Shown here: positions 1 through 64,000 of the stretch, piece after piece | Numbering within the stretch: the first letter of the stretch is position 1 | Layout of the letters: every line of letters begins with the position of its first letter | DNA from: Spirochaetales bacterium | GTDB taxonomy: Bacteria > Spirochaetota > Spirochaetia > UBA9216 | Direction of reading: 5' to 3' | NCBI GenBank assembly: GCA_016839055.1 | Contig: JAEKNX010000016.1 | Location: 1 to 64,000 of the forward strand | DNA length: 64,000 nucleotides | Program-made: the position numbers and the translations under genes | Notes under the pieces: generated by a model | What the model saw: only the letters and a program-made list of their open reading frames with translations | Told to the model about the DNA's origin: nothing | The model's database searches: none

Positions 1-112
1 AATTCTTTACTTTTCAAGCAGTTTCCAAACGAAAAGTTTGCGGGAAGTGTTCCGGATTTAATGCGGGAATCAACAGCTGGTAGAAAATCTATAGATTTTC
101 ACGAAAATTGTG

Positions 113-140
113 TTGTTTGTGAAGAAAAACGTGATATAAT
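113..140 (+). promoter_or_regulatory. Promoter of the Fic cassette
   Basis: A perfect -10 box TATAAT (135-140) is preceded at 16 bp by TTGTTT (113-118). Transcription would start about 27 bases before the Fic start codon, leaving room for the GGAG ribosome site near 161. The cassette therefore seems to carry its own promoter rather than depending on an integron promoter. Confidence 0.55.
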
Positions 141-173
141 ATCGGATACATAGAATAACGGAGTAACCGATAC

Positions 174-1112
174 ATGGATTCTGAGCTAATAAATAGCATT
201 GAAGGAAAAAAAAGAGAATTAGACCGTCACAGACCATTGAATGCTTCAATTTTGAGAAAACTGGAAGAAGAGTTTTCATTAGCCTGGACATATAATTCCA
301 ATGCAATTGAAGGAAATACTCTAACTCTTCAAGAGACAGAATTAGTAATTAATGCAGGAATCACAGTTGGTGGTAAAACTGTCAATGAACATCTTGAAGC
401 GATCAATCATGTTAAAGGTATAGATTTCCTGCGAAATATAGTAAAAAGCAGAACAGATATTACTGAAGAAAATATCAAAGAAATGCATAAAATAATATTA
501 TCCTCCATAGATGATGAAGAAGCAGGTAATTATAGAACTACTAATGTGAGAATAGTAGGTGCAAATCACATACCTCCACAATCAATGAAAATACCTAGAT
601 TAATGAAAGAATTTATAGAATGGTATTATGAAAATGAAAGAAAACTAAGCATAAGTGAAATGGCTTCAGAACTGCATTATAAATTTGTAATGATTCATCC
701 GTTTATTGATGGAAATGGAAGAGTTGCAAGATTATTAATGAACTTATACCTGATGAGAAATGGATATCCTCCAGCCATAATATTAAAAGTAGATAGGAAA
801 AGATATTATCGTGTGTTGAATGAGGCAAATATTGGAAGAAAAGAAGGATTAGAGAAGTTTATAGGAAGAGCAATTGAGCGTTCATTAATTTTATATTTGA
901 ATTCAATAGAACCGAATGCTAGTGAAGATAAAATGTTCATAAGTTTAAAAGATGCCGCTATAATTTGTGAGTATTCGCAGGAGTATTTATCATTATTGGC
1001 TAGGCAAGGAAAGATTGCAGCTGTGAAAATAAATAGAAATTGGATGACAACTAAAGAAGCAATAGAAGAATATACTCAGGTGCATGGTCGAAATGACACA
1101 GGTAGTTTTTAA
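174..1112 (+). CDS. Fic domain protein AMP-transferase (Fido), cassette gene
   Basis: A 312-residue Fic/DOC family protein, expected to transfer AMP (or another nucleotide moiety) from ATP to hydroxyl groups of target proteins in the cytoplasm. The catalytic loop HPFIDGNGR is complete (residues 175-183). An inhibitory-helix motif of the [S/T]xxxE[G/N] type is present N-terminally at S42-E46-G47, so this is a self-inhibited (class II-like) Fic protein and needs no separate antitoxin. The last 50 residues resemble a small helix-turn-helix/excisionase-like DNA-binding domain, common in this subfamily. The start follows GGAG at suitable spacing. The gene ends inside the first bases of attC site A, which marks it as an integron cassette. 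The target is unknown. Confidence 0.9.
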   Translation: MDSELINSIEGKKRELDRHRPLNASILRKLEEEFSLAWTYNSNAIEGNTLTLQETELVINAGITVGGKTVNEHLEAINHVKGIDFLRNIVKSRTDITEENIKEMHKIILSSIDDEEAGNYRTTNVRIVGANHIPPQSMKIPRLMKEFIEWYYENERKLSISEMASELHYKFVMIHPFIDGNGRVARLLMNLYLMRNGYPPAIILKVDRKRYYRVLNEANIGRKEGLEKFIGRAIERSLILYLNSIEPNASEDKMFISLKDAAIICEYSQEYLSLLARQGKIAAVKINRNWMTTKEAIEEYTQVHGRNDTGSF

Positions 1113-1220
1113 CAAGCAGTTGGAGCAGTCTTAGCTATTGTCACAAAGTTTGCATGGCAAACTTCCCGCCAAAGCCCTCGAAGACGAGGAACGATTTTGC
1201 TACTCAAATCGTCGTTCAAG
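1107..1220 (+). repeat. attC site A
   Basis: Left box TTTTAAC (1107-1113) with TTGGAGCAGTC after it; right end CTACTCAAATCGTC plus core GTTCAAG (1214-1220). The ends pair imperfectly (TTGGAGCAG against TTTGAGTAG reversed), as expected for the folded bottom strand of attC. The middle is less like the other copies and lacks the CGCTGATCGCGCT block; it instead has its own inverted repeat (AAGTTTGCATGGCAAACTT). Length is 114 bp. Confidence 0.7.
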
Positions 1221-1275
1221 CAAAATTTGACTTTTTCGCTATGACGTATTACTATTTGTAATACGAGGTGTGGAA

Positions 1276-1521
1276 ATGACTACAGTAAGATTAAATGACG
1301 ATATCGATAACAAGTTGGTTTTGCTAAAAGATGTGGAGAAAACTACCAAAACAGAGATAATAAAGCGGGCAATCGTAGAGTATTATGAGCATCACATACA
1401 AGAAAAAACACCATATGAATTAGGTGAGAATCTATTTGGTCGTGCAGGAAGTGAAAAAGATCTATCTCAGAATTATAAAATAAAATTGAAGGGCAGACTT
1501 AATGAAAAACACGCTCATTGA
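1276..1521 (+). CDS. Ribbon-helix-helix antitoxin (CopG/MetJ type), cassette gene
   Basis: An 81-residue protein beginning MTTVRLNDDI, the typical beta-strand of a ribbon-helix-helix repressor, followed by the two helices (about residues 10-45) that form the DNA-binding dimer. The acidic/basic C-terminal half would wrap the toxin. It overlaps the PIN-domain gene by 20 bases, so translation is coupled, and it should bind both the promoter and the toxin. I chose ATG 1276 over an in-frame GTG at 1270 because GAGGTG just upstream fits as its ribosome site and family members begin with this strand. Specific antitoxin family is not recognised beyond RHH. Confidence 0.8.
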   Translation: MTTVRLNDDIDNKLVLLKDVEKTTKTEIIKRAIVEYYEHHIQEKTPYELGENLFGRAGSEKDLSQNYKIKLKGRLNEKHAH

Positions 1522-1921
1522 TGCAGGTCCAATCATCGCATTATTTAATAAAAATGATAAATATCATGAAAAAATAAAAGATTTCCTAAAGAATTATAAA
1601 GGATTATTGTTAAGTACATGGCCAGTAGTTACAGAAGTATCTCATATGCTTGATTTCAATGTACAAACGCAAATAGATTTTTTAACATGGGTTGATTTAG
1701 GTGGAATTGCTATAGAAAATATTGATAATGAAGATATTGCAAGAATAATTGAATTATCAAAAAAATATTCCGACGTCCCAATGGATTTAGCAGATGCTTC
1801 TTTGGTAGTTTTGTCAGAAAAAAAGAATATAAAGGAAATAATAACAATTGATTCAGATTATTATATTTACCGTACTATTAAAAAAGAAATGATAGAGAAT
1901 ATATTCAATTATGAGAAATAA
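1502..1921 (+). CDS. PIN-domain toxin, probable site-specific ribonuclease
   Basis: A 139-residue PIN-domain protein. Acidic residues expected for Mg-dependent RNA cleavage are visible: D7 in LIDAGP, E45 in VVTEVSH, D95/D98 in DVPMDLADAS and D117 near the C-terminus. Such proteins cut tRNA, rRNA or mRNA when freed from the antitoxin. It overlaps the upstream RHH gene (20 bases) and the downstream DUF6933 gene (11 bases), so the three genes form one coupled unit inside a single cassette. It is closer to the YapC-like PIN proteins beginning xxLIDAGPIIALFN than to classic VapC. Confidence 0.85.
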   Translation: MKNTLIDAGPIIALFNKNDKYHEKIKDFLKNYKGLLLSTWPVVTEVSHMLDFNVQTQIDFLTWVDLGGIAIENIDNEDIARIIELSKKYSDVPMDLADASLVVLSEKKNIKEIITIDSDYYIYRTIKKEMIENIFNYEK

Positions 1922-2450
1922 GATTTTTTTGGGAATAACTAAAAAGCTAAGTGATCAATTGAAAATTAAAAAATTGAATAATATTGATATTTATAGCCCA
2001 ACCGTAAGAATGTGGCATGCAGGATTCAAATATATAAATAGGAAAAAATGTATTCTATTTACTAATGATTTAACTCTGTACTCTTTCTTTTTGTATGGTG
2101 TAAAGAAAAAGGAATTAGAGAATTTGGAACAAATTTTCCTTGAAGAATTGATAGAGAATTTAGAATATGAAGAATTTAAAAAAGATGAAATAGATAAAAT
2201 AATAAAAGAAAAAGATAATATTGAGTTTATAAAAACTAATAATCGAAGCGTTATCGGCAGTATGAACGATTATTTCAGACTGATTCCATATTATATTGAA
2301 GAGAGAATTGACAAATTTATTGAATATGATGGCCAGATAAATTTGATAAAATTAAATTCTCAATTGAATAGAACTCCAATGCAATGCTCAAAGAAAGGCT
2401 TTTTTCCAATTGATAAATTGAGGGAAGTAGTTGAATATAAAGAGAACTGA
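1911..2450 (+). CDS. DUF6933-like protein of unknown function, third gene of the PIN cassette
   Basis: A 179-residue protein. The N-terminal pattern (TKKL near residue 10, WHAGFKYINRKKCILFTND at 35-53, then LTLYSFFLYGVKKKEL) and the later GSMNDYF match the DUF6933 family as I remember it; no function is known to me. There is no signal peptide or membrane segment. The start overlaps the PIN toxin gene by 11 bases, so it is probably made with the toxin-antitoxin pair. The stop codon lies immediately before the left box of attC B, which places it in the same cassette. A role as third partner of the toxin system is possible, but it may simply be co-captured cargo. Confidence 0.65.
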   Translation: MRNKIFLGITKKLSDQLKIKKLNNIDIYSPTVRMWHAGFKYINRKKCILFTNDLTLYSFFLYGVKKKELENLEQIFLEELIENLEYEEFKKDEIDKIIKEKDNIEFIKTNNRSVIGSMNDYFRLIPYYIEERIDKFIEYDGQINLIKLNSQLNRTPMQCSKKGFFPIDKLREVVEYKEN

Positions 2451-2591
2451 ACATAACAAAAAATTTGGAGCAGTCGCCGTCTATTGGCATGATTCTGGCG
2501 GAGATACTCCGCGCTGATCGCGCTACGTTCCAGAATCACGCCAATACGCGTGAAGACACGCGCCGCCAGGCAGCTCAAAACGGCGTTTTAT
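2451..2591 (+). repeat. attC site B
   Basis: Left box ACATAAC (2451-2457) followed by AAAAAATTTGGAGCAGTC; right end GGCAGCTCAAAACGGC and GTTTTAT core (2585-2591). The 141-bp element contains the CGCTGATCGCGCT hairpin block and inner arms GATTCTGGCG/CGCCAA that pair. It is nearly the same length and layout as attC C and D. Confidence 0.85.
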
Positions 2592-2608
2592 AGAAAAGAA
2601 CTAAAAAG

Positions 2609-2702
2609 GTACAAAAACTATCTTTTGTACAAAAAAGGTACAAAATAGGGTTGTTGTACTGAATAAGTACAATTGACAGGTTTTGATAAGTAGTAGTACA
2701 AT
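2609..2702 (+). promoter_or_regulatory. Promoter and operator cluster of the SatD cassette
   Basis: TTGACA (2673-2678) and TACAAT (2697-2702), 18 bp apart, form a strong promoter that ends 6 bases before the satD start codon. Upstream lies a dense set of GTACAA/TTGTAC hexamers (about 2609, 2625, 2638, 2654, 2667, 2696). Two are perfect inverted repeats: GTACAAAA-6-TTTTGTAC (2609-2630) and TTGTACT-GAATA-AGTACAA (2654-2672), the latter abutting the -35 box. This looks like a repressor or activator site read by a dimer; the regulator is not identified. Confidence 0.65.
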
Positions 2703-2708
2703 TAAGTA

Positions 2709-3338
2709 ATGAAAGTGATAGCATTAATAGCAGATATAGTTCAGTCAAAAGAAATTCCCGAAAGAGAACAATTCCAGAAAAAAATTAGCAGCATCCTATC
2801 ATCATTAAATAATGAATCAACTGGTGTCATATCGCCTTATACAATAACCTTAGGTGATGAATTTCAAGCTGTATATGAAAATGCTGATAATCTAATAAAA
2901 GATATTATACATATAATATGTAAGCTTTATCCTGTAAGAATAAGGTTTTCAATTGGTATAAATGTATTAACAACTGAATTAAATGATAAATCTGCTTTAG
3001 GAATGGATGGGCCTGCTTTCCATATTGCTCGTGATGGGATCGAAATATTAAAAAAATATGATTTTTCCATTATCCAAATATATGATGGAAAAAATGATAA
3101 ATTTGAATTTGTTAATAAAAGTTTGATGCTTAATTTTTTGATAATGGCAAGCTGGAAAGAAAATACTATGAAAATATTTGAAAAGCTATCTAATGAAAAT
3201 AAAGTTAAAGACATGATAAATGAAATGGATATTTCTCAACGTGGGATATATAAAATAATAAATACTAATAAATTATTGAATTATGTAGAATATTTTGGAT
3301 CAATAAAAAAAGAAATAAAGGAAAAAATAGAAGAATGA
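2709..3338 (+). CDS. SatD-family protein, cassette gene
   Basis: A 209-residue protein matching the SatD family (PF16264) by its N-terminus (IALIADIVQSK), the ITLGDEFQAVYE segment around residues 46-57, and a C-terminal helix-turn-helix-like stretch (SQRGIYKIINTN). The biochemical function of SatD proteins is not established; the C-terminus suggests nucleic-acid binding. The following membrane protein gene overlaps it by 4 bases (ATGA), a pairing seen commonly for this family. No ribosome site precedes the ATG, and the -10 box ends 6 bases upstream, so the message is probably leaderless. Confidence 0.75.
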   Translation: MKVIALIADIVQSKEIPEREQFQKKISSILSSLNNESTGVISPYTITLGDEFQAVYENADNLIKDIIHIICKLYPVRIRFSIGINVLTTELNDKSALGMDGPAFHIARDGIEILKKYDFSIIQIYDGKNDKFEFVNKSLMLNFLIMASWKENTMKIFEKLSNENKVKDMINEMDISQRGIYKIINTNKLLNYVEYFGSIKKEIKEKIEE

Positions 3339-4087
3339 GTATTGTATTCTATTATTATTTGCTCTGCATTTTAATCCCCAGATTATTTTATCAATGGCAG
3401 GAAGAAAAAAGTGTTGGATTAAAGAAACACATAATAATATTCTTAGTCGAAGTATTGTTATTATTCCCTTTAATATCAGGAGTTAGCATAATAGTTTTAT
3501 TAGTCTTAATGATAATATATCATTTTAGTATTTTTTTATTGGAACGTATCTTTAAAAATATATTTATTAGAAGAATAATAGAGATTATACTAATTATAAT
3601 AATAAGCAGTTTTGTGTTTGGAACAATTTTGGAGAATTTAGAGTTTAATACTGTATCTGTCAAAATAACTAATATCATCATGAATAATAATGCTATCTTA
3701 CAAAATTGGGATATGGTAGCAATTAAGAAATCCGTATTTTATTTCTTCGGTATTATAATGTTAATAAATGAATGGAACAATTTAATAAGATTTATTTTGG
3801 GATTGATAAAAATAGAACCACATCAAGAGAATATAAAAGAAGCTGATAGAAAAGAATTAGGAAAAGGAAAAATAATTGGAATAATTGAAAGAATTTTATT
3901 TTTTTTCTTTGTAATTACAGGAAATTATGCATCAATTGGTTTTATTTTAACAGCTAAGGGTATAACGAGATTTAAAAACTTGGATAATAGAGATTTTGCT
4001 GAATATGTTTTAATAGGGACATTATTATCTAGCGCAATATCAATTTTTTGGGCATATATAATAAAACAAGGAATGATTTCAATATAA
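3335..4087 (+). CDS. DUF3307-like integral membrane protein, cassette gene
   Basis: A 250-residue, strongly hydrophobic protein with about seven predicted membrane segments (roughly residues 5-20, 32-62, 80-98, 128-148, 182-205, 225-245). The C-terminal section GKGKIIGIIERILFFFF...GFILTAKGITRFKNL resembles the C-terminal part of DUF3307 proteins. It is translated from an ATGA overlap with satD and its stop codon lies within the left box of attC C, so the two genes make up one cassette. A membrane partner of SatD is the natural reading, but substrate or process is unknown. Confidence 0.7.
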   Translation: MSIVFYYYLLCILIPRLFYQWQEEKSVGLKKHIIIFLVEVLLLFPLISGVSIIVLLVLMIIYHFSIFLLERIFKNIFIRRIIEIILIIIISSFVFGTILENLEFNTVSVKITNIIMNNNAILQNWDMVAIKKSVFYFFGIIMLINEWNNLIRFILGLIKIEPHQENIKEADRKELGKGKIIGIIERILFFFFVITGNYASIGFILTAKGITRFKNLDNRDFAEYVLIGTLLSSAISIFWAYIIKQGMISI

Positions 4088-4222
4088 CAAAAAATTTGGA
4101 GTAGTCAAAACCTTTGTCCCGGTTCTGGCTAAAGACACTCCGCGCTGATCGCGCTGCGTTCCAGAATCGCGCCAACACCTCGGAAGACCTCGGCCGCCAA
4201 GCGGCTCAAAACGTCGTTATCT
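4082..4222 (+). repeat. attC site C
   Basis: Left box ATATAAC (4082-4088), TTTGGAGTAGTC, the inner hairpin CGCTGATCGCGCT, paired arms ending in CTCGGCCGCC AAGCGGCTCAAAACGTC, and core GTTATCT (4216-4222). Length 141 bp. The left box contains the stop codon of the upstream membrane-protein gene. Confidence 0.85.
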
Positions 4223-4446
4223 TTAGTCGAGCGGGGGCGCGATTGTTCCTGCGGAAGCAAGTGTTCTGGAGCTATTAATCCCAATGGTAGTCGATAGTGT
4301 GAATAAGATATAAAAGTAAAAGAGATATCAGTACGTGAATTCGAGACTTCGTAAAATGAAATATTAAGAAAAATAGCCTTTATAAGTGTAGAAATAATGA
4401 AATATCAAGGAAAAATATTGATTTCGGGATCAAACAAGTATAATAT
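4223..4446 (+). promoter_or_regulatory. Cassette leader with shared motif and VapBC promoter
   Basis: From the core site to the antitoxin gene there are about 240 noncoding bases. The first 130 (to 4355) resemble the leader of the later RHH/RelE cassette: both carry GCGATT-TTCCTGCGG, AATCCCAATGGTAG and TCGAGACTTC-TAAA in the same order. The promoter follows: TTGATT (4418-4423), 17 bp, TAATAT (4441-4446), then AAGGAG before the start codon. Confidence 0.6.
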
Positions 4447-4465
4447 ATAATATAAGGAGTATGAT

Positions 4466-4696
4466 ATGCCGCAATTATCACTTTATATCGATGAAAATAC
4501 ACTACACAAGATTGAAATGGGTGCAAAAATTGAGCATGTTTCAATTTCAAAATATGTTGTAAGAAAATTGAATGAATCAATGTCAAATGCCTGGCCTAAA
4601 AATTATAAAAGACTATATGGGGTTATAGATGATGAAAGTTTTGAAATAGAAAGGATGAAAGATTTCTCGGATGATATTGAAAGAGAAAGCTTATGA
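4466..4696 (+). CDS. vapB: Antitoxin of a VapBC-type module (ribbon-helix-helix)
   Basis: A 76-residue protein beginning MPQLSLYIDENTLHKIE, a ribbon-helix-helix DNA-binding N-terminus, with an acidic C-terminal tail that would thread into the toxin. It should repress its own promoter together with the PIN toxin. A good AAGGAG ribosome site precedes the start. The stop overlaps the toxin start by four bases (ATGA). The gene symbol is by role: RHH folds are one of several VapB types. Confidence 0.8.
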   Translation: MPQLSLYIDENTLHKIEMGAKIEHVSISKYVVRKLNESMSNAWPKNYKRLYGVIDDESFEIERMKDFSDDIERESL

Positions 4697-5094
4697 AATA
4701 TTATCTTGATACAAATATTTGCATATATTTCTTGAAAGGTATGAATGAAAATATTAGAAGAAGATTATTAGAAAAGCATCCTGATGATATAAAGATATGT
4801 TCAATAGTTAAGGCTGAACTGCTGTATGGGGCAGAAAAAAGTATAAAAAAAGAAGAAAATTTGCAGAATATAGAGGAATTCCTGTTTCCCTTTCAAATTG
4901 TACCATTTGGAGAAAATGATTCAAATTCCTATGCAAAAATAAGAGCAGAATTAGAAAAAGAAGGAAGAATAATAGGTCCAAATGATTTGTTGATTGCATC
5001 AACTGTATTAGAAAATGATGGAATTCTGATTACAAATATTGCAAAAGAATTTGAAAGAGTAAAGAACTTAAAAATAGAAAATTGGACGGAGTAG
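4693..5094 (+). CDS. vapC: VapC-type PIN-domain ribonuclease toxin
   Basis: A 133-residue toxin with the classic VapC start (YYLDTNICIYFLKG), catalytic D6, E42 (KAELLYGA) and D98 (GPNDLLIAS), and the C-terminal ILITNIAKEFERV...IENW segment characteristic of the family. VapC enzymes are Mg-dependent endonucleases that usually cut initiator tRNA or the sarcin-ricin loop. It overlaps the antitoxin gene by four bases. The gene ends eight bases before the attC D left box. Confidence 0.92.
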   Translation: MKYYLDTNICIYFLKGMNENIRRRLLEKHPDDIKICSIVKAELLYGAEKSIKKEENLQNIEEFLFPFQIVPFGENDSNSYAKIRAELEKEGRIIGPNDLLIASTVLENDGILITNIAKEFERVKNLKIENWTE

Positions 5095-5102
5095 TGCGCC
5101 AA

Positions 5103-5240
5103 AGATAACAAGAGTTTTGGAGCAGTCTTGGCTGTTTTCACGATTCTGGTGGAGACGTTCAGCGCTGATCGCGCTTCACTCCAGAACTACGCCAAGCCTC
5201 GAAGACTCGGCCGGTTTCGCTACTAAAATCGTCGTTATAC
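5103..5240 (+). repeat. attC site D
   Basis: Left box AGATAAC (5103-5109), TTTTGGAGCAGTC, inner CGCTGATCGCGCT hairpin, paired arms, right end CTACTAAAATCGTC with core GTTATAC (5234-5240). Length 138 bp. The right end (GTTTCGCTACTAAAATCGTCGTT) is shared with attC A rather than with B and C. Confidence 0.85.
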
Positions 5241-5303
5241 GGAATCAAGAAATAGATAAAATAATAACGAAAGTAAAAATGATTTAGTGGGCCAGTTGTG
5301 GTT

Positions 5304-5320
5304 AAATCGAGACTTAGTAA
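5304..5320 (+). repeat. Shared cassette-leader motif
   Basis: AAATCGAGACTTAGTAA occurs here, and near-identical copies lie at 4340-4355 and 6163-6180. All three are in the untranslated leaders of toxin-antitoxin cassettes, between the attC core and the promoter. Function unknown; it may be the trace of a common ancestral cassette. Confidence 0.6.
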
Positions 5321-5357
5321 GAATTATTAGGATTAGGGTGAATTAGAATTAAAATGA

Positions 5358-5392
5358 TTGACGTACCTAAAAAGGTACGTTATATTGTACAT
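5358..5392 (+). promoter_or_regulatory. yefM-yoeB promoter and operator
   Basis: TTGACG (5358-5363), 17 bp, TATATT (5381-5386). The spacer and -35 are covered by the palindrome ACGTACCTAAAAAGGTACGT, and TGTACA sits directly after the -10 box at 5386-5391. TGTACA is the known core of the E. coli YefM operator, so autorepression is likely. The -10 ends six bases before the yefM ATG, so the transcript would be leaderless. Confidence 0.7.
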
Positions 5393-5647
5393 ATGAATGC
5401 TATAAATTTTTCCGATTTAAGAAGAAACTTGAAGACTCGAATGGATCAAGTTTACCATGATCACGAACCTTTAATAATAACTCGTAAGGATAATGAGAAT
5501 CTAGTTATGATATCTCTTGATGATTATAACAGTCTTACAGAGACACAATACTTATTATCATCTAAAAAAAATACTGAACATTTAATGAGATCACTACAAT
5601 CCGCTCGATCTGGAAAATCTTTTGAAAAAGAATTAATTGAAGAATGA
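5393..5647 (+). CDS. yefM: YefM antitoxin (Phd/YefM family)
   Basis: An 84-residue antitoxin that follows E. coli YefM closely in layout: MNAINFSDLRRNLKTRMDQV, then HEPLIITRKDNENLVMISLDDYNSL and a variable C-terminus that neutralises YoeB. An ATG further upstream (5354) would add 13 residues, but that extension is translated out of the promoter and operator, and family members begin at this methionine. The gene overlaps yoeB by four bases. Expected to act as a DNA-binding dimer and, with YoeB, as a corepressor complex. Confidence 0.9.
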   Translation: MNAINFSDLRRNLKTRMDQVYHDHEPLIITRKDNENLVMISLDDYNSLTETQYLLSSKKNTEHLMRSLQSARSGKSFEKELIEE

Positions 5648-5898
5648 ATTTATTATTTACGCCAGAATCATGGGATGACTATATTTATTGGCAAAAAAAC
5701 GATAAAAAGAATTTAAGAAGAATAAACGAATTGATAAAAGAAATTAAAAGAAATCCATTTGAAGGAATTGGGAAACCGGAACCGTTAAAATATCACTTGC
5801 AGGGATGTTGGTCTAGAAGAATAGATCAAGAGCATCGTGTTGTGTATGAAGTAGAGGATGGATTGATAAGAATCATATCTTGTAGGTTTCATTATTGA
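5644..5898 (+). CDS. yoeB: YoeB ribosome-dependent mRNA interferase toxin
   Basis: An 84-residue RelE-superfamily toxin of exactly the family length. The catalytic residues known from E. coli YoeB are found at the same numbers: E46 (GIGKPE), R65 (EHRVV), H83 and Y84 (CRFHY at the C-terminus). It should cleave mRNA in the ribosomal A site after release from YefM. It is coupled to yefM by an ATGA overlap. All key residues are intact, so the module is presumably active. Confidence 0.93.
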   Translation: MNLLFTPESWDDYIYWQKNDKKNLRRINELIKEIKRNPFEGIGKPEPLKYHLQGCWSRRIDQEHRVVYEVEDGLIRIISCRFHY

Positions 5899-5966
5899 AA
5901 ATAAAAAAGAAGTTTCATTAAAAAACGATATTGAGAATGAAGAAAATATTGATAAAGAAAAAATCC

Positions 5967-6043
5967 GTATAACAAGAGATTTGGAGCAGTCTTGGCTGTT
6001 TTAACGATTCTGGCGGGCGCAGCTCTCCTATATGTCGTTATCT
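5967..6043 (+). repeat. attC site E, shortened
   Basis: Left box GTATAAC (5967-5973) is the exact complement of the GTTATAC core of attC D, as expected where a cassette was inserted at a matching site. The element keeps TTTGGAGCAGTCTTGGCTGTTTTAACGATTCTGGCGGG and the core GTTATCT (6037-6043), but the central hairpin and most of the right arm seen in B-D are missing: 77 bp instead of about 140. Whether it is still recombinogenic is doubtful. Confidence 0.65.
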
Positions 6044-6307
6044 TCAAGCGGGAACGAAGAAGCGATTTTTCCTGCGGTAGAAGTTGCTTTGGAGCAAAAG
6101 AAATCCCAATGGTAGCGAAAGATTTAGTGAGATTCCCATGTTATTGTGTGTTTTTGTGTGGGAAATCGAGACTTCATAAAGATAAGTATAAAACAATCCT
6201 TTATTGAGTAAAAAGTTAAGAAAATTGCATATAATATTGTGTTTTATAATGAAGAAAAATTTGACAAATAGTGTATAAATGAATATTACTGAATACAGGA
6301 GTCTGTT
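6044..6307 (+). promoter_or_regulatory. Leader and promoter of the RHH/RelE cassette
   Basis: The leader shares ordered blocks with the VapBC cassette leader (GCGATTTTTCCTGCGG, AATCCCAATGGTAG, AAATCGAGACTTCATAAA at 6163-6180). The promoter is near consensus: TTGACA (6261-6266), 17 bp, TATTAC (6284-6289), followed by CAGGAG ahead of the start codon. Confidence 0.65.
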
Positions 6308-6550
6308 ATGAGTAAAACAATAACAATGCGTGTTGATGATGATACATATACAATGATAAAAACAGCTGCTGATGGTGACCGGCGTTCGATATCAAATTTA
6401 ATAGAATATGCGACAATTGCATTTCTTACTGAAGAAAGTTTCGTGAGCGATAATGAGATGGATGAGATATTAAGAGATGAAAATCTATTAAAGAATCTTA
6501 AACAAGGTAAGAAAGAAATTGAAGAAGGAAAATATAGAATTGTCGGATAA
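6308..6550 (+). CDS. Ribbon-helix-helix antitoxin (RelB/CopG-like)
   Basis: An 80-residue protein opening with SKTITMRVDDDTYTMIKTAA, the typical beta-strand and first helix of an RHH repressor, followed by SISNLIEYATIAFL as second helix and a charged C-terminal tail ending GKYRIVG. It would neutralise the RelE/ParE-like product encoded next, whose reading frame begins within its last codons. The partner is interrupted, so this antitoxin may be an orphan that still autoregulates. Confidence 0.8.
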   Translation: MSKTITMRVDDDTYTMIKTAADGDRRSISNLIEYATIAFLTEESFVSDNEMDEILRDENLLKNLKQGKKEIEEGKYRIVG

Positions 6551-6827
6551 ATATAAAATAGCAGAAACCGACCAATTTGTAAAAGAGATAAATAAGAATA
6601 AGTATAGAAAAATATATAAGAAAATATAGGAATACGTTTATCCTCTTCTCAGAAAAAATCCATACTTTGGTTCCAACATCAAAAGATTGAAAGGAAGTCT
6701 ATCAGGATATTATAGATATCGAATCGGTGATTATAGATTATTTTATGAAATTGATGATGAAAAAATAATAATTTTTGTAATTGATATGCAGACAGAAAAA
6801 ATGCATATGAATGATAATGCAAAATAA
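6540..6827 (+). pseudogene. RelE/ParE-family toxin interrupted by an in-frame TAG
   Basis: Starting at a TTG (6540) that overlaps the antitoxin stop, one frame encodes 95 codons of a RelE/ParE-like toxin: an N-terminal ETDQFVKEINK helix, then YPLLRKNPYFGSNIKRLKG, GYYRYRIGDYRLFYEID and a final IIIFVIDMQTEKMHM, the recognisable core of plasmid-stabilisation toxins. The frame is broken once, by TAG at 6627-6629 in the middle of the helical part. Everything downstream remains conserved, so the lesion is recent, or the stop is read through. As written, no full toxin is made. Confidence 0.75.
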
Positions 6828-7112
6828 GAATGTAGAATATAGAGTGTGGCAAGGCTTCGGCAGGTAGCGGGGCTCATCATAGTTTAAGTATTCCTCCATA
6901 ATTTCTTTCTTAATGTATTCCAGATGGTTTTTGACAAACACCTCTCTACGCTCGGCCGCCAGGCAGCTTGAATCATCTTTATATTCCGGTGTTCACAGTT
7001 TTTCAACTATGGCGGTTTTTACTCCCGGATAATTTTTTCAATCAATAGACAATTATATAAATAGTATGGATAATGAAGCAGGAAGCAATATCAGAAATAG
7101 AGTGAGGGAAAG
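6828..7112. other. End of cassette array: inverted gene fragment and decayed attC half
   Basis: CTCGGCCGCCAGGCAGCTTGAATCATCTTTAT (about 6954-6985) matches the right half of attC C but has lost the GTT core. Between it and the broken toxin, the minus strand reads an open segment (about 6941 back to 6830) with NHLEYIKKEIMEEYL and EPRYLPKPCHT, preceded by GAGAGG. It looks like a piece of a gene inserted in reverse, but I do not recognise the family. The remaining bases up to the ketosynthase gene hold an AT-rich promoter-like stretch around 7040-7065. Confidence 0.45.
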
Positions 7113-8360
7113 ATGGAAGGGAAAAGAGTAGTTTTAACGGGTATGGGTACTGTAAATCCTCTTGCCATGAATGTTAACGATACATGGGCCAAGGTACTTG
7201 CGGGTGAATCCGGAATTGGTGCTATTACACGGTTTGATACAGCCAACCTGCCTGTCCATATTGCAGGTGAAATTACTGACTTCGACTACAAACCCTATTA
7301 CACCGAAGATCAGCTGAAACCGGCTAAACGTTTGGATCTTTTTGTTCATTATGCGGTAGCAGCTATGAAAGAAGCGGTTGAATCATCTGGTTTTGATGTT
7401 AAAAAAGATCCTGATAGAACTGGAATCGCAATTGGAAGCGGTATAGGGGGGCTTTCAGTTTCTTATGAAAACTCGGTAGCGCTTGCCACAAAGGGAGCAA
7501 GAAGGGTCAGCCCCTTTTATGTTCCAATGTCCATTGGCAATATTGCGGCTGGATATCTGAGTATGATGTATGGCTTCAGGGGACCCAACCTGAGTACCCA
7601 GACTGCGTGTGCAACTTCAAATCATGCAATTGCTATTGCGATGATGCTTATTAAAGCCGGGATGGCTGATACGATGTTTGCCGGCGGTTCTGAGGCAGCA
7701 GTTGTTGAATTAGCCATGGCAGGTTTTTCAAATATGAGGGCATTATCCACGAGAAATGATGATCCCAAAACAGCCTCTCGTCCCTTCGACCGGGACAGAG
7801 ATGGTTTTGTTCTGAGTGAAGGTTCAAGTGTTCTGGTGCTTGAAGAATGGGAACACGCAAAATCCCGTGGCGCAAATATTATATGTGAAGTAATCTCCAC
7901 AGGGATGTCAGCAGATGCATATGATTTTGTTATGCCGGATCCTGAAGGAGGCGGTGCTTTATTATCTATGAAGATGGCTCTACAGCAGGCTGGTATTAAC
8001 AGCGATGAGATTGATTACATTAATGCCCATGGGACATCCACCCCGGCAGGTGATGTTGCGGAATCAAAAGCTATTTATAAGCTTCTTGAAGGGAAGGAGA
8101 AAGATGTTCATGTAGGTTCCACAAAATCAATGCATGGTCATCTTCTTGGAGCCACGGCTGGTCTGGAAGCAATTATATGTGCCAAGGCTATACAGGAAAG
8201 CATAATACCGGCAAATATAAATATTGAAAACCTTGATCCGGAGATTCCCCTTAAATGTATAAACACAAGTCTGATAGAGACAGAAGTCAGGGTTGCGATG
8301 TCAAACTCTTTTGGATTCGGCGGACATAATTCTACAGTGATACTAAAGAAAATAGATTAA
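7113..8360 (+). CDS. fabF: Beta-ketoacyl-ACP synthase II (FabF type)
   Basis: A 415-residue thiolase-fold condensing enzyme that extends acyl-ACP with malonyl-ACP in fatty acid synthesis. The active-site triad is intact: C166 in TACATSNHA, H306 in NAHGTSTP and H343 in KSMHGHLLGAT. Length equals that of standard FabF. GAGGGAAAG precedes the start. It stands alone: no acpP, fabD or fabG is adjacent, so it may be an accessory ketosynthase rather than the core enzyme. It is the first chromosomal gene after the cassette array, and base composition returns to normal here. Confidence 0.93.
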   Translation: MEGKRVVLTGMGTVNPLAMNVNDTWAKVLAGESGIGAITRFDTANLPVHIAGEITDFDYKPYYTEDQLKPAKRLDLFVHYAVAAMKEAVESSGFDVKKDPDRTGIAIGSGIGGLSVSYENSVALATKGARRVSPFYVPMSIGNIAAGYLSMMYGFRGPNLSTQTACATSNHAIAIAMMLIKAGMADTMFAGGSEAAVVELAMAGFSNMRALSTRNDDPKTASRPFDRDRDGFVLSEGSSVLVLEEWEHAKSRGANIICEVISTGMSADAYDFVMPDPEGGGALLSMKMALQQAGINSDEIDYINAHGTSTPAGDVAESKAIYKLLEGKEKDVHVGSTKSMHGHLLGATAGLEAIICAKAIQESIIPANINIENLDPEIPLKCINTSLIETEVRVAMSNSFGFGGHNSTVILKKID

Positions 8361-8496
8361 GCGGAAGGATAATGAAGGCTCTATAAGACTGCACAAATCA
8401 TTAGGATTTATACTCCATCTTGAAACGGATGATTTTTTGTATGAGAGATGGATGTATAGTCTACTTCATATTAAATTGATTAATGGAGGTGGTATT

Positions 8497-8859
8497 ATGA
8501 AACCGGTAATTGATGGCACTAAGTTTGGATCTATCACCGTTTCCGGCAAACGTTATGAATATGATATTGTGATAGGCCTGGACGGCAGCGTCGGTAAACG
8601 TGAGAAAAAGCTCTCAAAGGCCGTTTTTGGGACATCACATAAAATTTCAATTGAAGAGGCAGAGTATATTTATGAAGATGGTGCGGATAAACTGATAGTA
8701 GGAACCGGCCAGTCCGGATTGATGGAACTTTCAAAAGAAGCCGAGCAGTATTTTAAGGTCAATTCTTGCAGTGTCAATCTGCTTCCCACTCCGGAGGCAA
8801 TTAAAATGTGGAATAATGAAAACGGTAATGTTATTGGATTATTTCATGTCACCTGCTAG
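8497..8859 (+). CDS. Mth938-domain (DUF498/NDUFAF3-like) protein
   Basis: A 120-residue protein of the Mth938 family: GTKFGSITVSGKRYEYDIVI at the start, then a segment with KLIVGTGQSGLMELS and ending with a helix containing LLPTPEAIKMWN. The fold is known structurally but the bacterial function is not; the human homologue NDUFAF3 assembles respiratory complex I. The frame is open from 8437, but TGGAGGTGG sits just before ATG 8497 and homology begins there. No operon partner; the ketosynthase gene ends 137 bases upstream. Confidence 0.8.
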   Translation: MKPVIDGTKFGSITVSGKRYEYDIVIGLDGSVGKREKKLSKAVFGTSHKISIEEAEYIYEDGADKLIVGTGQSGLMELSKEAEQYFKVNSCSVNLLPTPEAIKMWNNENGNVIGLFHVTC

Positions 8860-9305
8860 GCTGCCCGTAATTTTGATTACACTCCGAATATGAGAAGAAA
8901 GTGGAATAGCCTAAGGGTCAATTCTGCAGGTCGTTTTAGAAAGTTATCCCGATATTCTCCTGCGGTTTGAAAACTGACCTTCAGCTGATTGAAACAAATG
9001 CCTTCAGTATGCCAGCACTGTAGGACGCAACAGATAAATGTAGGTTTAAGATTATAAAGTCGCTGAGCTTGTGCTATTTAGTAGAGCTTAGGTGAAATAT
9101 ATGCCGAAGTTAATGATGCCGAAGACTATTTCTCGCTATTCGAAAGGCTTGCTAAAGTGCTGTTTGATGAGGTCTCATTGTGGCCGATGAGGAGCCTCAG
9201 GCCGCGCTCAAAACAGCCAAGGGCGGTTAGAGGAGTAAAACGCCTCTTTATATAACATCCAAATACGTCTATATTAAGATGATATTGATAGCAAAAGGAA
9301 TAACT
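8860..9305. other. Intergenic region with possible gene remnant
   Basis: No intact gene. On the + strand 9092-9180 a short open segment reads YAEVNDAEDYFSLFERLAK then VLFDEVSL, and after a one-base shift continues as ADEEPQAALKTAKGG before a stop at about 9230. Together these look like the tail of a decayed gene that I cannot name. A weak hairpin AGAGG/CCTCT with following T residues lies at about 9230-9250. Confidence 0.35.
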
Positions 9306-10436
9306 ATGTCGTTTACTTCAATGGGGATATCTCCATCTATAATACATACTTTAAAGACCCAGAATTATAAAAACCCCTATCCCATTCAGAAAGAGGCAAT
9401 TCCGGCTATTTTGAATAAAGAAGATGTACTGGGCATTGCAAAAACCGGATCGGGAAAGACCGCCAGTTATGTAATTCCTGTTCTAATGAATCTGCAGGGG
9501 CAGAGTATTAAAAAAAACAGACATGTTAATGTATTAGTCCTGGTGCCAACGAGAGAGCTGGCGGTTCAGGTAAATGATGTATTTAAAATCTTCGAAGAAA
9601 CCCTTCCTGAAAAAATAAAAACATTGGCTGTTTTTGGCGGCGCGTCCATAAATCCGCAGATGAAGGCATTAGTGAATGTGAATATCCTGGTTGCCACACC
9701 TGGGCGACTTCTGGAATTAGTTGAGCTGAATGCAGTGCACCTTTCTGAGGTGCAGACTCTCGTTCTCGATGAGGCCGATAAAATGCTGAACGCCGGCTTC
9801 AAGAAAGAGATGGACCGTATTTTCGAGATTCTTCCTGCGGCGCGTCAGAATCTCCTGTTTTCCGCAACCCTGAATGATGATATTGCTAGTATGAAACAGC
9901 TATTCCTTCATGATCCGCTGGTCATAAAAATTGAATCAGAAGAAGATGATATTGAGCTTATTGATCAAGTTGCATATATGGTCTCCGAGGAAAAGAAGGG
10001 ACCTCTTCTTCGGCATTTAATTAATAGCAGGGAAATGAAACAGGTACTTATTTTTACATCATCAGCAGCAAGAGCCGACAGGGTAGCCGACAAGCTCAGA
10101 AAAAACGGAATTGACGCCAAAGCAATCCACCGGAAAAAAACTCAGGGAGTAAGGACAGATCTCCTGACAAAATTTAAATACGGCAAACTCAGAGTCCTGG
10201 TGGCAACTGATCTTCTGTCCCGCGGCATCGACATAGAGTTCCTGCCCTACGTCATCAACTATGAGCTTCCGCGATCACCTAAGACTTATATTCACCGTAT
10301 AGGCCGAACAGGACGCGCGGAGGCGACCGGTGAAGCCATTTCACTAATCACGCCTGAGGAAGAGCACCATTTCCGGGTAATAGAAAATAAAATCAAGAAG
10401 CGCATAGAAAGAATAAAAATAGACGGCTACTCCTGA
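9306..10436 (+). CDS. DEAD-box ATP-dependent RNA helicase
   Basis: A 376-residue helicase core with every DEAD-box motif: Q-motif (GISPSIIHTL...YPIQKEAIP), I AKTGSGKT, Ia PTRELAVQ, Ib TPGR, II DEAD, III SAT, IV VLIFTSSA, V ATDLLSRGID and VI HRIGRTGR. It has almost no C-terminal extension, so specificity must come from the core or partners; it is of the RhlE-like minimal type. It would unwind RNA in ribosome assembly or mRNA decay. AAAGGAA supports ATG 9306 rather than the upstream in-frame ATG at 9279. It ends just before the convergent MYG1 gene. Confidence 0.93.
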   Translation: MSFTSMGISPSIIHTLKTQNYKNPYPIQKEAIPAILNKEDVLGIAKTGSGKTASYVIPVLMNLQGQSIKKNRHVNVLVLVPTRELAVQVNDVFKIFEETLPEKIKTLAVFGGASINPQMKALVNVNILVATPGRLLELVELNAVHLSEVQTLVLDEADKMLNAGFKKEMDRIFEILPAARQNLLFSATLNDDIASMKQLFLHDPLVIKIESEEDDIELIDQVAYMVSEEKKGPLLRHLINSREMKQVLIFTSSAARADRVADKLRKNGIDAKAIHRKKTQGVRTDLLTKFKYGKLRVLVATDLLSRGIDIEFLPYVINYELPRSPKTYIHRIGRTGRAEATGEAISLITPEEEHHFRVIENKIKKRIERIKIDGYS

Positions 10437-10447
10437 ATTAAATTATT

Positions 10448-11296
10448 CTATAATACGGCTTGCTGAATCAGCTTTATCCATTCATCCCCATCTTCCGGTA
10501 TAAACTTCATTAAAAATCCGCCCTGATGGTTGAAAATAGTTTCAGAAGGTCTGCACCTGGAAAAATCAACCAGCTCATGGCCCGAATCGGTACGGTAGAA
10601 GGTCTGGACACCCGGTTGTTTATCATCAAATGATAATATGGCAGAGATGTTACTCTCTTCAACTACCTCAGTAATTGCGGAACGCAGGGGGGACACCAGA
10701 GCTGAAGGCGGTTTTATCAAATAATTCAGAATATTCAATTTCTCGATCTTAATAATTTCGACATGTCCGGTTTCTTTGAGCCATAATACGGCTTTTGCTC
10801 TATCTGTTTCAAACTTGATTTTATCTTCCAGTCCTGCCGTAAAGATTTTAAGGATAAGTATGGGATCTTTTTCAAAGGTTCGGAGTAGTATTTTATGGCT
10901 GAACGACAGGTAGTCACGGCTTTCACCTATAAGATTAAAATCATTTAAACTCATGGCACCTTTGGTATCAACTCTGGATACCAGCATGATGAAATTATGA
11001 AGATCTGTGCCGATTAATCGGGGAAATAATTCATTAAACAGAAGAAGGGCCGCGCTATCGAGCTCTCTGTCCTGATGGTGATCATAGAGTTTTCTCCTGC
11101 CGTCATATACCATTCCGCAGTCGATGAAATAAGTATCATCTGGAAGGTTTTCCTCTCTTGCCATATTAGCCGCATCCTGAGAATCCATCCTTTCGATGGA
11201 TTCCGGCTCCTCCTCAAGATAGAGGGATAGCAGGGCTGATGCCAGCAGTTCATCCATATGTGCTTTTCCGTTATGAGTTATTATTTTGTAGGGCAC
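10448..11296 (-). CDS. MYG1/UPF0160 family metal-dependent hydrolase (DHH-like nuclease)
   Basis: A 282-residue protein matching the MYG1 family: THNGKAHMDELLASALLSL at the N-terminus, the YFIDCGMVYD segment, and YDHHQ giving the DHH signature around residue 85, all metal-binding residues of this phosphoesterase-related fold. The eukaryotic member is an RNA 3'-5' exonuclease; bacterial roles are undefined. I place the start at GTG 11296, preceded by AAAGGAG at ideal spacing; family members start close to this position. It is convergent with the helicase gene, with 11 bases between stops. Confidence 0.82.
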   Translation of the reverse strand: MPYKIITHNGKAHMDELLASALLSLYLEEEPESIERMDSQDAANMAREENLPDDTYFIDCGMVYDGRRKLYDHHQDRELDSAALLLFNELFPRLIGTDLHNFIMLVSRVDTKGAMSLNDFNLIGESRDYLSFSHKILLRTFEKDPILILKIFTAGLEDKIKFETDRAKAVLWLKETGHVEIIKIEKLNILNYLIKPPSALVSPLRSAITEVVEESNISAILSFDDKQPGVQTFYRTDSGHELVDFSRCRPSETIFNHQGGFLMKFIPEDGDEWIKLIQQAVL

Positions 11297-11486
11297 AATT
11301 TTCTCCTTTATATAGCCTCTGCACCTTACCATAGAAGAAATGTTTGAGCCACCCTGTCATTTTTTGAGTTTATCCGGTTAATTCTGCAGCTTAGCATCGC
11401 CGATGTTTTTATCTGATTGCTGGGTATGTATATAAATACTGGTAAAATCCACTTTGACATATTACAATTAAACAAAGGAGCAGCCC

Positions 11487-12875
11487 ATGATAAAGAATGA
11501 AGCCGATCCGGTAAGAATTCCCAGCGGTACAGTTCATCGGCTTATAAGCCTGCTTCAGGGAGCTCTTACCCTTTTGAAAGTTGATATTGATAATAATACA
11601 ATCGAGCATATTGGGGTCATGGTTCACCGGGCAATGAGTATGCAATACCGGAGTTTTCACACGCCCGAACACATCTTCGATCTTGCAGATCCCTCGGACG
11701 CGCACAGCACACTTGCGGCAATTTTTCATGATATCGTCTATTTTCAGGTCGATGACGGTTTTCATAAAGAGATTGAAGAGATTTTAAAGCCGTATATTTT
11801 GATTGATAATAATACGATAAGTATTCGTAAAAAGATCAGGGACACTGACAGGGCTTTCCATGGAACAGCGGCCATATTCGGATTTAAAGAGGGACAAATT
11901 CTCTCTCCCTTCGCTGGTCTTAATGAATTCTTAAGCGCTCTGCTTATGAACTCTTTATTGGGAGACAGGGTGAAGGATGTTGATCTTCTTATAGCCACCG
12001 CAGAAATTGAAATGACGATTCCGTTCCGTACTCCTGATAAAGAAGGCCGTTTTCCCGCAGAAATCCTTGATATTCGATTGCGGAAGACAAATGCGAAATT
12101 CAGCCTGGGGCTCACGGACGATCAGATAGGTCGTGCAGTTGTTTCTGCGGTCATCATGTCTAATCGTGATGTACATAATTTTGCTGAAGAAGATCCCGCG
12201 CGATTTCTTGATAATACCTGGAAGCTTCTGCCGGAGAGTAATCCGGAACTTCATTTTCACGGCTTATATACAATTAAGAGCTACTCCACGGCCCTGATGA
12301 AAATGGAAGGTTTCCTGACTCACCTGAAACCAGAGACAGTATTTCAGCAGTATAAGGCTTACCCTGAACAATCCGAGTATGATGATTTGATTAAAAAAAC
12401 GTCTTCAAACTTGATAATAGCCGGAGGCTATCTGGGCATCAAGATGATCAGCGCCGCAATCCTCCTGGCCTTGGCGGAAATGTCAGGAGGCGATGCTCCT
12501 ATGTCGTTTTTTATGGGAGAAATAAATCCGGCGGATGAATGGAGCCGTCTTACAACCCATCTGCCGGGCACTCCGGATTGTCAGCATGAACGTAAGAATG
12601 TTTTATACCGGCTGCTGAAGCACGGCCGCTCGAATTCTTCAGACTTTGACCTCCAGAACTCACCGCTGTCGCTTTTTATTTACTGTAGTCTCGATGAGCA
12701 GCAGCAGGAAGATTGTATCAATGTCTCCAGGGAATTAATAAAAGGGGAACGCAGCGCCCATTCATATATGGACTCGATTCCCGGACGCCTTGTTAAGCCC
12801 ATAGCGCAGGCTGCATCTGTAATTGCTTTTACGAGGCAGCAGCGCCTTCTGGAAATTTCTGAGTCATTCAGCTGA
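11487..12875 (+). CDS. Uncharacterised protein with HD-like N-terminal domain
   Basis: A 462-residue soluble protein, start supported by AAAGGAG. The N-terminal 110 residues contain YRSFHTPEHIFDL and AAIFHDIVYFQVD, resembling the H...HD metal-binding pattern of HD-type phosphohydrolases; a further region to residue 270 is helical and includes SNRDVHNF. The C-terminal 200 residues carry no motif I recognise. It may be a nucleotide or small-molecule phosphohydrolase. It stands between the divergent MYG1 gene and a convergent MFS gene, so it is probably monocistronic. Confidence 0.55.
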   Translation: MIKNEADPVRIPSGTVHRLISLLQGALTLLKVDIDNNTIEHIGVMVHRAMSMQYRSFHTPEHIFDLADPSDAHSTLAAIFHDIVYFQVDDGFHKEIEEILKPYILIDNNTISIRKKIRDTDRAFHGTAAIFGFKEGQILSPFAGLNEFLSALLMNSLLGDRVKDVDLLIATAEIEMTIPFRTPDKEGRFPAEILDIRLRKTNAKFSLGLTDDQIGRAVVSAVIMSNRDVHNFAEEDPARFLDNTWKLLPESNPELHFHGLYTIKSYSTALMKMEGFLTHLKPETVFQQYKAYPEQSEYDDLIKKTSSNLIIAGGYLGIKMISAAILLALAEMSGGDAPMSFFMGEINPADEWSRLTTHLPGTPDCQHERKNVLYRLLKHGRSNSSDFDLQNSPLSLFIYCSLDEQQQEDCINVSRELIKGERSAHSYMDSIPGRLVKPIAQAASVIAFTRQQRLLEISESFS

Positions 12876-12888
12876 AGCCCCGGCTCCG

Positions 12889-14139
12889 CTACTTCTTTAC
12901 GGGCCCTGAGATAATATTAGCTATGATGGTAATAAGCAGAAATCCGCCTGATATAACAGCAAGCGCCGGACCTATCCCCGAGAAATCAGCTATAACTCCG
13001 AATGTCATCGCAATAGCCGCTGTCAGAACAGTCTTAAGCTGGGACTGGATTGACAGAACCGATGTAAGTACCGAGTTGTCTACGGAATCTGATACATAAC
13101 CTGTTAAAACAGGCTTTCTTATGTTCTCGTTTATATAGATGAAAATAAAGAAGATTATTGCAAGATAGGGAAGATGGGCAGTATAAAAGACTCCGCTCAG
13201 AAGTCCGGCGGACAATCCCGCTGCAAGGGTTACAAGTGGAATGTTTTTTAGTCCCGATTTTTCCAGCCTGGATGAATTCTGCGACGCCAGTGAGGTAAGC
13301 AGGAAGATGAAAAAATAGATGAGGCCGATAAGAAGAGCCGAGCGCTGTTCCTTGGTCTTCTCCGAGAATAATGGGAGAAGGATAACGAGGGAGACCATCA
13401 TGGGCTGAATATAGTCCTTCATGGCTTTCAGGTAGGCTGTATGAAGGGCTGAATTGTTAATCAGTCTTAGAGTCTTTCCTGTTTTCAGCATTTTCCATGA
13501 GGTTGCAAGAACTTCCCTTAGCTGAGTTTTTTTACTTTCAGGCTTCCCTGCAATGCTTTTATCTAGAGCATTCGGATAGGAGAGGATGAGAAAGAAATTC
13601 ACAAGGAAGGGAAATATGGAAAACAGAAAGATATTATTATAGTTTCCAGAATAGAAGACAATGAATCCCGCGGCAATGGAGGACAAGGCCAGTCCCCTCT
13701 GAGACCAGGCTCTTGTGTGGCCGTAGTAGTTAACCATCTGCTCCTTAATGTTATTCGCCCTTAGGTACTCGGCAATCATCCCTTTATGGGTTCCGGAGCG
13801 GAAGGCTTCTCCTACGCCATAGAATAAGAATGCCAGCATTAAAAGGCTGTAGCTGCTGAAGAAATAGAACAGGATGAAGGAGATAATATAGGCTATAAAG
13901 GAGGCAGCAAGGCTTTTCTTTCTTCCCAGAACATCTGCGGCTATGCCTGAGGGAATCTCCAGTATATTGGTCGTAACCTCTCTGACGGCGTACAGGACTC
14001 CTATGGCCGTAAAGGAAAGTCCCTTTTCCATCAGGGAGAGGATCAGAAAGGCCTCGAAGAACTGAAGGTTCTTTAAAAAACCATAGGCACAGAATTTATA
14101 GTATTGTTTGTCAGTCTTAATATTCTCTGCCTTTCCCAT
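12889..14139 (-). CDS. MFS transporter
   Basis: A 416-residue major facilitator with about 12 hydrophobic segments. The loop between segments 2 and 3 has the family signature GIAADVLGRKKSL, and GVGEAFRSGTHKGMI fits segment 4. The substrate cannot be read from sequence; drug or metabolite efflux is a common role for this group. It ends 13 bases from the convergent HD-like gene and follows the cyclase gene on the same strand by about 50 bases. Confidence 0.82.
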   Translation of the reverse strand: MGKAENIKTDKQYYKFCAYGFLKNLQFFEAFLILSLMEKGLSFTAIGVLYAVREVTTNILEIPSGIAADVLGRKKSLAASFIAYIISFILFYFFSSYSLLMLAFLFYGVGEAFRSGTHKGMIAEYLRANNIKEQMVNYYGHTRAWSQRGLALSSIAAGFIVFYSGNYNNIFLFSIFPFLVNFFLILSYPNALDKSIAGKPESKKTQLREVLATSWKMLKTGKTLRLINNSALHTAYLKAMKDYIQPMMVSLVILLPLFSEKTKEQRSALLIGLIYFFIFLLTSLASQNSSRLEKSGLKNIPLVTLAAGLSAGLLSGVFYTAHLPYLAIIFFIFIYINENIRKPVLTGYVSDSVDNSVLTSVLSIQSQLKTVLTAAIAMTFGVIADFSGIGPALAVISGGFLLITIIANIISGPVKK

Positions 14140-14189
14140 TAATTTATTATTACCATAATTTTAATTCTGTTCAATAAGCAGGTGATAAA

Positions 14190-15910
14190 TCACTCAAGAG
14201 AAAAGAGCGTTATTGGGTGGGATTTGCCCCTGACAGTTACAGGCTCATTCTTTACAGCTGTGATTTCTTTGAGATAATCATCTGCCAGATGATTTAAGGT
14301 TGATTCACTTATCAGGATATCTGTTTCATACACCTTGGTCTGACTCTCAATTCTGGATGCGACATTCACCGTGTCGCCAATAACGGTATACTCTTTCCGG
14401 TTTTCCGATCCAACATTTCCGGCAATTAAGAAACCGGTATGAATTCCAATTCCATGACGGATGGGAGGATATTTCCCTGAAGCATTAAACTCTATCAATG
14501 CTTCACGCATAGCAAGGGAAGTCCTAACAGCTGCTTCGGCATGATCCTTCAATCCAAAGACGGGGGAAAACACTGCCATAATACAGTCTCCGATAAATTT
14601 GTTTACAACACCCTGATTCTTGGTGATGTGGTGCACCATATGGGAAAAATAGTCATTTAAAAATCTATCAGCTCCCGGGGGGTGTATCCTTCACTTAGAG
14701 AAGTAAAACTCCGAATATCTGCGAACATGACCGTCGTTTCGATCTCTTCACCTGAGAGATCAATCTCATTTGTATCGATGAGTTTTCGGGCAATTTCGAT
14801 TGATACGAACTTTCCGAAGATATTCCGGAGTTTTTCACGTTCCTCCAGTCCTTCGACCATGGTATTGAAGTGTCCTTTTAGATTCCCGATTTCATCAGAG
14901 GATAGAACTGAGGTTCTTATAGAAAAATCGCCCTTTGCTACCATCTGCATCCTCTCTATTAGAATATTGATGGGGCCCTGGATATTCCTTCGGAAGGAAA
15001 ATATTGATGAAAGCTGGGCAACAAGGAAAAACAGATTGACTATGGTTGTGATCATCAAAGGTCCGAGGATCTGGCCTACAGCAAGAAGGTTTACATCTTC
15101 CTGCAGAAATATTGATCGAAACATCCATGAGTTGAAAACCGCCGGAATATATACACTCAAAATCAGGGGGATCATCCCCATTGAAAGCATTAGAAGCAGC
15201 ATCCTGGTGGTCAGGTTCATTGTAATCCCATTTTTCAGAGTATGCAGCTGATGATTCCTGAATATCTGACGGGCAATACCGTTGTTGATATACCTTGTTG
15301 TGTACCAGGAATTAATGAAACCTGCCAGGCTTCCGTACATAATAAATGAAGCAATATAATTGGCTGTTATCTGCCCGTTCAATGGGTAACCTGCCAGGCT
15401 GCGGAATCCAAGTTTTAAAATAAGACCCCAGAGTCCGGCTATCCAGGGAATAATGAAAAGGAAGGTCGGCAGGTTCAGAATGCGCCTGATGATTCGCTCA
15501 TCCGCTTCTCCTTTGCCTTTGAAATTGTATTTGTAAACCGGCCAGAGCCAAATAAGCATCAGGAGCAGGAGGATGCCTACCGGGTGACGGGTGCGGTACA
15601 GGAGGTACTGTTCTTCCAGTTTCTCATCAACTGTCTTATCATCCTCGCTGCCGAACTGATCGAGAAACTGGTTCTCCAATGTCTGTCCGGTCTGGTTCAT
15701 TTCCCGAGATGATGGGCCCTCTATATGTTCTTCCGAAAAGAAGGCCTGAATTTTATCAGAATTTTCTTTCACAAACTGGGCCAGGTCTTCGAAGGGCATA
15801 TTTGAAAAATGCTCAAAAAAACCGGAAAGCATAGCACCCATCAGCAATGAGAAAAGAAATGAAAGATAGAGGGGCAGAAAAAGTTTTCTCATAAATTGAC
15901 GAATTTTCAT
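14190..15910 (-). pseudogene. Class III adenylate cyclase with membrane sensor and HAMP, frameshifted
   Basis: One gene in two frames. From ATG 15910 (AAGGAG upstream) the first part codes for 417 residues: a membrane segment (about 10-30), an extracytoplasmic loop of about 80 residues, roughly five more membrane segments, a HAMP domain (about 325-380) and the start of a class III cyclase domain (MFADIRSFTSLSEGYTP). It stops at 14657. The -1 frame continues directly with LNDYFSHMVHHIT and KFIGDCIMAVFSPV, then NVASRIES, giving both metal aspartates, the adenine-selecting Lys and the transition-state Asn/Arg. The break lies in a T5 run (14659-14663 as A on the + strand): one T is missing. It may be a real mutation, a sequencing error, or slippage on U-UUU-UAA. 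Confidence 0.85.
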
Positions 15911-16213
15911 ACTATACTCCTTGCTTCTTGGACTATTATAGTCTTTCATTGCCTGTTCCGCCACTGAAAACAGATTATTGCAGCAATTCTGAATTTGACT
16001 GCAATTCCCCCGAATGTCGGCACTTGCTGACCCCGACACCATCAGAAAAAGATTATCGATCGGGGAGTAATTAAGTGGGAGGGATAATATTGACGATAGA
16101 CAAAGCCTGGAAGGTTAACATTTTGTTATATTTGCTATTTCCGGGATATTCTTATTTGCTATCAGAACAATCTTGTTTATATTAAATTCGATAAACTGAA
16201 ATGAGGTTTTACA

Positions 16214-17113
16214 ATGACAGGACAAAATTCTATTGATAATATGAGGTTTTCCGGCCGGGGTGAGTTTGATAAGGCTATACACACTCTTGAAGGAATACTC
16301 AAAGGTATTTCAATAGATGATGAGATTAACATTCAGGAACTAAATGAGCTCGATGCATGGTGTTACATGAATTACCGGTTTGTGGATCGTCAGCCCTATA
16401 AAGAGCTCATTCCGTATATTGCGGAAGCTATAAAGGATAACTATTTAGACAGCGAAGAGCAGGAGAATATCCTTTGGTACTGCAAAAACTTTCAAACCGA
16501 CAATGTTTTTTATGATTTGGTTACATCTGATCTGCAGCGGCTACAGGGCATAATGCACGGAATAATGTCTGATAACAATATTACCGAAGATGAAATTAAA
16601 AACCTAAAAAATTGGCTTCTTGATAATAATCATCTGAAAAGTATTTATCCCTATGATGAATTATGTGAACTGGTAAATGCCGTTATTGAAGACGGAAAGA
16701 TAGATGAGGACGAAGACGAGCTTCTGAAGCTGTTTTTTACTGATCATATTATTCCTGCCCGTTATGGTACAATTGACCGGAAGGAAATTTCCGATTATAA
16801 AAAGAGAATCGTCGTCTCTGGAATCTGCACGGAAGATCCGCGGATTGAATTCGAGAATAAGAAATTCTGTTTCACTGGAAAATCAGCGAAGACAAGGCGC
16901 AGTGAGTTTATAAGGATAGTTGAGAAGCACAAAGGGAAGTACGATAACAAGGTCTCCGGTAATACCGATTATCTGATAATCGGAGATAATGGAAATCCCT
17001 GTTGGGCATACTCCTGTTACGGCCGTAAGGTTGAGCACGCCGTCGCAATGAGAAAAGAAGGCGTCGCCATAACCATAGCACTCGAGAATGATTTCTGGAG
17101 CGCCGTTCCATAG
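16214..17113 (+). CDS. BRCT-domain protein
   Basis: A 299-residue protein. Residues about 218-299 form a BRCT domain of the DNA-ligase/replication-factor-C type: FENKKFCFTGKS, the SGNTDYLIIGD strand and the final KVEHAVAMRKEG with a closing FW. The N-terminal 200 residues are helical and acidic, with repeated DGKIDEDEDELL-like segments reminiscent of TerB-type tellurite/phage-response domains. BRCT domains bind phosphopeptides or DNA ends, so a role in DNA repair signalling is possible. It is divergent from the cyclase; a TTGCTA-16-TATATT promoter lies near 16157-16184. Confidence 0.75.
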   Translation: MTGQNSIDNMRFSGRGEFDKAIHTLEGILKGISIDDEINIQELNELDAWCYMNYRFVDRQPYKELIPYIAEAIKDNYLDSEEQENILWYCKNFQTDNVFYDLVTSDLQRLQGIMHGIMSDNNITEDEIKNLKNWLLDNNHLKSIYPYDELCELVNAVIEDGKIDEDEDELLKLFFTDHIIPARYGTIDRKEISDYKKRIVVSGICTEDPRIEFENKKFCFTGKSAKTRRSEFIRIVEKHKGKYDNKVSGNTDYLIIGDNGNPCWAYSCYGRKVEHAVAMRKEGVAITIALENDFWSAVP

Positions 17114-17114
17114 T

Positions 17115-17708
17115 TCAGCGGTTTTCGGTTATTCTTTTTACATCCCGGTCAACCTCACTCAGCCATTCTTTTCTAATCTCTTGTGTACTCTCCGAGACGA
17201 TTCTGAACATCCGGCGGTGATAGTCTTCAATACCGCAGAATCCGAAGACGCATTTTTGCCATAACAACTCGAGCGGATCCCCGAAATAATTATCTTCACG
17301 ATCGGGGGGGGTATTGGATGTGTTATAAACGATGCCGAACTTGCCGTTCAGCTTTGCTATAGGCAAGCCACTCAAAGCGCCTTCAGGCATGTCATAGGCA
17401 TAGGGCGGGCGGATGACCCGATCGATGTAGCCCTTCAATACGGCCGGCGGCTGGCCCCACCAGTTAGGATGAACAAAAAAAAGGAAGTCTGATGCCATCA
17501 ATTCATCGGCATATTGATTAACAAGCGGATCTTCAGATTTATTGAATCCCAGTTCGTTACCAGTCAGCACTGGATCGAAATTTTCTAAATAGAGATCATG
17601 GCTGAATGTTTCAATTCCGCCAGCCTTGAGGCTGGAACATATTTGATTGAAAATGGCGTGGTTAAAACTTTTAGAGTAGGGATGCGCTAATAGTACGCTT
17701 GCTTTCAT
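17115..17708 (-). CDS. NAD(P)H:quinone reductase, flavodoxin fold (MdaB/KefF type)
   Basis: A 197-residue flavoprotein of the NQO1-like flavodoxin family. VLLAHPYSKSFNHAI supplies the FMN/FAD phosphate loop, and FVHPNWWGQPPAVLKGYIDRVI the conserved isoalloxazine-binding loop. It should reduce quinones by two electrons at the expense of NAD(P)H and protect against redox stress. AGGAGGT precedes ATG 17708; the longer frame is not supported. It converges with the BRCT gene, with two bases between stops. Confidence 0.85.
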   Translation of the reverse strand: MKASVLLAHPYSKSFNHAIFNQICSSLKAGGIETFSHDLYLENFDPVLTGNELGFNKSEDPLVNQYADELMASDFLFFVHPNWWGQPPAVLKGYIDRVIRPPYAYDMPEGALSGLPIAKLNGKFGIVYNTSNTPPDREDNYFGDPLELLWQKCVFGFCGIEDYHRRMFRIVSESTQEIRKEWLSEVDRDVKRITENR

Positions 17709-17831
17709 AAAAGACCTCCTGAATAGTAATGAGTTTATCATGAAGGGGACGAATATAAAAAGCCTTTACCTGGATAATTATTCTTTACCTCGGGCTGATA
17801 TTGTCTATATATTCTATACTGAGGTGCTGTT

Positions 17832-17972
17832 ATGAAGTTGCTGAAACAGTTGAAATTCTGGTTTACCGTACACTTTGCAGTCGATGTTGTGTTTATTGCT
17901 TTTCACATCCTATGGGTATATTTTCTCGTCAGAGTGAGGCGTGAGGTAAATCCGCAGAGCCTGATGAGCTGA
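17832..17972 (+). CDS. 46-residue single-span membrane protein
   Basis: A very small gene with a GAGGTG ribosome site at 17821-17826. The product has a basic N-terminus (MKLLKQLKFW), one hydrophobic segment of about 22 residues (FTVHFAVDVVFIAFHILWVYFLV) and a basic RVRRE tail, so an N-in/C-in or reentrant single-span topology is expected. The stop codon lies in the loop of a strong intrinsic terminator. The layout (ribosome site, short frame, terminator) argues that it is expressed. It resembles small accessory subunits of sodium symporters in size, and a sodium-solute symporter gene lies next to it, but on the other strand. Confidence 0.55.
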   Translation: MKLLKQLKFWFTVHFAVDVVFIAFHILWVYFLVRVRREVNPQSLMS

Positions 17973-17998
17973 GATTTAGGCTCTGCGGGATAGTTTTT
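17952..17998 (+). terminator. Intrinsic terminator of the small membrane-protein gene
   Basis: Perfect 10-bp stem CCGCAGAGCC (17952-17961) with GGCTCTGCGG (17979-17988), then ATAGTTTTT. It covers the stop codon of the 46-codon gene and sits three bases before the end of the convergent symporter gene. Confidence 0.85.
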
Positions 17999-18001
17999 AA
18001 G

Positions 18002-19606
18002 TTATGCTTCGATTTCTCTGCAATTGAGATCTACACCGTCGCAGTCAACATTAGCGTTAGGCGGATCCGACTTCTGAGTCTTAAGTGATACTATTACCAT
18101 TGCTGCTGCACTCACAAGGAAGGCCGGAACAGCGGCTATATAAATTGAATCTTCAAGGTATTCAGATACAATGTAGCCGAAGTCAGAGAATAGGTTCAGA
18201 CTCTCTCCAAAGAAGTGGGAAGTAGCCGGAACGAATACGAAGAATGTTAGAATTACCCAGCTGATTACACCCGCATAGATGGATGCGAGAGCGCCCTTCT
18301 CGTTGGCTTTTTTCCAGAATAGCCCGAAAATATAAGAGGCTGTTATTGTCGGGAATAGAGCGGCTCCGGCAAAAACGAGCAATTCGTAAATGCCTCCGGC
18401 AAACGTAATAGCATAAGCCAGGAGAGCGTAAATCGGCATTGCAATCTTAAGTGATTTCAAGACCTGCTTATCAGTAAGATTCGGTCTGAGTTGCTTCATT
18501 AGACTGTTTGTGAATACAGTTGAATCAATCAGGATGGCATCACCGGAAGTGCTTACGATAGCAGCAGCGAGGGATACCATGAACATAACTCCAAGCCAGG
18601 CCGGCATGTGGTTTTGTACGAACCACGGCAGGAGATATTGAAGCTGTTCCCGGGGCATTTCACCTGTTGTGAGAATGAATGCACTGACACCTATTAGTAT
18701 TGGAATCATTCCGAGGATTAAGTAGACAACACCGCCGATAATAAATCCTTTTTGCGCGTGTTTCTCAGACTTGGCTGCGAGTGTTCTTGCATTAAGTACG
18801 GGACAGCCGAGGTCTCCGAGGCCTACTGCCATCCAGGCTGATATGGCATATATTACACCTAGGATTCCTGCATACCAGTAAAACCCGTGCGTCTCCCCAT
18901 CGGTAGTACCTGTATTATAAAACAGACTCCATTGGGGCAGTTCTTCGAGGTTGCCCGCACCTTCAAAAAATGCACTTATACCGCCTACTGTTGAGAAGGC
19001 GTACGGAACCATGAAAAGAAGTGACAGGGTGATGATGATGAATGAGATCATATCCGTTCTCGATAACGCCCAGAGCCCGCCTGCCATAGATACAAAAAGG
19101 ATAACAGCAGCACCTATGATTGTCGCCATATTCTGATCGAAGCCGGTGGTAATATGGATGATTACTCCGAAGCTCTTAAACTGGGCTGCAACCCATGCTA
19201 GTCCTGTTACACCCTGAACAGTAGAAAAGATCATTGCCATCTTCTTTCCATACCGGCTTGTGTAATAGTCTCCGACAGTTACGTATTTTGTCCTGCGAAG
19301 ACGTTTAACAAAGAATAGTCCAGCGATAATCAGGGTAAGGAAGGGAGCAAAGGGATCCCATACTATTCCCTGAAAACCGTATTCATAAACTTCTGAGGCT
19401 CCGCCGAGAATTACTGCCGCGCCTATCCATGTTGCAACAACTGATGCCATGATATATGGCCATGTCAGCGATCGTCCTGCCGCTGCAAAATCCTCTGTTG
19501 CATGGATTTTTTTCTTGTAAAAGAGACCGATCCCAACTGCTGCGGCGAGAAACAAACCAATACATAGTAGTATCAGCCCGCTTGTTTCAAACACATTAAT
19601 TTCCAT
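18002..19606 (-). CDS. Sodium:solute symporter (SSS family)
   Basis: A 534-residue membrane protein with about 13-14 hydrophobic segments. Family features are KKIHATEDFAAAGRSLTWPYIMASVVATWIGAA-type N-terminal order (shown by key parts AAAGRSLTWP and ATWIGAAVILGG), GLAWVAAQFKSFG, and the sodium-site region SLAAAIVSTSGDAILIDSTVF around residues 330-350. Substrates of this family include sugars, amino acids, carboxylates and osmolytes; the specificity is not evident. ATG 19606 is preceded by GGAGGATT. The gene is monocistronic. Confidence 0.87.
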   Translation of the reverse strand: MEINVFETSGLILLCIGLFLAAAVGIGLFYKKKIHATEDFAAAGRSLTWPYIMASVVATWIGAAVILGGASEVYEYGFQGIVWDPFAPFLTLIIAGLFFVKRLRRTKYVTVGDYYTSRYGKKMAMIFSTVQGVTGLAWVAAQFKSFGVIIHITTGFDQNMATIIGAAVILFVSMAGGLWALSRTDMISFIIITLSLLFMVPYAFSTVGGISAFFEGAGNLEELPQWSLFYNTGTTDGETHGFYWYAGILGVIYAISAWMAVGLGDLGCPVLNARTLAAKSEKHAQKGFIIGGVVYLILGMIPILIGVSAFILTTGEMPREQLQYLLPWFVQNHMPAWLGVMFMVSLAAAIVSTSGDAILIDSTVFTNSLMKQLRPNLTDKQVLKSLKIAMPIYALLAYAITFAGGIYELLVFAGAALFPTITASYIFGLFWKKANEKGALASIYAGVISWVILTFFVFVPATSHFFGESLNLFSDFGYIVSEYLEDSIYIAAVPAFLVSAAAMVIVSLKTQKSDPPNANVDCDGVDLNCREIEA

Positions 19607-19967
19607 TCTAAATCCTCCAAATATATTTGCTGTGCAGGGCACAGTAATGAACCACAGTTATTTTTAAAATAGTTCGTATGGACAAACAATAAATAAGAAT
19701 CATTTAATAAATGAATATGGTAATAGTATAAATGTAAATTAATTATCAGTTTTCTGACTCATATATTAAGTTGCACACTTATCCGCTCAGGAGCGGATGT
19801 TATTGTCTCACCTTAAAAACCTTATGGCCGATTCACAATGTTCAGGTCTGCGCCGGAACATCTCAGGTATTACGCCTGATTTTTTGTATGAGTTACTTTT
19901 ACACTATTATAGTGACTGAAAAATGAACTAAAAGTGATATAGAGGTGATAAATCATTTTTATGCTGA
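19607..19967. other. Intergenic region between symporter and Crp/Fnr gene
   Basis: No gene seen. It carries the symporter promoter region (AT-rich, 19640-19760), a small perfect hairpin TCCGCT-CAGG-AGCGGA near 19783-19798, and TCAGG-TATTACG-CCTGA followed by TTTTTT near 19865-19888, which resembles a weak + strand terminator. No coding potential in the region leads to that terminator. Confidence 0.4.
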
Positions 19968-20633
19968 CTAATCACCCCGCTCAAACAGGCCCCGAGCCTT
20001 CTCCTCATCCAGGAGGGGTGAGGCTATGCTTTTCAGTGCTTCCATATCGGCGGCCCTGTACCCGGCCATTGTTTTTATAATAGCGCCGAGACTCAGGAGG
20101 TGTGCCTGACTTCGGGTAAGGTGGCGGTAGCTGCAGCCCATCCAATCGGACAACTGGCCGAGATTGTCCGCCTTTAGTTCCGGATCGGTGAAGGTGAGGT
20201 AGTAATGCGCCAGTCTTATCTCCAGCGCATAGGTAATGTTGATTGACTCGTTTACCGAGTTCTCATGCAGCTTTCTGGCTATTCCGCTTCCGAGCTTGAA
20301 CAGCATTCCTGAGAATTCCTCTATATTGTTTCGGAGCCCGTCCATCGGGACAGATAGAGTCAGGGCCGGGGAAATACACTGGACAGAGCAGGATGCCGCC
20401 ATCCCCGTGAAGATTTCTATATCCCCTATCACCGAACCAGGAAGGTAAATGCGGTACAGAATAGTCTGCCCGCTGCTCAGGTTTCTGAAGACTCTAAGCC
20501 GGCCGCTCTCAAGATAAAAGAGCTTGGACATCCGGTGGCCCTCATGGCAGATGAACTCACCCTTTTCCCACCCGCGCTTTTCAACAGCAGAGTTCTGAAT
20601 AAAATAATTATGAATATTCATTTTATGGGACAT
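19968..20633 (-). CDS. Crp/Fnr family transcription regulator (YeiL-like)
   Basis: A 221-residue regulator: cyclic-nucleotide-binding-type beta barrel (about residues 15-110; LESGRLRVFRNLSSGQTILYRI and GSVIGDIEIF), a dimer helix and a C-terminal winged helix (LGQLSDWMGCSYRHLTRSQ, recognition helix near residue 170). No cysteine set for an Fe-S cluster like Fnr is visible. It is divergent from the DMT transporter with 59 bases between start codons, so it very likely controls that transporter. The palindrome GGACATATGTCC (20628-20639) covers its start codon and may be an autoregulatory site. Confidence 0.83.
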   Translation of the reverse strand: MSHKMNIHNYFIQNSAVEKRGWEKGEFICHEGHRMSKLFYLESGRLRVFRNLSSGQTILYRIYLPGSVIGDIEIFTGMAASCSVQCISPALTLSVPMDGLRNNIEEFSGMLFKLGSGIARKLHENSVNESINITYALEIRLAHYYLTFTDPELKADNLGQLSDWMGCSYRHLTRSQAHLLSLGAIIKTMAGYRAADMEALKSIASPLLDEEKARGLFERGD

Positions 20634-20692
20634 ATGTCCTACCTCCTGTTTTGAGTATAGTTTAGCTTATAAACTGATACAAGGAGTGAGGG

Positions 20693-21577
20693 ATGTTTCT
20701 GATACTTTCAATTTTTACGGGTGCCATGGTGGCTCTGATGATTCAGCTTAACGGAGTTCTGCAGGAAGCTGCCGGAGCGGTGAATGCCCTTCTCTTTATT
20801 CATCTCGCGGGAATGACTGCCTCGGCAATATTATTCATGGTTTTTCGGAATAAACTGAAGGGAGAACCGGGGGCTAAGACGCCTCTGTATTATTTAACCG
20901 CTGGTATGGTTGGTACCGCCATAGTCTTTCTTGCGAGTCTGTCATTTCAGAAAGGCGGGATATTGCTGTCACTCAGCGGATCCCTTGCCGGGCAGACCCT
21001 GGCCGCTTCAATAATAGAGAGTTTTTATCCACCGGGCAGGCAGCGTTCATCAATTATCCAGAGAATCCTGTCGCCGGCGTTGCTTATTCCGGGCTCTATC
21101 CTGATCGGGCTGAAGGCCGGGGCGGAACCTGTCTGGATAATTCTGGCGTGGCTGCCCGGGATTCTGCTGATGTTCCAGCAGTCTATGAACGCGGGCAATA
21201 CCCGCAGGTGGGGAACTCCCCGGACGGTAGTATTTAATTATATTTCTGCGCTAATTATCATTCTGCCGATGTTTTTTCTTCAGCAGCCTGCCGCACGAGA
21301 GCTTACTGGAGTTGTTTCTGAGTTGCCTCTCATCGTCATTGTCGGCGGAGGACTGATAGGCGTATTCACAACAGGGGTGATAGCGCTTCTGCTTTTGAAG
21401 GCCCCGGCCCTGATGGTGATTCTCGGAATCTACGCTGGAGAGCTTGCAGGTGGAATGCTGATAGATCTATACGGCGGCAGTCCTGTTGCTTTTGAGAAGA
21501 TAATCGGCATGGTTTTGATAGCACTCGGTCTTGGAGCCGGGAAACTGAGTCCGAAAAAAGCTGTTTTCCACAGGTGA
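20693..21577 (+). CDS. DMT-superfamily transporter (DUF606/YdcZ type)
   Basis: A 294-residue protein with about ten membrane segments arranged as two five-helix repeats, each starting with a motif of the LSIFTGAMVALMIQLNGVL kind, which identifies the YdcZ/DUF606 branch of the drug/metabolite transporters. Substrates are unknown. The start follows AAGGAGTGAGGG. It is transcribed away from a Crp/Fnr regulator of the YeiL type; in many bacteria such regulator-transporter pairs are conserved. Confidence 0.8.
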   Translation: MFLILSIFTGAMVALMIQLNGVLQEAAGAVNALLFIHLAGMTASAILFMVFRNKLKGEPGAKTPLYYLTAGMVGTAIVFLASLSFQKGGILLSLSGSLAGQTLAASIIESFYPPGRQRSSIIQRILSPALLIPGSILIGLKAGAEPVWIILAWLPGILLMFQQSMNAGNTRRWGTPRTVVFNYISALIIILPMFFLQQPAARELTGVVSELPLIVIVGGGLIGVFTTGVIALLLLKAPALMVILGIYAGELAGGMLIDLYGGSPVAFEKIIGMVLIALGLGAGKLSPKKAVFHR

Positions 21578-21629
21578 TGCGGAAATAATTGGAATAGACT
21601 TGCCCTTCGGCTCATGGTAGCCTTCTATC

Positions 21630-23483
21630 ATGAACGAGCTGATATTTCTCGACCAGCGAAAAAGATTGATACTTAACGCTCTGCTTAAGGATGCAAATTA
21701 TCTGACGAGCGATGATTTATCAATAATATCGGGAGTAACTCCCCGAACTGTCAGAAACGATTTAAAAAAAATTACTGACGAGCTCAAGAATATGAAACTG
21801 TCAATCCAGGCTTCTCCCGGACTCGGATACCGAATACCTGAAGACAGCAAAGACCAGATCCGAATCAGGCTCAATGCAGGTAAAACAATTCCGCCTGTTT
21901 CGCCTGAAGAGAGAATGGTTTTTATTATACGTGAGTTAATTGCCTCCCCTGTCAAAATTTCAAATCTGCTGAGCCGGATTCACATCAGTGAATCAACCTG
22001 GGAAAAAGATCTTGAAAGAACCACCAGCTGGTTTCGCAGCTTTGGCCTTGTTCTGAGTCGGAAGAAGAATGAGTTGGAACTTCATGGAACCGAAGACCAT
22101 CTGCGGAAGGTTTATATTCCCTACTATTATGAACGTTCCCGCCTTTCAGGGCTCAGTATAGAGACCCTTCTCGAGGAGGATTTTCCGCAGTTCAGACAGA
22201 GCAAAAGCAGCCTCGATAGTTTTATCAGGGAGATAGAGCTTAAGTTTACCGATGAAGATTATTTCGGGAACCTTATATATCTGCTTGCCTCTCTGACTCG
22301 GGTTAAGAAAAGCGGTGCAGTAGATTCGAGTGAAGGCTCCAGTGCGCAAAGTCATTTTGCTGAAGTTCTCTTTCGGCATCTCAGAGCAAATGAGATAGAA
22401 TATAGCCCTCTTAGCCTGGATTTAATAGTATGCCGGTTTGAGAAGACCGGCATACTGAGCCGTGAAAATAATGATTTGAGTATGAAAATAAAAAATTGTA
22501 CTGTATCGGTTCTAAATCAGTTAAATCAGATCCCGGATGATGATGATTTGATCGAAGGGCTATGCCTGATAATATTTTCTTCAATTAATCAGGATATGCT
22601 GCATTCCTCTACGGCAATAAGCCTTCAGGAATTAGAGAAGCAGTATCCCGAAGCACTCAATCTGGCGGTTGCTTTTCTCAAGGAGATGCAGAAGATTAGT
22701 TTGTTTAGAGAGGATGATACACTGCTGGTTCGGATCGGAATGTGTTTTGCTGCCTTTCTCGAGCGAATCATCTTTCGAAGCCGGAAAAGAGTATCGGTTA
22801 TCTGTTCGACCGGAATAGGAACCTCCCAGCTTCTTGCAGCAAAACTGAAGCGGACATTCCCGAATATTGAAATTCTTGGGATCTATCCGAAACATCTTCT
22901 TAGGGAAGCTGAAAGCATGAGCCCTGATTTTATAATCAGTACAGTAGATCTCGATACAGAATATGAAGTTGTGAAAATAAGCAGTTTTTTAAATTATGGT
23001 GATTTTGACAGGATAATACCCCTCTTCCGAAAGAATAAAAGGGGAGAGATGCTGTTCAGGAGTCTCTTATCCGAGGAGTTATTCTTTACTGATATTGACC
23101 AAAAGACACCGCATGAGGTTATCCGTCTGTTATGTCGATCGGCCTTCGGAACGAAGGGCAAAGAATTTGAAGAGCGGGTACTCGAGCGCGAGGCCCTCGG
23201 TTCCACTGCCCTGGGTAAGCTCGCGGCTATTCCCCATGCTCTCCGCGGAGAGAGCGCTGAAAACAGGATCTGCGTCGGAATACTGAAGAAGCCCATCAGG
23301 TGGGGCAAGGATAATGTGCAGATAGTTTTTCTTTTACGACTGGATGATCCTGATATCGATATGGCCGCTGTATTCGACTACTTATACAGCCTGATCAGCG
23401 ACAGGCAGCTCATCAGGTCTGTGATCAGGGATAATGATTTTTTACTGTTAAAGGAAGGAAGGAGAAAAGTTGAACGAAGTTGA
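21630..23483 (+). CDS. PRD-containing transcription regulator (BglG/MtlR/ManR type)
   Basis: A 617-residue PTS-controlled activator. Order: N-terminal helix-turn-helix (ISGVTPRTVRNDLKKI, about 30-50), PTS regulation domains (about 80-380), an EIIB-like domain (VICSTGIGTSQLLAAKL, about 390-475) and an EIIA-like domain with SIPHA-type histidine (AAIPHALRGES near residue 533). Phosphorylation by HPr and the EII proteins would set its activity according to substrate and energy supply. It is the first gene of the mannoside PTS operon, overlapping EIIA by 14 bases, and should activate it. No clear ribosome site precedes the ATG. Confidence 0.87.
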   Translation: MNELIFLDQRKRLILNALLKDANYLTSDDLSIISGVTPRTVRNDLKKITDELKNMKLSIQASPGLGYRIPEDSKDQIRIRLNAGKTIPPVSPEERMVFIIRELIASPVKISNLLSRIHISESTWEKDLERTTSWFRSFGLVLSRKKNELELHGTEDHLRKVYIPYYYERSRLSGLSIETLLEEDFPQFRQSKSSLDSFIREIELKFTDEDYFGNLIYLLASLTRVKKSGAVDSSEGSSAQSHFAEVLFRHLRANEIEYSPLSLDLIVCRFEKTGILSRENNDLSMKIKNCTVSVLNQLNQIPDDDDLIEGLCLIIFSSINQDMLHSSTAISLQELEKQYPEALNLAVAFLKEMQKISLFREDDTLLVRIGMCFAAFLERIIFRSRKRVSVICSTGIGTSQLLAAKLKRTFPNIEILGIYPKHLLREAESMSPDFIISTVDLDTEYEVVKISSFLNYGDFDRIIPLFRKNKRGEMLFRSLLSEELFFTDIDQKTPHEVIRLLCRSAFGTKGKEFEERVLEREALGSTALGKLAAIPHALRGESAENRICVGILKKPIRWGKDNVQIVFLLRLDDPDIDMAAVFDYLYSLISDRQLIRSVIRDNDFLLLKEGRRKVERS

Positions 23484-23928
23484 AATAATGAATACGGGAT
23501 TGATTAACTTCAGTCCCGATGGGCGTAATAAAAATGCTGTCATCAGGGAAATGACTGAAATGCTGAAATCCGACGGCAGAATCAGCGATACCTCAGCCTT
23601 TTACGCAAATGTCCTTGAGCGTGAAGGAATCTCATCCACCGATACCGGAATAGGCGTTGCCATTCCTCACGGCAAGGGTTCTTTTGTGGAACGCTCATCT
23701 GTTGTAATCTGCCGGTTTGATAAGGGCCTGGTCTGGGACAGGGAGCCGGTGAAGGCGGTTTTCCTTCTTGCTGTAGATGATGATGAGGACGGACTCGCCC
23801 ATCTTGAGCTTATAGCCAAGGTTTCCACTATGCTGATGGATGATGATTTTCTTGAACTGTTGTTTACGGCATCCTCGGAGAAAATACTATTTAATGAGAT
23901 AAAAAAGAGATTGGAGGAGGAAGAATGA
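23470..23928 (+). CDS. PTS fructose/mannose-type EIIA component
   Basis: A 152-residue EIIA of the fructose family. The phosphorylated histidine is H67 in GVAIPHGKG, and GLVWDREPVKAVFLLAV is the usual following strand. It receives phosphate from HPr and passes it to EIIB. A strong GGAAGGAGGAG site points to a TTG start at 23470, inside the end of the regulator gene; ATG 23488 is an alternative without ribosome site. It overlaps EIIB by four bases. Confidence 0.9.
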   Translation: MNEVEIMNTGLINFSPDGRNKNAVIREMTEMLKSDGRISDTSAFYANVLEREGISSTDTGIGVAIPHGKGSFVERSSVVICRFDKGLVWDREPVKAVFLLAVDDDEDGLAHLELIAKVSTMLMDDDFLELLFTASSEKILFNEIKKRLEEEE

Positions 23929-24257
23929 AAATTGTAGCGGTAACATCCTGTCCGGTGGGAGCGGCCCACACTTATATGGCGGCGGCGGCGCTTGAGAAGG
24001 GAGCAAAGAAAACCGGGCATGAGATTAAGGTCGAAACTCAGGGTAGTCTCGGGTTTAAGAATAAACTGACCGTTGACGATGTGTCGGAGGCTTCGGTTGT
24101 TATTCTGGCCTGTGATGTGGCTTGCCTTGAGATAGAGCGATTTAAAAACACAGCTATACTGGATGTCTCAACGAAGAAGTGCATCAAGGATCCTGTTGCA
24201 ATCATAGAAGAGGCATTGGAAAAGGTTAAAAAGGAGAATGATGATGAGGAAAAATGA
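23925..24257 (+). CDS. PTS fructose-type EIIB component
   Basis: A 110-residue EIIB. The phosphorylated cysteine is C9 in AVTSCPVGAAHTYMAA, the hallmark of fructose-family EIIB. It takes phosphate from EIIA and delivers it to the sugar carried by EIIC. Coupled to EIIA by an ATGA overlap and to EIIC by a 20-base overlap. Separate A, B and C proteins contrast with the fused E. coli mannosylglycerate permease MngA. Confidence 0.92.
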   Translation: MKIVAVTSCPVGAAHTYMAAAALEKGAKKTGHEIKVETQGSLGFKNKLTVDDVSEASVVILACDVACLEIERFKNTAILDVSTKKCIKDPVAIIEEALEKVKKENDDEEK

Positions 24258-25281
24258 ATCCGTAAAAGAATTTTTTGGAGATATTCACCGCCATCTGATG
24301 ACCGGCGTGTCGTTCATGCTTCCTGCAATTATCGTATATGCTTTTTTCATGGTTATGAGCCAGGTAGGCGGCCCTTTCGGGGAAGTCTCCGCTAAGCTGA
24401 GCGAATATGCTCACATGCTCATAGTGCCGGTACTTGCAGCATATATCGCTTTCTCGATAGCAGGAAAGCTCGCTCTTATACCGTCCTTCATCGTCGGAGT
24501 TATGGCGGATATGCTCGGAATGGGCTTTCTCGGCGGGCTCATTGTCGGAATTCTAATGGGATATCTGATCAAGCTGATAATTCTTGGAACTTCAAAAATG
24601 AAAGGCGGCCAGACCCTTGATATAATCACAAGTTTTATTTTGGGGCCGATTGTCGGATCTCTTTTGATAGGCATGCTGATATATTTTGTAATAGCTGCAC
24701 CTATCTCGGGTTTCACGAAGATGCTGGAACAATGGCTTGCAGGGCTCAGCGGGGGATCTGTTGTTGTAATGTCCATAGTTATGGCCGGTATGCTGGCCTT
24801 CGATATGGGCGGTCCGCTTAACAAGGTTGCGTACTCTTTCATGATTCTGGCCAGCTCGGAGGGAGCCTTCAATATTGTAGGTCCGGCGCTTGTTGCAATA
24901 ACTATTCCGCCGCTTGCCCTCGGCCTTTCAACTATTATATCCAGGCGCAAGTATAGTGCAGATGAGCTCCCTGCTGGAAAGACGGCCCTCGCTCTGTCCA
25001 TTTTCGGACTGACCGAAGGAGCCATTCCCTTTGCCGCCTCGGATCCCCTCCGGGTTATTCCGTCAATAATGGCCGGATCAATAACCGGAGCGGTCTGCGC
25101 CGCGCTGCTCGGGGTAGCAAATACATCGGTTGTTCCGTCAATCCTCGGAATTGTATTCGGCATGGCAGGTACATACGGTGTATCGGCCATTCTCTTTTAT
25201 ATATTGTCCCATATTGCCGGGGCAGCAGTTTCTATTCTTCTTCTTCATTTCTGGAAGAAGGATGTTCCGGCAGAAGAATAG
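24238..25281 (+). CDS. PTS fructose-type EIIC permease
   Basis: A 347-residue membrane permease with about eight to ten hydrophobic segments, family start HLMTGVSFMLPAIIVYAFFMVM and the conserved AFDMGGPLNKVAY and GLTEGAIPFAASDPLRVIPS loops that bind sugar. It transports and hands over the sugar for phosphorylation. Three ATG codons in a row (24238, 24241, 24244) follow AAGGAG; 24244 has the best spacing. The neighbour GH38 gene suggests an alpha-mannoside such as 2-O-alpha-mannosyl-glycerate as substrate. Confidence 0.92.
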   Translation: MMMRKNESVKEFFGDIHRHLMTGVSFMLPAIIVYAFFMVMSQVGGPFGEVSAKLSEYAHMLIVPVLAAYIAFSIAGKLALIPSFIVGVMADMLGMGFLGGLIVGILMGYLIKLIILGTSKMKGGQTLDIITSFILGPIVGSLLIGMLIYFVIAAPISGFTKMLEQWLAGLSGGSVVVMSIVMAGMLAFDMGGPLNKVAYSFMILASSEGAFNIVGPALVAITIPPLALGLSTIISRRKYSADELPAGKTALALSIFGLTEGAIPFAASDPLRVIPSIMAGSITGAVCAALLGVANTSVVPSILGIVFGMAGTYGVSAILFYILSHIAGAAVSILLLHFWKKDVPAEE

Positions 25282-25290
25282 GCCGGAATT

Positions 25291-27948
25291 ATGAAAAATA
25301 TTCATCTTGTTGCGCACAGCCATTGGGACAGGGAGTGGTATAAACCCTTTCAGTACTTCCGCACGAAGCTCGTTTATATGATCGATCATCTGCTTAAGAT
25401 GCTTGAAGATGAGCCTGATTTCGCCTGTTTCCTTCTGGACGGCCAGACTATTGTCCTTGAAGATTATCTGCAGATCAGGCCGGAAAACGAGAGCCGTTTA
25501 GGCGGTATGATTGCGCAGGGACGCATTATTGTGGGCCCATGGTATATTCAGCCGGATGAATTTGCCCCCGACGCTGAGTCTCTTGTTCGGAACCTTCAGA
25601 TCGGCATCAGGCAGGCAAAGCGCTATGGCCGGCCGATGATGGTCGGCTATCTGCCTGATTCATTCGGGCATTCATCACAGATGCCGCAGATCCTTCGCGG
25701 TTTCGACATTGATTCCGCGGTTGTGATGCGTGGTGTAGATTTTGACAGTATTGATTCTACCGAGTTTACCTGGAAGGGATTAAACGGAGATGATGTTCTT
25801 GGGATTTACCTCAAGAAGGGCTATATGAATGCTATGTTTCTCTCGGAGAATAATTCGGTTAATAAGATCCGGATAAACAAGCTTGCAAAAGAACTCGGCG
25901 GCCAGACTGATACTAAACATGTTCTGGTGATGAATGGAGTGGATCACGCCTTTGCCCAGAGGCAGGCAGCCGACCTCTGCCGGGATAGCTCCGGATGGAA
26001 GCTGGACGGTCTTGAAGATTATATTACGGCGGTAAAGGAAGAGGCCACGGATCTAAAAACTCTGAACGGGGAGCTTATTACTCCAAGGCACCATCGGGTG
26101 CACACGAGTATTGCTTCAACTCGAATCAATCAGAAAAAAGAAAATCGGAGACTGTCAATCTCGCTTGAGAGGGAGCTGGAACCGCTTTGTGTCATCACAG
26201 CTCTCTACGGAGCTGAGTACCCTTCCGGATTGATCGATGAAGCCTGGAAGAATCTTTTACAGAATCAGACCCATGACGGGATCTGCGGATGCTGCACCGA
26301 TGAGGTCCACAGAGAAATGGACCAGAGGTTTGCCTCGGCAGCTCAGATAAGCCGGACGCTGATTAAAAGTCACAGCAGGGCGCTGTCTCAACTCTCAGGT
26401 GACGATGGAATATGGCTGACCGTTTTTAATACCGCCATGACGGGCGGTCTCCAGTATATAGAAGCCGACATAATCGTAGATAATGGATTTGCTCTGATTG
26501 ATGAAGACGGCCGGGAGATTGATTATCAGATAATATCTGCAGATGCTGTTGATGTTTCAAAAGATTCGATCTGGACCCTGTATCTTGGAACCCCTCAGCC
26601 GGCTACAAAGATTAGAGTTGTCTTTCCATGCAGTTTTGACGCAGTCCTGGGTTACAGGCTTTTCCGGATAGTTCCCGTTTCGGCTCCGGTTCCGGCTAAG
26701 CTTGATAAAGCCAGGCATGATTTTGAAAATGAATATTACGGGATGGACATAGCTCCTGACGGAAGTGTTTCCGTTTATGATAAGGAGACTTCTCACAGCT
26801 ATAAGGGGCTTAATGTCTTTGAAGATATCGGGGAGGGGGGCGATACATACAATCACTCTCCGCTCGAAGGCGACATTCCGATTACAAGCAGCGGGCAAAA
26901 CGCCGGCATCAAGCAGCTTGAGGACGGCCCGGTTAGAAAAGCATTCCGAATCAGCCAGACTCTTTTGGTGCCTGAATCTTTGAGCCCGGACGGAAAGAGC
27001 AGGAGCCGGATTAATACCGATATAGGAATCGAGACTGTAATAAAGGTTTACCCCGGAAGCCGCAGGATTGATTTTTCGGTTGAGATTGATAACCAGGCGC
27101 TTTCCCACAGGCTGAGGGTGCTGTTTCCATTCGGAGAGAAGATCTCAAGCTCATTTGCCGAAACTCAGTTCGGGGTGATAGAGCGGAGCACCGATGCTCC
27201 TGCAGGCGGCAAAGACTGGCCGGAACAACCTCTTCCTATTTATTCGATGCAGCGGTTTGCAGGCCTTAGCTGTGATGAGCGGAGCCTCTTTGTGCTGAAC
27301 CGCGGGCTGCCCGAGTATGAGATTTATCAGACCGGAGAATCAGTTCTTGCCATTACTCTCCACCGTGGGGTGAGCATGATGGGTAAGGCCGATCTCGCTG
27401 TGCGCCCCGGCAGGCCCTCGGGCATAGAGGTTCCGACTCCGGACGCCGAATCAAGAGAACTGCTTAAGAGAGAATACGCGCTCATCACCGGAGGCCGGAT
27501 GAGGTTTGCAGATGTTGTTTCGGAGGCCGACCGCTATGCGACCCCGAAGCTGTCTGTGCAGAACAGATTAAATCTTGATAAGATCGAGAAGGCTAACAAG
27601 GATTTTTTCAGGTATCTTTCAATTGAGAATCTGAGATCCGTTATTGCCGGTAGCCTTAAAGATGTCCGCCCCGGAAGCCGGGAGTATATTAAACTAGATA
27701 GCTGCAATCTTGCCCTCTCTTCAGTAAGGAAGGCGGACCGGGATGACTCGGTTATAATCAGACTTTATAATCCGGGAGAGATGGCTGTAACCGGAGAAGG
27801 ACTGACCGTTCTTTTTCCTCACGGCAGGCTGAGCATTGTTAATCTTTTAGAAGAGGAGATTGGAGAATTACCAGGTGATGGTAAATATATTCTCCCTGAA
27901 GTCGGCGGCAATACACAAATTACTATAAAAATAAATAGAGAGGTTTAG
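25291..27948 (+). CDS. mngB: GH38 alpha-mannosidase
   Basis: An 885-residue glycoside hydrolase family 38 enzyme without signal peptide, so cytoplasmic. The zinc site begins at HSHWDREW (H11, D13), the nucleophile is D123 in GYLPDSFGHSSQMPQ, and HDGICGCCTDEVHREM supplies the downstream conserved His-Asp. The C-terminal half is the usual beta-sandwich region. It should release mannose 6-phosphate from a phosphorylated alpha-mannoside imported by the adjoining PTS, as MngB does for mannosyl-glycerate in E. coli. The exact substrate is inferred from context. Ten bases separate it from EIIC. Confidence 0.9.
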   Translation: MKNIHLVAHSHWDREWYKPFQYFRTKLVYMIDHLLKMLEDEPDFACFLLDGQTIVLEDYLQIRPENESRLGGMIAQGRIIVGPWYIQPDEFAPDAESLVRNLQIGIRQAKRYGRPMMVGYLPDSFGHSSQMPQILRGFDIDSAVVMRGVDFDSIDSTEFTWKGLNGDDVLGIYLKKGYMNAMFLSENNSVNKIRINKLAKELGGQTDTKHVLVMNGVDHAFAQRQAADLCRDSSGWKLDGLEDYITAVKEEATDLKTLNGELITPRHHRVHTSIASTRINQKKENRRLSISLERELEPLCVITALYGAEYPSGLIDEAWKNLLQNQTHDGICGCCTDEVHREMDQRFASAAQISRTLIKSHSRALSQLSGDDGIWLTVFNTAMTGGLQYIEADIIVDNGFALIDEDGREIDYQIISADAVDVSKDSIWTLYLGTPQPATKIRVVFPCSFDAVLGYRLFRIVPVSAPVPAKLDKARHDFENEYYGMDIAPDGSVSVYDKETSHSYKGLNVFEDIGEGGDTYNHSPLEGDIPITSSGQNAGIKQLEDGPVRKAFRISQTLLVPESLSPDGKSRSRINTDIGIETVIKVYPGSRRIDFSVEIDNQALSHRLRVLFPFGEKISSSFAETQFGVIERSTDAPAGGKDWPEQPLPIYSMQRFAGLSCDERSLFVLNRGLPEYEIYQTGESVLAITLHRGVSMMGKADLAVRPGRPSGIEVPTPDAESRELLKREYALITGGRMRFADVVSEADRYATPKLSVQNRLNLDKIEKANKDFFRYLSIENLRSVIAGSLKDVRPGSREYIKLDSCNLALSSVRKADRDDSVIIRLYNPGEMAVTGEGLTVLFPHGRLSIVNLLEEEIGELPGDGKYILPEVGGNTQITIKINREV

Positions 27949-27951
27949 AAT

Positions 27952-28209
27952 ATGATAAAAGAGATCCGGGTTGTAAACAGGAAGGGCCTCCATGCCAGAC
28001 CGGCTACGCTCTTCGCTGAGACTGCATCAAAATACAGCGGTGAGGTGAAGGTTTCATTCGAAAGCAAGACTGTCAACGGAAAATCTCTGATAACGCTGAT
28101 GTCCCTTGCGGTTCCCCGTGACGGAGAAGTTACCGTTACTATCAACGGAGATGAAGCTGAGGCTGTAATGAGTGAACTTTCCGGAGTTCTTGGAAAGAAT
28201 TATGACTGA
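27952..28209 (+). CDS. HPr phosphocarrier protein
   Basis: An 85-residue HPr with the active histidine H14 in GLHARPAT and a conserved serine at S45 (NGKSLITLMSL), the position phosphorylated by HPr kinase in Gram-positives and some other phyla. It carries phosphate from Enzyme I to EIIA. Encoded three bases after the mannosidase and overlapping Enzyme I by eight bases, so it belongs to the operon. It may be a dedicated copy for this sugar or the cell's general HPr. Confidence 0.95.
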   Translation: MIKEIRVVNRKGLHARPATLFAETASKYSGEVKVSFESKTVNGKSLITLMSLAVPRDGEVTVTINGDEAEAVMSELSGVLGKNYD

Positions 28210-29860
28210 TTCATTTATTTTAACTGGTATTGCAGCCTCACCCGGAACCGCTATTGCTCCGGTGCTGATTCTCCGGGAACTTGAACTCAATCTCGACAGC
28301 GGCGGAGGGCATGAGCTTGCAACTCAGCTCAGGCGGTTTGCCGAAGCCCGGAATATTGTCCGCGAGCAGATTATGAAGCTCCGGGAAGAAGCGTCTGCGC
28401 AGCATGAAGAATGGACAATAAAGATTTTTGACAGTCACCTGTATCTTGCCAGTGATCCTGAGCTTCTTGGCAGTGTTGAGAACCGTATCAATGAAAACGG
28501 GGTAAGGGCCGAGTATGCCCTTCTTTTGAGCCGGGATGAGTTTGCTCTGCTGCTCGAGAACAGCGGTTCTGAGATGATGGTAGAGCGCGCAGGCGATCTC
28601 CGTGATGTCACGAACAGGCTCATTGCTGTCCTTACCGGGCAGAAACAGGAGGACCTCTCAGAATTATCAGGTGAAGTCATTCTTGCCGCCCATGAACTCT
28701 CCCCACTTGAAACCGCTCAGCTGGATACGAAATTCGTTAAAGGAATTATCACCGAAACAGGCGGCTACAGCTGTCATACGGCAATTATGGCAAGGAGCCG
28801 AGGCATTCCCGCTGTGACAGGTTCCCGGGGCATATTGGGTCTGCTTGAGTCTGGGTTGCAGGTAATTCTTGACGGCGATGAAGGCTGGGTGAGGGGGAGA
28901 CCCGGTGAGGCTGAACTCAAGACTGCACGAGAGAAGCTCGCGGAGCAGCTTTTGATGAAAGAGCATCTTAAGGCGTTTCGGGATAAAAAGACACAGAGTC
29001 TTGACGGAACTTCGGTAAATATCGGATCGCACCTGGGGCGTCTGTCGGAACTCGATGATGCTCTTCGCTTCGGTGCAGAAGGCATAGGGTTGTTTCGAAC
29101 CGAGTTTTTATTCATGGAAAGTTCCGGTTTTCCGAATGAGGACGTCCAGTTTGAAGCCTACCGTGAGGTTCTCGAGAGGATGAACCCTAGGCCGGTAATT
29201 ATTCGGACTATGGACATTGGAGGAGATAAAACACTCTCTTATATTGATCTTCCGGCAGAGGATAACCCCTTTCTCGGAGTTCGCGGTATAAGATACAGCC
29301 TGAGAAATCCTGAGATTTTCAGGGTTCAGCTCAGGGCCCTTCTTCGTGCTTCAGCCTACGGGAATCTGAAGATTATGTTCCCGATGGTGTCCGTTCCCGA
29401 AGAGCTTAAGGAGGCCCGGAACATCGTCGATGACGAGGCTGAAAAGCTTCGGCTCGGAGGGGTTCATATTTCGCAGGATGTCGAGATCGGGGTGATGATT
29501 GAAGTTCCATCCGCCGCCCTTCTTGCCGATGAACTTGCAGAGCATGTTGATTTTTTCAGTATAGGGACCAATGATCTCATTCAGTATACGATGGCGGCCG
29601 ACCGCATGAATGATGAAGTTGCGCACCTCTATCAACCTCTCAACCCGGCGGTGCTACGCCTGATTCAGATGGTGACCGATGCATCCCGGAAACACGGTCT
29701 GTGGACCGGGGTCTGTGGCGAGATGGCAGGTGATCCGGAGGCGCTCCCGCTGCTGCTCGGTCTTGGAGTCCGCGAGCTGAGTGTGGGTGCACCTCAAATA
29801 CCTGCGGTCAGAGAACTTATATCACGATTAAATCTGAAGAATAATAATCTTAAGGGTTAA
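28202..29860 (+). CDS. ptsI: PTS Enzyme I (phosphoenolpyruvate-protein phosphotransferase)
   Basis: A 552-residue Enzyme I of ordinary length. Phospho-histidine H192 in GGYSCHTAIMARS, the PEP-binding barrel motifs MDIGGDKTLSY, DNPFLGVRGIR and MFPMVS, and the C-terminal GTNDLIQYTMAADRMN and GVCGEMAGDP with the catalytic cysteine are present. It starts the phosphorelay by taking phosphate from PEP. ATG 28202 overlaps the HPr stop; a longer reading from 28172 lies inside HPr. Its 3' end overlaps the convergent lipoprotein gene by 11 bases. Confidence 0.94.
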   Translation: MTDSFILTGIAASPGTAIAPVLILRELELNLDSGGGHELATQLRRFAEARNIVREQIMKLREEASAQHEEWTIKIFDSHLYLASDPELLGSVENRINENGVRAEYALLLSRDEFALLLENSGSEMMVERAGDLRDVTNRLIAVLTGQKQEDLSELSGEVILAAHELSPLETAQLDTKFVKGIITETGGYSCHTAIMARSRGIPAVTGSRGILGLLESGLQVILDGDEGWVRGRPGEAELKTAREKLAEQLLMKEHLKAFRDKKTQSLDGTSVNIGSHLGRLSELDDALRFGAEGIGLFRTEFLFMESSGFPNEDVQFEAYREVLERMNPRPVIIRTMDIGGDKTLSYIDLPAEDNPFLGVRGIRYSLRNPEIFRVQLRALLRASAYGNLKIMFPMVSVPEELKEARNIVDDEAEKLRLGGVHISQDVEIGVMIEVPSAALLADELAEHVDFFSIGTNDLIQYTMAADRMNDEVAHLYQPLNPAVLRLIQMVTDASRKHGLWTGVCGEMAGDPEALPLLLGLGVRELSVGAPQIPAVRELISRLNLKNNNLKG

Positions 29861-30302
29861 CCAGGGGGATGAAGTCGAAATGCCGGCTGAACTGTATTTT
29901 ATCTTCAAGAATCCATTCTTCATCATTATGGAGAAAGGACATATAGAGGGTTCTCGAATTATCTCCTGCGGCTGTTTCTACTGAAATAACGGCCCTCTTG
30001 TTCTGGATTTTTCCGACCGAGATCTTCCAGCCGGTTATTCTGCCCAGTGATTGCTTAAAATCAGCTGCCGAATCAGCATCCATCTCTTTTAGAGCATCTT
30101 CCAGGCCTGGCAGGCTGTAAAATCGCCCTTCGGTAACTGTCGTCATAATCTCATCAGCCCTCGAGGTTAGTTCTTTTTTATAGCCGGGATGGCTGCAGGA
30201 TGATAATAAAGCAATTGCCAGAATTAAAAATAAGGAAAGGATTTTTGCCCCAATAAGAGAAGCGCTGCTTCTCTTATTGGAGGAATTAAAATTAGTTGTC
30301 AT
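29850..30302 (-). CDS. Small lipoprotein of unknown function
   Basis: A 150-residue protein with a long basic N-region, a hydrophobic stretch and the lipobox LLSSC near residues 32-36, so it is probably exported and lipid-anchored. The mature part (about 115 residues) looks like a small alpha/beta domain (WKISVGKIQNKRAVISVETAAG, LYMSFLHNDEEWILED), reminiscent of DUF4878/NTF2-like lipoproteins, without a firm assignment. It is the second gene of a two-gene lipoprotein unit, overlapping the first by 11 bases, and its tail overlaps ptsI on the other strand. Confidence 0.65.
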   Translation of the reverse strand: MTTNFNSSNKRSSASLIGAKILSLFLILAIALLSSCSHPGYKKELTSRADEIMTTVTEGRFYSLPGLEDALKEMDADSAADFKQSLGRITGWKISVGKIQNKRAVISVETAAGDNSRTLYMSFLHNDEEWILEDKIQFSRHFDFIPLVNP

Positions 30303-30681
30303 ATTTTACAATGGTACCGCTTATTACTACATTACATGGGGCGTAAATAGTGCCGGTTATTGTGTTTAAGATGCTTTCTAAAATTCCAACTTCCTGTCTG
30401 ATGCTTACGTTGATAGCTGCATCGCCTGAAAATTTCAGAATTTCTCTCTGAATTGCGTCAAAGACTACATCATCCATTGCGTCGGATGTTATATTCAGAA
30501 TGTTTACGCCGCCTGATATGCCAAAGAACTCATTGACCCATACCGAACGCTCGAACTGACCTACAACCTTAAAAGATTCAAGTTCTTTGGTTACTGAAAG
30601 GCCAGAAAAGCTTGCTGTTGTACATGATGTAATCACAAAAAGGACAAGCAGGATGACTGAAACGGTTTTTATGTTTTTCAT
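30292..30681 (-). CDS. Small lipoprotein of unknown function
   Basis: A 129-residue protein with signal sequence and lipobox VITSC at residues 16-20. The mature part (SVTKELESFKVVGQFERSVW, then DAIQREILKFSGDAAINVSIRQEVG) resembles conserved spirochaete and Bacteroidetes lipoproteins in which a short strand-helix-strand domain carries an outward-facing hydrophobic patch. No function known. AGGAGA precedes the start. It is transcribed with the lipoprotein gene that overlaps its end. Confidence 0.65.
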   Translation of the reverse strand: MKNIKTVSVILLVLFVITSCTTASFSGLSVTKELESFKVVGQFERSVWVNEFFGISGGVNILNITSDAMDDVVFDAIQREILKFSGDAAINVSIRQEVGILESILNTITGTIYAPCNVVISGTIVKYDN

Positions 30682-30876
30682 ATTCTCTCCTAATATTTAT
30701 AAGATAATTACCATAGCCTATGTTTAATTTCAAGCATAATCTATCTTTAGGAGCACTCGATTCAGTTGATTTTGTTTATAGCATAATAACGCCGCTCTGA
30801 TAATCTTTTTTCAGTCGCGGCACAACATGATTTATGATATTCTGACATAAACCTAATTGAAAAAACAGGAGAATTT

Positions 30877-32781
30877 ATGCGGACAGTAATTAAAATGCTG
30901 AATGAGGCGGCACAGAAATGGGGCCGCTCACCCTATTTAAGTCAGAAGATAGACGGCAACTGGAAATCTCTGGGGTTTGATGAGGCCCGCGACGAGTCTT
31001 ATCACTTTGCCTCATCACTAGTGAAAAGAGGATTTAGGAAAGAAGATACCATCGCGATTATTTCCGAAGGCCGCAACGGCTGGGTAACAACAGAGTTTGG
31101 CCTCCTTATGGCGGGCTGCATCTCGGTTCCCCTTTCTATAAAGCTTCTGCCGGAGGAAATTCCTTTTCGTTTGAATCATAGTGAGGCCAAGGCGGTGATT
31201 GTTTCGGAGAACGTCTTCCCGAAGCTGGCCAATGTCTGGTCTGAAATCGAAGGCAGGCCTCTTGTTATCGTCTTGAGTGATGATGAGGTTCAAATGAGGA
31301 AGGCGGCTGTTGAAGCAGGATTTTCCTGGGGCGTCGATATTATCGCCTTCGAGGATATGGTTGCCGAAGGCCGGAAGGGGCTTGATGAAGTTCGCGGTGA
31401 GCTCGATAAGCGAATTGAGGCAATCGACGAGGATGACGTTGTAACCATCTCTTATACCTCAGGTACAACGGGAAACCCGAAAGGAATAATGCTTACTCAT
31501 AAGAATTATTACTCCAACAGCTTTGACGCTATAGCCACCGTCAGGCTGCCCGAGAAGGCGAATACGCTCATTGTTTTACCGCTGGACCATAGTTTTGCTC
31601 ATACAGTAGGACTATACACCAGCCTCATCAGCGGGTTCTCTATTAGTTTTGTTGATTCGGTTGGAGGCGGCATGAAGACGCTGCGCAATATTCCGATCAA
31701 CCTAGCTGAGCGCAGTCCGTATTTTCTGTTGACCGTACCAGCGCTCACTGGTAACTTCATGAAGAAAATCCAGGCCGGATTAAGGGCGAAGGGGAAGCTT
31801 CTTGACGGCATATTTACCCGAGGAGTTGCCGCCGGAATCAGATTTCACGGCGACGGCTACAACAGGCCTTCCCTCTGGACACGGCTGGGCGCCTGGTTTC
31901 CATATAAGCTGGCTTCCCTCCTGATTTTTCCGACTGTGAGAAAGATTTTCGGTAATAATTTTGGTTTTTGTGTCGGAGGCGGAGCCCTGCTGGAGATTAA
32001 GCAGCAGGAGTTTTTTAATGCTATCGGAGCTCCTATTTACCAGGGCTATGGGCTTACTGAGGCCGCGCCGATAATATGTTCGAACACTCCGGATAAACAT
32101 AAGTTCGGAACATCAGGGCTCATCATGCCGTCAATTGAATGTCGGATCATGAAGGACGACGGAACAGAGGCCACGCCTTTTGAAACGGGTGAGATAGTTA
32201 TACGCGGCGACAATGTTATGAAGGGATACTTCAAGAATCCCGAAGATACAGCGAAGACCCTCAGAGACGGATGGCTGTGGACGGGAGATCTTGGCTACAA
32301 GGATCCTGATGGTTTTCTCGGGGTAGTCGGCCGTGAGAAGGCTCTCCTTATTGCCGCCGACGGCGAGAAGTATTCCCCCGAAGAAATCGAAGAAGCTGTT
32401 ATTAACAATGCGGAACTAATAAACCAGGTGATGGTCTACAATGAGCAGCGGAAGACTACTACCGCTCTCGTAACAATTAACGCGGAACTCCTGAAGTCCA
32501 GGGCAGGCTCCTCTACCGAAGATTTGCTTGCGGCGATTGAAGCTTCCTTCTTTAGTTTTCAGGCAGGCGCACACAATATTCCTTTGCAGTGGATTCCATC
32601 AACTTTCGCAATCATTGAAGAACCCTTTTCGGAGAATAATCAGCTAATCAATTCGACGATGAAGCTCGTCCGTCACAAGGTCAGGGATTATTACGGTGAC
32701 CGGATTGAGTTGATGTATGAAGATGATTCGGCGCACCGGCAGGCCAACCTCGAAGTTGTCGGCCGCCTGCTTAAGGCTTGA
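30877..32781 (+). CDS. Long-chain acyl-CoA synthetase (AMP-forming)
   Basis: A 634-residue adenylate-forming enzyme. Motifs: ATP loop YTSGTTGNPKGIMLTH (about residues 192-207), GYGLTEAAP (about 390), TGDLGYKDPDGFLGVVGREK (about 470) and the C-terminal KYSPEEIEEAV lysine region. It activates fatty acids to acyl-CoA in the cytoplasm or at the membrane. The spirochaete-type insertion between ATP loop and GLTEAAP is long, as in FadD15-like enzymes. Monocistronic: a strong terminator follows the stop. A second enzyme of this kind is encoded at 61.0 kb. Confidence 0.9.
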   Translation: MRTVIKMLNEAAQKWGRSPYLSQKIDGNWKSLGFDEARDESYHFASSLVKRGFRKEDTIAIISEGRNGWVTTEFGLLMAGCISVPLSIKLLPEEIPFRLNHSEAKAVIVSENVFPKLANVWSEIEGRPLVIVLSDDEVQMRKAAVEAGFSWGVDIIAFEDMVAEGRKGLDEVRGELDKRIEAIDEDDVVTISYTSGTTGNPKGIMLTHKNYYSNSFDAIATVRLPEKANTLIVLPLDHSFAHTVGLYTSLISGFSISFVDSVGGGMKTLRNIPINLAERSPYFLLTVPALTGNFMKKIQAGLRAKGKLLDGIFTRGVAAGIRFHGDGYNRPSLWTRLGAWFPYKLASLLIFPTVRKIFGNNFGFCVGGGALLEIKQQEFFNAIGAPIYQGYGLTEAAPIICSNTPDKHKFGTSGLIMPSIECRIMKDDGTEATPFETGEIVIRGDNVMKGYFKNPEDTAKTLRDGWLWTGDLGYKDPDGFLGVVGREKALLIAADGEKYSPEEIEEAVINNAELINQVMVYNEQRKTTTALVTINAELLKSRAGSSTEDLLAAIEASFFSFQAGAHNIPLQWIPSTFAIIEEPFSENNQLINSTMKLVRHKVRDYYGDRIELMYEDDSAHRQANLEVVGRLLKA

Positions 32782-32785
32782 CAGT

Positions 32786-32818
32786 AAAAAACGCGCCCCT
32801 CTAAGGCGCGTTTTTTTT
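32786..32818 (+). terminator. Intrinsic terminator after the acyl-CoA synthetase gene
   Basis: AAAAACGCGCC (32787-32797) pairs with GGCGCGTTTTT (32805-32815) around a short loop, followed by further T residues. Strong hairpin with a T8 tract. Confidence 0.92.
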
Positions 32819-33048
32819 CAGCTGTTTTTCAATAAAAAGGATATTGGCCTCTTTCTGCCGGGAAATGAGTGCTTTTTGTCGGTGGAAGAATAGCCGATGA
32901 GAATTATAATGATGATCCGGCCTTCATTGTCGATCTTCTGATTAAGGATGTTGAACCTGGAGTTGAAATGGTCATTTGAAGTGAATTTTAAATGTTTGGG
33001 GAAACTGCGGTTACTGATATAACTGACTGAAATTGAGAGGGGCTTTGC

Positions 33049-34527
33049 TTGAATTATGATGTAATAATAATTGGCGCCGGAATTGTCGGCGGCGCAGTTG
33101 CAAGAGAATTATCTCGATATCGGCTTTCTGTCCTCTGTCTTGAGAAAGAAGAAGATGTCTGCTGCGGAGTCTCGAAGGGGAATACCGGTATTGTACACAG
33201 CCCGGCCCTTGTCCCATTTGGAACGAAGAAAGCCAGGTTGAGCCTTAAAGGCCGGCAGCAATTCGACAAACTGAGCCGTGAGCTTGGTTTTGAGTATCAG
33301 AAGACGGGAGCTCTTGTACTTGCCTATAGTGAGCATGATCTCGATGTTCTTACATCTTATATCGCAAATGCTGAAAACTCTTACAGGCAGGCAGGTATTC
33401 TCCCGCCTGATTACAGGATTTTCAAAGGCGCTGAACTCTTTGAGCAGGAACCGGACTTAAACCCGGAGGTGACCTCCGCACTGTTGGTCCCCGATACCGG
33501 ACGGATAATTCCTTATGAATACGGAATTGCCTTAATTGAAAATGCGGTTTCAAACGGGCTTCATCTTAAGCTGGGGCAGAGGGTGCACAGTGCCCGTAGG
33601 GAAGGAGAGCTTTGGCGGGTAGAAACGGACAGTGAATTTTTCTCCGGCCGATTCGTTATAAATGCAGCCGGACATGGAAGCAATGAGCTTGGCCTTGCCG
33701 CCGGATTTCCGGATACTCCAATTAAGAGGGTGAAAGGACAGTATCTGATTTTTGATAGAGATGCTGATGTTGAAGTAAATCACATCCTTTTCCAGGTTCC
33801 TTCCAAGGCCGATAAGCATAAGGGGAAGGGTATTCTCGTTACTAAAACCGTTTACGGAAACCTGATGATAGGTCCGGACGCTGTAGGCCAGGGAGAAGCG
33901 GAAGACACTTCGACGGATATCGAATCAACTATCGCTGTAATAAACGGTGCCCGGCTTAGTATTCCGGGGATAGATATAAGAAAGGCCATTAAGAGCTTTG
34001 CCGGAGTGCGGCCAAGGCCCGAATGCGGTGATTTCATAATACAATCGGAGCGGGGTTTTGTTCATCTCTGCGGAATAGAATCACCTGGGCTGACCTCATC
34101 TCCTGCCATTGCGGAGGAAGTCGTAGCTAGGCTGGGGGCGGAAGGTCTATCTCTTCAGGTAAAGGACGGCTTCAGAGCTTGTCGAGATGCCATTGTAGAG
34201 AGGGTTCTGTCTCTCGATAAGATCGAGCTGAAACGGCGGATAGAGCTCGCTGAAGATGATCCCGAGCGTCTGCTCTGCAGATGTGAGCAGGTTCCGCAGT
34301 CTAGGGTTGTTGAGGCAATCAGCAGAGGAATTCCGGTAACAACGATAGACGGAGTTAAACGCCGAACCCGGGCAGGGCAGGGGCGTTGTCAGGGAGCTTT
34401 CTGCACCAGCCGGGTGAGAAAACTGCTTGCCGGGAATACCGGGCTTCCAGAGGAAAGTATTACCCAGCGCGGGCGCGAGAGTTCCCCTCTGAGAATTGAT
34501 TTGAAAGAATTGAGAAAACTCAGTTGA
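33049..34527 (+). CDS. FAD-dependent oxidoreductase with BFD-like [2Fe-2S] domain
   Basis: A 492-residue flavoprotein. N-terminal Rossmann motif IIIGAGIVGGAVARELS, the FAD-dependent DAO-type core to about residue 370 (AGVRPRPECGDFII, HLCGIESPGLTSSPAIA), then a C-terminal bacterioferritin-associated-ferredoxin-like domain with the four cysteines in LLCRCEQVP and GRCQGAFC. This is the architecture of anaerobic glycerol-3-phosphate dehydrogenase GlpA-like and 2-hydroxyglutarate oxidase-like proteins. Start is TTG 33049 behind GAGAGGGG. No glpB, glpC or glycerol kinase is adjacent, so the substrate is left open. Confidence 0.82.
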   Translation: MNYDVIIIGAGIVGGAVARELSRYRLSVLCLEKEEDVCCGVSKGNTGIVHSPALVPFGTKKARLSLKGRQQFDKLSRELGFEYQKTGALVLAYSEHDLDVLTSYIANAENSYRQAGILPPDYRIFKGAELFEQEPDLNPEVTSALLVPDTGRIIPYEYGIALIENAVSNGLHLKLGQRVHSARREGELWRVETDSEFFSGRFVINAAGHGSNELGLAAGFPDTPIKRVKGQYLIFDRDADVEVNHILFQVPSKADKHKGKGILVTKTVYGNLMIGPDAVGQGEAEDTSTDIESTIAVINGARLSIPGIDIRKAIKSFAGVRPRPECGDFIIQSERGFVHLCGIESPGLTSSPAIAEEVVARLGAEGLSLQVKDGFRACRDAIVERVLSLDKIELKRRIELAEDDPERLLCRCEQVPQSRVVEAISRGIPVTTIDGVKRRTRAGQGRCQGAFCTSRVRKLLAGNTGLPEESITQRGRESSPLRIDLKELRKLS

Positions 34528-34713
34528 CAGGCTGCTGTCCCTCTTTGATGTGAATTTAAGTCCTTCCAGCATCTCAAATTTAGTACTATTGATGGCTGTT
34601 ATTTGCATGTCCGGATCTTTAATGAATTTCGTAAATATTGTAGAAATAACATATAGGAATTTAAAAAGATGCTAATAGTATTTATATAAATTGAGTTAAC
34701 ATGGAGACAGATT

Positions 34714-35664
34714 ATGCAGGATGGATTATTAACATCAAAAATTCTGGTTTACGAGCGGGATAACCAGATAATGAACACACTTAAAAATTTTTTAAAACAG
34801 AATAGTCTTCATGGACTAAGAACAAACAGGGAAGAGAACATTGTCTCTCTTTTGAAAGCAAATATCGATCTGGGCTGTGTCATCTTATGTGAGATTGACG
34901 AGCACTATCTGGAGATAGGTAGAGCTATAAAAGAAGTTCGCAGCGAACTGCCAATATTTCTACGTGTTAAGAAAGAAAATATAGATGTCGAAATTGATCC
35001 CGCCTATGAAGCCTGTTTTGATGGAATTTATTGCGTGGAGGACATTGCTGTCCTTAAGGGGCTAATTGAAAAATTCCTGTTTAACAGGTTTTATCCGGCA
35101 GATATGGTTGCTGATATTATTGAGATGACCAAGACCGGGCTATACTCGTTTTTTGATGATTGTACTATTACATGTGATACTCCATATCTGGTAAAGGATC
35201 GCATGATTTACGGAGAAATCTCTACTCTTATTTCCATTGAGAGCAATTGGTGCAGAGGATTCATGATGTTTGAAACTTCGGAAGCTGATTTGAATTCATT
35301 GATAAACAAGAAAAAGAATTTTAATTCAAATTCAAATTATGATATTGTTGCCAGCGTATTAGGTGAGATTACTAATTTATCCTGGGGCGCTTTCAGGAAT
35401 AAATTCATCAGAACGGCTGATAATGATGAGTCCAGCACTAAGGTTCAGGTTCCCATCTATGTTAATCATATGAAAAAATATATTTCATTCGGCAGCAGTG
35501 ATCCTCATTTATGTTTCAGATACCGGATTTCCGATGGAAGTCGAAGAAGTGTTGATTTGTATCACAAACTAATATTCAATCTGAAATGGAATCCTGAGGA
35601 ATATGAAAAGGAAAATGGAGAGTTGACAAAGCTGTTCGAACCAGGCGATATAGAATTGTTCTAA
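34714..35664 (+). CDS. Receiver-like protein with CheX-type domain
   Basis: A 316-residue cytoplasmic protein. The N-terminal 120 residues look like a degenerate response-regulator receiver fold (KILVYERDNQIMNTLKNFLK, VILCEIDEHYLEIGRAI), but the usual phospho-aspartate context is not clear. The C-terminal half (about 130-290) fits the CheX/CheC/FliY phosphatase fold: VLGEITNLSWGAF has the conserved E-x-x-N active pair that dephosphorylates CheY. A role in signal transduction is likely, though no chemotaxis genes are adjacent. The promoter region is AT-rich; GGAG precedes the start. Confidence 0.65.
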   Translation: MQDGLLTSKILVYERDNQIMNTLKNFLKQNSLHGLRTNREENIVSLLKANIDLGCVILCEIDEHYLEIGRAIKEVRSELPIFLRVKKENIDVEIDPAYEACFDGIYCVEDIAVLKGLIEKFLFNRFYPADMVADIIEMTKTGLYSFFDDCTITCDTPYLVKDRMIYGEISTLISIESNWCRGFMMFETSEADLNSLINKKKNFNSNSNYDIVASVLGEITNLSWGAFRNKFIRTADNDESSTKVQVPIYVNHMKKYISFGSSDPHLCFRYRISDGSRRSVDLYHKLIFNLKWNPEEYEKENGELTKLFEPGDIELF

Positions 35665-35806
35665 GATGAGAATAAAACAAAGTTATTATTTCCTATTTGA
35701 AATTTTACGGTTTTCCTGATAAAACATGAGCAAGACTCGGCCGTTGGCCGGGGAAAGAGTGCTTTACAGTGACAGACTTCTTCAAAACATGCTAAAATAA
35801 TCCTTG

Positions 35807-36454
35807 ATGAACTACTGCACCCCCTTATTCAAAAGACTTGCCGAGGAAAAGCGGGAGCGGATACTCAATGTCGCTGCTGATGAGTTTGCTTCCCTGGGGT
35901 ACCAGACCGCAAACATTAACATCATTGCCAAAAAATGTAATGTGAGTGTAGGTTCCCTTTACAAGTATTTTGAGACGAAGGAGAATCTCTTTCTTTCGGT
36001 CTGCTCTCTTGCCGTAGAAGCATTGAAGTCAGCTCTTGAGGAAGTTGAGCAGGAAGATTGCGGTTTTTTTGACAAGATCCGAATGCTTATCGCCATTGTG
36101 CAGAAGCATTCAAGAAAACATCCCGGTGTCATCCAGTTGTATAATGAGGTTACTACCCAGGGAAACAGGGAACTTGCCTCGAAACTATCATATGAAATGG
36201 AGTCGATTTCTGCCCGGCATTATGCGAAGCTGATAAAAGCAGCAAAAGCAAGCGGTGAAATCTCGATTGATATCGATGCACATATGGCGGCCTTCTGTAT
36301 CGATAATATGTTCATGTCGCTCCAGTTTTCATACGCTACCGAGTATTACCGCGAGAGAATGAGAATCTATGTTTCCGAAGATATCTTCGAAGATGATGAG
36401 CGCGTGATGGAAAAATCCTTGGAGTTTATCAGACGTGCACTAGAGCCCAGATGA
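35807..36454 (+). CDS. TetR family transcription regulator
   Basis: A 215-residue repressor with the TetR helix-turn-helix at residues about 15-60 (RERILNVAADEFASLGYQTA, IAKKCNVSVGSLYKYFETKENLF) and a ligand-binding helical C-terminus. It lies 199 bases ahead of the aminotransferase operon in the same direction, and a palindrome sits at that operon's transcription start, so local regulation is likely. ATG 35807 is preceded by a TAAAAT -10 box ending eight bases earlier and no ribosome site, suggesting a near-leaderless transcript. The ligand is unknown. Confidence 0.88.
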   Translation: MNYCTPLFKRLAEEKRERILNVAADEFASLGYQTANINIIAKKCNVSVGSLYKYFETKENLFLSVCSLAVEALKSALEEVEQEDCGFFDKIRMLIAIVQKHSRKHPGVIQLYNEVTTQGNRELASKLSYEMESISARHYAKLIKAAKASGEISIDIDAHMAAFCIDNMFMSLQFSYATEYYRERMRIYVSEDIFEDDERVMEKSLEFIRRALEPR

Positions 36455-36585
36455 TTTCTGTAGGGGAATTGAAAACCTTAGTTTTTAGAGATCCCCAACT
36501 TTTTTCTGCTTGTTTAAGTAGCTAATTTCCTGTCCTTATCTGCGATCATTATTCACGAAAAAAAATCAGCAAAAAAAATATTAAC

Positions 36586-36636
36586 TTGACATATAGCCGG
36601 GAGATGATAAACTTAATTCGGTGAGTGACGACTCAC
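36586..36636 (+). promoter_or_regulatory. Promoter and palindromic operator of the aminotransferase operon
   Basis: TTGACA (36586-36591), 16 bp, TAAACT (36608-36613). The perfect inverted repeat GTGAGT-GACG-ACTCAC (36621-36636) covers the expected +1 to +16 region, the place where a TetR dimer would block transcription. AAGGAGATATCC follows for translation of the aminotransferase. Confidence 0.65.
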
Positions 36637-36653
36637 TTTTTAAGGAGATATCC

Positions 36654-38114
36654 ATGAGTTATTCAATTACAAACTATCCGGATGCCGCTGACGTGACAAG
36701 ACAGCTTAAGAGCCTGGTCACGCAGCCGCTTCTTTCAATTCCTGAAGATCAGATGAATGATGTTTCAGAATATTTCGAAAAGAAATGTATGAAGTCAAAA
36801 ACAATGATAGAATTGGCAAAACAGAAGATTCCCGGCGGTGTTCAGCATAACCTGGCATTCAACTATCCCTTTCCACTCGTGATTGAGAAGGCGGAAGGCG
36901 CCTATCTCTGGGATATAGACGGTAATAAATACATTGACTTCCTTCAGGCCGGGGGACCGACGGTTCTCGGCAGCAATCCGCCTGAAGTAAGGGAAAAGGT
37001 AATAAAACTGCTTAATGAAACTGGCCCCTGTACCGGTCTCTTTCATGAGTATGAATATAAGCTGGCGGATAAGATAACACAGCTTCTGCCGTCGGTGGAT
37101 TTTTTCAGGATGCTGGGAAGCGGTACTGAGTCCTGTATGGCGGCCATCAGAGTAGCGCGTCTTGCGACAAAGAAAAAGAACATCGTTAAGATGGGTGGAG
37201 CCTACCATGGATGGAGCGATCAGCTTGCCTTCGGGATACGTCTTCCGGGAACAATGCACCTTGAGGCTAACGGTGTTCCCCGTCAAATGTTCAAATATAC
37301 CCAGGAGTTTTATCCGAATGATACGAAGAGTCTTGAGAAGGTATTGAAGCGGAACCAGCTGAGGGGTGGAACTGCCGCCGTCCTGATTGAGCCGGTGGGT
37401 CCCGAGAGCGGCACCCGGCCTCTGGATAAGGATTTTAACAAGGAGGTCCGCCGTCTCTGCGATAAATATGGAGCGCTGCTTATCTTTGATGAGGTTGTAA
37501 CCGCCTTCAGGATAGGGCTTGCCGGAGCACAGGGATACTTCGATGTGAGCCCCGACCTTACTGTTTTTGGAAAGGTTGTGGCAGGCGGCTACCCTTCGGC
37601 GGGGGGCCTGGGCGGACAGAAGAAGTACATGAAGTATCTATCCGCGGGGATTGAAAGCGGTATGAAAGTGAAAAAGGCACTCATCGGCGGTACTATGGCT
37701 GCTAATCCGCTGAGCTCTGCCGCAGGCTACTTTACGCTTTGTGAGATGGAAAAACAGGATGCCTGTGCGAAGGCCGGACGAGCGGGAGACCGGCTTACAA
37801 ACGGTCTGAAAGCCATAATATCTAAATATAATCTTCCCTATGTTGCCTTCAATCAGGGCGCCATCTGCCATCTTGAGACGGGGGGAGCGATGCTCCTGGA
37901 TATTAATTTGAAGAAGTTCTGGACGATAAAAGAGACTATCAGGCAGGCACATTTAAGGAAAGAAGCGATGGAGTTTTTCGGCGCGGCCTACACCGCAGAG
38001 GGCGTCATAACTCTAGCGGGAAGCCGGCTTTATACGAGTGCCGCAGATACCGATGAAATTGTAGATGATGCGATTGCGGCCTTCGATAGGGTCTTTTCGA
38101 GAATCCGGATCTGA
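36654..38114 (+). CDS. Class III pyridoxal-phosphate aminotransferase (glutamate-1-semialdehyde aminomutase-like)
   Basis: A 486-residue PLP enzyme. LLIFDEVVTAFR gives the aspartate (about D279) that holds the pyridine nitrogen and TVFGKVVAGGYP the Schiff-base lysine (about K307); MLGSGTESCMAAIRVAR and GGAYHGW are the phosphate-site and substrate loops. The family includes HemL and omega-amino acid or amino-alcohol transaminases; HemL itself is shorter (about 430) and no other tetrapyrrole genes are here. An aldolase, kinase and MFS permease follow in the same operon, suggesting that it removes the amino group of an imported amino-polyol or amino-sugar. AAGGAGATATCC selects ATG 36654. Confidence 0.85.
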   Translation: MSYSITNYPDAADVTRQLKSLVTQPLLSIPEDQMNDVSEYFEKKCMKSKTMIELAKQKIPGGVQHNLAFNYPFPLVIEKAEGAYLWDIDGNKYIDFLQAGGPTVLGSNPPEVREKVIKLLNETGPCTGLFHEYEYKLADKITQLLPSVDFFRMLGSGTESCMAAIRVARLATKKKNIVKMGGAYHGWSDQLAFGIRLPGTMHLEANGVPRQMFKYTQEFYPNDTKSLEKVLKRNQLRGGTAAVLIEPVGPESGTRPLDKDFNKEVRRLCDKYGALLIFDEVVTAFRIGLAGAQGYFDVSPDLTVFGKVVAGGYPSAGGLGGQKKYMKYLSAGIESGMKVKKALIGGTMAANPLSSAAGYFTLCEMEKQDACAKAGRAGDRLTNGLKAIISKYNLPYVAFNQGAICHLETGGAMLLDINLKKFWTIKETIRQAHLRKEAMEFFGAAYTAEGVITLAGSRLYTSAADTDEIVDDAIAAFDRVFSRIRI

Positions 38115-38128
38115 CGAGGAGCAAACTG

Positions 38129-38785
38129 ATGAATAAAGATGAAGCTAAAATCCTGGTAAGGGATGCTGGTCTCCGCCTGGTTGATGCCGGGCTCACGGCC
38201 GGAACCTGGGGGAATATAAGCCTCAGAATTGATAATAACTATATGGCAATTACGCCCAGCGGCGGGGAATATATTACAATGACTCCGGAGGATATTACGA
38301 TTGTAAACATCCATGACGGATCCTATGAAGGCAGGAAGCCATCGAGTGAGAAAAGCCTTCATTCCGCGGTTTATCGAAACCGTAAGGAGATCAATGCCGT
38401 CGTTCATACTCACAGCACCAATGCCTCTGTCGTTGCGGCTGCAAGGAGGGAGGTCCCGCCGATCCTCGATGATCTCGTCCAGATAATCGGGCCGACTGTC
38501 AGATGCGCCGACTACGCTCTTCCGAGTACGAAAAAGATTGTAAAAACTACAATGAAGGCACTCCGGGGCCGCAATGCCGCTCTTATGGCAAATCACGGCG
38601 CAATTTGTCTCGGCCGTGATATGGAAGAAGTGTTTACCTGCTGTGAGGTTCTGGAGAAAGCCTGCAAGGCATTTATTGAGGCGGAATTTCTCGGCGGAGC
38701 CAAGGGGATAAATAAATTTGAGGCAGCTCTGATGCATCAAATTTATCTGAAAAAATATTCAAAAATCAGAATAGATAATGTCTGA
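38129..38785 (+). CDS. Class II aldolase/adducin family protein (fuculose-phosphate aldolase-like)
   Basis: A 218-residue Zn-dependent aldolase or epimerase. The N-terminal AGTWGNISLRI and TPSGGEYITMT loops bind phosphate, AVVHTHSTNASVVAA holds two zinc histidines and LMANHGAICLG the third. Such enzymes split phosphorylated ketoses to DHAP or glycolaldehyde phosphate plus an aldehyde. It lies between the aminotransferase (14 bases) and the FGGY kinase (overlap 8 bases), so it probably acts on the product of that kinase. GAGGAG precedes the start. Confidence 0.88.
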   Translation: MNKDEAKILVRDAGLRLVDAGLTAGTWGNISLRIDNNYMAITPSGGEYITMTPEDITIVNIHDGSYEGRKPSSEKSLHSAVYRNRKEINAVVHTHSTNASVVAAARREVPPILDDLVQIIGPTVRCADYALPSTKKIVKTTMKALRGRNAALMANHGAICLGRDMEEVFTCCEVLEKACKAFIEAEFLGGAKGINKFEAALMHQIYLKKYSKIRIDNV

Positions 38786-40400
38786 TAGAAAAAAGTTGAT
38801 TCTTGCCTACGATGTGGGGACAACCTCGCTTAAGACCTGCGTCTATAATCTCGGGGACAACTTTAATCTGATTGCCAGCTCCATGGCCGAGTACAGCCTG
38901 AAAATCTTCGGAAACGGCTGCGCTGAGCAAGACCCTGAAGACTGGTATCAGGCTATGGTTGAGACTACGCAGGATGTGCTCTCTATGCCGGGCATAGATG
39001 CGTCCGATATTGCAGGTATTTCATTTTGCGCGCAGATGCAGGGGCTTGTTCTAGTCGATAAAGCAGGAAGAGCCCTCCGTCCCGCAATGAGCTACATGGA
39101 CGGCCGGGCAGGAGAACAGAAGAAGCTTGCCGGCCGCCTGAACCGGCGGAATGCGGGAGGCCTCAGGATTGAAGGTCTTCCTGCTCTTAAGGTCTTGAGA
39201 TCAATTCAGATTACCGGCATAGCTCCTACCAGCGTTAAAGATCCGCTTTGGAAATATCATTGGGTCAGAGACAATGAGCCTGAAGTCTTCGCGAAAGTTG
39301 ATAAATGGCTTGATGTAAAAGAATATTTAATTCTGAGGCTTACCGGCCGTGCTGTAATGACGAAGGACTCTGCCTGCGCGACCTTCATGTATGACAACCG
39401 TCCCGGCCAGAACTGTTGGAGCCCTGTAATGTGCAGGCAGTACGGTGTAAACCCTTCTCATCTTGCTCCCATCATCGGTTCAGATGAGAAGGCAGGTACT
39501 GTTCTTCCTGAAACGGCCGATCTTATGGGACTGGCAGCCGATGTTCCTGTTTTTGGCGGAGGGGGGGATGCCTCGTTAATCGGTCTCGGCTCGGGCGCCG
39601 TTAACGAGAAGGACATCCATATCTATATGGGGACATCCGGATGGGTATCGGCGGTAACATCGAAACGTCGCCTCGATCTGAAATATATGATAGGCTCCAT
39701 CACCTGCGCTATTCCGGGGAAGTATCATTATTTCTCCGAACAGGAGACGGCAGGAAAGTGTATGGAGTGGGTAGGCAGGCATCTTGCCCTCGACGAGATA
39801 GGAATATACCTTGAAAAGAAGCAGATTACAGATGATCCTGAAACAATATACTCGAATCTGTTTGAATATCTGAGTGAAGTGATTTCCGGAACAGAAGCCG
39901 GATGCGGGGGGGTGCTTTTTACTCCCTGGCTTCATGGCAGCAGATCTCCCTTCGAAGATTCAGCTGCGCGGGGGATGTTTTTCAACATTGGATTGAATAC
40001 CGGAAAACGGAAGATGATCAGGGCGGTAATAGAGGGACTCTGTTATAACCTCAAGTGGATGCTCGAGAGTCTCGAGTCAGGACTTCCCTGTAATAAGACA
40101 ATCAAGTTTGTAGGCGGGGGAGCACAGTCTGAAGTTACCGGACAGATACTCGCCGATATTCTCGGCCGGACTCTCGAAGTTCCCGAGAATCCGCAGAGTA
40201 CCGGAGCTCTTGGAGCAGCCGTTGTTGCCGGAATTGGTCTTGGTGAGCTTGAGACCTTCGATGAGGTACCGTCAAGGATTAGAATAAAGCATGTTTTTAT
40301 TCCCCGGAAGACTCATAGTGAGATTTATGAGCGAAACTATGCAGTTTTCAAGAAACTCTATGGCGCAAACAAGGCATTATTTGGAGAGTTGAATAAATAA
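38778..40400 (+). CDS. FGGY-family carbohydrate kinase
   Basis: A 540-residue sugar kinase. N-terminal LAYDVGTTSLKTCVYN phosphate-1 loop, GISFCAQMQGLVLVD and YMDGRAGEQKKL substrate region, and C-terminal FVGGGAQSEVTGQILADILGR and TGALGAAVVAG of the ATPase core. Closest in feel to xylulokinase and glycerol-kinase relatives. It would phosphorylate the deaminated substrate so that the class II aldolase can cleave it. Translation starts inside the aldolase stop region (8-base overlap). Confidence 0.88.
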   Translation: MSDRKKLILAYDVGTTSLKTCVYNLGDNFNLIASSMAEYSLKIFGNGCAEQDPEDWYQAMVETTQDVLSMPGIDASDIAGISFCAQMQGLVLVDKAGRALRPAMSYMDGRAGEQKKLAGRLNRRNAGGLRIEGLPALKVLRSIQITGIAPTSVKDPLWKYHWVRDNEPEVFAKVDKWLDVKEYLILRLTGRAVMTKDSACATFMYDNRPGQNCWSPVMCRQYGVNPSHLAPIIGSDEKAGTVLPETADLMGLAADVPVFGGGGDASLIGLGSGAVNEKDIHIYMGTSGWVSAVTSKRRLDLKYMIGSITCAIPGKYHYFSEQETAGKCMEWVGRHLALDEIGIYLEKKQITDDPETIYSNLFEYLSEVISGTEAGCGGVLFTPWLHGSRSPFEDSAARGMFFNIGLNTGKRKMIRAVIEGLCYNLKWMLESLESGLPCNKTIKFVGGGAQSEVTGQILADILGRTLEVPENPQSTGALGAAVVAGIGLGELETFDEVPSRIRIKHVFIPRKTHSEIYERNYAVFKKLYGANKALFGELNK

Positions 40401-40417
40401 TAGAAAAGGAGAACTAA

Positions 40418-41710
40418 ATGAAAGATGATTTTAAGCTGTACCCCTACAGGTGGGTGGTACTAGCGGCATTCATGGTTGTTACCATACTTATACAGGTGCA
40501 ATGGTTGACCCATGCCCCTATCGCGAGGGCGGCGGAGGTCTTCTACGCTGGTCAGTTCAACCCTGATTCAATATTTAATATTGATTTTCTTTCAATGGCA
40601 TATATGCTTGTTTTCCTCGTCGTCTGTATTCCGGCCTCTTATATAATCGATACCTACGGAATAAGAATAGGAGTCGGTATAGGATCTGTTCTGACAGCCG
40701 TCTTCAGTCTTATGAAGGGATTCGGAGGAGCCAGTTTTATAGTGGTTCTCATTGCCCAGTTGGGGCTAGCCGTTGCCCAGCCGTTCATCCTGAATGCCGT
40801 AACCGCCATCACCGTCAGATGGTTTCCGCTCCGAGAGCGGGGAACCGCAGCAGGACTCGCGTCCCTCGCCCAGTATCTTGGAATAATTTCCGTAATGGCA
40901 ATTACCCCGCTTTTGATTGTCTCATCTCCGAGTGAGCCGGGATACGGCACAGGGATTGACCGGATGCTGATGATCTACGGAATCATAAGCGCGGCGGGAG
41001 CAGTCCTGGCCCTCATCCTGATAAGGGAGAGGCCTCCTACGCCTCCTTCATCAGAAGAACTCGTTCATAAAAAGTTTTTTGCCGGGCTCAAACATATTTT
41101 AAAGCAGCGCGACATGATTATTCTGCTGGTCCTGTTTTTTATCGGGCTTGGAATTTTCAATGCCGTAAGTTCGATGGTGGATTCAATCTCGGCCTCACTG
41201 GGCATCACAGATTCAAACGGTTTAATCGGTGTTCTCATGCTTGCAGGCGGAGTTATAGGGGCAGTTGTCATGCCGATACTCTCCGATAAATTTCGAAAGC
41301 GGAAACTCTTTCTAGTTCTCGGGCTCGGCGGGATGCTTCCCGGGGTAATCGGACTCTCATTTGCCAATGTTTTAGCCGGAGGTCCCGATGGCGCCTATGC
41401 TATAGCCCTAATATCATCCTTCATTCTCGGTTTCTTCGTGATGAGCGCGGGGCCAATAGGCTTTCAGTATGCGGCAGAGGTAAGCTTCCCCGCCCCCGAG
41501 TCAACCTCACAGGGCTTAATGCTTCTCTCTGGTCAGATATCGGGGCTCATCCTAGTCGCAGGCATGAGCGTGAAGGACAACCAGCATATTAACACCTTCA
41601 TGAAGCTGTTTGTCGTACTCGCGGTAATCGCTCTTGTTATGGTTTTGAAATTGAAGGAGTCACCGATGATTATCACTGAAGAGGATAAATTTAAGCCCAA
41701 AGTAAAATAG
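40418..41710 (+). CDS. MFS transporter, FLVCR/DIRC2-like
   Basis: A 430-residue permease with about 12 hydrophobic segments. LYPYRWVVLAAFMVVTILIQ at the start, HAPIARAAEVFY, DFLSMAYMLVF and IDTYGIRIGVG as the loop after segment 2 resemble the FLVCR group of the major facilitators, whose animal members move choline, ethanolamine or haem; NarK-like nitrate carriers are an alternative. It is the last gene of the aminotransferase operon (GGAG, 17 bases after the kinase) and should import its substrate. Confidence 0.78.
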   Translation: MKDDFKLYPYRWVVLAAFMVVTILIQVQWLTHAPIARAAEVFYAGQFNPDSIFNIDFLSMAYMLVFLVVCIPASYIIDTYGIRIGVGIGSVLTAVFSLMKGFGGASFIVVLIAQLGLAVAQPFILNAVTAITVRWFPLRERGTAAGLASLAQYLGIISVMAITPLLIVSSPSEPGYGTGIDRMLMIYGIISAAGAVLALILIRERPPTPPSSEELVHKKFFAGLKHILKQRDMIILLVLFFIGLGIFNAVSSMVDSISASLGITDSNGLIGVLMLAGGVIGAVVMPILSDKFRKRKLFLVLGLGGMLPGVIGLSFANVLAGGPDGAYAIALISSFILGFFVMSAGPIGFQYAAEVSFPAPESTSQGLMLLSGQISGLILVAGMSVKDNQHINTFMKLFVVLAVIALVMVLKLKESPMIITEEDKFKPKVK

Positions 41711-41725
41711 AAGATTCAGAGAGGG

Positions 41726-41746
41726 GAGGGCTGGGTTTCAGCCCTC
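41726..41746. terminator. Bidirectional terminator between convergent operons
   Basis: GAGGGCT-GGGTTTC-AGCCCTC is a perfect 7-bp hairpin. A second, similar hairpin (GGCTGGGTTTTAGCC) follows at 41747-41762 and overlaps the end of the reductase gene on the other strand. No long T tract, so efficiency is uncertain. Confidence 0.6.
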
Positions 41747-41756
41747 TGGCTGGGTT

Positions 41757-42674
41757 TTAGCCCATAGCCTCTTTTATACGGATAATTCGCAGCAGTATCC
41801 GGTTTACCGGAACTTCGATATTCAGCTCCTCGGCAAGGGTTATCAGTCTTCCGCTGAACCACTCTGCTTCGGTAGGCCGGCCGGCTTCAATGTCCTGAAG
41901 CATAGATGTTTTTCCGTCGGCGCCCAGACCTTGTAAGATAGGATACCAGTTACTGATATCCTCTTGTCTGAGGTCAATTCCTGAAGCCTTTGCTACCTTG
42001 ATTGTCTCAAGCATAGCCTCTTCCATCAGTGCCTGGATGTCCGGATTAGTATGGAAAACTCCATAGTTAGCACCGGTAACGGCTGATACCTGATTCACAC
42101 CTATGTTTATCATCCATTTCCACCAGATTGAGCGATGAATATCTTCCGGAATCTCAAAATGGAGACCGCAGGATTCAAGAAGCCCGCCGAGGGCGAGGAG
42201 TTCACTGTTTTTCCTATCATTATCTTTTGATCCAATAAGCAGTTTACCTCTGCTTGAATAGGTCAACTGATTTGATTCTCTGACTGCATCCATTCCCAGG
42301 GCCACCGAGTAAATAACATGGGCTTCAGGGAAGTTTTCTTCCAAAAACTTCTCGCTGTCAATTCCGTTCAGTACCGAAAAAATAATGGTTTCAGGACCAA
42401 TAACTTTCTTAAGAAGGTCGATAATGGAATCGAGATGATGGTTTTTAACTGCAATAATAATGAGATCGGGCAATTCTTCAAGATCATCCGCTTTTTTTAC
42501 ATTGAAGCTGACAGGAATATTATTAACCAGAAAATGCCCTGATTTTATCCTATTGTAGCGCGGCCCCTCAGCAAGATAAAAGGTCTCACAGCCGGGTGCA
42601 TTCTTAAGAGCATCACCATAGAGGATTCCGAGAGCTCCGGCGCCTATTATTGCTGCGGATTTAATGGTTCTCAT
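41757..42674 (-). CDS. panE: Ketopantoate reductase-family protein
   Basis: A 305-residue 2-dehydropantoate 2-reductase-like enzyme: Rossmann motif AAIIGAGALGILYGDAL, DLIIIAVKNHHLDSII, the conserved SVLNGIDSEKFL, the active lysine in WWKWMINIGVNQVSA and the C-terminal substrate region ending with MLQDIEAGRPTEAEWFSG. True PanE reduces ketopantoate with NADPH for pantothenate; family members also reduce other 2-keto acids, which would fit its position 90 bases downstream of the branched-chain amino acid/CoA-ligase operon on the same strand. Symbol is tentative. Confidence 0.8.
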   Translation of the reverse strand: MRTIKSAAIIGAGALGILYGDALKNAPGCETFYLAEGPRYNRIKSGHFLVNNIPVSFNVKKADDLEELPDLIIIAVKNHHLDSIIDLLKKVIGPETIIFSVLNGIDSEKFLEENFPEAHVIYSVALGMDAVRESNQLTYSSRGKLLIGSKDNDRKNSELLALGGLLESCGLHFEIPEDIHRSIWWKWMINIGVNQVSAVTGANYGVFHTNPDIQALMEEAMLETIKVAKASGIDLRQEDISNWYPILQGLGADGKTSMLQDIEAGRPTEAEWFSGRLITLAEELNIEVPVNRILLRIIRIKEAMG

Positions 42675-42764
42675 AAAAATGCTCCTTCGCCTTTAATTGT
42701 ACAGCTTAAAAAGGAATATGAAAACAGAAAGTCGTATTGCAGTAAGATGAATTCCAATTCAGTA

Positions 42765-44069
42765 TTATTCTTCTCTTAAATCGACAACCCTTGAGATTTT
42801 TTCACCGCTTGTTCTTCCGAGACTCTGGGGCTCTATGAGCGTGATTTTTGCGTGAAGACCGAGACGGGTACTCAGGTAATGGTCTATTCTGTGTTTGAAG
42901 TCTTCCGCCCTCTTTATTTCATCGAAAGAAAAGAAATCGGGAGTAATTTCAACCTTCAACTCAATTGCTGTGAATCCTTCCACACGGGTCAGGATGATCT
43001 GGAAATGCGGTTCAACACCTTCAATTTCGAACAGCAGAGCCTCGATCTGGGAAGGAAATATATTGTTTCCATCGATGATCAGCATATCGTCAATGCGGCC
43101 GGAGATTCTTGCTATTCGCCTGAAGGTTCTGCCGCATTCGCAGGTTCCGGGAATAATTTTAGAGATGTCTCCAGTGCGGTATCTTATGAGCGGGAAGGCG
43201 TGTTTGGTGACCGTAGTGAAGACAAGCTCTCCTTCCTCGCCTTCAGGAAGGACTTCAAGGGTCTTAGGATCTATGACTTCGACTATGAAATGATCCTCAC
43301 TTACATGGAGTCCGCAGCGGTGTTCACACTCATATGCCACTCCAGGCCCGATTATTTCAGTCAGGCCATAGTTGTCAAATGCCTTTATTTTCAGCCTTGA
43401 TTCAATCTCCGAGCGCAGTTTTTCGCTCCAGGGTTCGGCTCCAAATAGCCCGATTGTCAGATTAAGCTCCTGCGGATCAATTCCCTGCTTCTCGAGAACA
43501 TTGGCAATATGCAGAGCATATCCCGGGGTTGAAATGAGGGCCGAGCTGCGGTAATCCCTCATAATCTGAATCTGTTTAAGTACTTCTTCTCCGGAGGCGG
43601 GAATTACAGAAGCGCCGAGTTTTTCGGCGCCGTAATGGAATCCCAGTCCGCCGGTTGACTGGGAATAGTCAAAGGCAATCTGCACGAGAGAGTGGCTGTC
43701 AATTCCGACCGATGATAGAACCCTGCCCACCAGGGATGACCAGATATTAAGATCATTTTTTGTGTATCCGACTACTATCGGAGTTCCCGAAGTGCCGGAT
43801 GTAGAATGGATTCTGACAATATCCCGGAGAGGAACGGCAAAGGCCTTGTATGGGTAACTCTGCTTCAGATCATCTTTTGAGGTCAGCGGCAGGCGGGAAA
43901 GATCATCCAGCGACTTGATGTCCGTAATCTCAATATTCTGTTCATCAAAAAGATCCTTATATAAGGATACATTGCGGTATACCTGATTTAATGTCATCTG
44001 AAGTCGTTCCACCTGAAGCTGATGGAGATCCTCTCGCAGCATTGTTTCCCATTCTCTTGAATAAATCAC
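42765..44069 (-). CDS. paaK: Phenylacetate-CoA ligase family protein (PaaK-like)
   Basis: A 434-residue adenylate-forming ligase of PaaK type: HSTSGTSGTPIVVGYT ATP loop (about residues 90-105), FDNYGLTEIIGPGVAYEC, YRTGDISKIIPGTCECGR and the C-terminal RTSGEKISRVVD lysine region. It makes aryl- or arylacetyl-CoA. GTG start at 44069 follows AGGGGG. It lies directly behind livF in the liv operon; PaaK-like ligases next to Liv transporters are common in anaerobes, where they work with 2-keto acid:ferredoxin oxidoreductases in amino acid fermentation. The oxidoreductase is not in this window. Confidence 0.87.
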   Translation of the reverse strand: MIYSREWETMLREDLHQLQVERLQMTLNQVYRNVSLYKDLFDEQNIEITDIKSLDDLSRLPLTSKDDLKQSYPYKAFAVPLRDIVRIHSTSGTSGTPIVVGYTKNDLNIWSSLVGRVLSSVGIDSHSLVQIAFDYSQSTGGLGFHYGAEKLGASVIPASGEEVLKQIQIMRDYRSSALISTPGYALHIANVLEKQGIDPQELNLTIGLFGAEPWSEKLRSEIESRLKIKAFDNYGLTEIIGPGVAYECEHRCGLHVSEDHFIVEVIDPKTLEVLPEGEEGELVFTTVTKHAFPLIRYRTGDISKIIPGTCECGRTFRRIARISGRIDDMLIIDGNNIFPSQIEALLFEIEGVEPHFQIILTRVEGFTAIELKVEITPDFFSFDEIKRAEDFKHRIDHYLSTRLGLHAKITLIEPQSLGRTSGEKISRVVDLREE

Positions 44070-44078
44070 ATCAGCCCC

Positions 44079-44816
44079 CTAATCAGTGAACTCTTTATAG
44101 TCGCGGCCTAGATAGGCCCTTTTAACATCATTATTATTAAGCAGTTCGCCGGCATCTCCCTCGATCACAAGCATTCCTGTTTCCATTACATATCCTCTGT
44201 CGGCTATCTCTAGTACGGCCCTGGCATTTTGTTCGACTATCAGTATTGTCTTTCCCCGGGCACGCAGAGTGAGGACAGCCTTGAAGATGGTTTTTACAAT
44301 AATTGGAGCAAGTCCCATTGACGGCTCATCCATCAGGAGCAGATCAGGCCCGGACATCAGTGCCCTGCCTATTGCGACCATCTGCTGTTCTCCTCCCGAA
44401 AGAGTTCCGGCCAGCTGGCTTTTCCTCGCATCCAGCACAGGAAACATTGAGTAGATCTCAGAAAGATATTCATTCGCGATTTTTTTATCACGGCGTCCAT
44501 AGAGAGTGTAAGCCCCTAGTATCAAATTTTCCCGTACGGTCATTGCCGGGAAAAGCTGCCGCCCCTCCGGGACGAGGGCGCATCCGTTAGTAACCATGTA
44601 GTCAGGTCGAGCGGTCTGTACATTTCTACCCTTAAACCGTACTTCACCTTCGGTCGGTTTCACGAGCGATGCTATTGTGTTTAGCAGTGTTGATTTTCCT
44701 GCGCCGTTTGCGCCGAGTATTGTCACAATTTCACCGGAATTTACATGAAGGCTGATGCCTTTAAGAACTTTTAGTTTATCATAGCCGGCCTCGAGGTTTT
44801 TGATTTTAAGCATCAT
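44079..44816 (-). CDS. livF: Branched-chain amino acid ABC transporter ATPase LivF
   Basis: A 245-residue ATPase: Walker A GANGAGKSTL, Q-loop, signature LSGGEQQMVAIGRAL, Walker B LLLMDEPSMGL and the EQN switch loop (IVEQNARAVLEIADRGYVMETG) characteristic of LivF rather than LivG. It overlaps livG by 11 bases and drives uptake through LivHM. Confidence 0.95.
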   Translation of the reverse strand: MMLKIKNLEAGYDKLKVLKGISLHVNSGEIVTILGANGAGKSTLLNTIASLVKPTEGEVRFKGRNVQTARPDYMVTNGCALVPEGRQLFPAMTVRENLILGAYTLYGRRDKKIANEYLSEIYSMFPVLDARKSQLAGTLSGGEQQMVAIGRALMSGPDLLLMDEPSMGLAPIIVKTIFKAVLTLRARGKTILIVEQNARAVLEIADRGYVMETGMLVIEGDAGELLNNNDVKRAYLGRDYKEFTD

Positions 44817-45573
44817 CGCCTCCGAGGTAGATTCTGATCACATCCTCATTATTCTGAATTTCCGAGGGTCTTCCCTCAGCGATCTTCACTCCAAAATCAA
44901 GGACGACTATCTCATCCGATATATCCATTACCAGGCCCATATCATGTTCGACAAGAAGGATGGTTCGGCCCTGTTTTTTCAGCTCGCTGATGTTTCTGGC
45001 CAGGCCTTCGGTTTCATGCATATTAAGTCCCGCTGCGGGTTCATCGAGAAGGAGCATAGCCGGATTGGGAGCGAGAGCTCTTGCAAGTTCTACTGAGCGC
45101 TGCTCTCCGAAAGAAAGGTTTCCGACAAAAGTATCTTTTTTATCCATGATCCCCAGCCATTCAAGAAGCGGCAGGACAGCCTCGAGTGCTTCTCTCTCTT
45201 CCCTGCGGCTTCTCTTTGTTGACAGCATTCCGGATATGAAACCTGCTTTTGCCCGCGTATGGTAGCCAAGCAGTATGTTATCTATAACAGTTAGGTTCTT
45301 GCAGACTTTCAGGTTTTGAAAGGTCCGCAGAAGTCCCTGCTGCGCGGTCATAAAGGGTTTCATTCCGGTAATAAGCTTACCGTTGAAATGCACCTCTCCT
45401 GAGCTGGGCTGAAAATATCCGGCAATCATGTTGAATATTGTTGTTTTTCCGGCTCCATTTGGACCAATTATTGCCTTGATTGTCCCTTTTTGGACGTCGA
45501 ATGAGACCGAATTAACCGCATGAAGCCCGCCGAAATGCTTGTTGAGATTCTCAATTCTCATCAGGGGGGTCAT
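44806..45573 (-). CDS. livG: Branched-chain amino acid ABC transporter ATPase LivG
   Basis: A 255-residue ATPase: Walker A GPNGAGKTTIFNMIAGYF, signature LSFGEQRSVELARAL, Walker B MLLLDEPAAGLN and the typical LivG insertion after RTFQNLKVCKNLTV. VEHDMGLVMDISDEIVVLDFG closes the family pattern. Forms the nucleotide-binding heterodimer with LivF. Overlaps livM by four bases. Confidence 0.95.
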   Translation of the reverse strand: MTPLMRIENLNKHFGGLHAVNSVSFDVQKGTIKAIIGPNGAGKTTIFNMIAGYFQPSSGEVHFNGKLITGMKPFMTAQQGLLRTFQNLKVCKNLTVIDNILLGYHTRAKAGFISGMLSTKRSRREEREALEAVLPLLEWLGIMDKKDTFVGNLSFGEQRSVELARALAPNPAMLLLDEPAAGLNMHETEGLARNISELKKQGRTILLVEHDMGLVMDISDEIVVLDFGVKIAEGRPSEIQNNEDVIRIYLGGDDA

Positions 45574-46625
45574 TTTTTTCCCCTAAATAGAGTTTTAATA
45601 CTGTAGAAGACTTCTTTCCTTATAAATCCGTCAGGCATGAACATCATCATTAAAACGAGTATTATTCCGAAAACCGCATCGTCGAAGTGACCGAAGACCC
45701 CGCGGAGTGAGAGGAAATTAAGCAGCATTCCCATTATAAGGGTTCCCCAGATATTTGCCATTCCGCCGACCGCGACTATAGAGACGTAGCGCACCGATTT
45801 TATGACGCTTGATTCAGACGGACCGATTCCGCCGTTATAGTGGGTCATGAAGAAGCCCGCGACTGCCGCGAGGACGGCGCCGATTATAAAAACCGCGGTT
45901 TTGCAGCGGGCGGTGTTTACTCCCATTGCGTCGGCGGCATCCTCACTTCCATGAAGGGCCTTGAGCGCTCTTCCTGCTCTTGAATTTATCAGGTTTATAA
46001 GCAAAATCAGCGCGATGATGACGACAAGCCAGGCAAAATAATAATTACCGACCCTGAACCCGACCTTCCCGCTTATTTCAAAGCCGGGAAACATCTTAAA
46101 CGGCGGAACGTTTGATATTCCGTCAGCCTCACCGAATATTTTGGTACCTACCACAATCCTGTTCACTATAATTCCGAATCCCATTGTAGCCATTCCGAGA
46201 TAGTGTCCCCTGAGTTTCAGCACCGGAACGCCAAGCCCCCATGCCGTAAGGCCGGCTATGAGAATTGCCGCGATCAAGGCTGCCCATGGCGAGAGGTAGA
46301 TAACTGTATCGCCATAGATGGTTTGTCTTGTAAGCAGCAGGCCCAGGCTGTCGAAAAAGCTGAAAACCGATGTTCCGGTTCTGGCTGAAAAATCGATTGT
46401 TGAAAGGACTGCCGTTGTATAACCGCCTATCGCGAAGAAGCCTGCCTGGCCCAGTGATATCTGACCGGCATAACCCATGACCATGCAGAGCCCGAGGGCG
46501 GCTATGACATACCATGTAGACATAGTCAGTTGGGTCAGGAGAAAGCCCTTGCCGGTTATAAGCGTTAGCAGCTGAATTATTATTACAGTTCCTGCAAGAA
46601 GCATGACTGGAAGGTATTTTTTCAT
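45570..46625 (-). CDS. livM: Branched-chain amino acid ABC permease LivM
   Basis: A 351-residue permease with about nine to ten membrane segments and family markers MGYAGQISLGQAGFFAIGGYT, LRGHYLGMATMGFG, GRALKALHGSEDAADAMGVN and TLIMGMLLNFLSLRG. Pairs with LivH. Its start codon overlaps the last base of livH. Confidence 0.95.
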   Translation of the reverse strand: MKKYLPVMLLAGTVIIIQLLTLITGKGFLLTQLTMSTWYVIAALGLCMVMGYAGQISLGQAGFFAIGGYTTAVLSTIDFSARTGTSVFSFFDSLGLLLTRQTIYGDTVIYLSPWAALIAAILIAGLTAWGLGVPVLKLRGHYLGMATMGFGIIVNRIVVGTKIFGEADGISNVPPFKMFPGFEISGKVGFRVGNYYFAWLVVIIALILLINLINSRAGRALKALHGSEDAADAMGVNTARCKTAVFIIGAVLAAVAGFFMTHYNGGIGPSESSVIKSVRYVSIVAVGGMANIWGTLIMGMLLNFLSLRGVFGHFDDAVFGIILVLMMMFMPDGFIRKEVFYSIKTLFRGKK

Positions 46626-47515
46626 TAATAATCCTTCAGAGCCGAGGCCGAGCGTGAGCCGAAGAGGCCGGAAGGCCTGGCTACAAGAACAATGAGCAGA
46701 ATGATGATTGAGATAACATCCTTATAAGCCATAGGCAGGATGCTGATGCTGAATGCCTCGATTAAACCCAAAAGGATGCCCGCGGCGACGGCGGACATCG
46801 GGTTTCCGAGGCCTCCGAGGATGGCGACTGTAAATCCTTTAATTGCTAAATCTGAGCCCATGGCGTAGTGAGTCTGGGTAAGAGGCGATACCACGCAGCC
46901 TCCGAGCGCTCCTATACCGGCTGAAACCATGAAAGACAGGCTGACCATCCTGTCAGTTCTTATCCCGCAGAGTTTTGCCGCCGTAGGATTTTCCGAGCAG
47001 GCGCGCATGGCCTGGCCGGTAAGGGTGAATTTTAGGAAGAAATACAATCCGGCAGTAAGAACGAGGGTCACGCCAAGAACCCACAGCACCTGCGGTGATA
47101 TTCTTGCCCCGAGAATGTTTACCGAAGATATCTCGTTTCCGGTAAAGAAACGGAGGGCTCTTATCTGTTCATCCCAGATTGAGAGGGCGAATTCACGGAT
47201 CAGAATTGATAATCCGATGGTGATTACTATCATTCCAAGAACCGAGGTCTTGCGCATACGCCGGATGAATACATTTTCAATCAGACCGCCTATGGCGGCT
47301 GTAATTAAAATGGCCGCAATAATAGCCGGCAGAAGCGGCATGAAGTTTGAAAATGTGTAGGCTATCATCCCGCCGAGCATCACAAACTCGCCCTGGGCGA
47401 AGTTTATGATGCCGGTGGAGTTGTAGATTATGTTATAGCCGATGGCCACAAAGGCATAAATACTTCCTACCGTGATGCCTGAAAATATGTACTGTAGAAT
47501 CTGGTTTAAAGCCAT
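46625..47515 (-). CDS. livH: Branched-chain amino acid ABC permease LivH
   Basis: A 296-residue permease with eight hydrophobic segments and typical motifs GSIYAFVAIGYNIIYNSTGIINFAQGEF, MRACSENPTAAKLCGI and GGLGNPMSAVAAGILLGLIEA (given here in parts: IINFAQGEFVMLGG; ENPTAAKLCGIRTDR). Pairs with LivM. It lies 17 bases after livJ. Confidence 0.95.
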   Translation of the reverse strand: MALNQILQYIFSGITVGSIYAFVAIGYNIIYNSTGIINFAQGEFVMLGGMIAYTFSNFMPLLPAIIAAILITAAIGGLIENVFIRRMRKTSVLGMIVITIGLSILIREFALSIWDEQIRALRFFTGNEISSVNILGARISPQVLWVLGVTLVLTAGLYFFLKFTLTGQAMRACSENPTAAKLCGIRTDRMVSLSFMVSAGIGALGGCVVSPLTQTHYAMGSDLAIKGFTVAILGGLGNPMSAVAAGILLGLIEAFSISILPMAYKDVISIIILLIVLVARPSGLFGSRSASALKDY

Positions 47516-47532
47516 CGAACTATAATTCCCTT

Positions 47533-48681
47533 TTACTTGTAAAGATCGAATTGTCCGTTTTTTACTGTGAGCATCTCACATGAAGACATATTAAGGCCGT
47601 TATGGTCAGTTGCCGACATGTTGAACACGCCGCTTGCCCCGGCAAATCCGCTGATTGACTCGAGAGCATCACGAAGTCCGTTTCGATCCATGCTTTTTGC
47701 GTTTTTAAGAGCCTGGGCAATAAGCATCACCGCGTCATAGGCATATCCGCCAAAGCCGGAAACCGGTTCGTTGAATTTCTGCTCATAAGCGGTCTTATAA
47801 GCAACAAGAACTTTTTTCTGTGGATGAGAATCAGGCAGTTTTTCGGCTACAAGCAGCTGACCGGCTGGGAATATGATTCCTTCGGCTGCTGCGCCAGCGG
47901 CCTCGGCATATTTAATATTTCCGAAACCGTGGCTCTGGAATAATGGTATTTCCATGCCGAGCTGTTTCATGTTTTTGGGTACTATCGACTGAGCCGGGAC
48001 TATCGACCAGTTTACTATGGCTTCAATATCTCTGGCGTTCAGTTTTGTGAGAACGGCGGTAAGGTCGGTTGAGGCTTTGTCGTAGGATTCTTTCGCGGCA
48101 ATTTCAATGCCGAAGTCCGGAGCATACTTTTCAAGCTGACCGAGTCCCGCGTTTCCAAAGCCTGTGTTAGCACCTATAATACCGATCTTTGTAATTCCCA
48201 TTTCATTCATTGTGGTGAAGATCCACTTTGCAACATAACTGTCTTTCTGAGGAGTCTTGAATACGTAACTTGCTACGGGATCAACAATTGCTTCGGCGGC
48301 GGCACAGGATAAGAGGGGAGTGCCGTATGACTGGCAGAGATCTTTTATCTGCATGGTCTCACCGCTTGTACTCGGTCCTATGATGGCAATAACTTTATCT
48401 TCTTCAATAAGTTGTTTGGCGAATGAAATGGCCTTTTCAGGGTTTGCGGCAGTGTCTTTTATAATCAGTTCTATTTTTTTACCATTAATTCCGCCGGCAG
48501 CATTTATGTTTTCGACAACCATTTCAGCTGTCTTGGCCTCAGGCGCCCCGAGAAATGATGCTCCGCCGGTTACGGCAAATAAGGCTCCTATTTTAATGGT
48601 TTCTTCCTCTTTCGTGCAGCCGGTGAGCATGGCTGAGGCAATGAGAGTGAGAACAAGAAGGCCTTTTAGTATTTTATTCAT
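47533..48681 (-). CDS. livJ: Branched-chain amino acid ABC substrate-binding lipoprotein LivJ
   Basis: A 382-residue periplasmic-type binding protein with lipobox AMLTGC near residues 18-23, so it is anchored to the membrane. Type I periplasmic-binding fold: TIKIGALFAVTGGASFLG, IIGPSTSGETMQIKDL, GFGNAGLGQLEKYAPDFG and GGYAYDAVMLIAQAL. Likely ligands are leucine, isoleucine or valine, but aromatic acids are possible given the PaaK gene in the operon. Start ATG 48681 follows GGAGGG; the longer frame runs through the operator region. Confidence 0.92.
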   Translation of the reverse strand: MNKILKGLLVLTLIASAMLTGCTKEEETIKIGALFAVTGGASFLGAPEAKTAEMVVENINAAGGINGKKIELIIKDTAANPEKAISFAKQLIEEDKVIAIIGPSTSGETMQIKDLCQSYGTPLLSCAAAEAIVDPVASYVFKTPQKDSYVAKWIFTTMNEMGITKIGIIGANTGFGNAGLGQLEKYAPDFGIEIAAKESYDKASTDLTAVLTKLNARDIEAIVNWSIVPAQSIVPKNMKQLGMEIPLFQSHGFGNIKYAEAAGAAAEGIIFPAGQLLVAEKLPDSHPQKKVLVAYKTAYEQKFNEPVSGFGGYAYDAVMLIAQALKNAKSMDRNGLRDALESISGFAGASGVFNMSATDHNGLNMSSCEMLTVKNGQFDLYK

Positions 48682-48699
48682 TTTTCCCTCCGATAGATA

Positions 48700-48755
48700 A
48701 CCGACTATATGGTCGGAAATGGACCGCACAGTACATGACTGACTGGTTAGTCGGT
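48700..48755 (-). promoter_or_regulatory. Paired TetR-type operators upstream of the liv-paaK operon
   Basis: Two palindromes of identical design lie 20 bp apart: ACCGACTATATGGTCGGA (48700-48717) and ACTGACTGGTTAGTCGGT (48738-48755). Both fit ACYGAC-N6-GTCGGW. TetR-family regulators of CoA-ester and amino acid catabolism bind palindromes of this ACCGAC/GTCGGT kind. The first is 18 bases ahead of the livJ start codon, within the untranslated leader. The regulator gene is not identified. Confidence 0.65.
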
Positions 48756-48836
48756 TTGTAGACTGTACAATACAAAAACGAGAGGGTCAAGGATAAAAGA
48801 AAAAGTTGCTCTTATTTACAGAAACACCTTTCCGGT

Positions 48837-50270
48837 TCAGGCCGTGTCAATTTTTATCATATTAGCGGCCTTGCTTTTCAGAAGCGGAATTCCTGTTGTA
48901 TAGACTACCTTGTCTCCGGGGCGGAGATATCCAAGTTCGAGTGCCGTTTTTTTTGCCAGACGGAGAGTTGAGTCGGTATCACCGAGCTCGCCGATGAGCT
49001 CACCTTGAACACCCCACACGATGTTGAGTGATCTAATGGTTTCCTCATTCTGAGAGAAAGCTATGATCGGAATATCGGGACGGTATTTAGAAAGGAGTCT
49101 CGCTGTCCTTCCTGATTTGGTAATAGTAATAATCGCCTTTGCTCCGGCTTCCTGGGCCATTATACAGGCTGAACGGCAGATGTTTTCTTCATCGGTAATA
49201 TCTATGCCGCCGCGCCGGATTTTCACGAAATCGGATGATAGCGCGTGTTTTTCCGATGATCTGATTATCTGCTCCATCGTTCTGACGGCATTAAGCGGAT
49301 ACTTGCCTACTGATGTCTCACCGCTGAGCATTACAGCGTCAGTGCCGTCAAAGACGGCGTTTGCCACATCACTTGCTTCGGCCCGGGTAGGCCTCGGGTT
49401 CGTTATCATTGATTCGAGCATCTGGGTAGCGGTGATGACGGGTTTGTTAGCTTCAATGCATTTATTGATGATCATCTTCTGAAGCACCGGGACATCCTGA
49501 GGCGGCATCTCAACTCCCAGATCACCCCTTGCTACCATTATCATATCGGTTTCTTCAATAATGGCATCTATATTATCTATCGCTTCGGGTTTTTCTATCT
49601 TAGCTATGATGGGAAGTGATTTTCCTCTTTCTTTCAGCAGCCAGCGCAGTTCCCTTATGTCGTCACGGCTGCGGACAAATGAGAGCGCGACGAAGTCTAT
49701 ATCCTGGGTCACTATGAAGTCCAGGTCACTCCGGTCTTTCTGGGTGATGGCCGAGACGCTTATGTTGACATTCGGAAGGTTCATTCCCTTCCGGGATTTA
49801 ACCGTGCCGCCGTCTATGACCTCACAGAGAACATCCTCTCCCTGGCTTTCCCTGACGCTGACCTGAAGAAGGCCGTCGTCCATCAGGATTCTGTCGCCGG
49901 GTTTGACATCGGAGGCAAGGTTAGTATAATCGGTTGGAATCATCTTATTTACGCCCTTGTAGGCGGCGGGGTTCGCCGATATCACTATTGTTTCGCCTGC
50001 TTCTATTTCAATGGGAGTCTCAAGAACACCGAGCCTTATCTTGGGGCCGCAGAGATCGGCGAGGATGGCGATAGGCCAGTCAGTTTTTTTTGAGGCCTCT
50101 CTTATTATTCTGATGTTCTCAGCGTGCTCCCCATGAGAGCCGTGACTGAAATTAAGCCGGGCGACATCCATCCCCGCATGAAGAAGCTTTTCCATCATAT
50201 CCTGTGAATTTACGGCTGGACCAATTGTCCCGATTATTTTTGTTTTTGCAAAATCAGTGTCTCTTTTCAT
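48837..50270 (-). CDS. pyk: Pyruvate kinase
   Basis: A 477-residue glycolytic enzyme making ATP and pyruvate from PEP. Motifs: TIGPAVNSQDMMEKLLHAG, ARLNFSHGSHGEH, IAKIEKPEAIDNID with the catalytic lysine, MVARGDLGVEMP metal site, ITATQMLESMITNPRPTRAE and the C-terminal allosteric domain (residues about 350-477). Promoter TTGCAT (50303-50308 complement)-17-TACAAT (50280-50285 complement) leaves only two or three untranslated bases, and no ribosome site is visible, so the message is probably leaderless. Its transcription runs towards the liv operon. Confidence 0.94.
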   Translation of the reverse strand: MKRDTDFAKTKIIGTIGPAVNSQDMMEKLLHAGMDVARLNFSHGSHGEHAENIRIIREASKKTDWPIAILADLCGPKIRLGVLETPIEIEAGETIVISANPAAYKGVNKMIPTDYTNLASDVKPGDRILMDDGLLQVSVRESQGEDVLCEVIDGGTVKSRKGMNLPNVNISVSAITQKDRSDLDFIVTQDIDFVALSFVRSRDDIRELRWLLKERGKSLPIIAKIEKPEAIDNIDAIIEETDMIMVARGDLGVEMPPQDVPVLQKMIINKCIEANKPVITATQMLESMITNPRPTRAEASDVANAVFDGTDAVMLSGETSVGKYPLNAVRTMEQIIRSSEKHALSSDFVKIRRGGIDITDEENICRSACIMAQEAGAKAIITITKSGRTARLLSKYRPDIPIIAFSQNEETIRSLNIVWGVQGELIGELGDTDSTLRLAKKTALELGYLRPGDKVVYTTGIPLLKSKAANMIKIDTA

Positions 50271-50279
50271 AATAGTGAT

Positions 50280-50308
50280 ATTGTAAGTGATTCTTAAGGA
50301 TAATGCAA
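50280..50308 (-). promoter_or_regulatory. Promoter of pyk, leaderless layout
   Basis: On the minus strand TTGCAT, 17 bp, TACAAT; nine bases separate the -10 box from the ATG. A CGCCG-11-CGGCG hairpin with five following T (minus strand, 50330-50355) stands just upstream and may insulate the gene from read-through. Confidence 0.6.
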
Positions 50309-50497
50309 AAAAATGATTAATTTTCTATTAAAAACGCCGCTGTTGAAAATCGGCGGATACACTGAAATTATTAATGTTTCCGGCGGAATATATGTAATTT
50401 ACCCGAATTGGCCGGACGGAACTGGAATATACGGAGCTGTCTCAGATATGCCTTCCACAGTAATGCCTTCTGATACATAATGTGGTAAGATTGTTGT

Positions 50498-51187
50498 ATG
50501 AAGAAAATTAGGAACATAAGACTATTTCTCATTATATTCTGTCTTGTCTCACTACCGGCGGCTTCCGTGTCGGCCCAGGACGGCGGGTGGGACACCAATC
50601 TTCTCGATACCGCCCGGGGAGCCGACTATCTCTCGGAGATCGAGAAGGATATTATCCTTGAACTCAACAAGGTCAGAACAAAGCCAGCTCTTTATGCCTC
50701 TGAGTACATTGAACCGCGTAAATCCGCCTTCTCAGGACGAATTTATAGGGTCAGCGGCCAGATAGATCTGATGACCAATGAGGGTGTATCGGCGGTAAGT
50801 GAATGCCTGCGTGTCCTCGGTAAGGCTGCGGCTGTCGGAATTCTACGGCCGTCCATAGCTCTTTCGTCAGCCACCTCTGATCATCGTAATGATCAGGGCG
50901 AAACCGGCCGGACTGGTCACGACGGGAGTGATAAGTCGAGCCTCAAGAATAGAATTGAGCGCTACGGAGAATGGGATATATACATAGGAGAAAATATCAC
51001 CTATGGCCCTGAGTCGGCGAGGGAAGTTGTTGTTCAGCTCCTAATTGATGACGGGGTCAGTTCCCGGGGACACCGAAAGAATATAATGAACAGGGTATTC
51101 AATTACGCAGGGACGGCCTACGGAACCCATCCTCTCTATGGCTATATGTGTGTGATGGATTTTGCCGGAGCCATTATCGACCGATGA
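50498..51187 (+). CDS. Secreted CAP/SCP-domain protein
   Basis: A 229-residue protein with a clear signal peptide (basic MKKIRNIR, hydrophobic core, cleavage after VSAQ near residue 27). The rest is a CAP (CRISP/antigen 5/PR-1) domain: LELNKVRTKPALYA, SDHRNDQGETGRTGHDGSD, RIERYGEWDIYIGENITYG and SRGHRKNIMNRVFNYAGTAYG with the conserved histidines and glutamates. CAP proteins are extracellular; some bacterial ones bind lipids or act in cell-envelope stress, and the biochemical role here is unknown. Confidence 0.88.
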   Translation: MKKIRNIRLFLIIFCLVSLPAASVSAQDGGWDTNLLDTARGADYLSEIEKDIILELNKVRTKPALYASEYIEPRKSAFSGRIYRVSGQIDLMTNEGVSAVSECLRVLGKAAAVGILRPSIALSSATSDHRNDQGETGRTGHDGSDKSSLKNRIERYGEWDIYIGENITYGPESAREVVVQLLIDDGVSSRGHRKNIMNRVFNYAGTAYGTHPLYGYMCVMDFAGAIIDR

Positions 51188-51751
51188 ACTATTGGCCGAA
51201 CCGACGCCAAGCTATCGGCCTGTATTGACATTTATGCCGGGAAACTGGGTGAACACTCGGAGGCTCTACCTGCGCAATCAGCGTCGAGCTTGCGCTCGCC
51301 GGAGCACGGAAGATTAACATTGTAAACCGTACCTCCGGTCGCGGAATCGGGCTTGTTAAGCTTATCAACGAAAAAAAAGAGTCGGAAGCCGTCCTGACGG
51401 TCTGGGAATCAGAATGAAAGGTGTCGGAGACGGCGGATGTACTCATGAACGCGACTTCAATAGGTTTTTAAAATGTGGAACGGGACTGAGCCGCCGGTAA
51501 GCAGGATGACTAGGCAACGGCTTGAGCTTAAATAACGTACCCAGATTTGGAAGGTCAGCGAGAAACCAGCTTTTACATAAGCAATCGTTGTCGTCATCAG
51601 CAAGGTGAGAGTGTGAAAGTTTTCCCGCTTTCCTCCATATAGTAACTCCGGCAGAAATATTCAATTGCCAAATCGAAATTTCCATCGTTAAATGATAGTT
51701 AGCCTACTAAGCGACGCTTGGTAAAATTCATGCTACTAATCAGGAAGAAAA
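51188..51751. other. Region of gene decay between CAP protein and esterase genes
   Basis: About 560 bases with no intact gene. The first half holds the shikimate dehydrogenase fragment. In the second half (51472-51720) no recognisable product is seen in any frame. The esterase promoter and its AGGAAG ribosome site are at the right end. Confidence 0.6.
51253..51471 (+). pseudogene. aroE: Fragment of shikimate dehydrogenase
   Basis: One reading frame keeps the centre of shikimate 5-dehydrogenase: GGSTCAISVELALAGARK, then KINIVNRTSGRGIGLVKLIN, and, past an in-frame TGA at about 51415, ETADVLMNATSIGF. These are the NADP-binding glycine loop, the NRT phosphate-binding segment and the NATSIG motif of the family. 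The N-terminal substrate domain and the C-terminus are missing or scrambled, and there are upstream stops. It is a decayed remnant, not a working gene. Confidence 0.75.
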
Positions 51752-52507
51752 ATGAAGGATAATACAAAGGTTCTAAAAAGCGCACTGCCGCTATATCTCG
51801 AGGGCGACAATAAAAAGGCCGTTCTGGTGCTCCATGGTTACAACGGATATGCCGGGGAGATGTACGAGCTTGCCCGCCGAATTCACGGAGAAGGGTATAC
51901 TGTCTCGGTTCCGAGACTTCCGGGCCATGGGACAAACGGAGCTGACTTCAGAAAGACAAACCATAGAGACTGGCACAGTCATGCCGTAAACGAGTATCTG
52001 AACCTGAAGAGCAGATTTGATTCGGTCTCGGTTACCGGTCTTTCGATGGGCGGAGTTCTTTCTCTGCTGCTTGCAGAGCAGTTCAGCCCGGAGAAAATTA
52101 TTCTTCTTGCCCCTGCCATGTCTGTTTCAAACAGAATTTTCTATCTTTCTCCAATACTTAGAATTTTTATCAGGAAGATAAAACGAAATTGGGAGCCTCG
52201 TCCCTCTGACGATGATGACCGTAGGTTTATGGGAAAGGAGTACTGGAGTTATTTCTTTGCCTCAAATATAGCATCTCTTTTGAAGTTGATTCGAAAAGCC
52301 CAGAAGAGTCTTGGAGCTATAGAATGCCCTGTATATATAATACTGTCCGAGAAAGATGGATGGATATCACTCGATTCGGGTGACCTGATACAGAAGGGGC
52401 TTAACGTGCCTTTCCGGAAGGTTGTCCTCAAGAACAGTCCTCATGTGATAGTTGAGGGCCCTGAAAAAGAAACTGTATTTGAAAATGTCTGTAATTGGCT
52501 TAAATAA
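51752..52507 (+). CDS. Alpha/beta hydrolase, carboxylesterase or monoacylglycerol lipase type
   Basis: A 251-residue serine hydrolase without signal peptide. VLVLHGYNGYAGEMYELARRI starts the fold (oxyanion HG), the nucleophile is in TGLSMGGVLSLLLA (about S94), the aspartate in LSEKDGWISLDSG (about D198) and the histidine in NSPHVIVEGPEKE (about H231). This is close to the thermostable esterase Est30 and bacterial monoacylglycerol lipases, which share the short lid. It hydrolyses small acyl esters in the cytoplasm. Confidence 0.88.
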   Translation: MKDNTKVLKSALPLYLEGDNKKAVLVLHGYNGYAGEMYELARRIHGEGYTVSVPRLPGHGTNGADFRKTNHRDWHSHAVNEYLNLKSRFDSVSVTGLSMGGVLSLLLAEQFSPEKIILLAPAMSVSNRIFYLSPILRIFIRKIKRNWEPRPSDDDDRRFMGKEYWSYFFASNIASLLKLIRKAQKSLGAIECPVYIILSEKDGWISLDSGDLIQKGLNVPFRKVVLKNSPHVIVEGPEKETVFENVCNWLK

Positions 52508-52531
52508 GGATAAATAATAAGTAATACAAGT

Positions 52532-52633
52532 GTGAAAATTGAAACTCTCCCTTTTAGTGAGAAGGTTCTCTATGTCCTGGGACCGCTCGGCTGGTCGCTG
52601 GGATTATTTGCGGTTTTGAACCTTCAATGCTAA
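52532..52633 (+). pseudogene. N-terminal fragment of a glycoside-pentoside-hexuronide symporter
   Basis: From GTG 52532, 33 codons read LPFSEKVLYVLGPLGWSLG then LFAVLNLQC and stop. The pattern LPF-x-EK-x-x-Y-x-LG-x-x-GWSL is the start of GPH-family (MelB-like) sugar:cation symporters, which run to about 450 residues. Nothing of the remaining protein follows. Assignment rests on one short segment, so it is tentative. Confidence 0.45.
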
Positions 52634-52668
52634 CCGGAGAGTCCTCGAAATCCTGACGGAAGCGTTCA

Positions 52669-52914
52669 TTCTGTTTTAACCGTCGATGATTGTTTCGGCC
52701 TTGTCAGGGTCTGCTGAATAGAACTATCCATGAGCAGAGCCTTAGCCTTTCTCCTGCTGTATTTTTTATTCCAGTAGCGTGAGCGCCTCAGTTTCTTCCT
52801 CTGCTCCGGAGTAAGAACTATTTCGAAATGATCATAGATCAGGTTTAGGTGATGATGAAAGCTCTCAACCCTCCGGGTACTTCGATCTCCGTTCTTGTGT
52901 TTGTTGTAGATTTT
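52669..52914 (-). other. Unassigned open segment, possible gene remnant
   Basis: Eighty-two codons open between stops on the minus strand, rich in Arg, Lys and His: NGDRSTRRVESFHHHLNLIY, DHFEIVLTPEQRKKLRRSRYWNKK and a basic tail. There is no ATG near the beginning and no ribosome site. The composition hints at a nucleic-acid-binding protein tail, for example from a transposon or phage gene, but I do not recognise it. Confidence 0.3.
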
Positions 52915-53140
52915 TTACACATAATCCGGGATGATCTGTAAAAAAAGTATACGTGGACGGGACTCAATCTGCATAAGGGGTTCTAAGAATCATTCTGAAT
53001 GCTGTAGTTCATCTTGAAAACTGCCTGCTTTGCCGTAAATAGCCGATTTTATGCGTGATGATTACTCAATTCATAGGAATTTTCTAAAACGATTTAAAAC
53101 TGGCATATTTATTGCAATATAAAAGGTGGAGAGAGTAAAA

Positions 53141-54640
53141 ATGACAGATCAGACTATATTGCAAATGAAAAATATTGTAAAAACCTTTCCGGGCGTAAAG
53201 GCCCTCGATAATGTTACATTTTCATGCAGACCTGGGGAGGTTCATGCGTTGCTTGGAGAGAACGGTGCGGGGAAATCCACATTGATGAAGATTTTGAGTG
53301 CGGCATATCGGCCTGACAGTGGCGAAATCATTTTCAAAAATGAACTCTTTAAACATTCAAATCCGATTGCCGCCCAGAAGGCTGGTATAGGAATCATCTA
53401 TCAGGAATTCAATCTTGTTCCTCATATGTCGGTTGTTGAGAATATTTTTCTCGGACGGGAACCACTTATAGGCTGCAAGTTAATTGACTATAGGACTATG
53501 CGGGATGAGGCACAAAAGCTGCTTAGCGGTCTCGGCCTTACAATCGATGTTAACCAGAAGGTGAAGAATCTTAGTGTGGCCCAGCAGCAGATGGTGGAGA
53601 TTGCGAAGGCTCTATCCATGAATGCGGAGCTGATAGTTATGGATGAACCAACAGCCACCCTTACTGACCGCGAGATTGAATTTCTTTTTGGAACGATAAG
53701 AACACTCAGGTCTCAGGGGAAAACGATTATCTACATCTCACACAGGCTCGAAGAGATCTTCGAGGTTTGCGACAGGGTGACTATTCTTAAAGATGGGAAG
53801 ACGGTAGGTACAGAAAATGTGCCAGACCTTGATAAGGATAGGATGATTAAGATGATGGTCGGCCGTACTCTCGGCGAGTATTATCCCGATAGAAGCACAG
53901 CCCGGAAGGGAGATAAGGTCCTTGAAGTCAGGAACATCACACGAAAAGGAGTGCTTAATGATATCTCCTTTTCAGCCTACGCGGGTGAGATTCTGGGGAT
54001 TTCCGGACTCGTCGGAGCGGGCCGTACTGAGCTGGCAAGGGCTATTTTCGGTGCTGATTCCATCGATGGCGGGGCTGTCCTAATCGATGAGAATGAAGTG
54101 AAGATTAATGAACCTTTAAAGGCCATCAGGCTGAATATCGGCTTTGCTACTGAAGATCGAAAAGGGCAGGGCCTTATTCTCGGGTTGTCAGTCCGAAAGA
54201 ATATTTCACTTGCAATTCTTCCTCAGCTGATTAAATACGGCCTCATTCAGCCGAAGAAGGAAAAGGAAGTGGCAGACAGGTATATGAAGATCCTGAAGAT
54301 TGCGGCACCCGGTATTGATTATCCGGTTAAGGGCCTTTCCGGCGGAAATCAGCAGAAGGTCGTTCTCGCTAAATGGCTGGCAAAAGACTGCAGGATTATC
54401 ATTCTTGATGAACCGACACGCGGAATCGATGTTGGCGCAAAGGCAGAAATTTATAATCTTATGAGAAAGCTTGCCGATCAGGGCAAGGTAATAATAATGA
54501 TATCATCCGAGTTGCCTGAGGTGATCGGAGTAAGTGACAGAGTACTTGTAATGCACTCCGGAAAGATAACCGGAGCATTTAATGCTGATGAAGTAACAGA
54601 AGAAAAAATAATGAAATGCGCAACAGGGGAGGTGGCATAA
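53141..54640 (+). CDS. Sugar ABC transporter ATPase (RbsA/MglA type)
   Basis: A 499-residue double ATPase of the CUT2 family. First domain: Walker A LLGENGAGKSTLMKIL, signature LSVAQQQMVEIAKAL, Walker B ELIVMDEPTATLT. Second: degenerate Walker A GLVGAGRTELARAIFGAD, signature LSGGNQQKVVLAKWLA, Walker B RIIILDEPTRGID. It powers uptake of a mono- or short sugar through the permease encoded next (overlap of one base, TAATG). ATG 53141 is preferred over 53126 because GGTGGAGAG lies before it. Confidence 0.93.
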   Translation: MTDQTILQMKNIVKTFPGVKALDNVTFSCRPGEVHALLGENGAGKSTLMKILSAAYRPDSGEIIFKNELFKHSNPIAAQKAGIGIIYQEFNLVPHMSVVENIFLGREPLIGCKLIDYRTMRDEAQKLLSGLGLTIDVNQKVKNLSVAQQQMVEIAKALSMNAELIVMDEPTATLTDREIEFLFGTIRTLRSQGKTIIYISHRLEEIFEVCDRVTILKDGKTVGTENVPDLDKDRMIKMMVGRTLGEYYPDRSTARKGDKVLEVRNITRKGVLNDISFSAYAGEILGISGLVGAGRTELARAIFGADSIDGGAVLIDENEVKINEPLKAIRLNIGFATEDRKGQGLILGLSVRKNISLAILPQLIKYGLIQPKKEKEVADRYMKILKIAAPGIDYPVKGLSGGNQQKVVLAKWLAKDCRIIILDEPTRGIDVGAKAEIYNLMRKLADQGKVIIMISSELPEVIGVSDRVLVMHSGKITGAFNADEVTEEKIMKCATGEVA

Positions 54641-55593
54641 TGTCAACAGAACGAATTAGTAGGTTTAATAAGGCGCACTTCCTGGAAGATTACGGGATGC
54701 TGCTGGTGCTCGGGGTACTCTTTCTAGTATGTGCAATTGTGTCTCCATACTTTCTTAAACCGGAAAACCTTCTGAATATCACTAGGCAGATATCAGTAAG
54801 CGGAATAATAAGTATTGGAATGACCTTTGTCATCATTACCGGAGGTATCGATCTGTCTGTAGGCTCAGTGCTTGCTTTTTCGACACTTATGATAGCCGGT
54901 TTTAAAGGGATGGGGGCTTTCCCTGCCTTCGTTATTGCAATGGCACTGAGTATGGCCTTCGGTCTTGTCACCGGAATCCTTGTTACAAAGGGAAAATTGC
55001 AGGCCTTCATAGCTACTCTCGGAATGATGACAGCTGTTGTTGGCATCGGGCTTACCTATTCACACGGGCATCCGATTATTGGAACTCCCGAAGGGCTAAG
55101 CTTTCTTGGACAGGGTAAAGTCCTGGGGATACCGGTTCAGACCATACTTTTCACATTAACAGCGATTATCGCAGGCATCGTCCTTAACCGGACAAGGCTC
55201 GGACGCTACATCTACGCCGTCGGCGGAAATGAAGAGGGCAGCCGGTTGTCAGGCATCCGGGTTGACCGGGTAAAAACTGCCGCCTACGTTATCAGTTCAG
55301 CACTTTCCGGATTCGCGGGCATAATAATGGCCAATCATCTGAATGTAGGTGAGGCGAACCTGGGCTCCGGCATGGAACTTGACGCCATTGCTTCTGTCGC
55401 GGTCGGGGGTACATCCCTCTCAGGCGGAAGAGGCGGAGTAGTTGGCACAGTAATCGGGGTAATCATAATCGGTATTCTTAACAATTTTCTCAACTTGATA
55501 AATGTGCCGGGTTATACCCAGAAAATTGTAAAGGGCGCAATAATAATTATAGCGGTTCTTGCTCAGAGCCTCCAGGCAAACAGAAAAAAGTAG
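54640..55593 (+). CDS. Sugar ABC transporter permease (RbsC type)
   Basis: A 317-residue membrane protein with about ten segments and CUT2 permease motifs: ISVSGIISIGMTFVIITGGIDLSVGSVLA (in parts: GMTFVIITGGIDLSVGS), YIYAVGGNEEGSRLSGI and VGGTSLSGGRGGVVGTVIG. It forms the channel dimer of the transporter. The start overlaps the stop of the ATPase gene. Confidence 0.93.
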   Translation: MSTERISRFNKAHFLEDYGMLLVLGVLFLVCAIVSPYFLKPENLLNITRQISVSGIISIGMTFVIITGGIDLSVGSVLAFSTLMIAGFKGMGAFPAFVIAMALSMAFGLVTGILVTKGKLQAFIATLGMMTAVVGIGLTYSHGHPIIGTPEGLSFLGQGKVLGIPVQTILFTLTAIIAGIVLNRTRLGRYIYAVGGNEEGSRLSGIRVDRVKTAAYVISSALSGFAGIIMANHLNVGEANLGSGMELDAIASVAVGGTSLSGGRGGVVGTVIGVIIIGILNNFLNLINVPGYTQKIVKGAIIIIAVLAQSLQANRKK

Positions 55594-55648
55594 GTTAAAC
55601 AGGGTTTAACACGCGTGTTACGCGTTTTATTTAAGTAGGAGGCAAAGA

Positions 55649-56602
55649 ATGAAAAGATTTCTAATCGTGATGCTGGTTTTAATCAGTCTGAGCGCAATGG
55701 CCTTTGCTGGCGGGCAGCAAGACGGCGGAGAAGATATGATTGTTATCGGACTTTCACAGGAAAGTCTTGACCATCCTTTCATGGTTACCCAGAGAGACCA
55801 GATTATTGAATCAGCCAAAGCATTGCCAAATGTTAAGGTAATAGCAACTGATGGACAGGGTTCAGTTGTAAACCAGGTTGCTGGTATTGAAGACATGCTC
55901 ACAAAGGGTATCGACATTCTGCTGCTTCAGGCTGGAAAGGCTGAGGGTCTTAAGCAGGAACTTAAGAAGGTACACGAGAAGGGCATTCCTTTCATGTTTG
56001 TTGGTAAGCCCATCCACGGAACCGACGCTATCACGATGGTTTCAATGGATAATTATCTGATCGGTACTGAAATTGGTGAATATGTAGTTGAGGAGCTCAA
56101 AGCCAAATACGGTTCAGTCAAGGGTAATGTCGTTGTAATAGAAGGTATACCCGGAGACGAGACCTCAGTAAACAGAGTCGGCGGATTTCACGAGGTTATT
56201 GACACTTACAGCGGTATCAAGGTTGTTGCACAGCAGCCTGCAGATTACAGAAGGCCTCAGGCAGTTTCGGTTATGCAGAATATTCTTCAGGCAAATCCTA
56301 CCGGAACTCTCGATGTTGTTTTTGCCGCAAATGGTGAAATGGCCCTCGGAGCTGTTCAGGCTGTTAAAGATGCCGGCAGACTCGATGAAGTAATCATAAT
56401 CGGCCTCGACGGTCAGCAGGAAGAGCTTGATGCAATTGCCGCCGGTGATATGGCAGCAACCTGGACCTATGAACCATGTGGAACTCAGGGATTCGAGCTT
56501 GCAATGAAAATACTTGCCGGTGAAACAGTTGATCTCGAAGTTATTCCAGCATCAAGGAAGATAACTAAAGAAAACGTTGCAGGACAGAAACCTGCTTTCT
56601 AA
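55649..56602 (+). CDS. Sugar ABC transporter substrate-binding protein (RbsB type)
   Basis: A 317-residue exported binding protein. Signal peptide MKRFLIVMLVLISLSAMAFAGG with cleavage after AFA; mature protein of periplasmic-binding type I fold (VIGLSQESLDHPFMVTQRD, VEGIPGDETSVNRVGGFHEV-like IEGIPGDETSVNRVGG, VVFAANGEMALGAVQA and IGLDGQQEELDAI). Related proteins bind ribose, xylose, autoinducer-2 or sugar alcohols. A GTAGGAGG site precedes it. A long hairpin follows the gene, which may raise its expression relative to the downstream genes. Confidence 0.9.
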   Translation: MKRFLIVMLVLISLSAMAFAGGQQDGGEDMIVIGLSQESLDHPFMVTQRDQIIESAKALPNVKVIATDGQGSVVNQVAGIEDMLTKGIDILLLQAGKAEGLKQELKKVHEKGIPFMFVGKPIHGTDAITMVSMDNYLIGTEIGEYVVEELKAKYGSVKGNVVVIEGIPGDETSVNRVGGFHEVIDTYSGIKVVAQQPADYRRPQAVSVMQNILQANPTGTLDVVFAANGEMALGAVQAVKDAGRLDEVIIIGLDGQQEELDAIAAGDMAATWTYEPCGTQGFELAMKILAGETVDLEVIPASRKITKENVAGQKPAF

Positions 56603-56609
56603 TTAAAAG

Positions 56610-56672
56610 CTGTTTCCCCATACGACCCGCAGGATCGTCCGATCCTTTGGACCGTCGTACGCGGGGAAACAG
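56610..56672 (+). terminator. Large perfect hairpin after the binding-protein gene
   Basis: CTGTTTCCCC (56610-56619) pairs with GGGGAAACAG (56663-56672); inside, ACGAC pairs with GTCGT, and GGATCG with CGATCC (about 56632-56645). No T tract follows, so it is better read as an mRNA-stabilising or partial-termination element between the binding-protein gene and the transketolase genes. Confidence 0.75.
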
Positions 56673-56769
56673 TCGGAAGCTTATGGAGTCCGTTTCAAAC
56701 ATTCGACAGCGAAGCGGGCTCTACTTTAAATATAGCATAACTTCCTTGAAATGTTACAGGAGAAAATAG

Positions 56770-57600
56770 ATGGAGACGGTTAAGCTTGAGAAACAAGCCT
56801 TGTTGGTCAGGGAATTGATAATTGAGGCAATTGGAGATCTTGGCGTAGGCCACATAGGCGGATCACTCTCAATTGTCGAGGTTCTGACGACACTTTATTA
56901 TGAATGCATGACTGTGGATCCTGCAAATCCGCTGATGAGCAAACGCGACAGGCTTGTTCTCTCGAAAGGACATGCGGGACCTGCTCTCTACGCGGTTCTC
57001 GCATCAAAAGGATATTTCCCGATCGATTGGTTGAAAACACTCAACGCGGGCGGCACAAGGCTGCCGAGCCACTGTGACCGGAGACTCACTCCGGGAATCG
57101 ATATGAGTACAGGTTCCCTCGGACAGGGGCTATCGGCCGCGATAGGAATGGCTCTCGGCAGCAGGATGGACGGCCTGGATAACTGGATCTATGCAATATT
57201 AGGTGATGGTGAGAGTGATGAGGGCCAGGTCTGGGAGGCCGCCATGGCGGGCGCCCATTTCGAACTTGACCGGCTCATTGCCTTTACCGATTACAACAAG
57301 ATGAATATCGACGGCTACACAAGGGACATCATGAACCTTGATGATCTCGGAGCAAAATGGTCGGCATTCAACTGGCATGTCCAGAGAGTAAACGGTCATG
57401 AAATTGAAGAGATAATAAACGCAGTTGCCCGGGCAAAGAAGGTAATTGGCCGCCCTTCAATGATCATCCTCGATACCGTGAAGGGTAAAGACTGCAGCTT
57501 TGCAGAAGGAAAAATATCAAGTCATAATATGACGGTAAGCCTTCAGCAGAAAGAAGAGGCTCTTGCCTTGCTGAAAAAAAAGGAGAAGCTCTATGCCTGA
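56770..57600 (+). CDS. Transketolase, N-terminal (thiamine-diphosphate pyrophosphate) subunit
   Basis: A 276-residue half-transketolase. It has the thiamine-diphosphate motif GDGESDEGQVWEAAMAGAHF-N type (GDGESDEGQVWEAA then YNKMNIDG), the GHIGGSLSIVEVLTTLYY start, SKGHAGPALYAVLASKGYF and MSTGSLGQGLSAAIGMALG. It needs the C-terminal subunit encoded next, with an 8-base overlap. Together they transfer two-carbon ketol units. The position behind a sugar ABC transporter points to a catabolic duty rather than to the general pentose phosphate pathway. Confidence 0.93.
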   Translation: METVKLEKQALLVRELIIEAIGDLGVGHIGGSLSIVEVLTTLYYECMTVDPANPLMSKRDRLVLSKGHAGPALYAVLASKGYFPIDWLKTLNAGGTRLPSHCDRRLTPGIDMSTGSLGQGLSAAIGMALGSRMDGLDNWIYAILGDGESDEGQVWEAAMAGAHFELDRLIAFTDYNKMNIDGYTRDIMNLDDLGAKWSAFNWHVQRVNGHEIEEIINAVARAKKVIGRPSMIILDTVKGKDCSFAEGKISSHNMTVSLQQKEEALALLKKKEKLYA

Positions 57601-58531
57601 TATGGATATGAGAGATGCCTACTGCCTGGCCCTTAAAGAGCTGGCAGCTGATAATAAAAATATTGTAGCGCTTGACGCGGACCTTATGGGAGCAGACGGG
57701 CTTTCCTCTTTCAAGAAAGAATTCCCTGATCAGTTTATAAACGTTGGAGTGGCCGAAGCTAATATGGTTGGAATAGCATCAGGTCTCTCGACGATGGGCA
57801 AAATCCCATTTGCATCGAGCTTTGCCTGTTTTGCATCGAGACGAGTGTATGATCAGTTCTTTATATCGTCAAATTATGCCGGACTCAAGGTCAACCTGAC
57901 AGGAAGTGATCCGGGGATATCCGCCCAACTTAACGGCGGTACCCACATGGCCTTCGAGGATATCGGAATAATGCGCAATACTCCGAACCTCGTAATCTAT
58001 GAGCCCTGTGACATAGTTTCGATGAAAGCTCTCGTCAAGGAGGCCGCAAAGATTCCGAACTGTACCTATTTAAGGCTTCACCGGAAGGGTTCGAACACAA
58101 TCTATGATCAAAATGAGACCTTTGAGCTGGGTAAGGGAAAGGTCCTGCGTGACGGAACAGATCTTACAATTATTGCTACTGGTTACATTCTGGTCCCCGA
58201 GGCGCTTAAGGCGGCAGAGGCTCTCTCGGCAAAGGGCATTGAGGCCGCTGTCATCGACGGGTACAGCATCAAACCCTTCGACGAGGACCTGGTACTTGAA
58301 TACGCGAAGAAAACCGGTGCGGTTCTTACATGTGAAAACCACCAGGCAGCAACAGGGCTTGGAAGCGCTGTTGCTACTTTTCTTTCTGCAAAACATCCTG
58401 TCCCTGTCTTTACCCATGGAGTAAAGGATGTCTTTGGAGAAGTAGGCGGGATGGATTACCTGAAAAAGAAATTCGGTTTTACAGCCGAAAGAATCACAGA
58501 ACTAGCCGAGGCGCTGATAAAGGAAAAGTAA
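57593..58531 (+). CDS. Transketolase, C-terminal (pyrimidine-binding) subunit
   Basis: A 312-residue protein containing the pyrimidine-binding domain (VALDADLMGADGLSSF, FPDQFINVGVAEANMVGIASG with the activating glutamate, and FASSFACFASRRVYDQ) and the C-terminal transketolase domain (ATGYILVPEALKAAEAL, VLTCENHQAATGLGSAV). It completes the active site with the N-terminal subunit. Start codon lies inside the N-terminal gene. Confidence 0.93.
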   Translation: MPDMDMRDAYCLALKELAADNKNIVALDADLMGADGLSSFKKEFPDQFINVGVAEANMVGIASGLSTMGKIPFASSFACFASRRVYDQFFISSNYAGLKVNLTGSDPGISAQLNGGTHMAFEDIGIMRNTPNLVIYEPCDIVSMKALVKEAAKIPNCTYLRLHRKGSNTIYDQNETFELGKGKVLRDGTDLTIIATGYILVPEALKAAEALSAKGIEAAVIDGYSIKPFDEDLVLEYAKKTGAVLTCENHQAATGLGSAVATFLSAKHPVPVFTHGVKDVFGEVGGMDYLKKKFGFTAERITELAEALIKEK

Positions 58532-58534
58532 GTT

Positions 58535-60373
58535 ATGAAAGGATATAATGGAAGATATCTTGATATTGATCTATCCGCCGGGACGGTCGAGGTAAAACCC
58601 TTATCCGAGGACATGGTGAGGCAGTATATCGGCGGGAGCGGTCTGGGGGCGAAATTTCTTTATGACGCTACCGGTCCGGATACTGATCCCCTGGGTCCAG
58701 AAAATATAATGATATTTGCATCAGGTCCTGTTACCTCAACCGGGGGCTTCAACTCCGATCGTTTTGAGGTTGTAAGCAAATCACCCCAGAGTGGAATTTA
58801 TGGTGAGGCCAGCTGCGGAGGCAAATGGGGCGGTCGGTTTAAAAAGACCGGATATGACGCGATGATTGTCAGGGGAAAAGCCACGTCTCCTGTCTATATA
58901 ACTATAACCGATAAAGATGTGAAAATTGAAGATGCATCAGATCTCTGGGGGCTTGATACTTTCAAAACTCACAGACAGCTGAAAGAAGCTGCCGGCAAGG
59001 GTGCGGAAGTTGCCTGTATCGGTCCATCGGGAGAAAAGATGATCCGCATAGCCGCTATTATTGCTGACGGTGCTCATGGAAGGGCTGCCGGGCGTTGTGG
59101 ACTCGGAGCGGTAATGGGATCCAAAAATCTGAAAGCAGTAGTTGTAAACGGAAATACTGTTCCTGAAATTGCAGATGCAGGTCGTATTAAAGAGATTAAT
59201 AAATCACTCAATAAGTCGATGAAAGAAGACGCAGCCTGTATGCGGGAGGCAGGTACAACCTGTGCCCTCGATTATTTTGAAGAAATTGGAAACCTGCCTA
59301 TCAGGAACTGGTATCAGGGAAACTGGCCCGAGGGGGCTGAAAATCTCAAAGGCTATACTACAGTTAAAACTCATAAGGCCAAGAGGTACGCTTGCGGTAA
59401 CTGTCCTATTGCCTGCGGCAAAATTGTAAAGGCCAAGGATGGACCATATGACGGAGAAGATGTCGCTGCTCCCGAGTATGAAACCGTTGGGCTAATGGGT
59501 TCTAACCTCATGATAGATGACTATGATATTGTTGTTAAGGAAAATGAGCTTTGTAACCGTTACGGAATAGACACTATCGCTGCCGGAAATACAATCGCAG
59601 CGGCTATGGAAGCTTTTGAGCGCGGAATTATAAGCCTTGAGGATACTGACGGCATAGAGCTCCGGTTCGGTGACGGCCAGGCGGCAATTCAAGCCCTGGA
59701 AAAGATGTGCAAACGTGAAGGCCGGCTCGGAGAACTCCTTTGTGACGGTTCCCGGAGCTTTGCTGAAAAAGTAGGACCTGAGGTTAATGAGTTTATTCAC
59801 CAGGTGAAGGGGCTTGAATTCCCCGCCCACGATCCTAGAGCTAACTTCTCGCTTGCTCTCGCCTATGCAACCTCAAACAGGGGCGCCTGTCATCTGTCGT
59901 TCACCCAGGATTATGAAGAAACTTTTGTCGAAAACCTCGGTGTCGAAGCTTCGAAAGGACGATTCTCTCCTGAAAAGGCGGCCATTGTCGCCAGGATGCA
60001 GGACTGGTCATGTCTGTTTGATTCACTCTGTATCTGTAAATTTGCCCGTTATGGCGGACTTATGCTGCAGCAGACGCTTGATTATCTTAATGCTTCGACC
60101 GGATGGGATATGGATATGGAAGATTTTCTTAAAGCCGGTGAGAGAATATTCAATTTAAAGAGGCTCTACAATCAGAAGCACGGAATATCACGGAAGGATG
60201 ATACTCTTCCGCCCAGGATCTTAACCCATCGCAGAGGGGGTGGAACAAATGAGCTTCCTCCACTTAACGTGATGCTTAGCGATTATTATGATTTCCGCGG
60301 ATGGGATGAGATGGGCCGCGTAACAGCTAAAAAACTTAACGAACTTGATATTGTAAGTCAGAAGGCCGGCTGA
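58535..60373 (+). CDS. aor: Aldehyde ferredoxin oxidoreductase
   Basis: A 612-residue tungsten/molybdenum-pterin enzyme of the AOR family. It opens with YNGRYLDIDLSAGTVEVKPL and YIGGSGLGAKFLYDATG, contains GKWGGRFKKTGYDAMIVRGKA and GRCGLGAVMGSKNLKAV for pterin binding, and has cluster cysteines in YACGNCPIACGK (about residues 289-298) and later CLFDSLCICKFA. It oxidises an aldehyde to the acid and reduces ferredoxin. Three bases separate it from the transketolase gene, so the aldehyde may come from the same pathway. The preferred substrate is not known. Confidence 0.92.
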   Translation: MKGYNGRYLDIDLSAGTVEVKPLSEDMVRQYIGGSGLGAKFLYDATGPDTDPLGPENIMIFASGPVTSTGGFNSDRFEVVSKSPQSGIYGEASCGGKWGGRFKKTGYDAMIVRGKATSPVYITITDKDVKIEDASDLWGLDTFKTHRQLKEAAGKGAEVACIGPSGEKMIRIAAIIADGAHGRAAGRCGLGAVMGSKNLKAVVVNGNTVPEIADAGRIKEINKSLNKSMKEDAACMREAGTTCALDYFEEIGNLPIRNWYQGNWPEGAENLKGYTTVKTHKAKRYACGNCPIACGKIVKAKDGPYDGEDVAAPEYETVGLMGSNLMIDDYDIVVKENELCNRYGIDTIAAGNTIAAAMEAFERGIISLEDTDGIELRFGDGQAAIQALEKMCKREGRLGELLCDGSRSFAEKVGPEVNEFIHQVKGLEFPAHDPRANFSLALAYATSNRGACHLSFTQDYEETFVENLGVEASKGRFSPEKAAIVARMQDWSCLFDSLCICKFARYGGLMLQQTLDYLNASTGWDMDMEDFLKAGERIFNLKRLYNQKHGISRKDDTLPPRILTHRRGGGTNELPPLNVMLSDYYDFRGWDEMGRVTAKKLNELDIVSQKAG

Positions 60374-61026
60374 CTTTTATAGTCTGCAATTACCATTGCC
60401 CCCGGCCGTATGCGAGGTCAGGGGGCATTGAGTTGAATATCCTGTTGATGAAATTAAGATACAACTTGATGTAAGAAAACAGGAGCCTTATTAGTCCAAA
60501 TTGAGTATATTTAAATAGTAGGATCCAATTTATATGAGAGTGCTTGTAGCAGGTGCAACCGCGGCCTGAATGAACTGATCCATAATCAGGCATCACTGTA
60601 AGCATTTAAGGCATTGTTTATTATGAGATTTATGTTCGCATAAGGGGATTTGATGTTGATACAGACAGCAATTCTAAATTTGGCTGCAATTTTATAATCA
60701 TCCGGCCCTTACTGCACCCCGTACCTAGATTTCTGCTGCGAAGACGCAGATGTTTTCCACAGTTACGAGGCCCCGCAGCGTCGGCATACACAGGCAGCCA
60801 AATTCAGAAGTACAGGCTGTCTGGAAGCGGGATTAGAGCTAATAAAAACAAGGCAAAGAGGAATATAATAATCTTCTTGCATTTAAATAATTATTCAACC
60901 GCTTCCGGAGGTCAAATTTAGAATTGCTGTGATACAGATTATTTTATATACTTTTCCCCGAAAAGATGTTTAAATAAAATCGTCCGATTATCAACGGATG
61001 AAATATGTTGAAAGAGGACGTAGCTT
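60374..61026. other. Long intergenic region with inverted repeat and a gene-start remnant
   Basis: No complete gene in 650 bases. TGCCCCC (60397-60403) and GGGGGCA (60421-60427) form a hairpin after the oxidoreductase gene. At 60534 an ATG starts MRVLVAGATAA and stops, resembling the first residues of an NAD-binding epimerase. AATTTGGCTGC (60677-60687) and GCAGCCAAATT (60794-60804) are a perfect 11-bp inverted repeat 106 bases apart. The region ends in GAGGAC before the next start codon. Confidence 0.55.
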
Positions 61027-62970
61027 ATGTATAAGAATCTTTTGGAAATCCCATTTAATACTGCCCAGAAATATCCGGATAGAGTTTCTCACAGGTTTAG
61101 AGAAGGCAAATCATTTACCGATATTACTTATTCCCGGTTTGTGCAGGATATTAAAATTTTGACCGAAGGTTTCGCGGCTTATGGTATTCAAGAGGGAGAT
61201 CATGCTGCCTTTTTTGTTAACAACAGGTATGAATGGACCCTGGTAGACCACGCTTTAATGGCAATTTCCGCTGTTTCTGTTCCTAGGGGCTCGGATACAT
61301 CCCCAATGGAGGCGGTTTTTATATTTAATCACTCAGATTCCAAATGGGCTGTCCTTGAGAATATCGCCCAGTATAAGGAACTGCTAACTGTTTCAGAAAG
61401 TTTCAGAGAAGACTGCGAAAAGATTTTTATCATTGATCGATGTGATGGTTTTGAGGATCCGGAGAACAAGATAGTCTTCTTTGATGATCTTTACGCCAGA
61501 GGCGAAGAAGTGCTGCGTGAGGATCCTTCCGCCTTCGATGCGCATTATAAGGCTGTTTCGGCCGATAACCTTCTGACAATCATCTATACCTCGGGTACCA
61601 CAGGGAATCCGAAAGGTGTAATGCTCTCTCATATTCAATTTCTTCAGCAGGTAAAAATGGTTATACCCAGGCTTATGATTGACGAGAAGGCAGGCGAGGT
61701 TACCGTAACAATTCTTCCCGCATGGCATGTCTTTGAGCGGGCGTTTGAGTATGTAGGCCTGAGTGCGGGTATCTCGTTTGTTTACTCCTCGCTTAAACAT
61801 TTCAGTGTTGATATTTTACGTGAGAAACCTCATTTCCTTGTTACGGTGCCCCGTGTCTGGGATTCGATACATTCTAAAATGCGGAAGCATATGCGCACGC
61901 AGAGTCCTGCCAAACGCGGCATATTTAATTTTTTTGTCGCCGTGAATATGAGATACAAGACCCGCAAATCCTACTTTAACAGAACCTTTATCAGCTATGA
62001 GGATGAAGATGCCTTCCAGAAAGTTTCCAGATCAATAGGCTATGCTTTATCGATGGCCGTGACTTATCCTCTCCATAGAATGGCAGAGATAATGTTCAAG
62101 GCGGTAAGGGCTAAGGTCGGAGGTCGTCTTCGAATGGCTATTTCGGGCGGCGGTTCTCTTCCTCCTGCTGTAGATGACTTTTTCGCGTCCGTGGGGATTA
62201 CGGTAATGAATTCCTACGGGATGACAGAGAGCGCTCCCGGCATCACAAGCCGTGCGCTGGGACGAAATACCCTGGGTTCGGTTGGTATTCCCTTTGTCGA
62301 TACAGAAGTGAAGATTCTGGATGATAAGGGGAGGGAGGTTTCCGTCGGAGAAAAAGGTACCCTCTATGCCCGCGGCCCTCAGATTATGAGCGGATATTAT
62401 AAGAATAAAGAGGCCACCGAGAAGGTTCTCTCAGAAGACGGATGGCTCTGTACCGGGGATCTGGCGAAAAAGACAGTTTACGGAGATTATGTCCTTGTGG
62501 GCAGGAATAAAGACACTATCATCCTCTTCGGAGGTGAAAACGTAGATCCGAACCCTATCGAGGACAAAATACAGGAATCCGAATTAATAGATCATGTAAT
62601 GGTATTGGGTCAGGACAGGAAGGGACTTACAGCCTTCATCGCAATAAATGAAGAGGAACTTTCACGGATAGCCGAATCAATTAAAGTTAAGATTGGCAAT
62701 GTTTTCGACCATATCTCAGAGCCGACTGAGCTTCGATCTAAAGAGGTTTCCGAGGCATATAAGAGTCTACAGGAATGGATAAAGCTTGATCTGAACAAGA
62801 AGATCACCCGCAAAAGCGGATTTAAACCCTTTGAGACAATATCAGATGTGATTATCGTTAAAAATACCTTCATGATCGGCGAAGAACTCACCCAGACCCT
62901 GAAGATAAAAAGGCAGAGCATCAACGATAAGTACCAGCAGATAATCCGGCATTTTATGGGTAAAGCATAA
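61027..62970 (+). CDS. Long-chain acyl-CoA synthetase (AMP-forming)
   Basis: A 647-residue fatty acid CoA ligase: ATP loop TIIYTSGTTGNPKGVMLSH (about 187-205), NSYGMTESAPGITS (about 397), DGWLCTGDLAKKTVYGDYVLVGRNK (in parts: WLCTGDLAKK, LVGRNKDTI) and a C-terminal domain ending with KITRKSGFKPFETISD. It activates fatty acids for lipid synthesis or oxidation. It shares overall plan with the enzyme at 30.9 kb, so the cell has two. RBS GAGGACG. It converges with the activase gene, seven bases apart. Confidence 0.9.
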   Translation: MYKNLLEIPFNTAQKYPDRVSHRFREGKSFTDITYSRFVQDIKILTEGFAAYGIQEGDHAAFFVNNRYEWTLVDHALMAISAVSVPRGSDTSPMEAVFIFNHSDSKWAVLENIAQYKELLTVSESFREDCEKIFIIDRCDGFEDPENKIVFFDDLYARGEEVLREDPSAFDAHYKAVSADNLLTIIYTSGTTGNPKGVMLSHIQFLQQVKMVIPRLMIDEKAGEVTVTILPAWHVFERAFEYVGLSAGISFVYSSLKHFSVDILREKPHFLVTVPRVWDSIHSKMRKHMRTQSPAKRGIFNFFVAVNMRYKTRKSYFNRTFISYEDEDAFQKVSRSIGYALSMAVTYPLHRMAEIMFKAVRAKVGGRLRMAISGGGSLPPAVDDFFASVGITVMNSYGMTESAPGITSRALGRNTLGSVGIPFVDTEVKILDDKGREVSVGEKGTLYARGPQIMSGYYKNKEATEKVLSEDGWLCTGDLAKKTVYGDYVLVGRNKDTIILFGGENVDPNPIEDKIQESELIDHVMVLGQDRKGLTAFIAINEEELSRIAESIKVKIGNVFDHISEPTELRSKEVSEAYKSLQEWIKLDLNKKITRKSGFKPFETISDVIIVKNTFMIGEELTQTLKIKRQSINDKYQQIIRHFMGKA

Positions 62971-62977
62971 ACACTGC

Positions 62978-63877
62978 TTAATGAATCTTCGTAACCAGTC
63001 CCTCTGATTCGAATAAGTAAGCCCAAGCCTTCAGCTGCTTCTCAGTCGGAGGCTCGGTGTCCTCCATCTGGTAGACCTGCTGGAGAGCCTTGTATTTTCC
63101 TGAGCCGTAGCTGTGGTAGGGCAGCAGGTGAACCTCACCCTTGAAGCCGCTGTTAAGGACCAGGGCCGCCGCCGCCCTGAAATGCTCATCTGTGGCGTTA
63201 TAGCCGGGAATCACCGGCAGCCGTACTATTATTTTTTTCTCGGGGACGAGCTTCATGAAATTATAGATGATTACCTCGTTGTCAACGCCCACCGCCGATG
63301 AGTGTTTTTCCGGGTTTATATGTTTCAGATCGAAGAGAATAAGATTGGCGGCTTCCACAGCCCGGTGAAAGGGTTCCCACGTTCTATGTCCACATGTCTC
63401 GACTGCTGAGTGAATGCCGAGTGCTTTGAGTCGCAGAAGCAGCTCCCGGCAGAAGGCCGCCTGCATTGTCGGCTCTCCGCCTGAGAGTGTCACCCCGCCG
63501 CCGGAGCGTCTGAAATAGGGAACGTCCCGAAGGAGGACGGGTATAATTTCATCCACGCTCTTTTTCTGCCCGACTATCTCCAGGGCGCCGGTAGGGCAGG
63601 CTTTCGCGCATTTACGAATATCGACGATATTGCGGTCAAATAGGACGCCATCTTCGGTTATTGAGATTCCCAATCCTTCACAGGATTTCACACACTGTCC
63701 GCATAAAATGCATTTGCTCCTGTAGTACATAAGTTCCATATCCGGATTCTTCGACTCCGGATTGGAACACCAGAGGCAGTCGAGAGGGCAGCCCTTAAGA
63801 AAAAGGACGGTCCGCGTCCCCGGACCGTCATGGAGAGAAAACCTCTGAGTATTAAATATTATTCCTGACTGTGTCAT
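62978..63877 (-). CDS. Glycyl-radical enzyme activating protein (radical SAM)
   Basis: A 299-residue radical-SAM activase. FLKGCPLDCLWCSNPES holds the CxxxCxxC cluster cysteines, followed by an inserted two-cluster ferredoxin domain (CILCGQCVKSC; CAKACPTGAL), then GGGVTLSGGEPTMQ, ETCGHRTW and PVIPGYNATDEH. This insert distinguishes activases of glycerol dehydratase, choline lyase and similar enzymes from the plain PflA. It installs the glycyl radical in the enzyme encoded just upstream, from whose stop codon it is three bases away. Confidence 0.93.
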   Translation of the reverse strand: MTQSGIIFNTQRFSLHDGPGTRTVLFLKGCPLDCLWCSNPESKNPDMELMYYRSKCILCGQCVKSCEGLGISITEDGVLFDRNIVDIRKCAKACPTGALEIVGQKKSVDEIIPVLLRDVPYFRRSGGGVTLSGGEPTMQAAFCRELLLRLKALGIHSAVETCGHRTWEPFHRAVEAANLILFDLKHINPEKHSSAVGVDNEVIIYNFMKLVPEKKIIVRLPVIPGYNATDEHFRAAAALVLNSGFKGEVHLLPYHSYGSGKYKALQQVYQMEDTEPPTEKQLKAWAYLFESEGLVTKIH

Positions 63878-63880
63878 AAG

Positions 63881-64000
63881 CTAGAAGTCAGTCTGTTCGG
63901 TACGGTTTATAATATCATCCTGCACCTTGCTGTCGAGTTCGACGAAGAAGGCGCTGTAGCCCGCAACTCTGATTATCAGGTCCTTGTGATCCTGCGGTTT
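63881..64000 (-). CDS. Glycyl-radical enzyme, C-terminal end (cut by the window edge)
   Basis: The last 39 codons are visible. [22 protein letters not shown] carries the RVxGYSAxF loop whose glycine bears the radical. The family includes pyruvate formate-lyase 2-like proteins, diol/glycerol dehydratases, choline trimethylamine-lyase and isethionate sulfite-lyase; the active-site half of the protein lies outside the window, so the member cannot be named. It is transcribed with the activase. Confidence 0.88.

Follow-up and report, generated by a model that had tools for sequence, protein, structure and literature searches.

A class III adenylate cyclase gene of a Spirochaetales bacterium interrupted by a one-base frame break, probably a recent lesion

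Results

A cyclase gene divided between two reading frames

The window, a 64,000-nucleotide stretch of contig JAEKNX010000016.1, carries on its minus strand a class III adenylate cyclase gene whose coding sequence is split between two reading frames (Table 1). The gene start looks intact, given the AAGGAG before its ATG at 15910. The upstream (N) piece, with a membrane region recognised by eye as hydrophobic stretches, ends in FADIRSFTSLSEGYTPRELIDF, the last residues before the stop codon, with YTPRELIDF at the C-terminal end of the product. Across the break the minus strand reads GAT TTT TAA ATG ACT ATT, confirming the initial annotation of a cyclase broken at a run of five T residues with a stop codon in the ribosomal A site. 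The same annotation placed the rest of the cyclase domain in the -1 frame, and this holds: the frame encodes FLNDYFSHMVHHITKNQGVVNKFIGD across the junction, stays open down to 14190 and matches the catalytic domain profile PF00211 from position 55. This downstream (C) piece scores 70.7 bits against PF00211 (curated cut-off 21.9), whereas the N piece alone gives no match to the profile at E 0.001. No single open frame thus holds the complete PF00211 domain, the TAA closing the first frame and the remainder lying in the -1 frame. A scan for promoters and terminators returned consensus matches only, none bearing on the break.

Table 1. Features at and around the interrupted cyclase gene (window coordinates)
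Feature	Position	Strand	Basis or remark
MFS transporter	12889-14139		flanks the cyclase gene
C piece in the -1 frame: remaining class III cyclase domain, PF00211 positions 55-179	14190-14669	-	Pfam, E 1.5e-19
Frame break: T5 run (14663-14659) overlapping stop TAA (14659-14657)	14657-14663	-	sequence and orthologue alignment
N piece in the 0 frame: membrane region, HAMP, first part of class III cyclase domain, ending PRELIDF TAA	14657-15910	-	ORFs, Pfam, alignment to the orthologue L033
Shine-Dalgarno-like GGAG inside the PREL codons	14672-14675	-	sequence
HAMP domain PF00672, N-piece residues 306-357	14840-14995	-	Pfam, E 1.9e-10
Shine-Dalgarno-like AAGGAG, 6 bases upstream of the ATG	15917-15922	-	sequence
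BRCT-domain protein PF00533, 299 aa	16214-17113	+	Pfam; flanks the cyclase gene

Taken together, the two pieces presumably contain the catalytic residues expected of a class III cyclase (two Asp, Lys/Thr, Asn and Arg). We take the Asp of the FADIRSF motif to be the first of the two metal-binding aspartates; it is located in the N piece, upstream of the break, and because of this neither piece alone has a complete catalytic domain. The earlier statement that all catalytic residues downstream of the break are intact therefore stands for the class III residues as we know them, but does not extend to the first metal-binding Asp, which on our assignment lies on the other side. Among solved structures, the C piece is closest in sequence to CyaB (3r5g, E 3.3e-21), which, unlike the present gene, is intact.

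Separate translation of the two pieces, reassembling as a two-subunit cyclase, would find a candidate start in the first ATG of the -1 frame (14639), 17 bases past the stop codon. This ATG is preceded by TTTTTCCCAT with no Shine-Dalgarno-like sequence, however, the split falls inside the catalytic fold, and none of 39 homologous cyclases is organised in this way, making this the least credible of the readings considered here.

An intact orthologue places the break at two codons

A search with the 300 N-terminal residues in 394 genomes drawn from the class gave clear matches only in the genome itself (G000) and in one other, G255 (E 3.2e-41, 32%). The G255 orthologue (L033, 1381-3213) is a single uninterrupted open reading frame of 610 aa with HAMP and PF00211 domains, and is the only close intact orthologue found. 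The N piece is identical to it at 183 of 424 aligned columns (43%), in an alignment that runs to orthologue residue 454, and the C piece (60% identity) aligns from residue 454 onwards; the alignment therefore pins the frame transition, residue for residue, to the F and L codons. It is the only break seen over about 574 codons, with no second one elsewhere in the cyclase gene. As in a frameshifted pseudogene, the homologous protein can be followed past the break in a second frame and has an uninterrupted counterpart elsewhere, and the frame break is not due to chance.

Wider searches gave more distant matches. A two-row profile of the present gene and its G255 orthologue yielded two marginal matches in the class (E 3.8e-5 and 9.5e-4), and a phylum sample of 392 genomes yielded three beyond the genome itself (E 1.6e-4 to 6.6e-4); none of these five was used. 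Two Cytobacillus matches in a collection of genome contigs were restricted to residues 262-356 and 313-356, and a plasmid search for orthologues returned 12 partial matches.

The T run is not shared by homologues

The 39 homologous cyclases comprise 30 from other genomes and nine from the genome itself, after exclusion of four loci belonging to the window itself and five off-target ones (L034, L035, L046-L048). A run of five or more T residues across the two break codons occurs in none of the 39, the G255 orthologue included, which reads TTT CTC AAC at this place; one homologue (L043) has T5 and T6 runs, in frame, elsewhere in the 12-codon stretch shown. Similarly, none of 39 relatives of the C piece on viral contigs has such a run at the codons aligned with F and L, and in five of these 39 a T5 follows in frame a few codons further on. 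Judged by these alignments, only one of which involves a close orthologue, the slippery run lacks conservation. A comparison of orthologues at the run had been proposed as a check on recoding, and its outcome, so far as a single close orthologue allows, argues against frameshifting.

The viral-contig relatives (L086-L124) match the catalytic half of the cyclase at 33-43% identity, and many of them have an open frame of more than 450 aa upstream of the site; the contigs are members of a viral collection by label. One of them, L118 on contig IMGVR_UViG_3300003937_000254 (approximately 930-1300), encodes a distant class III cyclase with a frame break of its own near the equivalent position: one frame ends in GFTPISEFYKP and a stop, and another goes on with NPEGLVVLVNEFLDEMTN. 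It has no T5 at the aligned codons, and its break is probably an error or a lesion.

Programmed frameshifting is poorly matched by the site

The initial annotation raised the possibility that regulated frameshifting switches the cyclase on. In such a scheme tRNA-Phe would slip back from its UUU codon onto the overlapping -1 UUU with UAA in the A site, and a regulated amount of full-length enzyme would be made. The geometry of such a slip works at this site, the downstream half is not clearly decayed (see below), and the spacing of the GGAG, 9 nt upstream, is within the 6-17 nt used in a study of E. coli frameshifting motifs (PMC4066793). Against this, the site is a bare U_UUU tetramer followed by UAA rather than an X_XXY_YYZ heptamer, and the 83 bases after it show no more folding stability than shuffled sequences (z +0.41); 12 other downstream windows gave z values from -1.53 to +1.22, none clearly better than shuffles. 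The GGAG itself is part of the PREL codons, and a Shine-Dalgarno-like sequence accompanies 163 of 993 T|TTT sites (16%) in 227 sample genes. The run is moreover absent at the break codons from all 39 homologues. UAA is a stop codon read by both release factors and, to our knowledge, is not a favoured shifty stop. In the E. coli data as described, Z_ZZ.N motifs without a stimulator gave a mean of 0.147% frameshifting versus 0.112% for their counterparts without a motif, and tetramer motifs definitely needed a strong stimulator (PMC4066793). Lacking heptamer, structure and conservation, programmed frameshifting was rejected as the main reading, and we regard it as highly improbable. A weaker version, in which tRNA-Phe would slip by -1 at U_UUU only at a low level, with UAA awaiting a release factor, letting through a trickle of full-length cyclase and making the cAMP output of this gene track termination efficiency, has the evidence against it and seems to us just as improbable.

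Transcriptional slippage would call for a long A or T run and the present one has only five residues; for comparison, selection is described as showing at runs of nine across a large share of genomes (PMC1088944). Among the titles and abstract openings of the literature found on cyclases with programmed frameshifting, or with phase variation and homopolymers, no such cyclase was evident.

Two well-characterised kinds of site bring out the same differences. In dnaX a Shine-Dalgarno-like sequence lies about 10 nt upstream of the -1 site, a likeness to the present site. dnaX-type A_AAA_AAG sites also share its -1 direction, but the heptamer, stable downstream structure and conservation are missing here (PMC5009743). 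prfB and other shifty-stop genes likewise have a stop codon in the A site directly after a codon prone to slipping, but the prfB shift is +1 at a highly conserved CUU_U before the stop, whereas the present one would be -1 at an unconserved UUU before UAA (PMC5009743).

The downstream half has little or no sign of decay

The C piece retains 24 of the 26 columns that are conserved in at least 80% of the 39 homologues, and the N part retains 10 of 12; two of the four departures (D to N in VNKFIGD and V to I in LIDF) are common to G255. Against 38 outgroup cyclases, the C piece of the window averages 0.409 identity and that of G255 0.364; the corresponding values for the N part are 0.401 and 0.406. 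Codon scoring gives 0.175 bits per codon for the C piece and a higher value, 0.282, for the N piece; the C-piece score ranks above the 5th percentile (0.151) but below the 25th (0.228) among 280 long genes sampled from the assembly. By these measures the downstream half appears to be without clear decay, slight decay being possible from the codon score. The lesion is thus either recent or not real, and such preservation would be expected as much from a consensus error as from a recent lesion.

Assembly quality and the chance of a consensus error

A wrong count of T residues in the consensus or assembly, leaving the gene intact in the organism, is a close rival to a recent lesion. The single break, the little or no decay downstream and the retention of strongly conserved motifs all accord with it, and the assembly is a draft genome of 43 contigs. 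Breaks of this kind do occur in assemblies, one of the 39 related cyclases on metagenome-derived viral contigs (L118) being frame-broken as well. A survey of 206,991 genes with predicted frame transitions, in the part drawn on here, expects singletons validated by BLASTp, as in the present case, to reflect sequencing errors and not true indels, and ascribes frameshifts confirmed by both BLASTp and Pfam to errors or to indels in pseudogenes (PMC3711429).

The rest of the genome speaks on the other side. Of 60 MFS candidates scored, 42 matches merge by tally into 34 genes, all of them in open frames of 387 aa or more and with no gene divided between frames; the assembly is therefore not visibly rich in frame errors. 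Three MFS matches were flagged with in-frame stops but have open reading frames of 415 to 428 aa, and we read these stops as alignments running past the end of the frame, which the coordinates confirm for the one on C43 only. The best 150 of 269 ABC candidates are near full length, a ranking that favours intact genes. T runs are ordinary in the 280 long genes of a 464-kb sample (458 T5, 131 T6, 31 T7 and 8 T8), and the cyclase gene itself has six further runs of five to seven, including an unbroken T7. A systematic homopolymer problem is thus not visible in the assembly, and a single error is possible; we consider this a serious but somewhat less probable explanation than a lesion.

These counts bear equally on phase variation, by which frequent changes in the length of the T run would turn the cyclase on and off within a population. 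The lesion does lie in a homopolymer, but T5 is short, the same gene has six other runs of at least this length, and T5 runs are common in the long genes of the sample, so that we give this reading slightly less credence even than recoding.

Coding-like open reading frames of at least 100 aa ending in T TTT TAA number three among 468 in the 464-kb sample, the present gene included. By eye, neither of the other two has a protein continuation in the -1 or +1 frame; after the one at 173-1112 of the window an apparently separate small gene follows in the +1 frame. An intrinsic scan of the sample for split genes was dropped, as its 260 pairs of open reading frames included many ordinary gene overlaps and cannot discriminate frame breaks.

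A redundant cyclase in a lineage-restricted neighbourhood

The genome has ten PF00211 places: the present gene, which is split, and nine others, whose open frames span 524 to 1069 aa. Six other genomes of the family were compared, three of them less than 90% complete, and neither the N-terminal region of the cyclase nor the flanking BRCT gene was found in any of the six. The MFS neighbour has relatives at 42-47% identity in four of them, and the 13-15 kb around three of these relatives held no match to other window proteins tried (eight queries). From this distribution the cyclase looks accessory in the family, which fits a tolerated loss.

Beyond the MFS gene, a 462-aa open reading frame (11487-12875, plus strand) has no Pfam family at E 0.001; its residues FHTPEHIFDL...FHDIVYF suggest by eye an HD-type phosphohydrolase. 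The protein encoded at 10448-11332 (minus strand) matches only the first 65 of the 318 positions of the MYG1 profile (PF03690).

Discussion

We posit that the break arose recently, as a one-base frameshift lesion in a gene that is redundant and restricted to its lineage and that encodes a class III adenylate cyclase with a membrane region, a HAMP domain and a catalytic domain; we give this a probability of about 0.55. It is the most likely of the explanations weighed, with a consensus error as the close rival and recoding unlikely. Of the three options offered by the initial annotation, a recent lesion and an error both fit the single break and the little decay, while regulated frameshifting finds no support. 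A recent lesion would have arisen by replication slippage at the short T run, shifting the frame by one base where the conserved F-L-N of the catalytic domain is otherwise encoded. Translation would then end at the UAA and leave a stub of membrane region and HAMP that has one metal-binding Asp but lacks the ATP-binding half, such that no cAMP would be made from the broken gene. Judging from its motifs, the intact form would probably make cAMP rather than cGMP. The loss may be tolerated because the gene is redundant and lineage-restricted.

A comparable case is known from the mycobacteria. We take the interrupted pair Rv1119c-Rv1120c to be the cyclase pseudogene of M. tuberculosis and M. bovis. 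That pseudogene is described as corresponding to a cyclase of M. avium (PMC2447327), and Rv1119c-Rv1120c is listed in a survey of interrupted coding sequences (PMC2277376). As in the present gene, so far as these sources describe it, a class III cyclase is interrupted, a relative is intact and the genome keeps other cyclases; the mycobacterial case differs in belonging to another lineage, and here one genome represents the species.

Interrupted genes of this kind are already well known, and one more gene with a single break, in a genome with several cyclases, has little significance alone. A real and regulated frameshift would represent an unusual control of a second-messenger enzyme. The case otherwise serves as a caution that a stop codon beside a T run should not always be taken as recoding.
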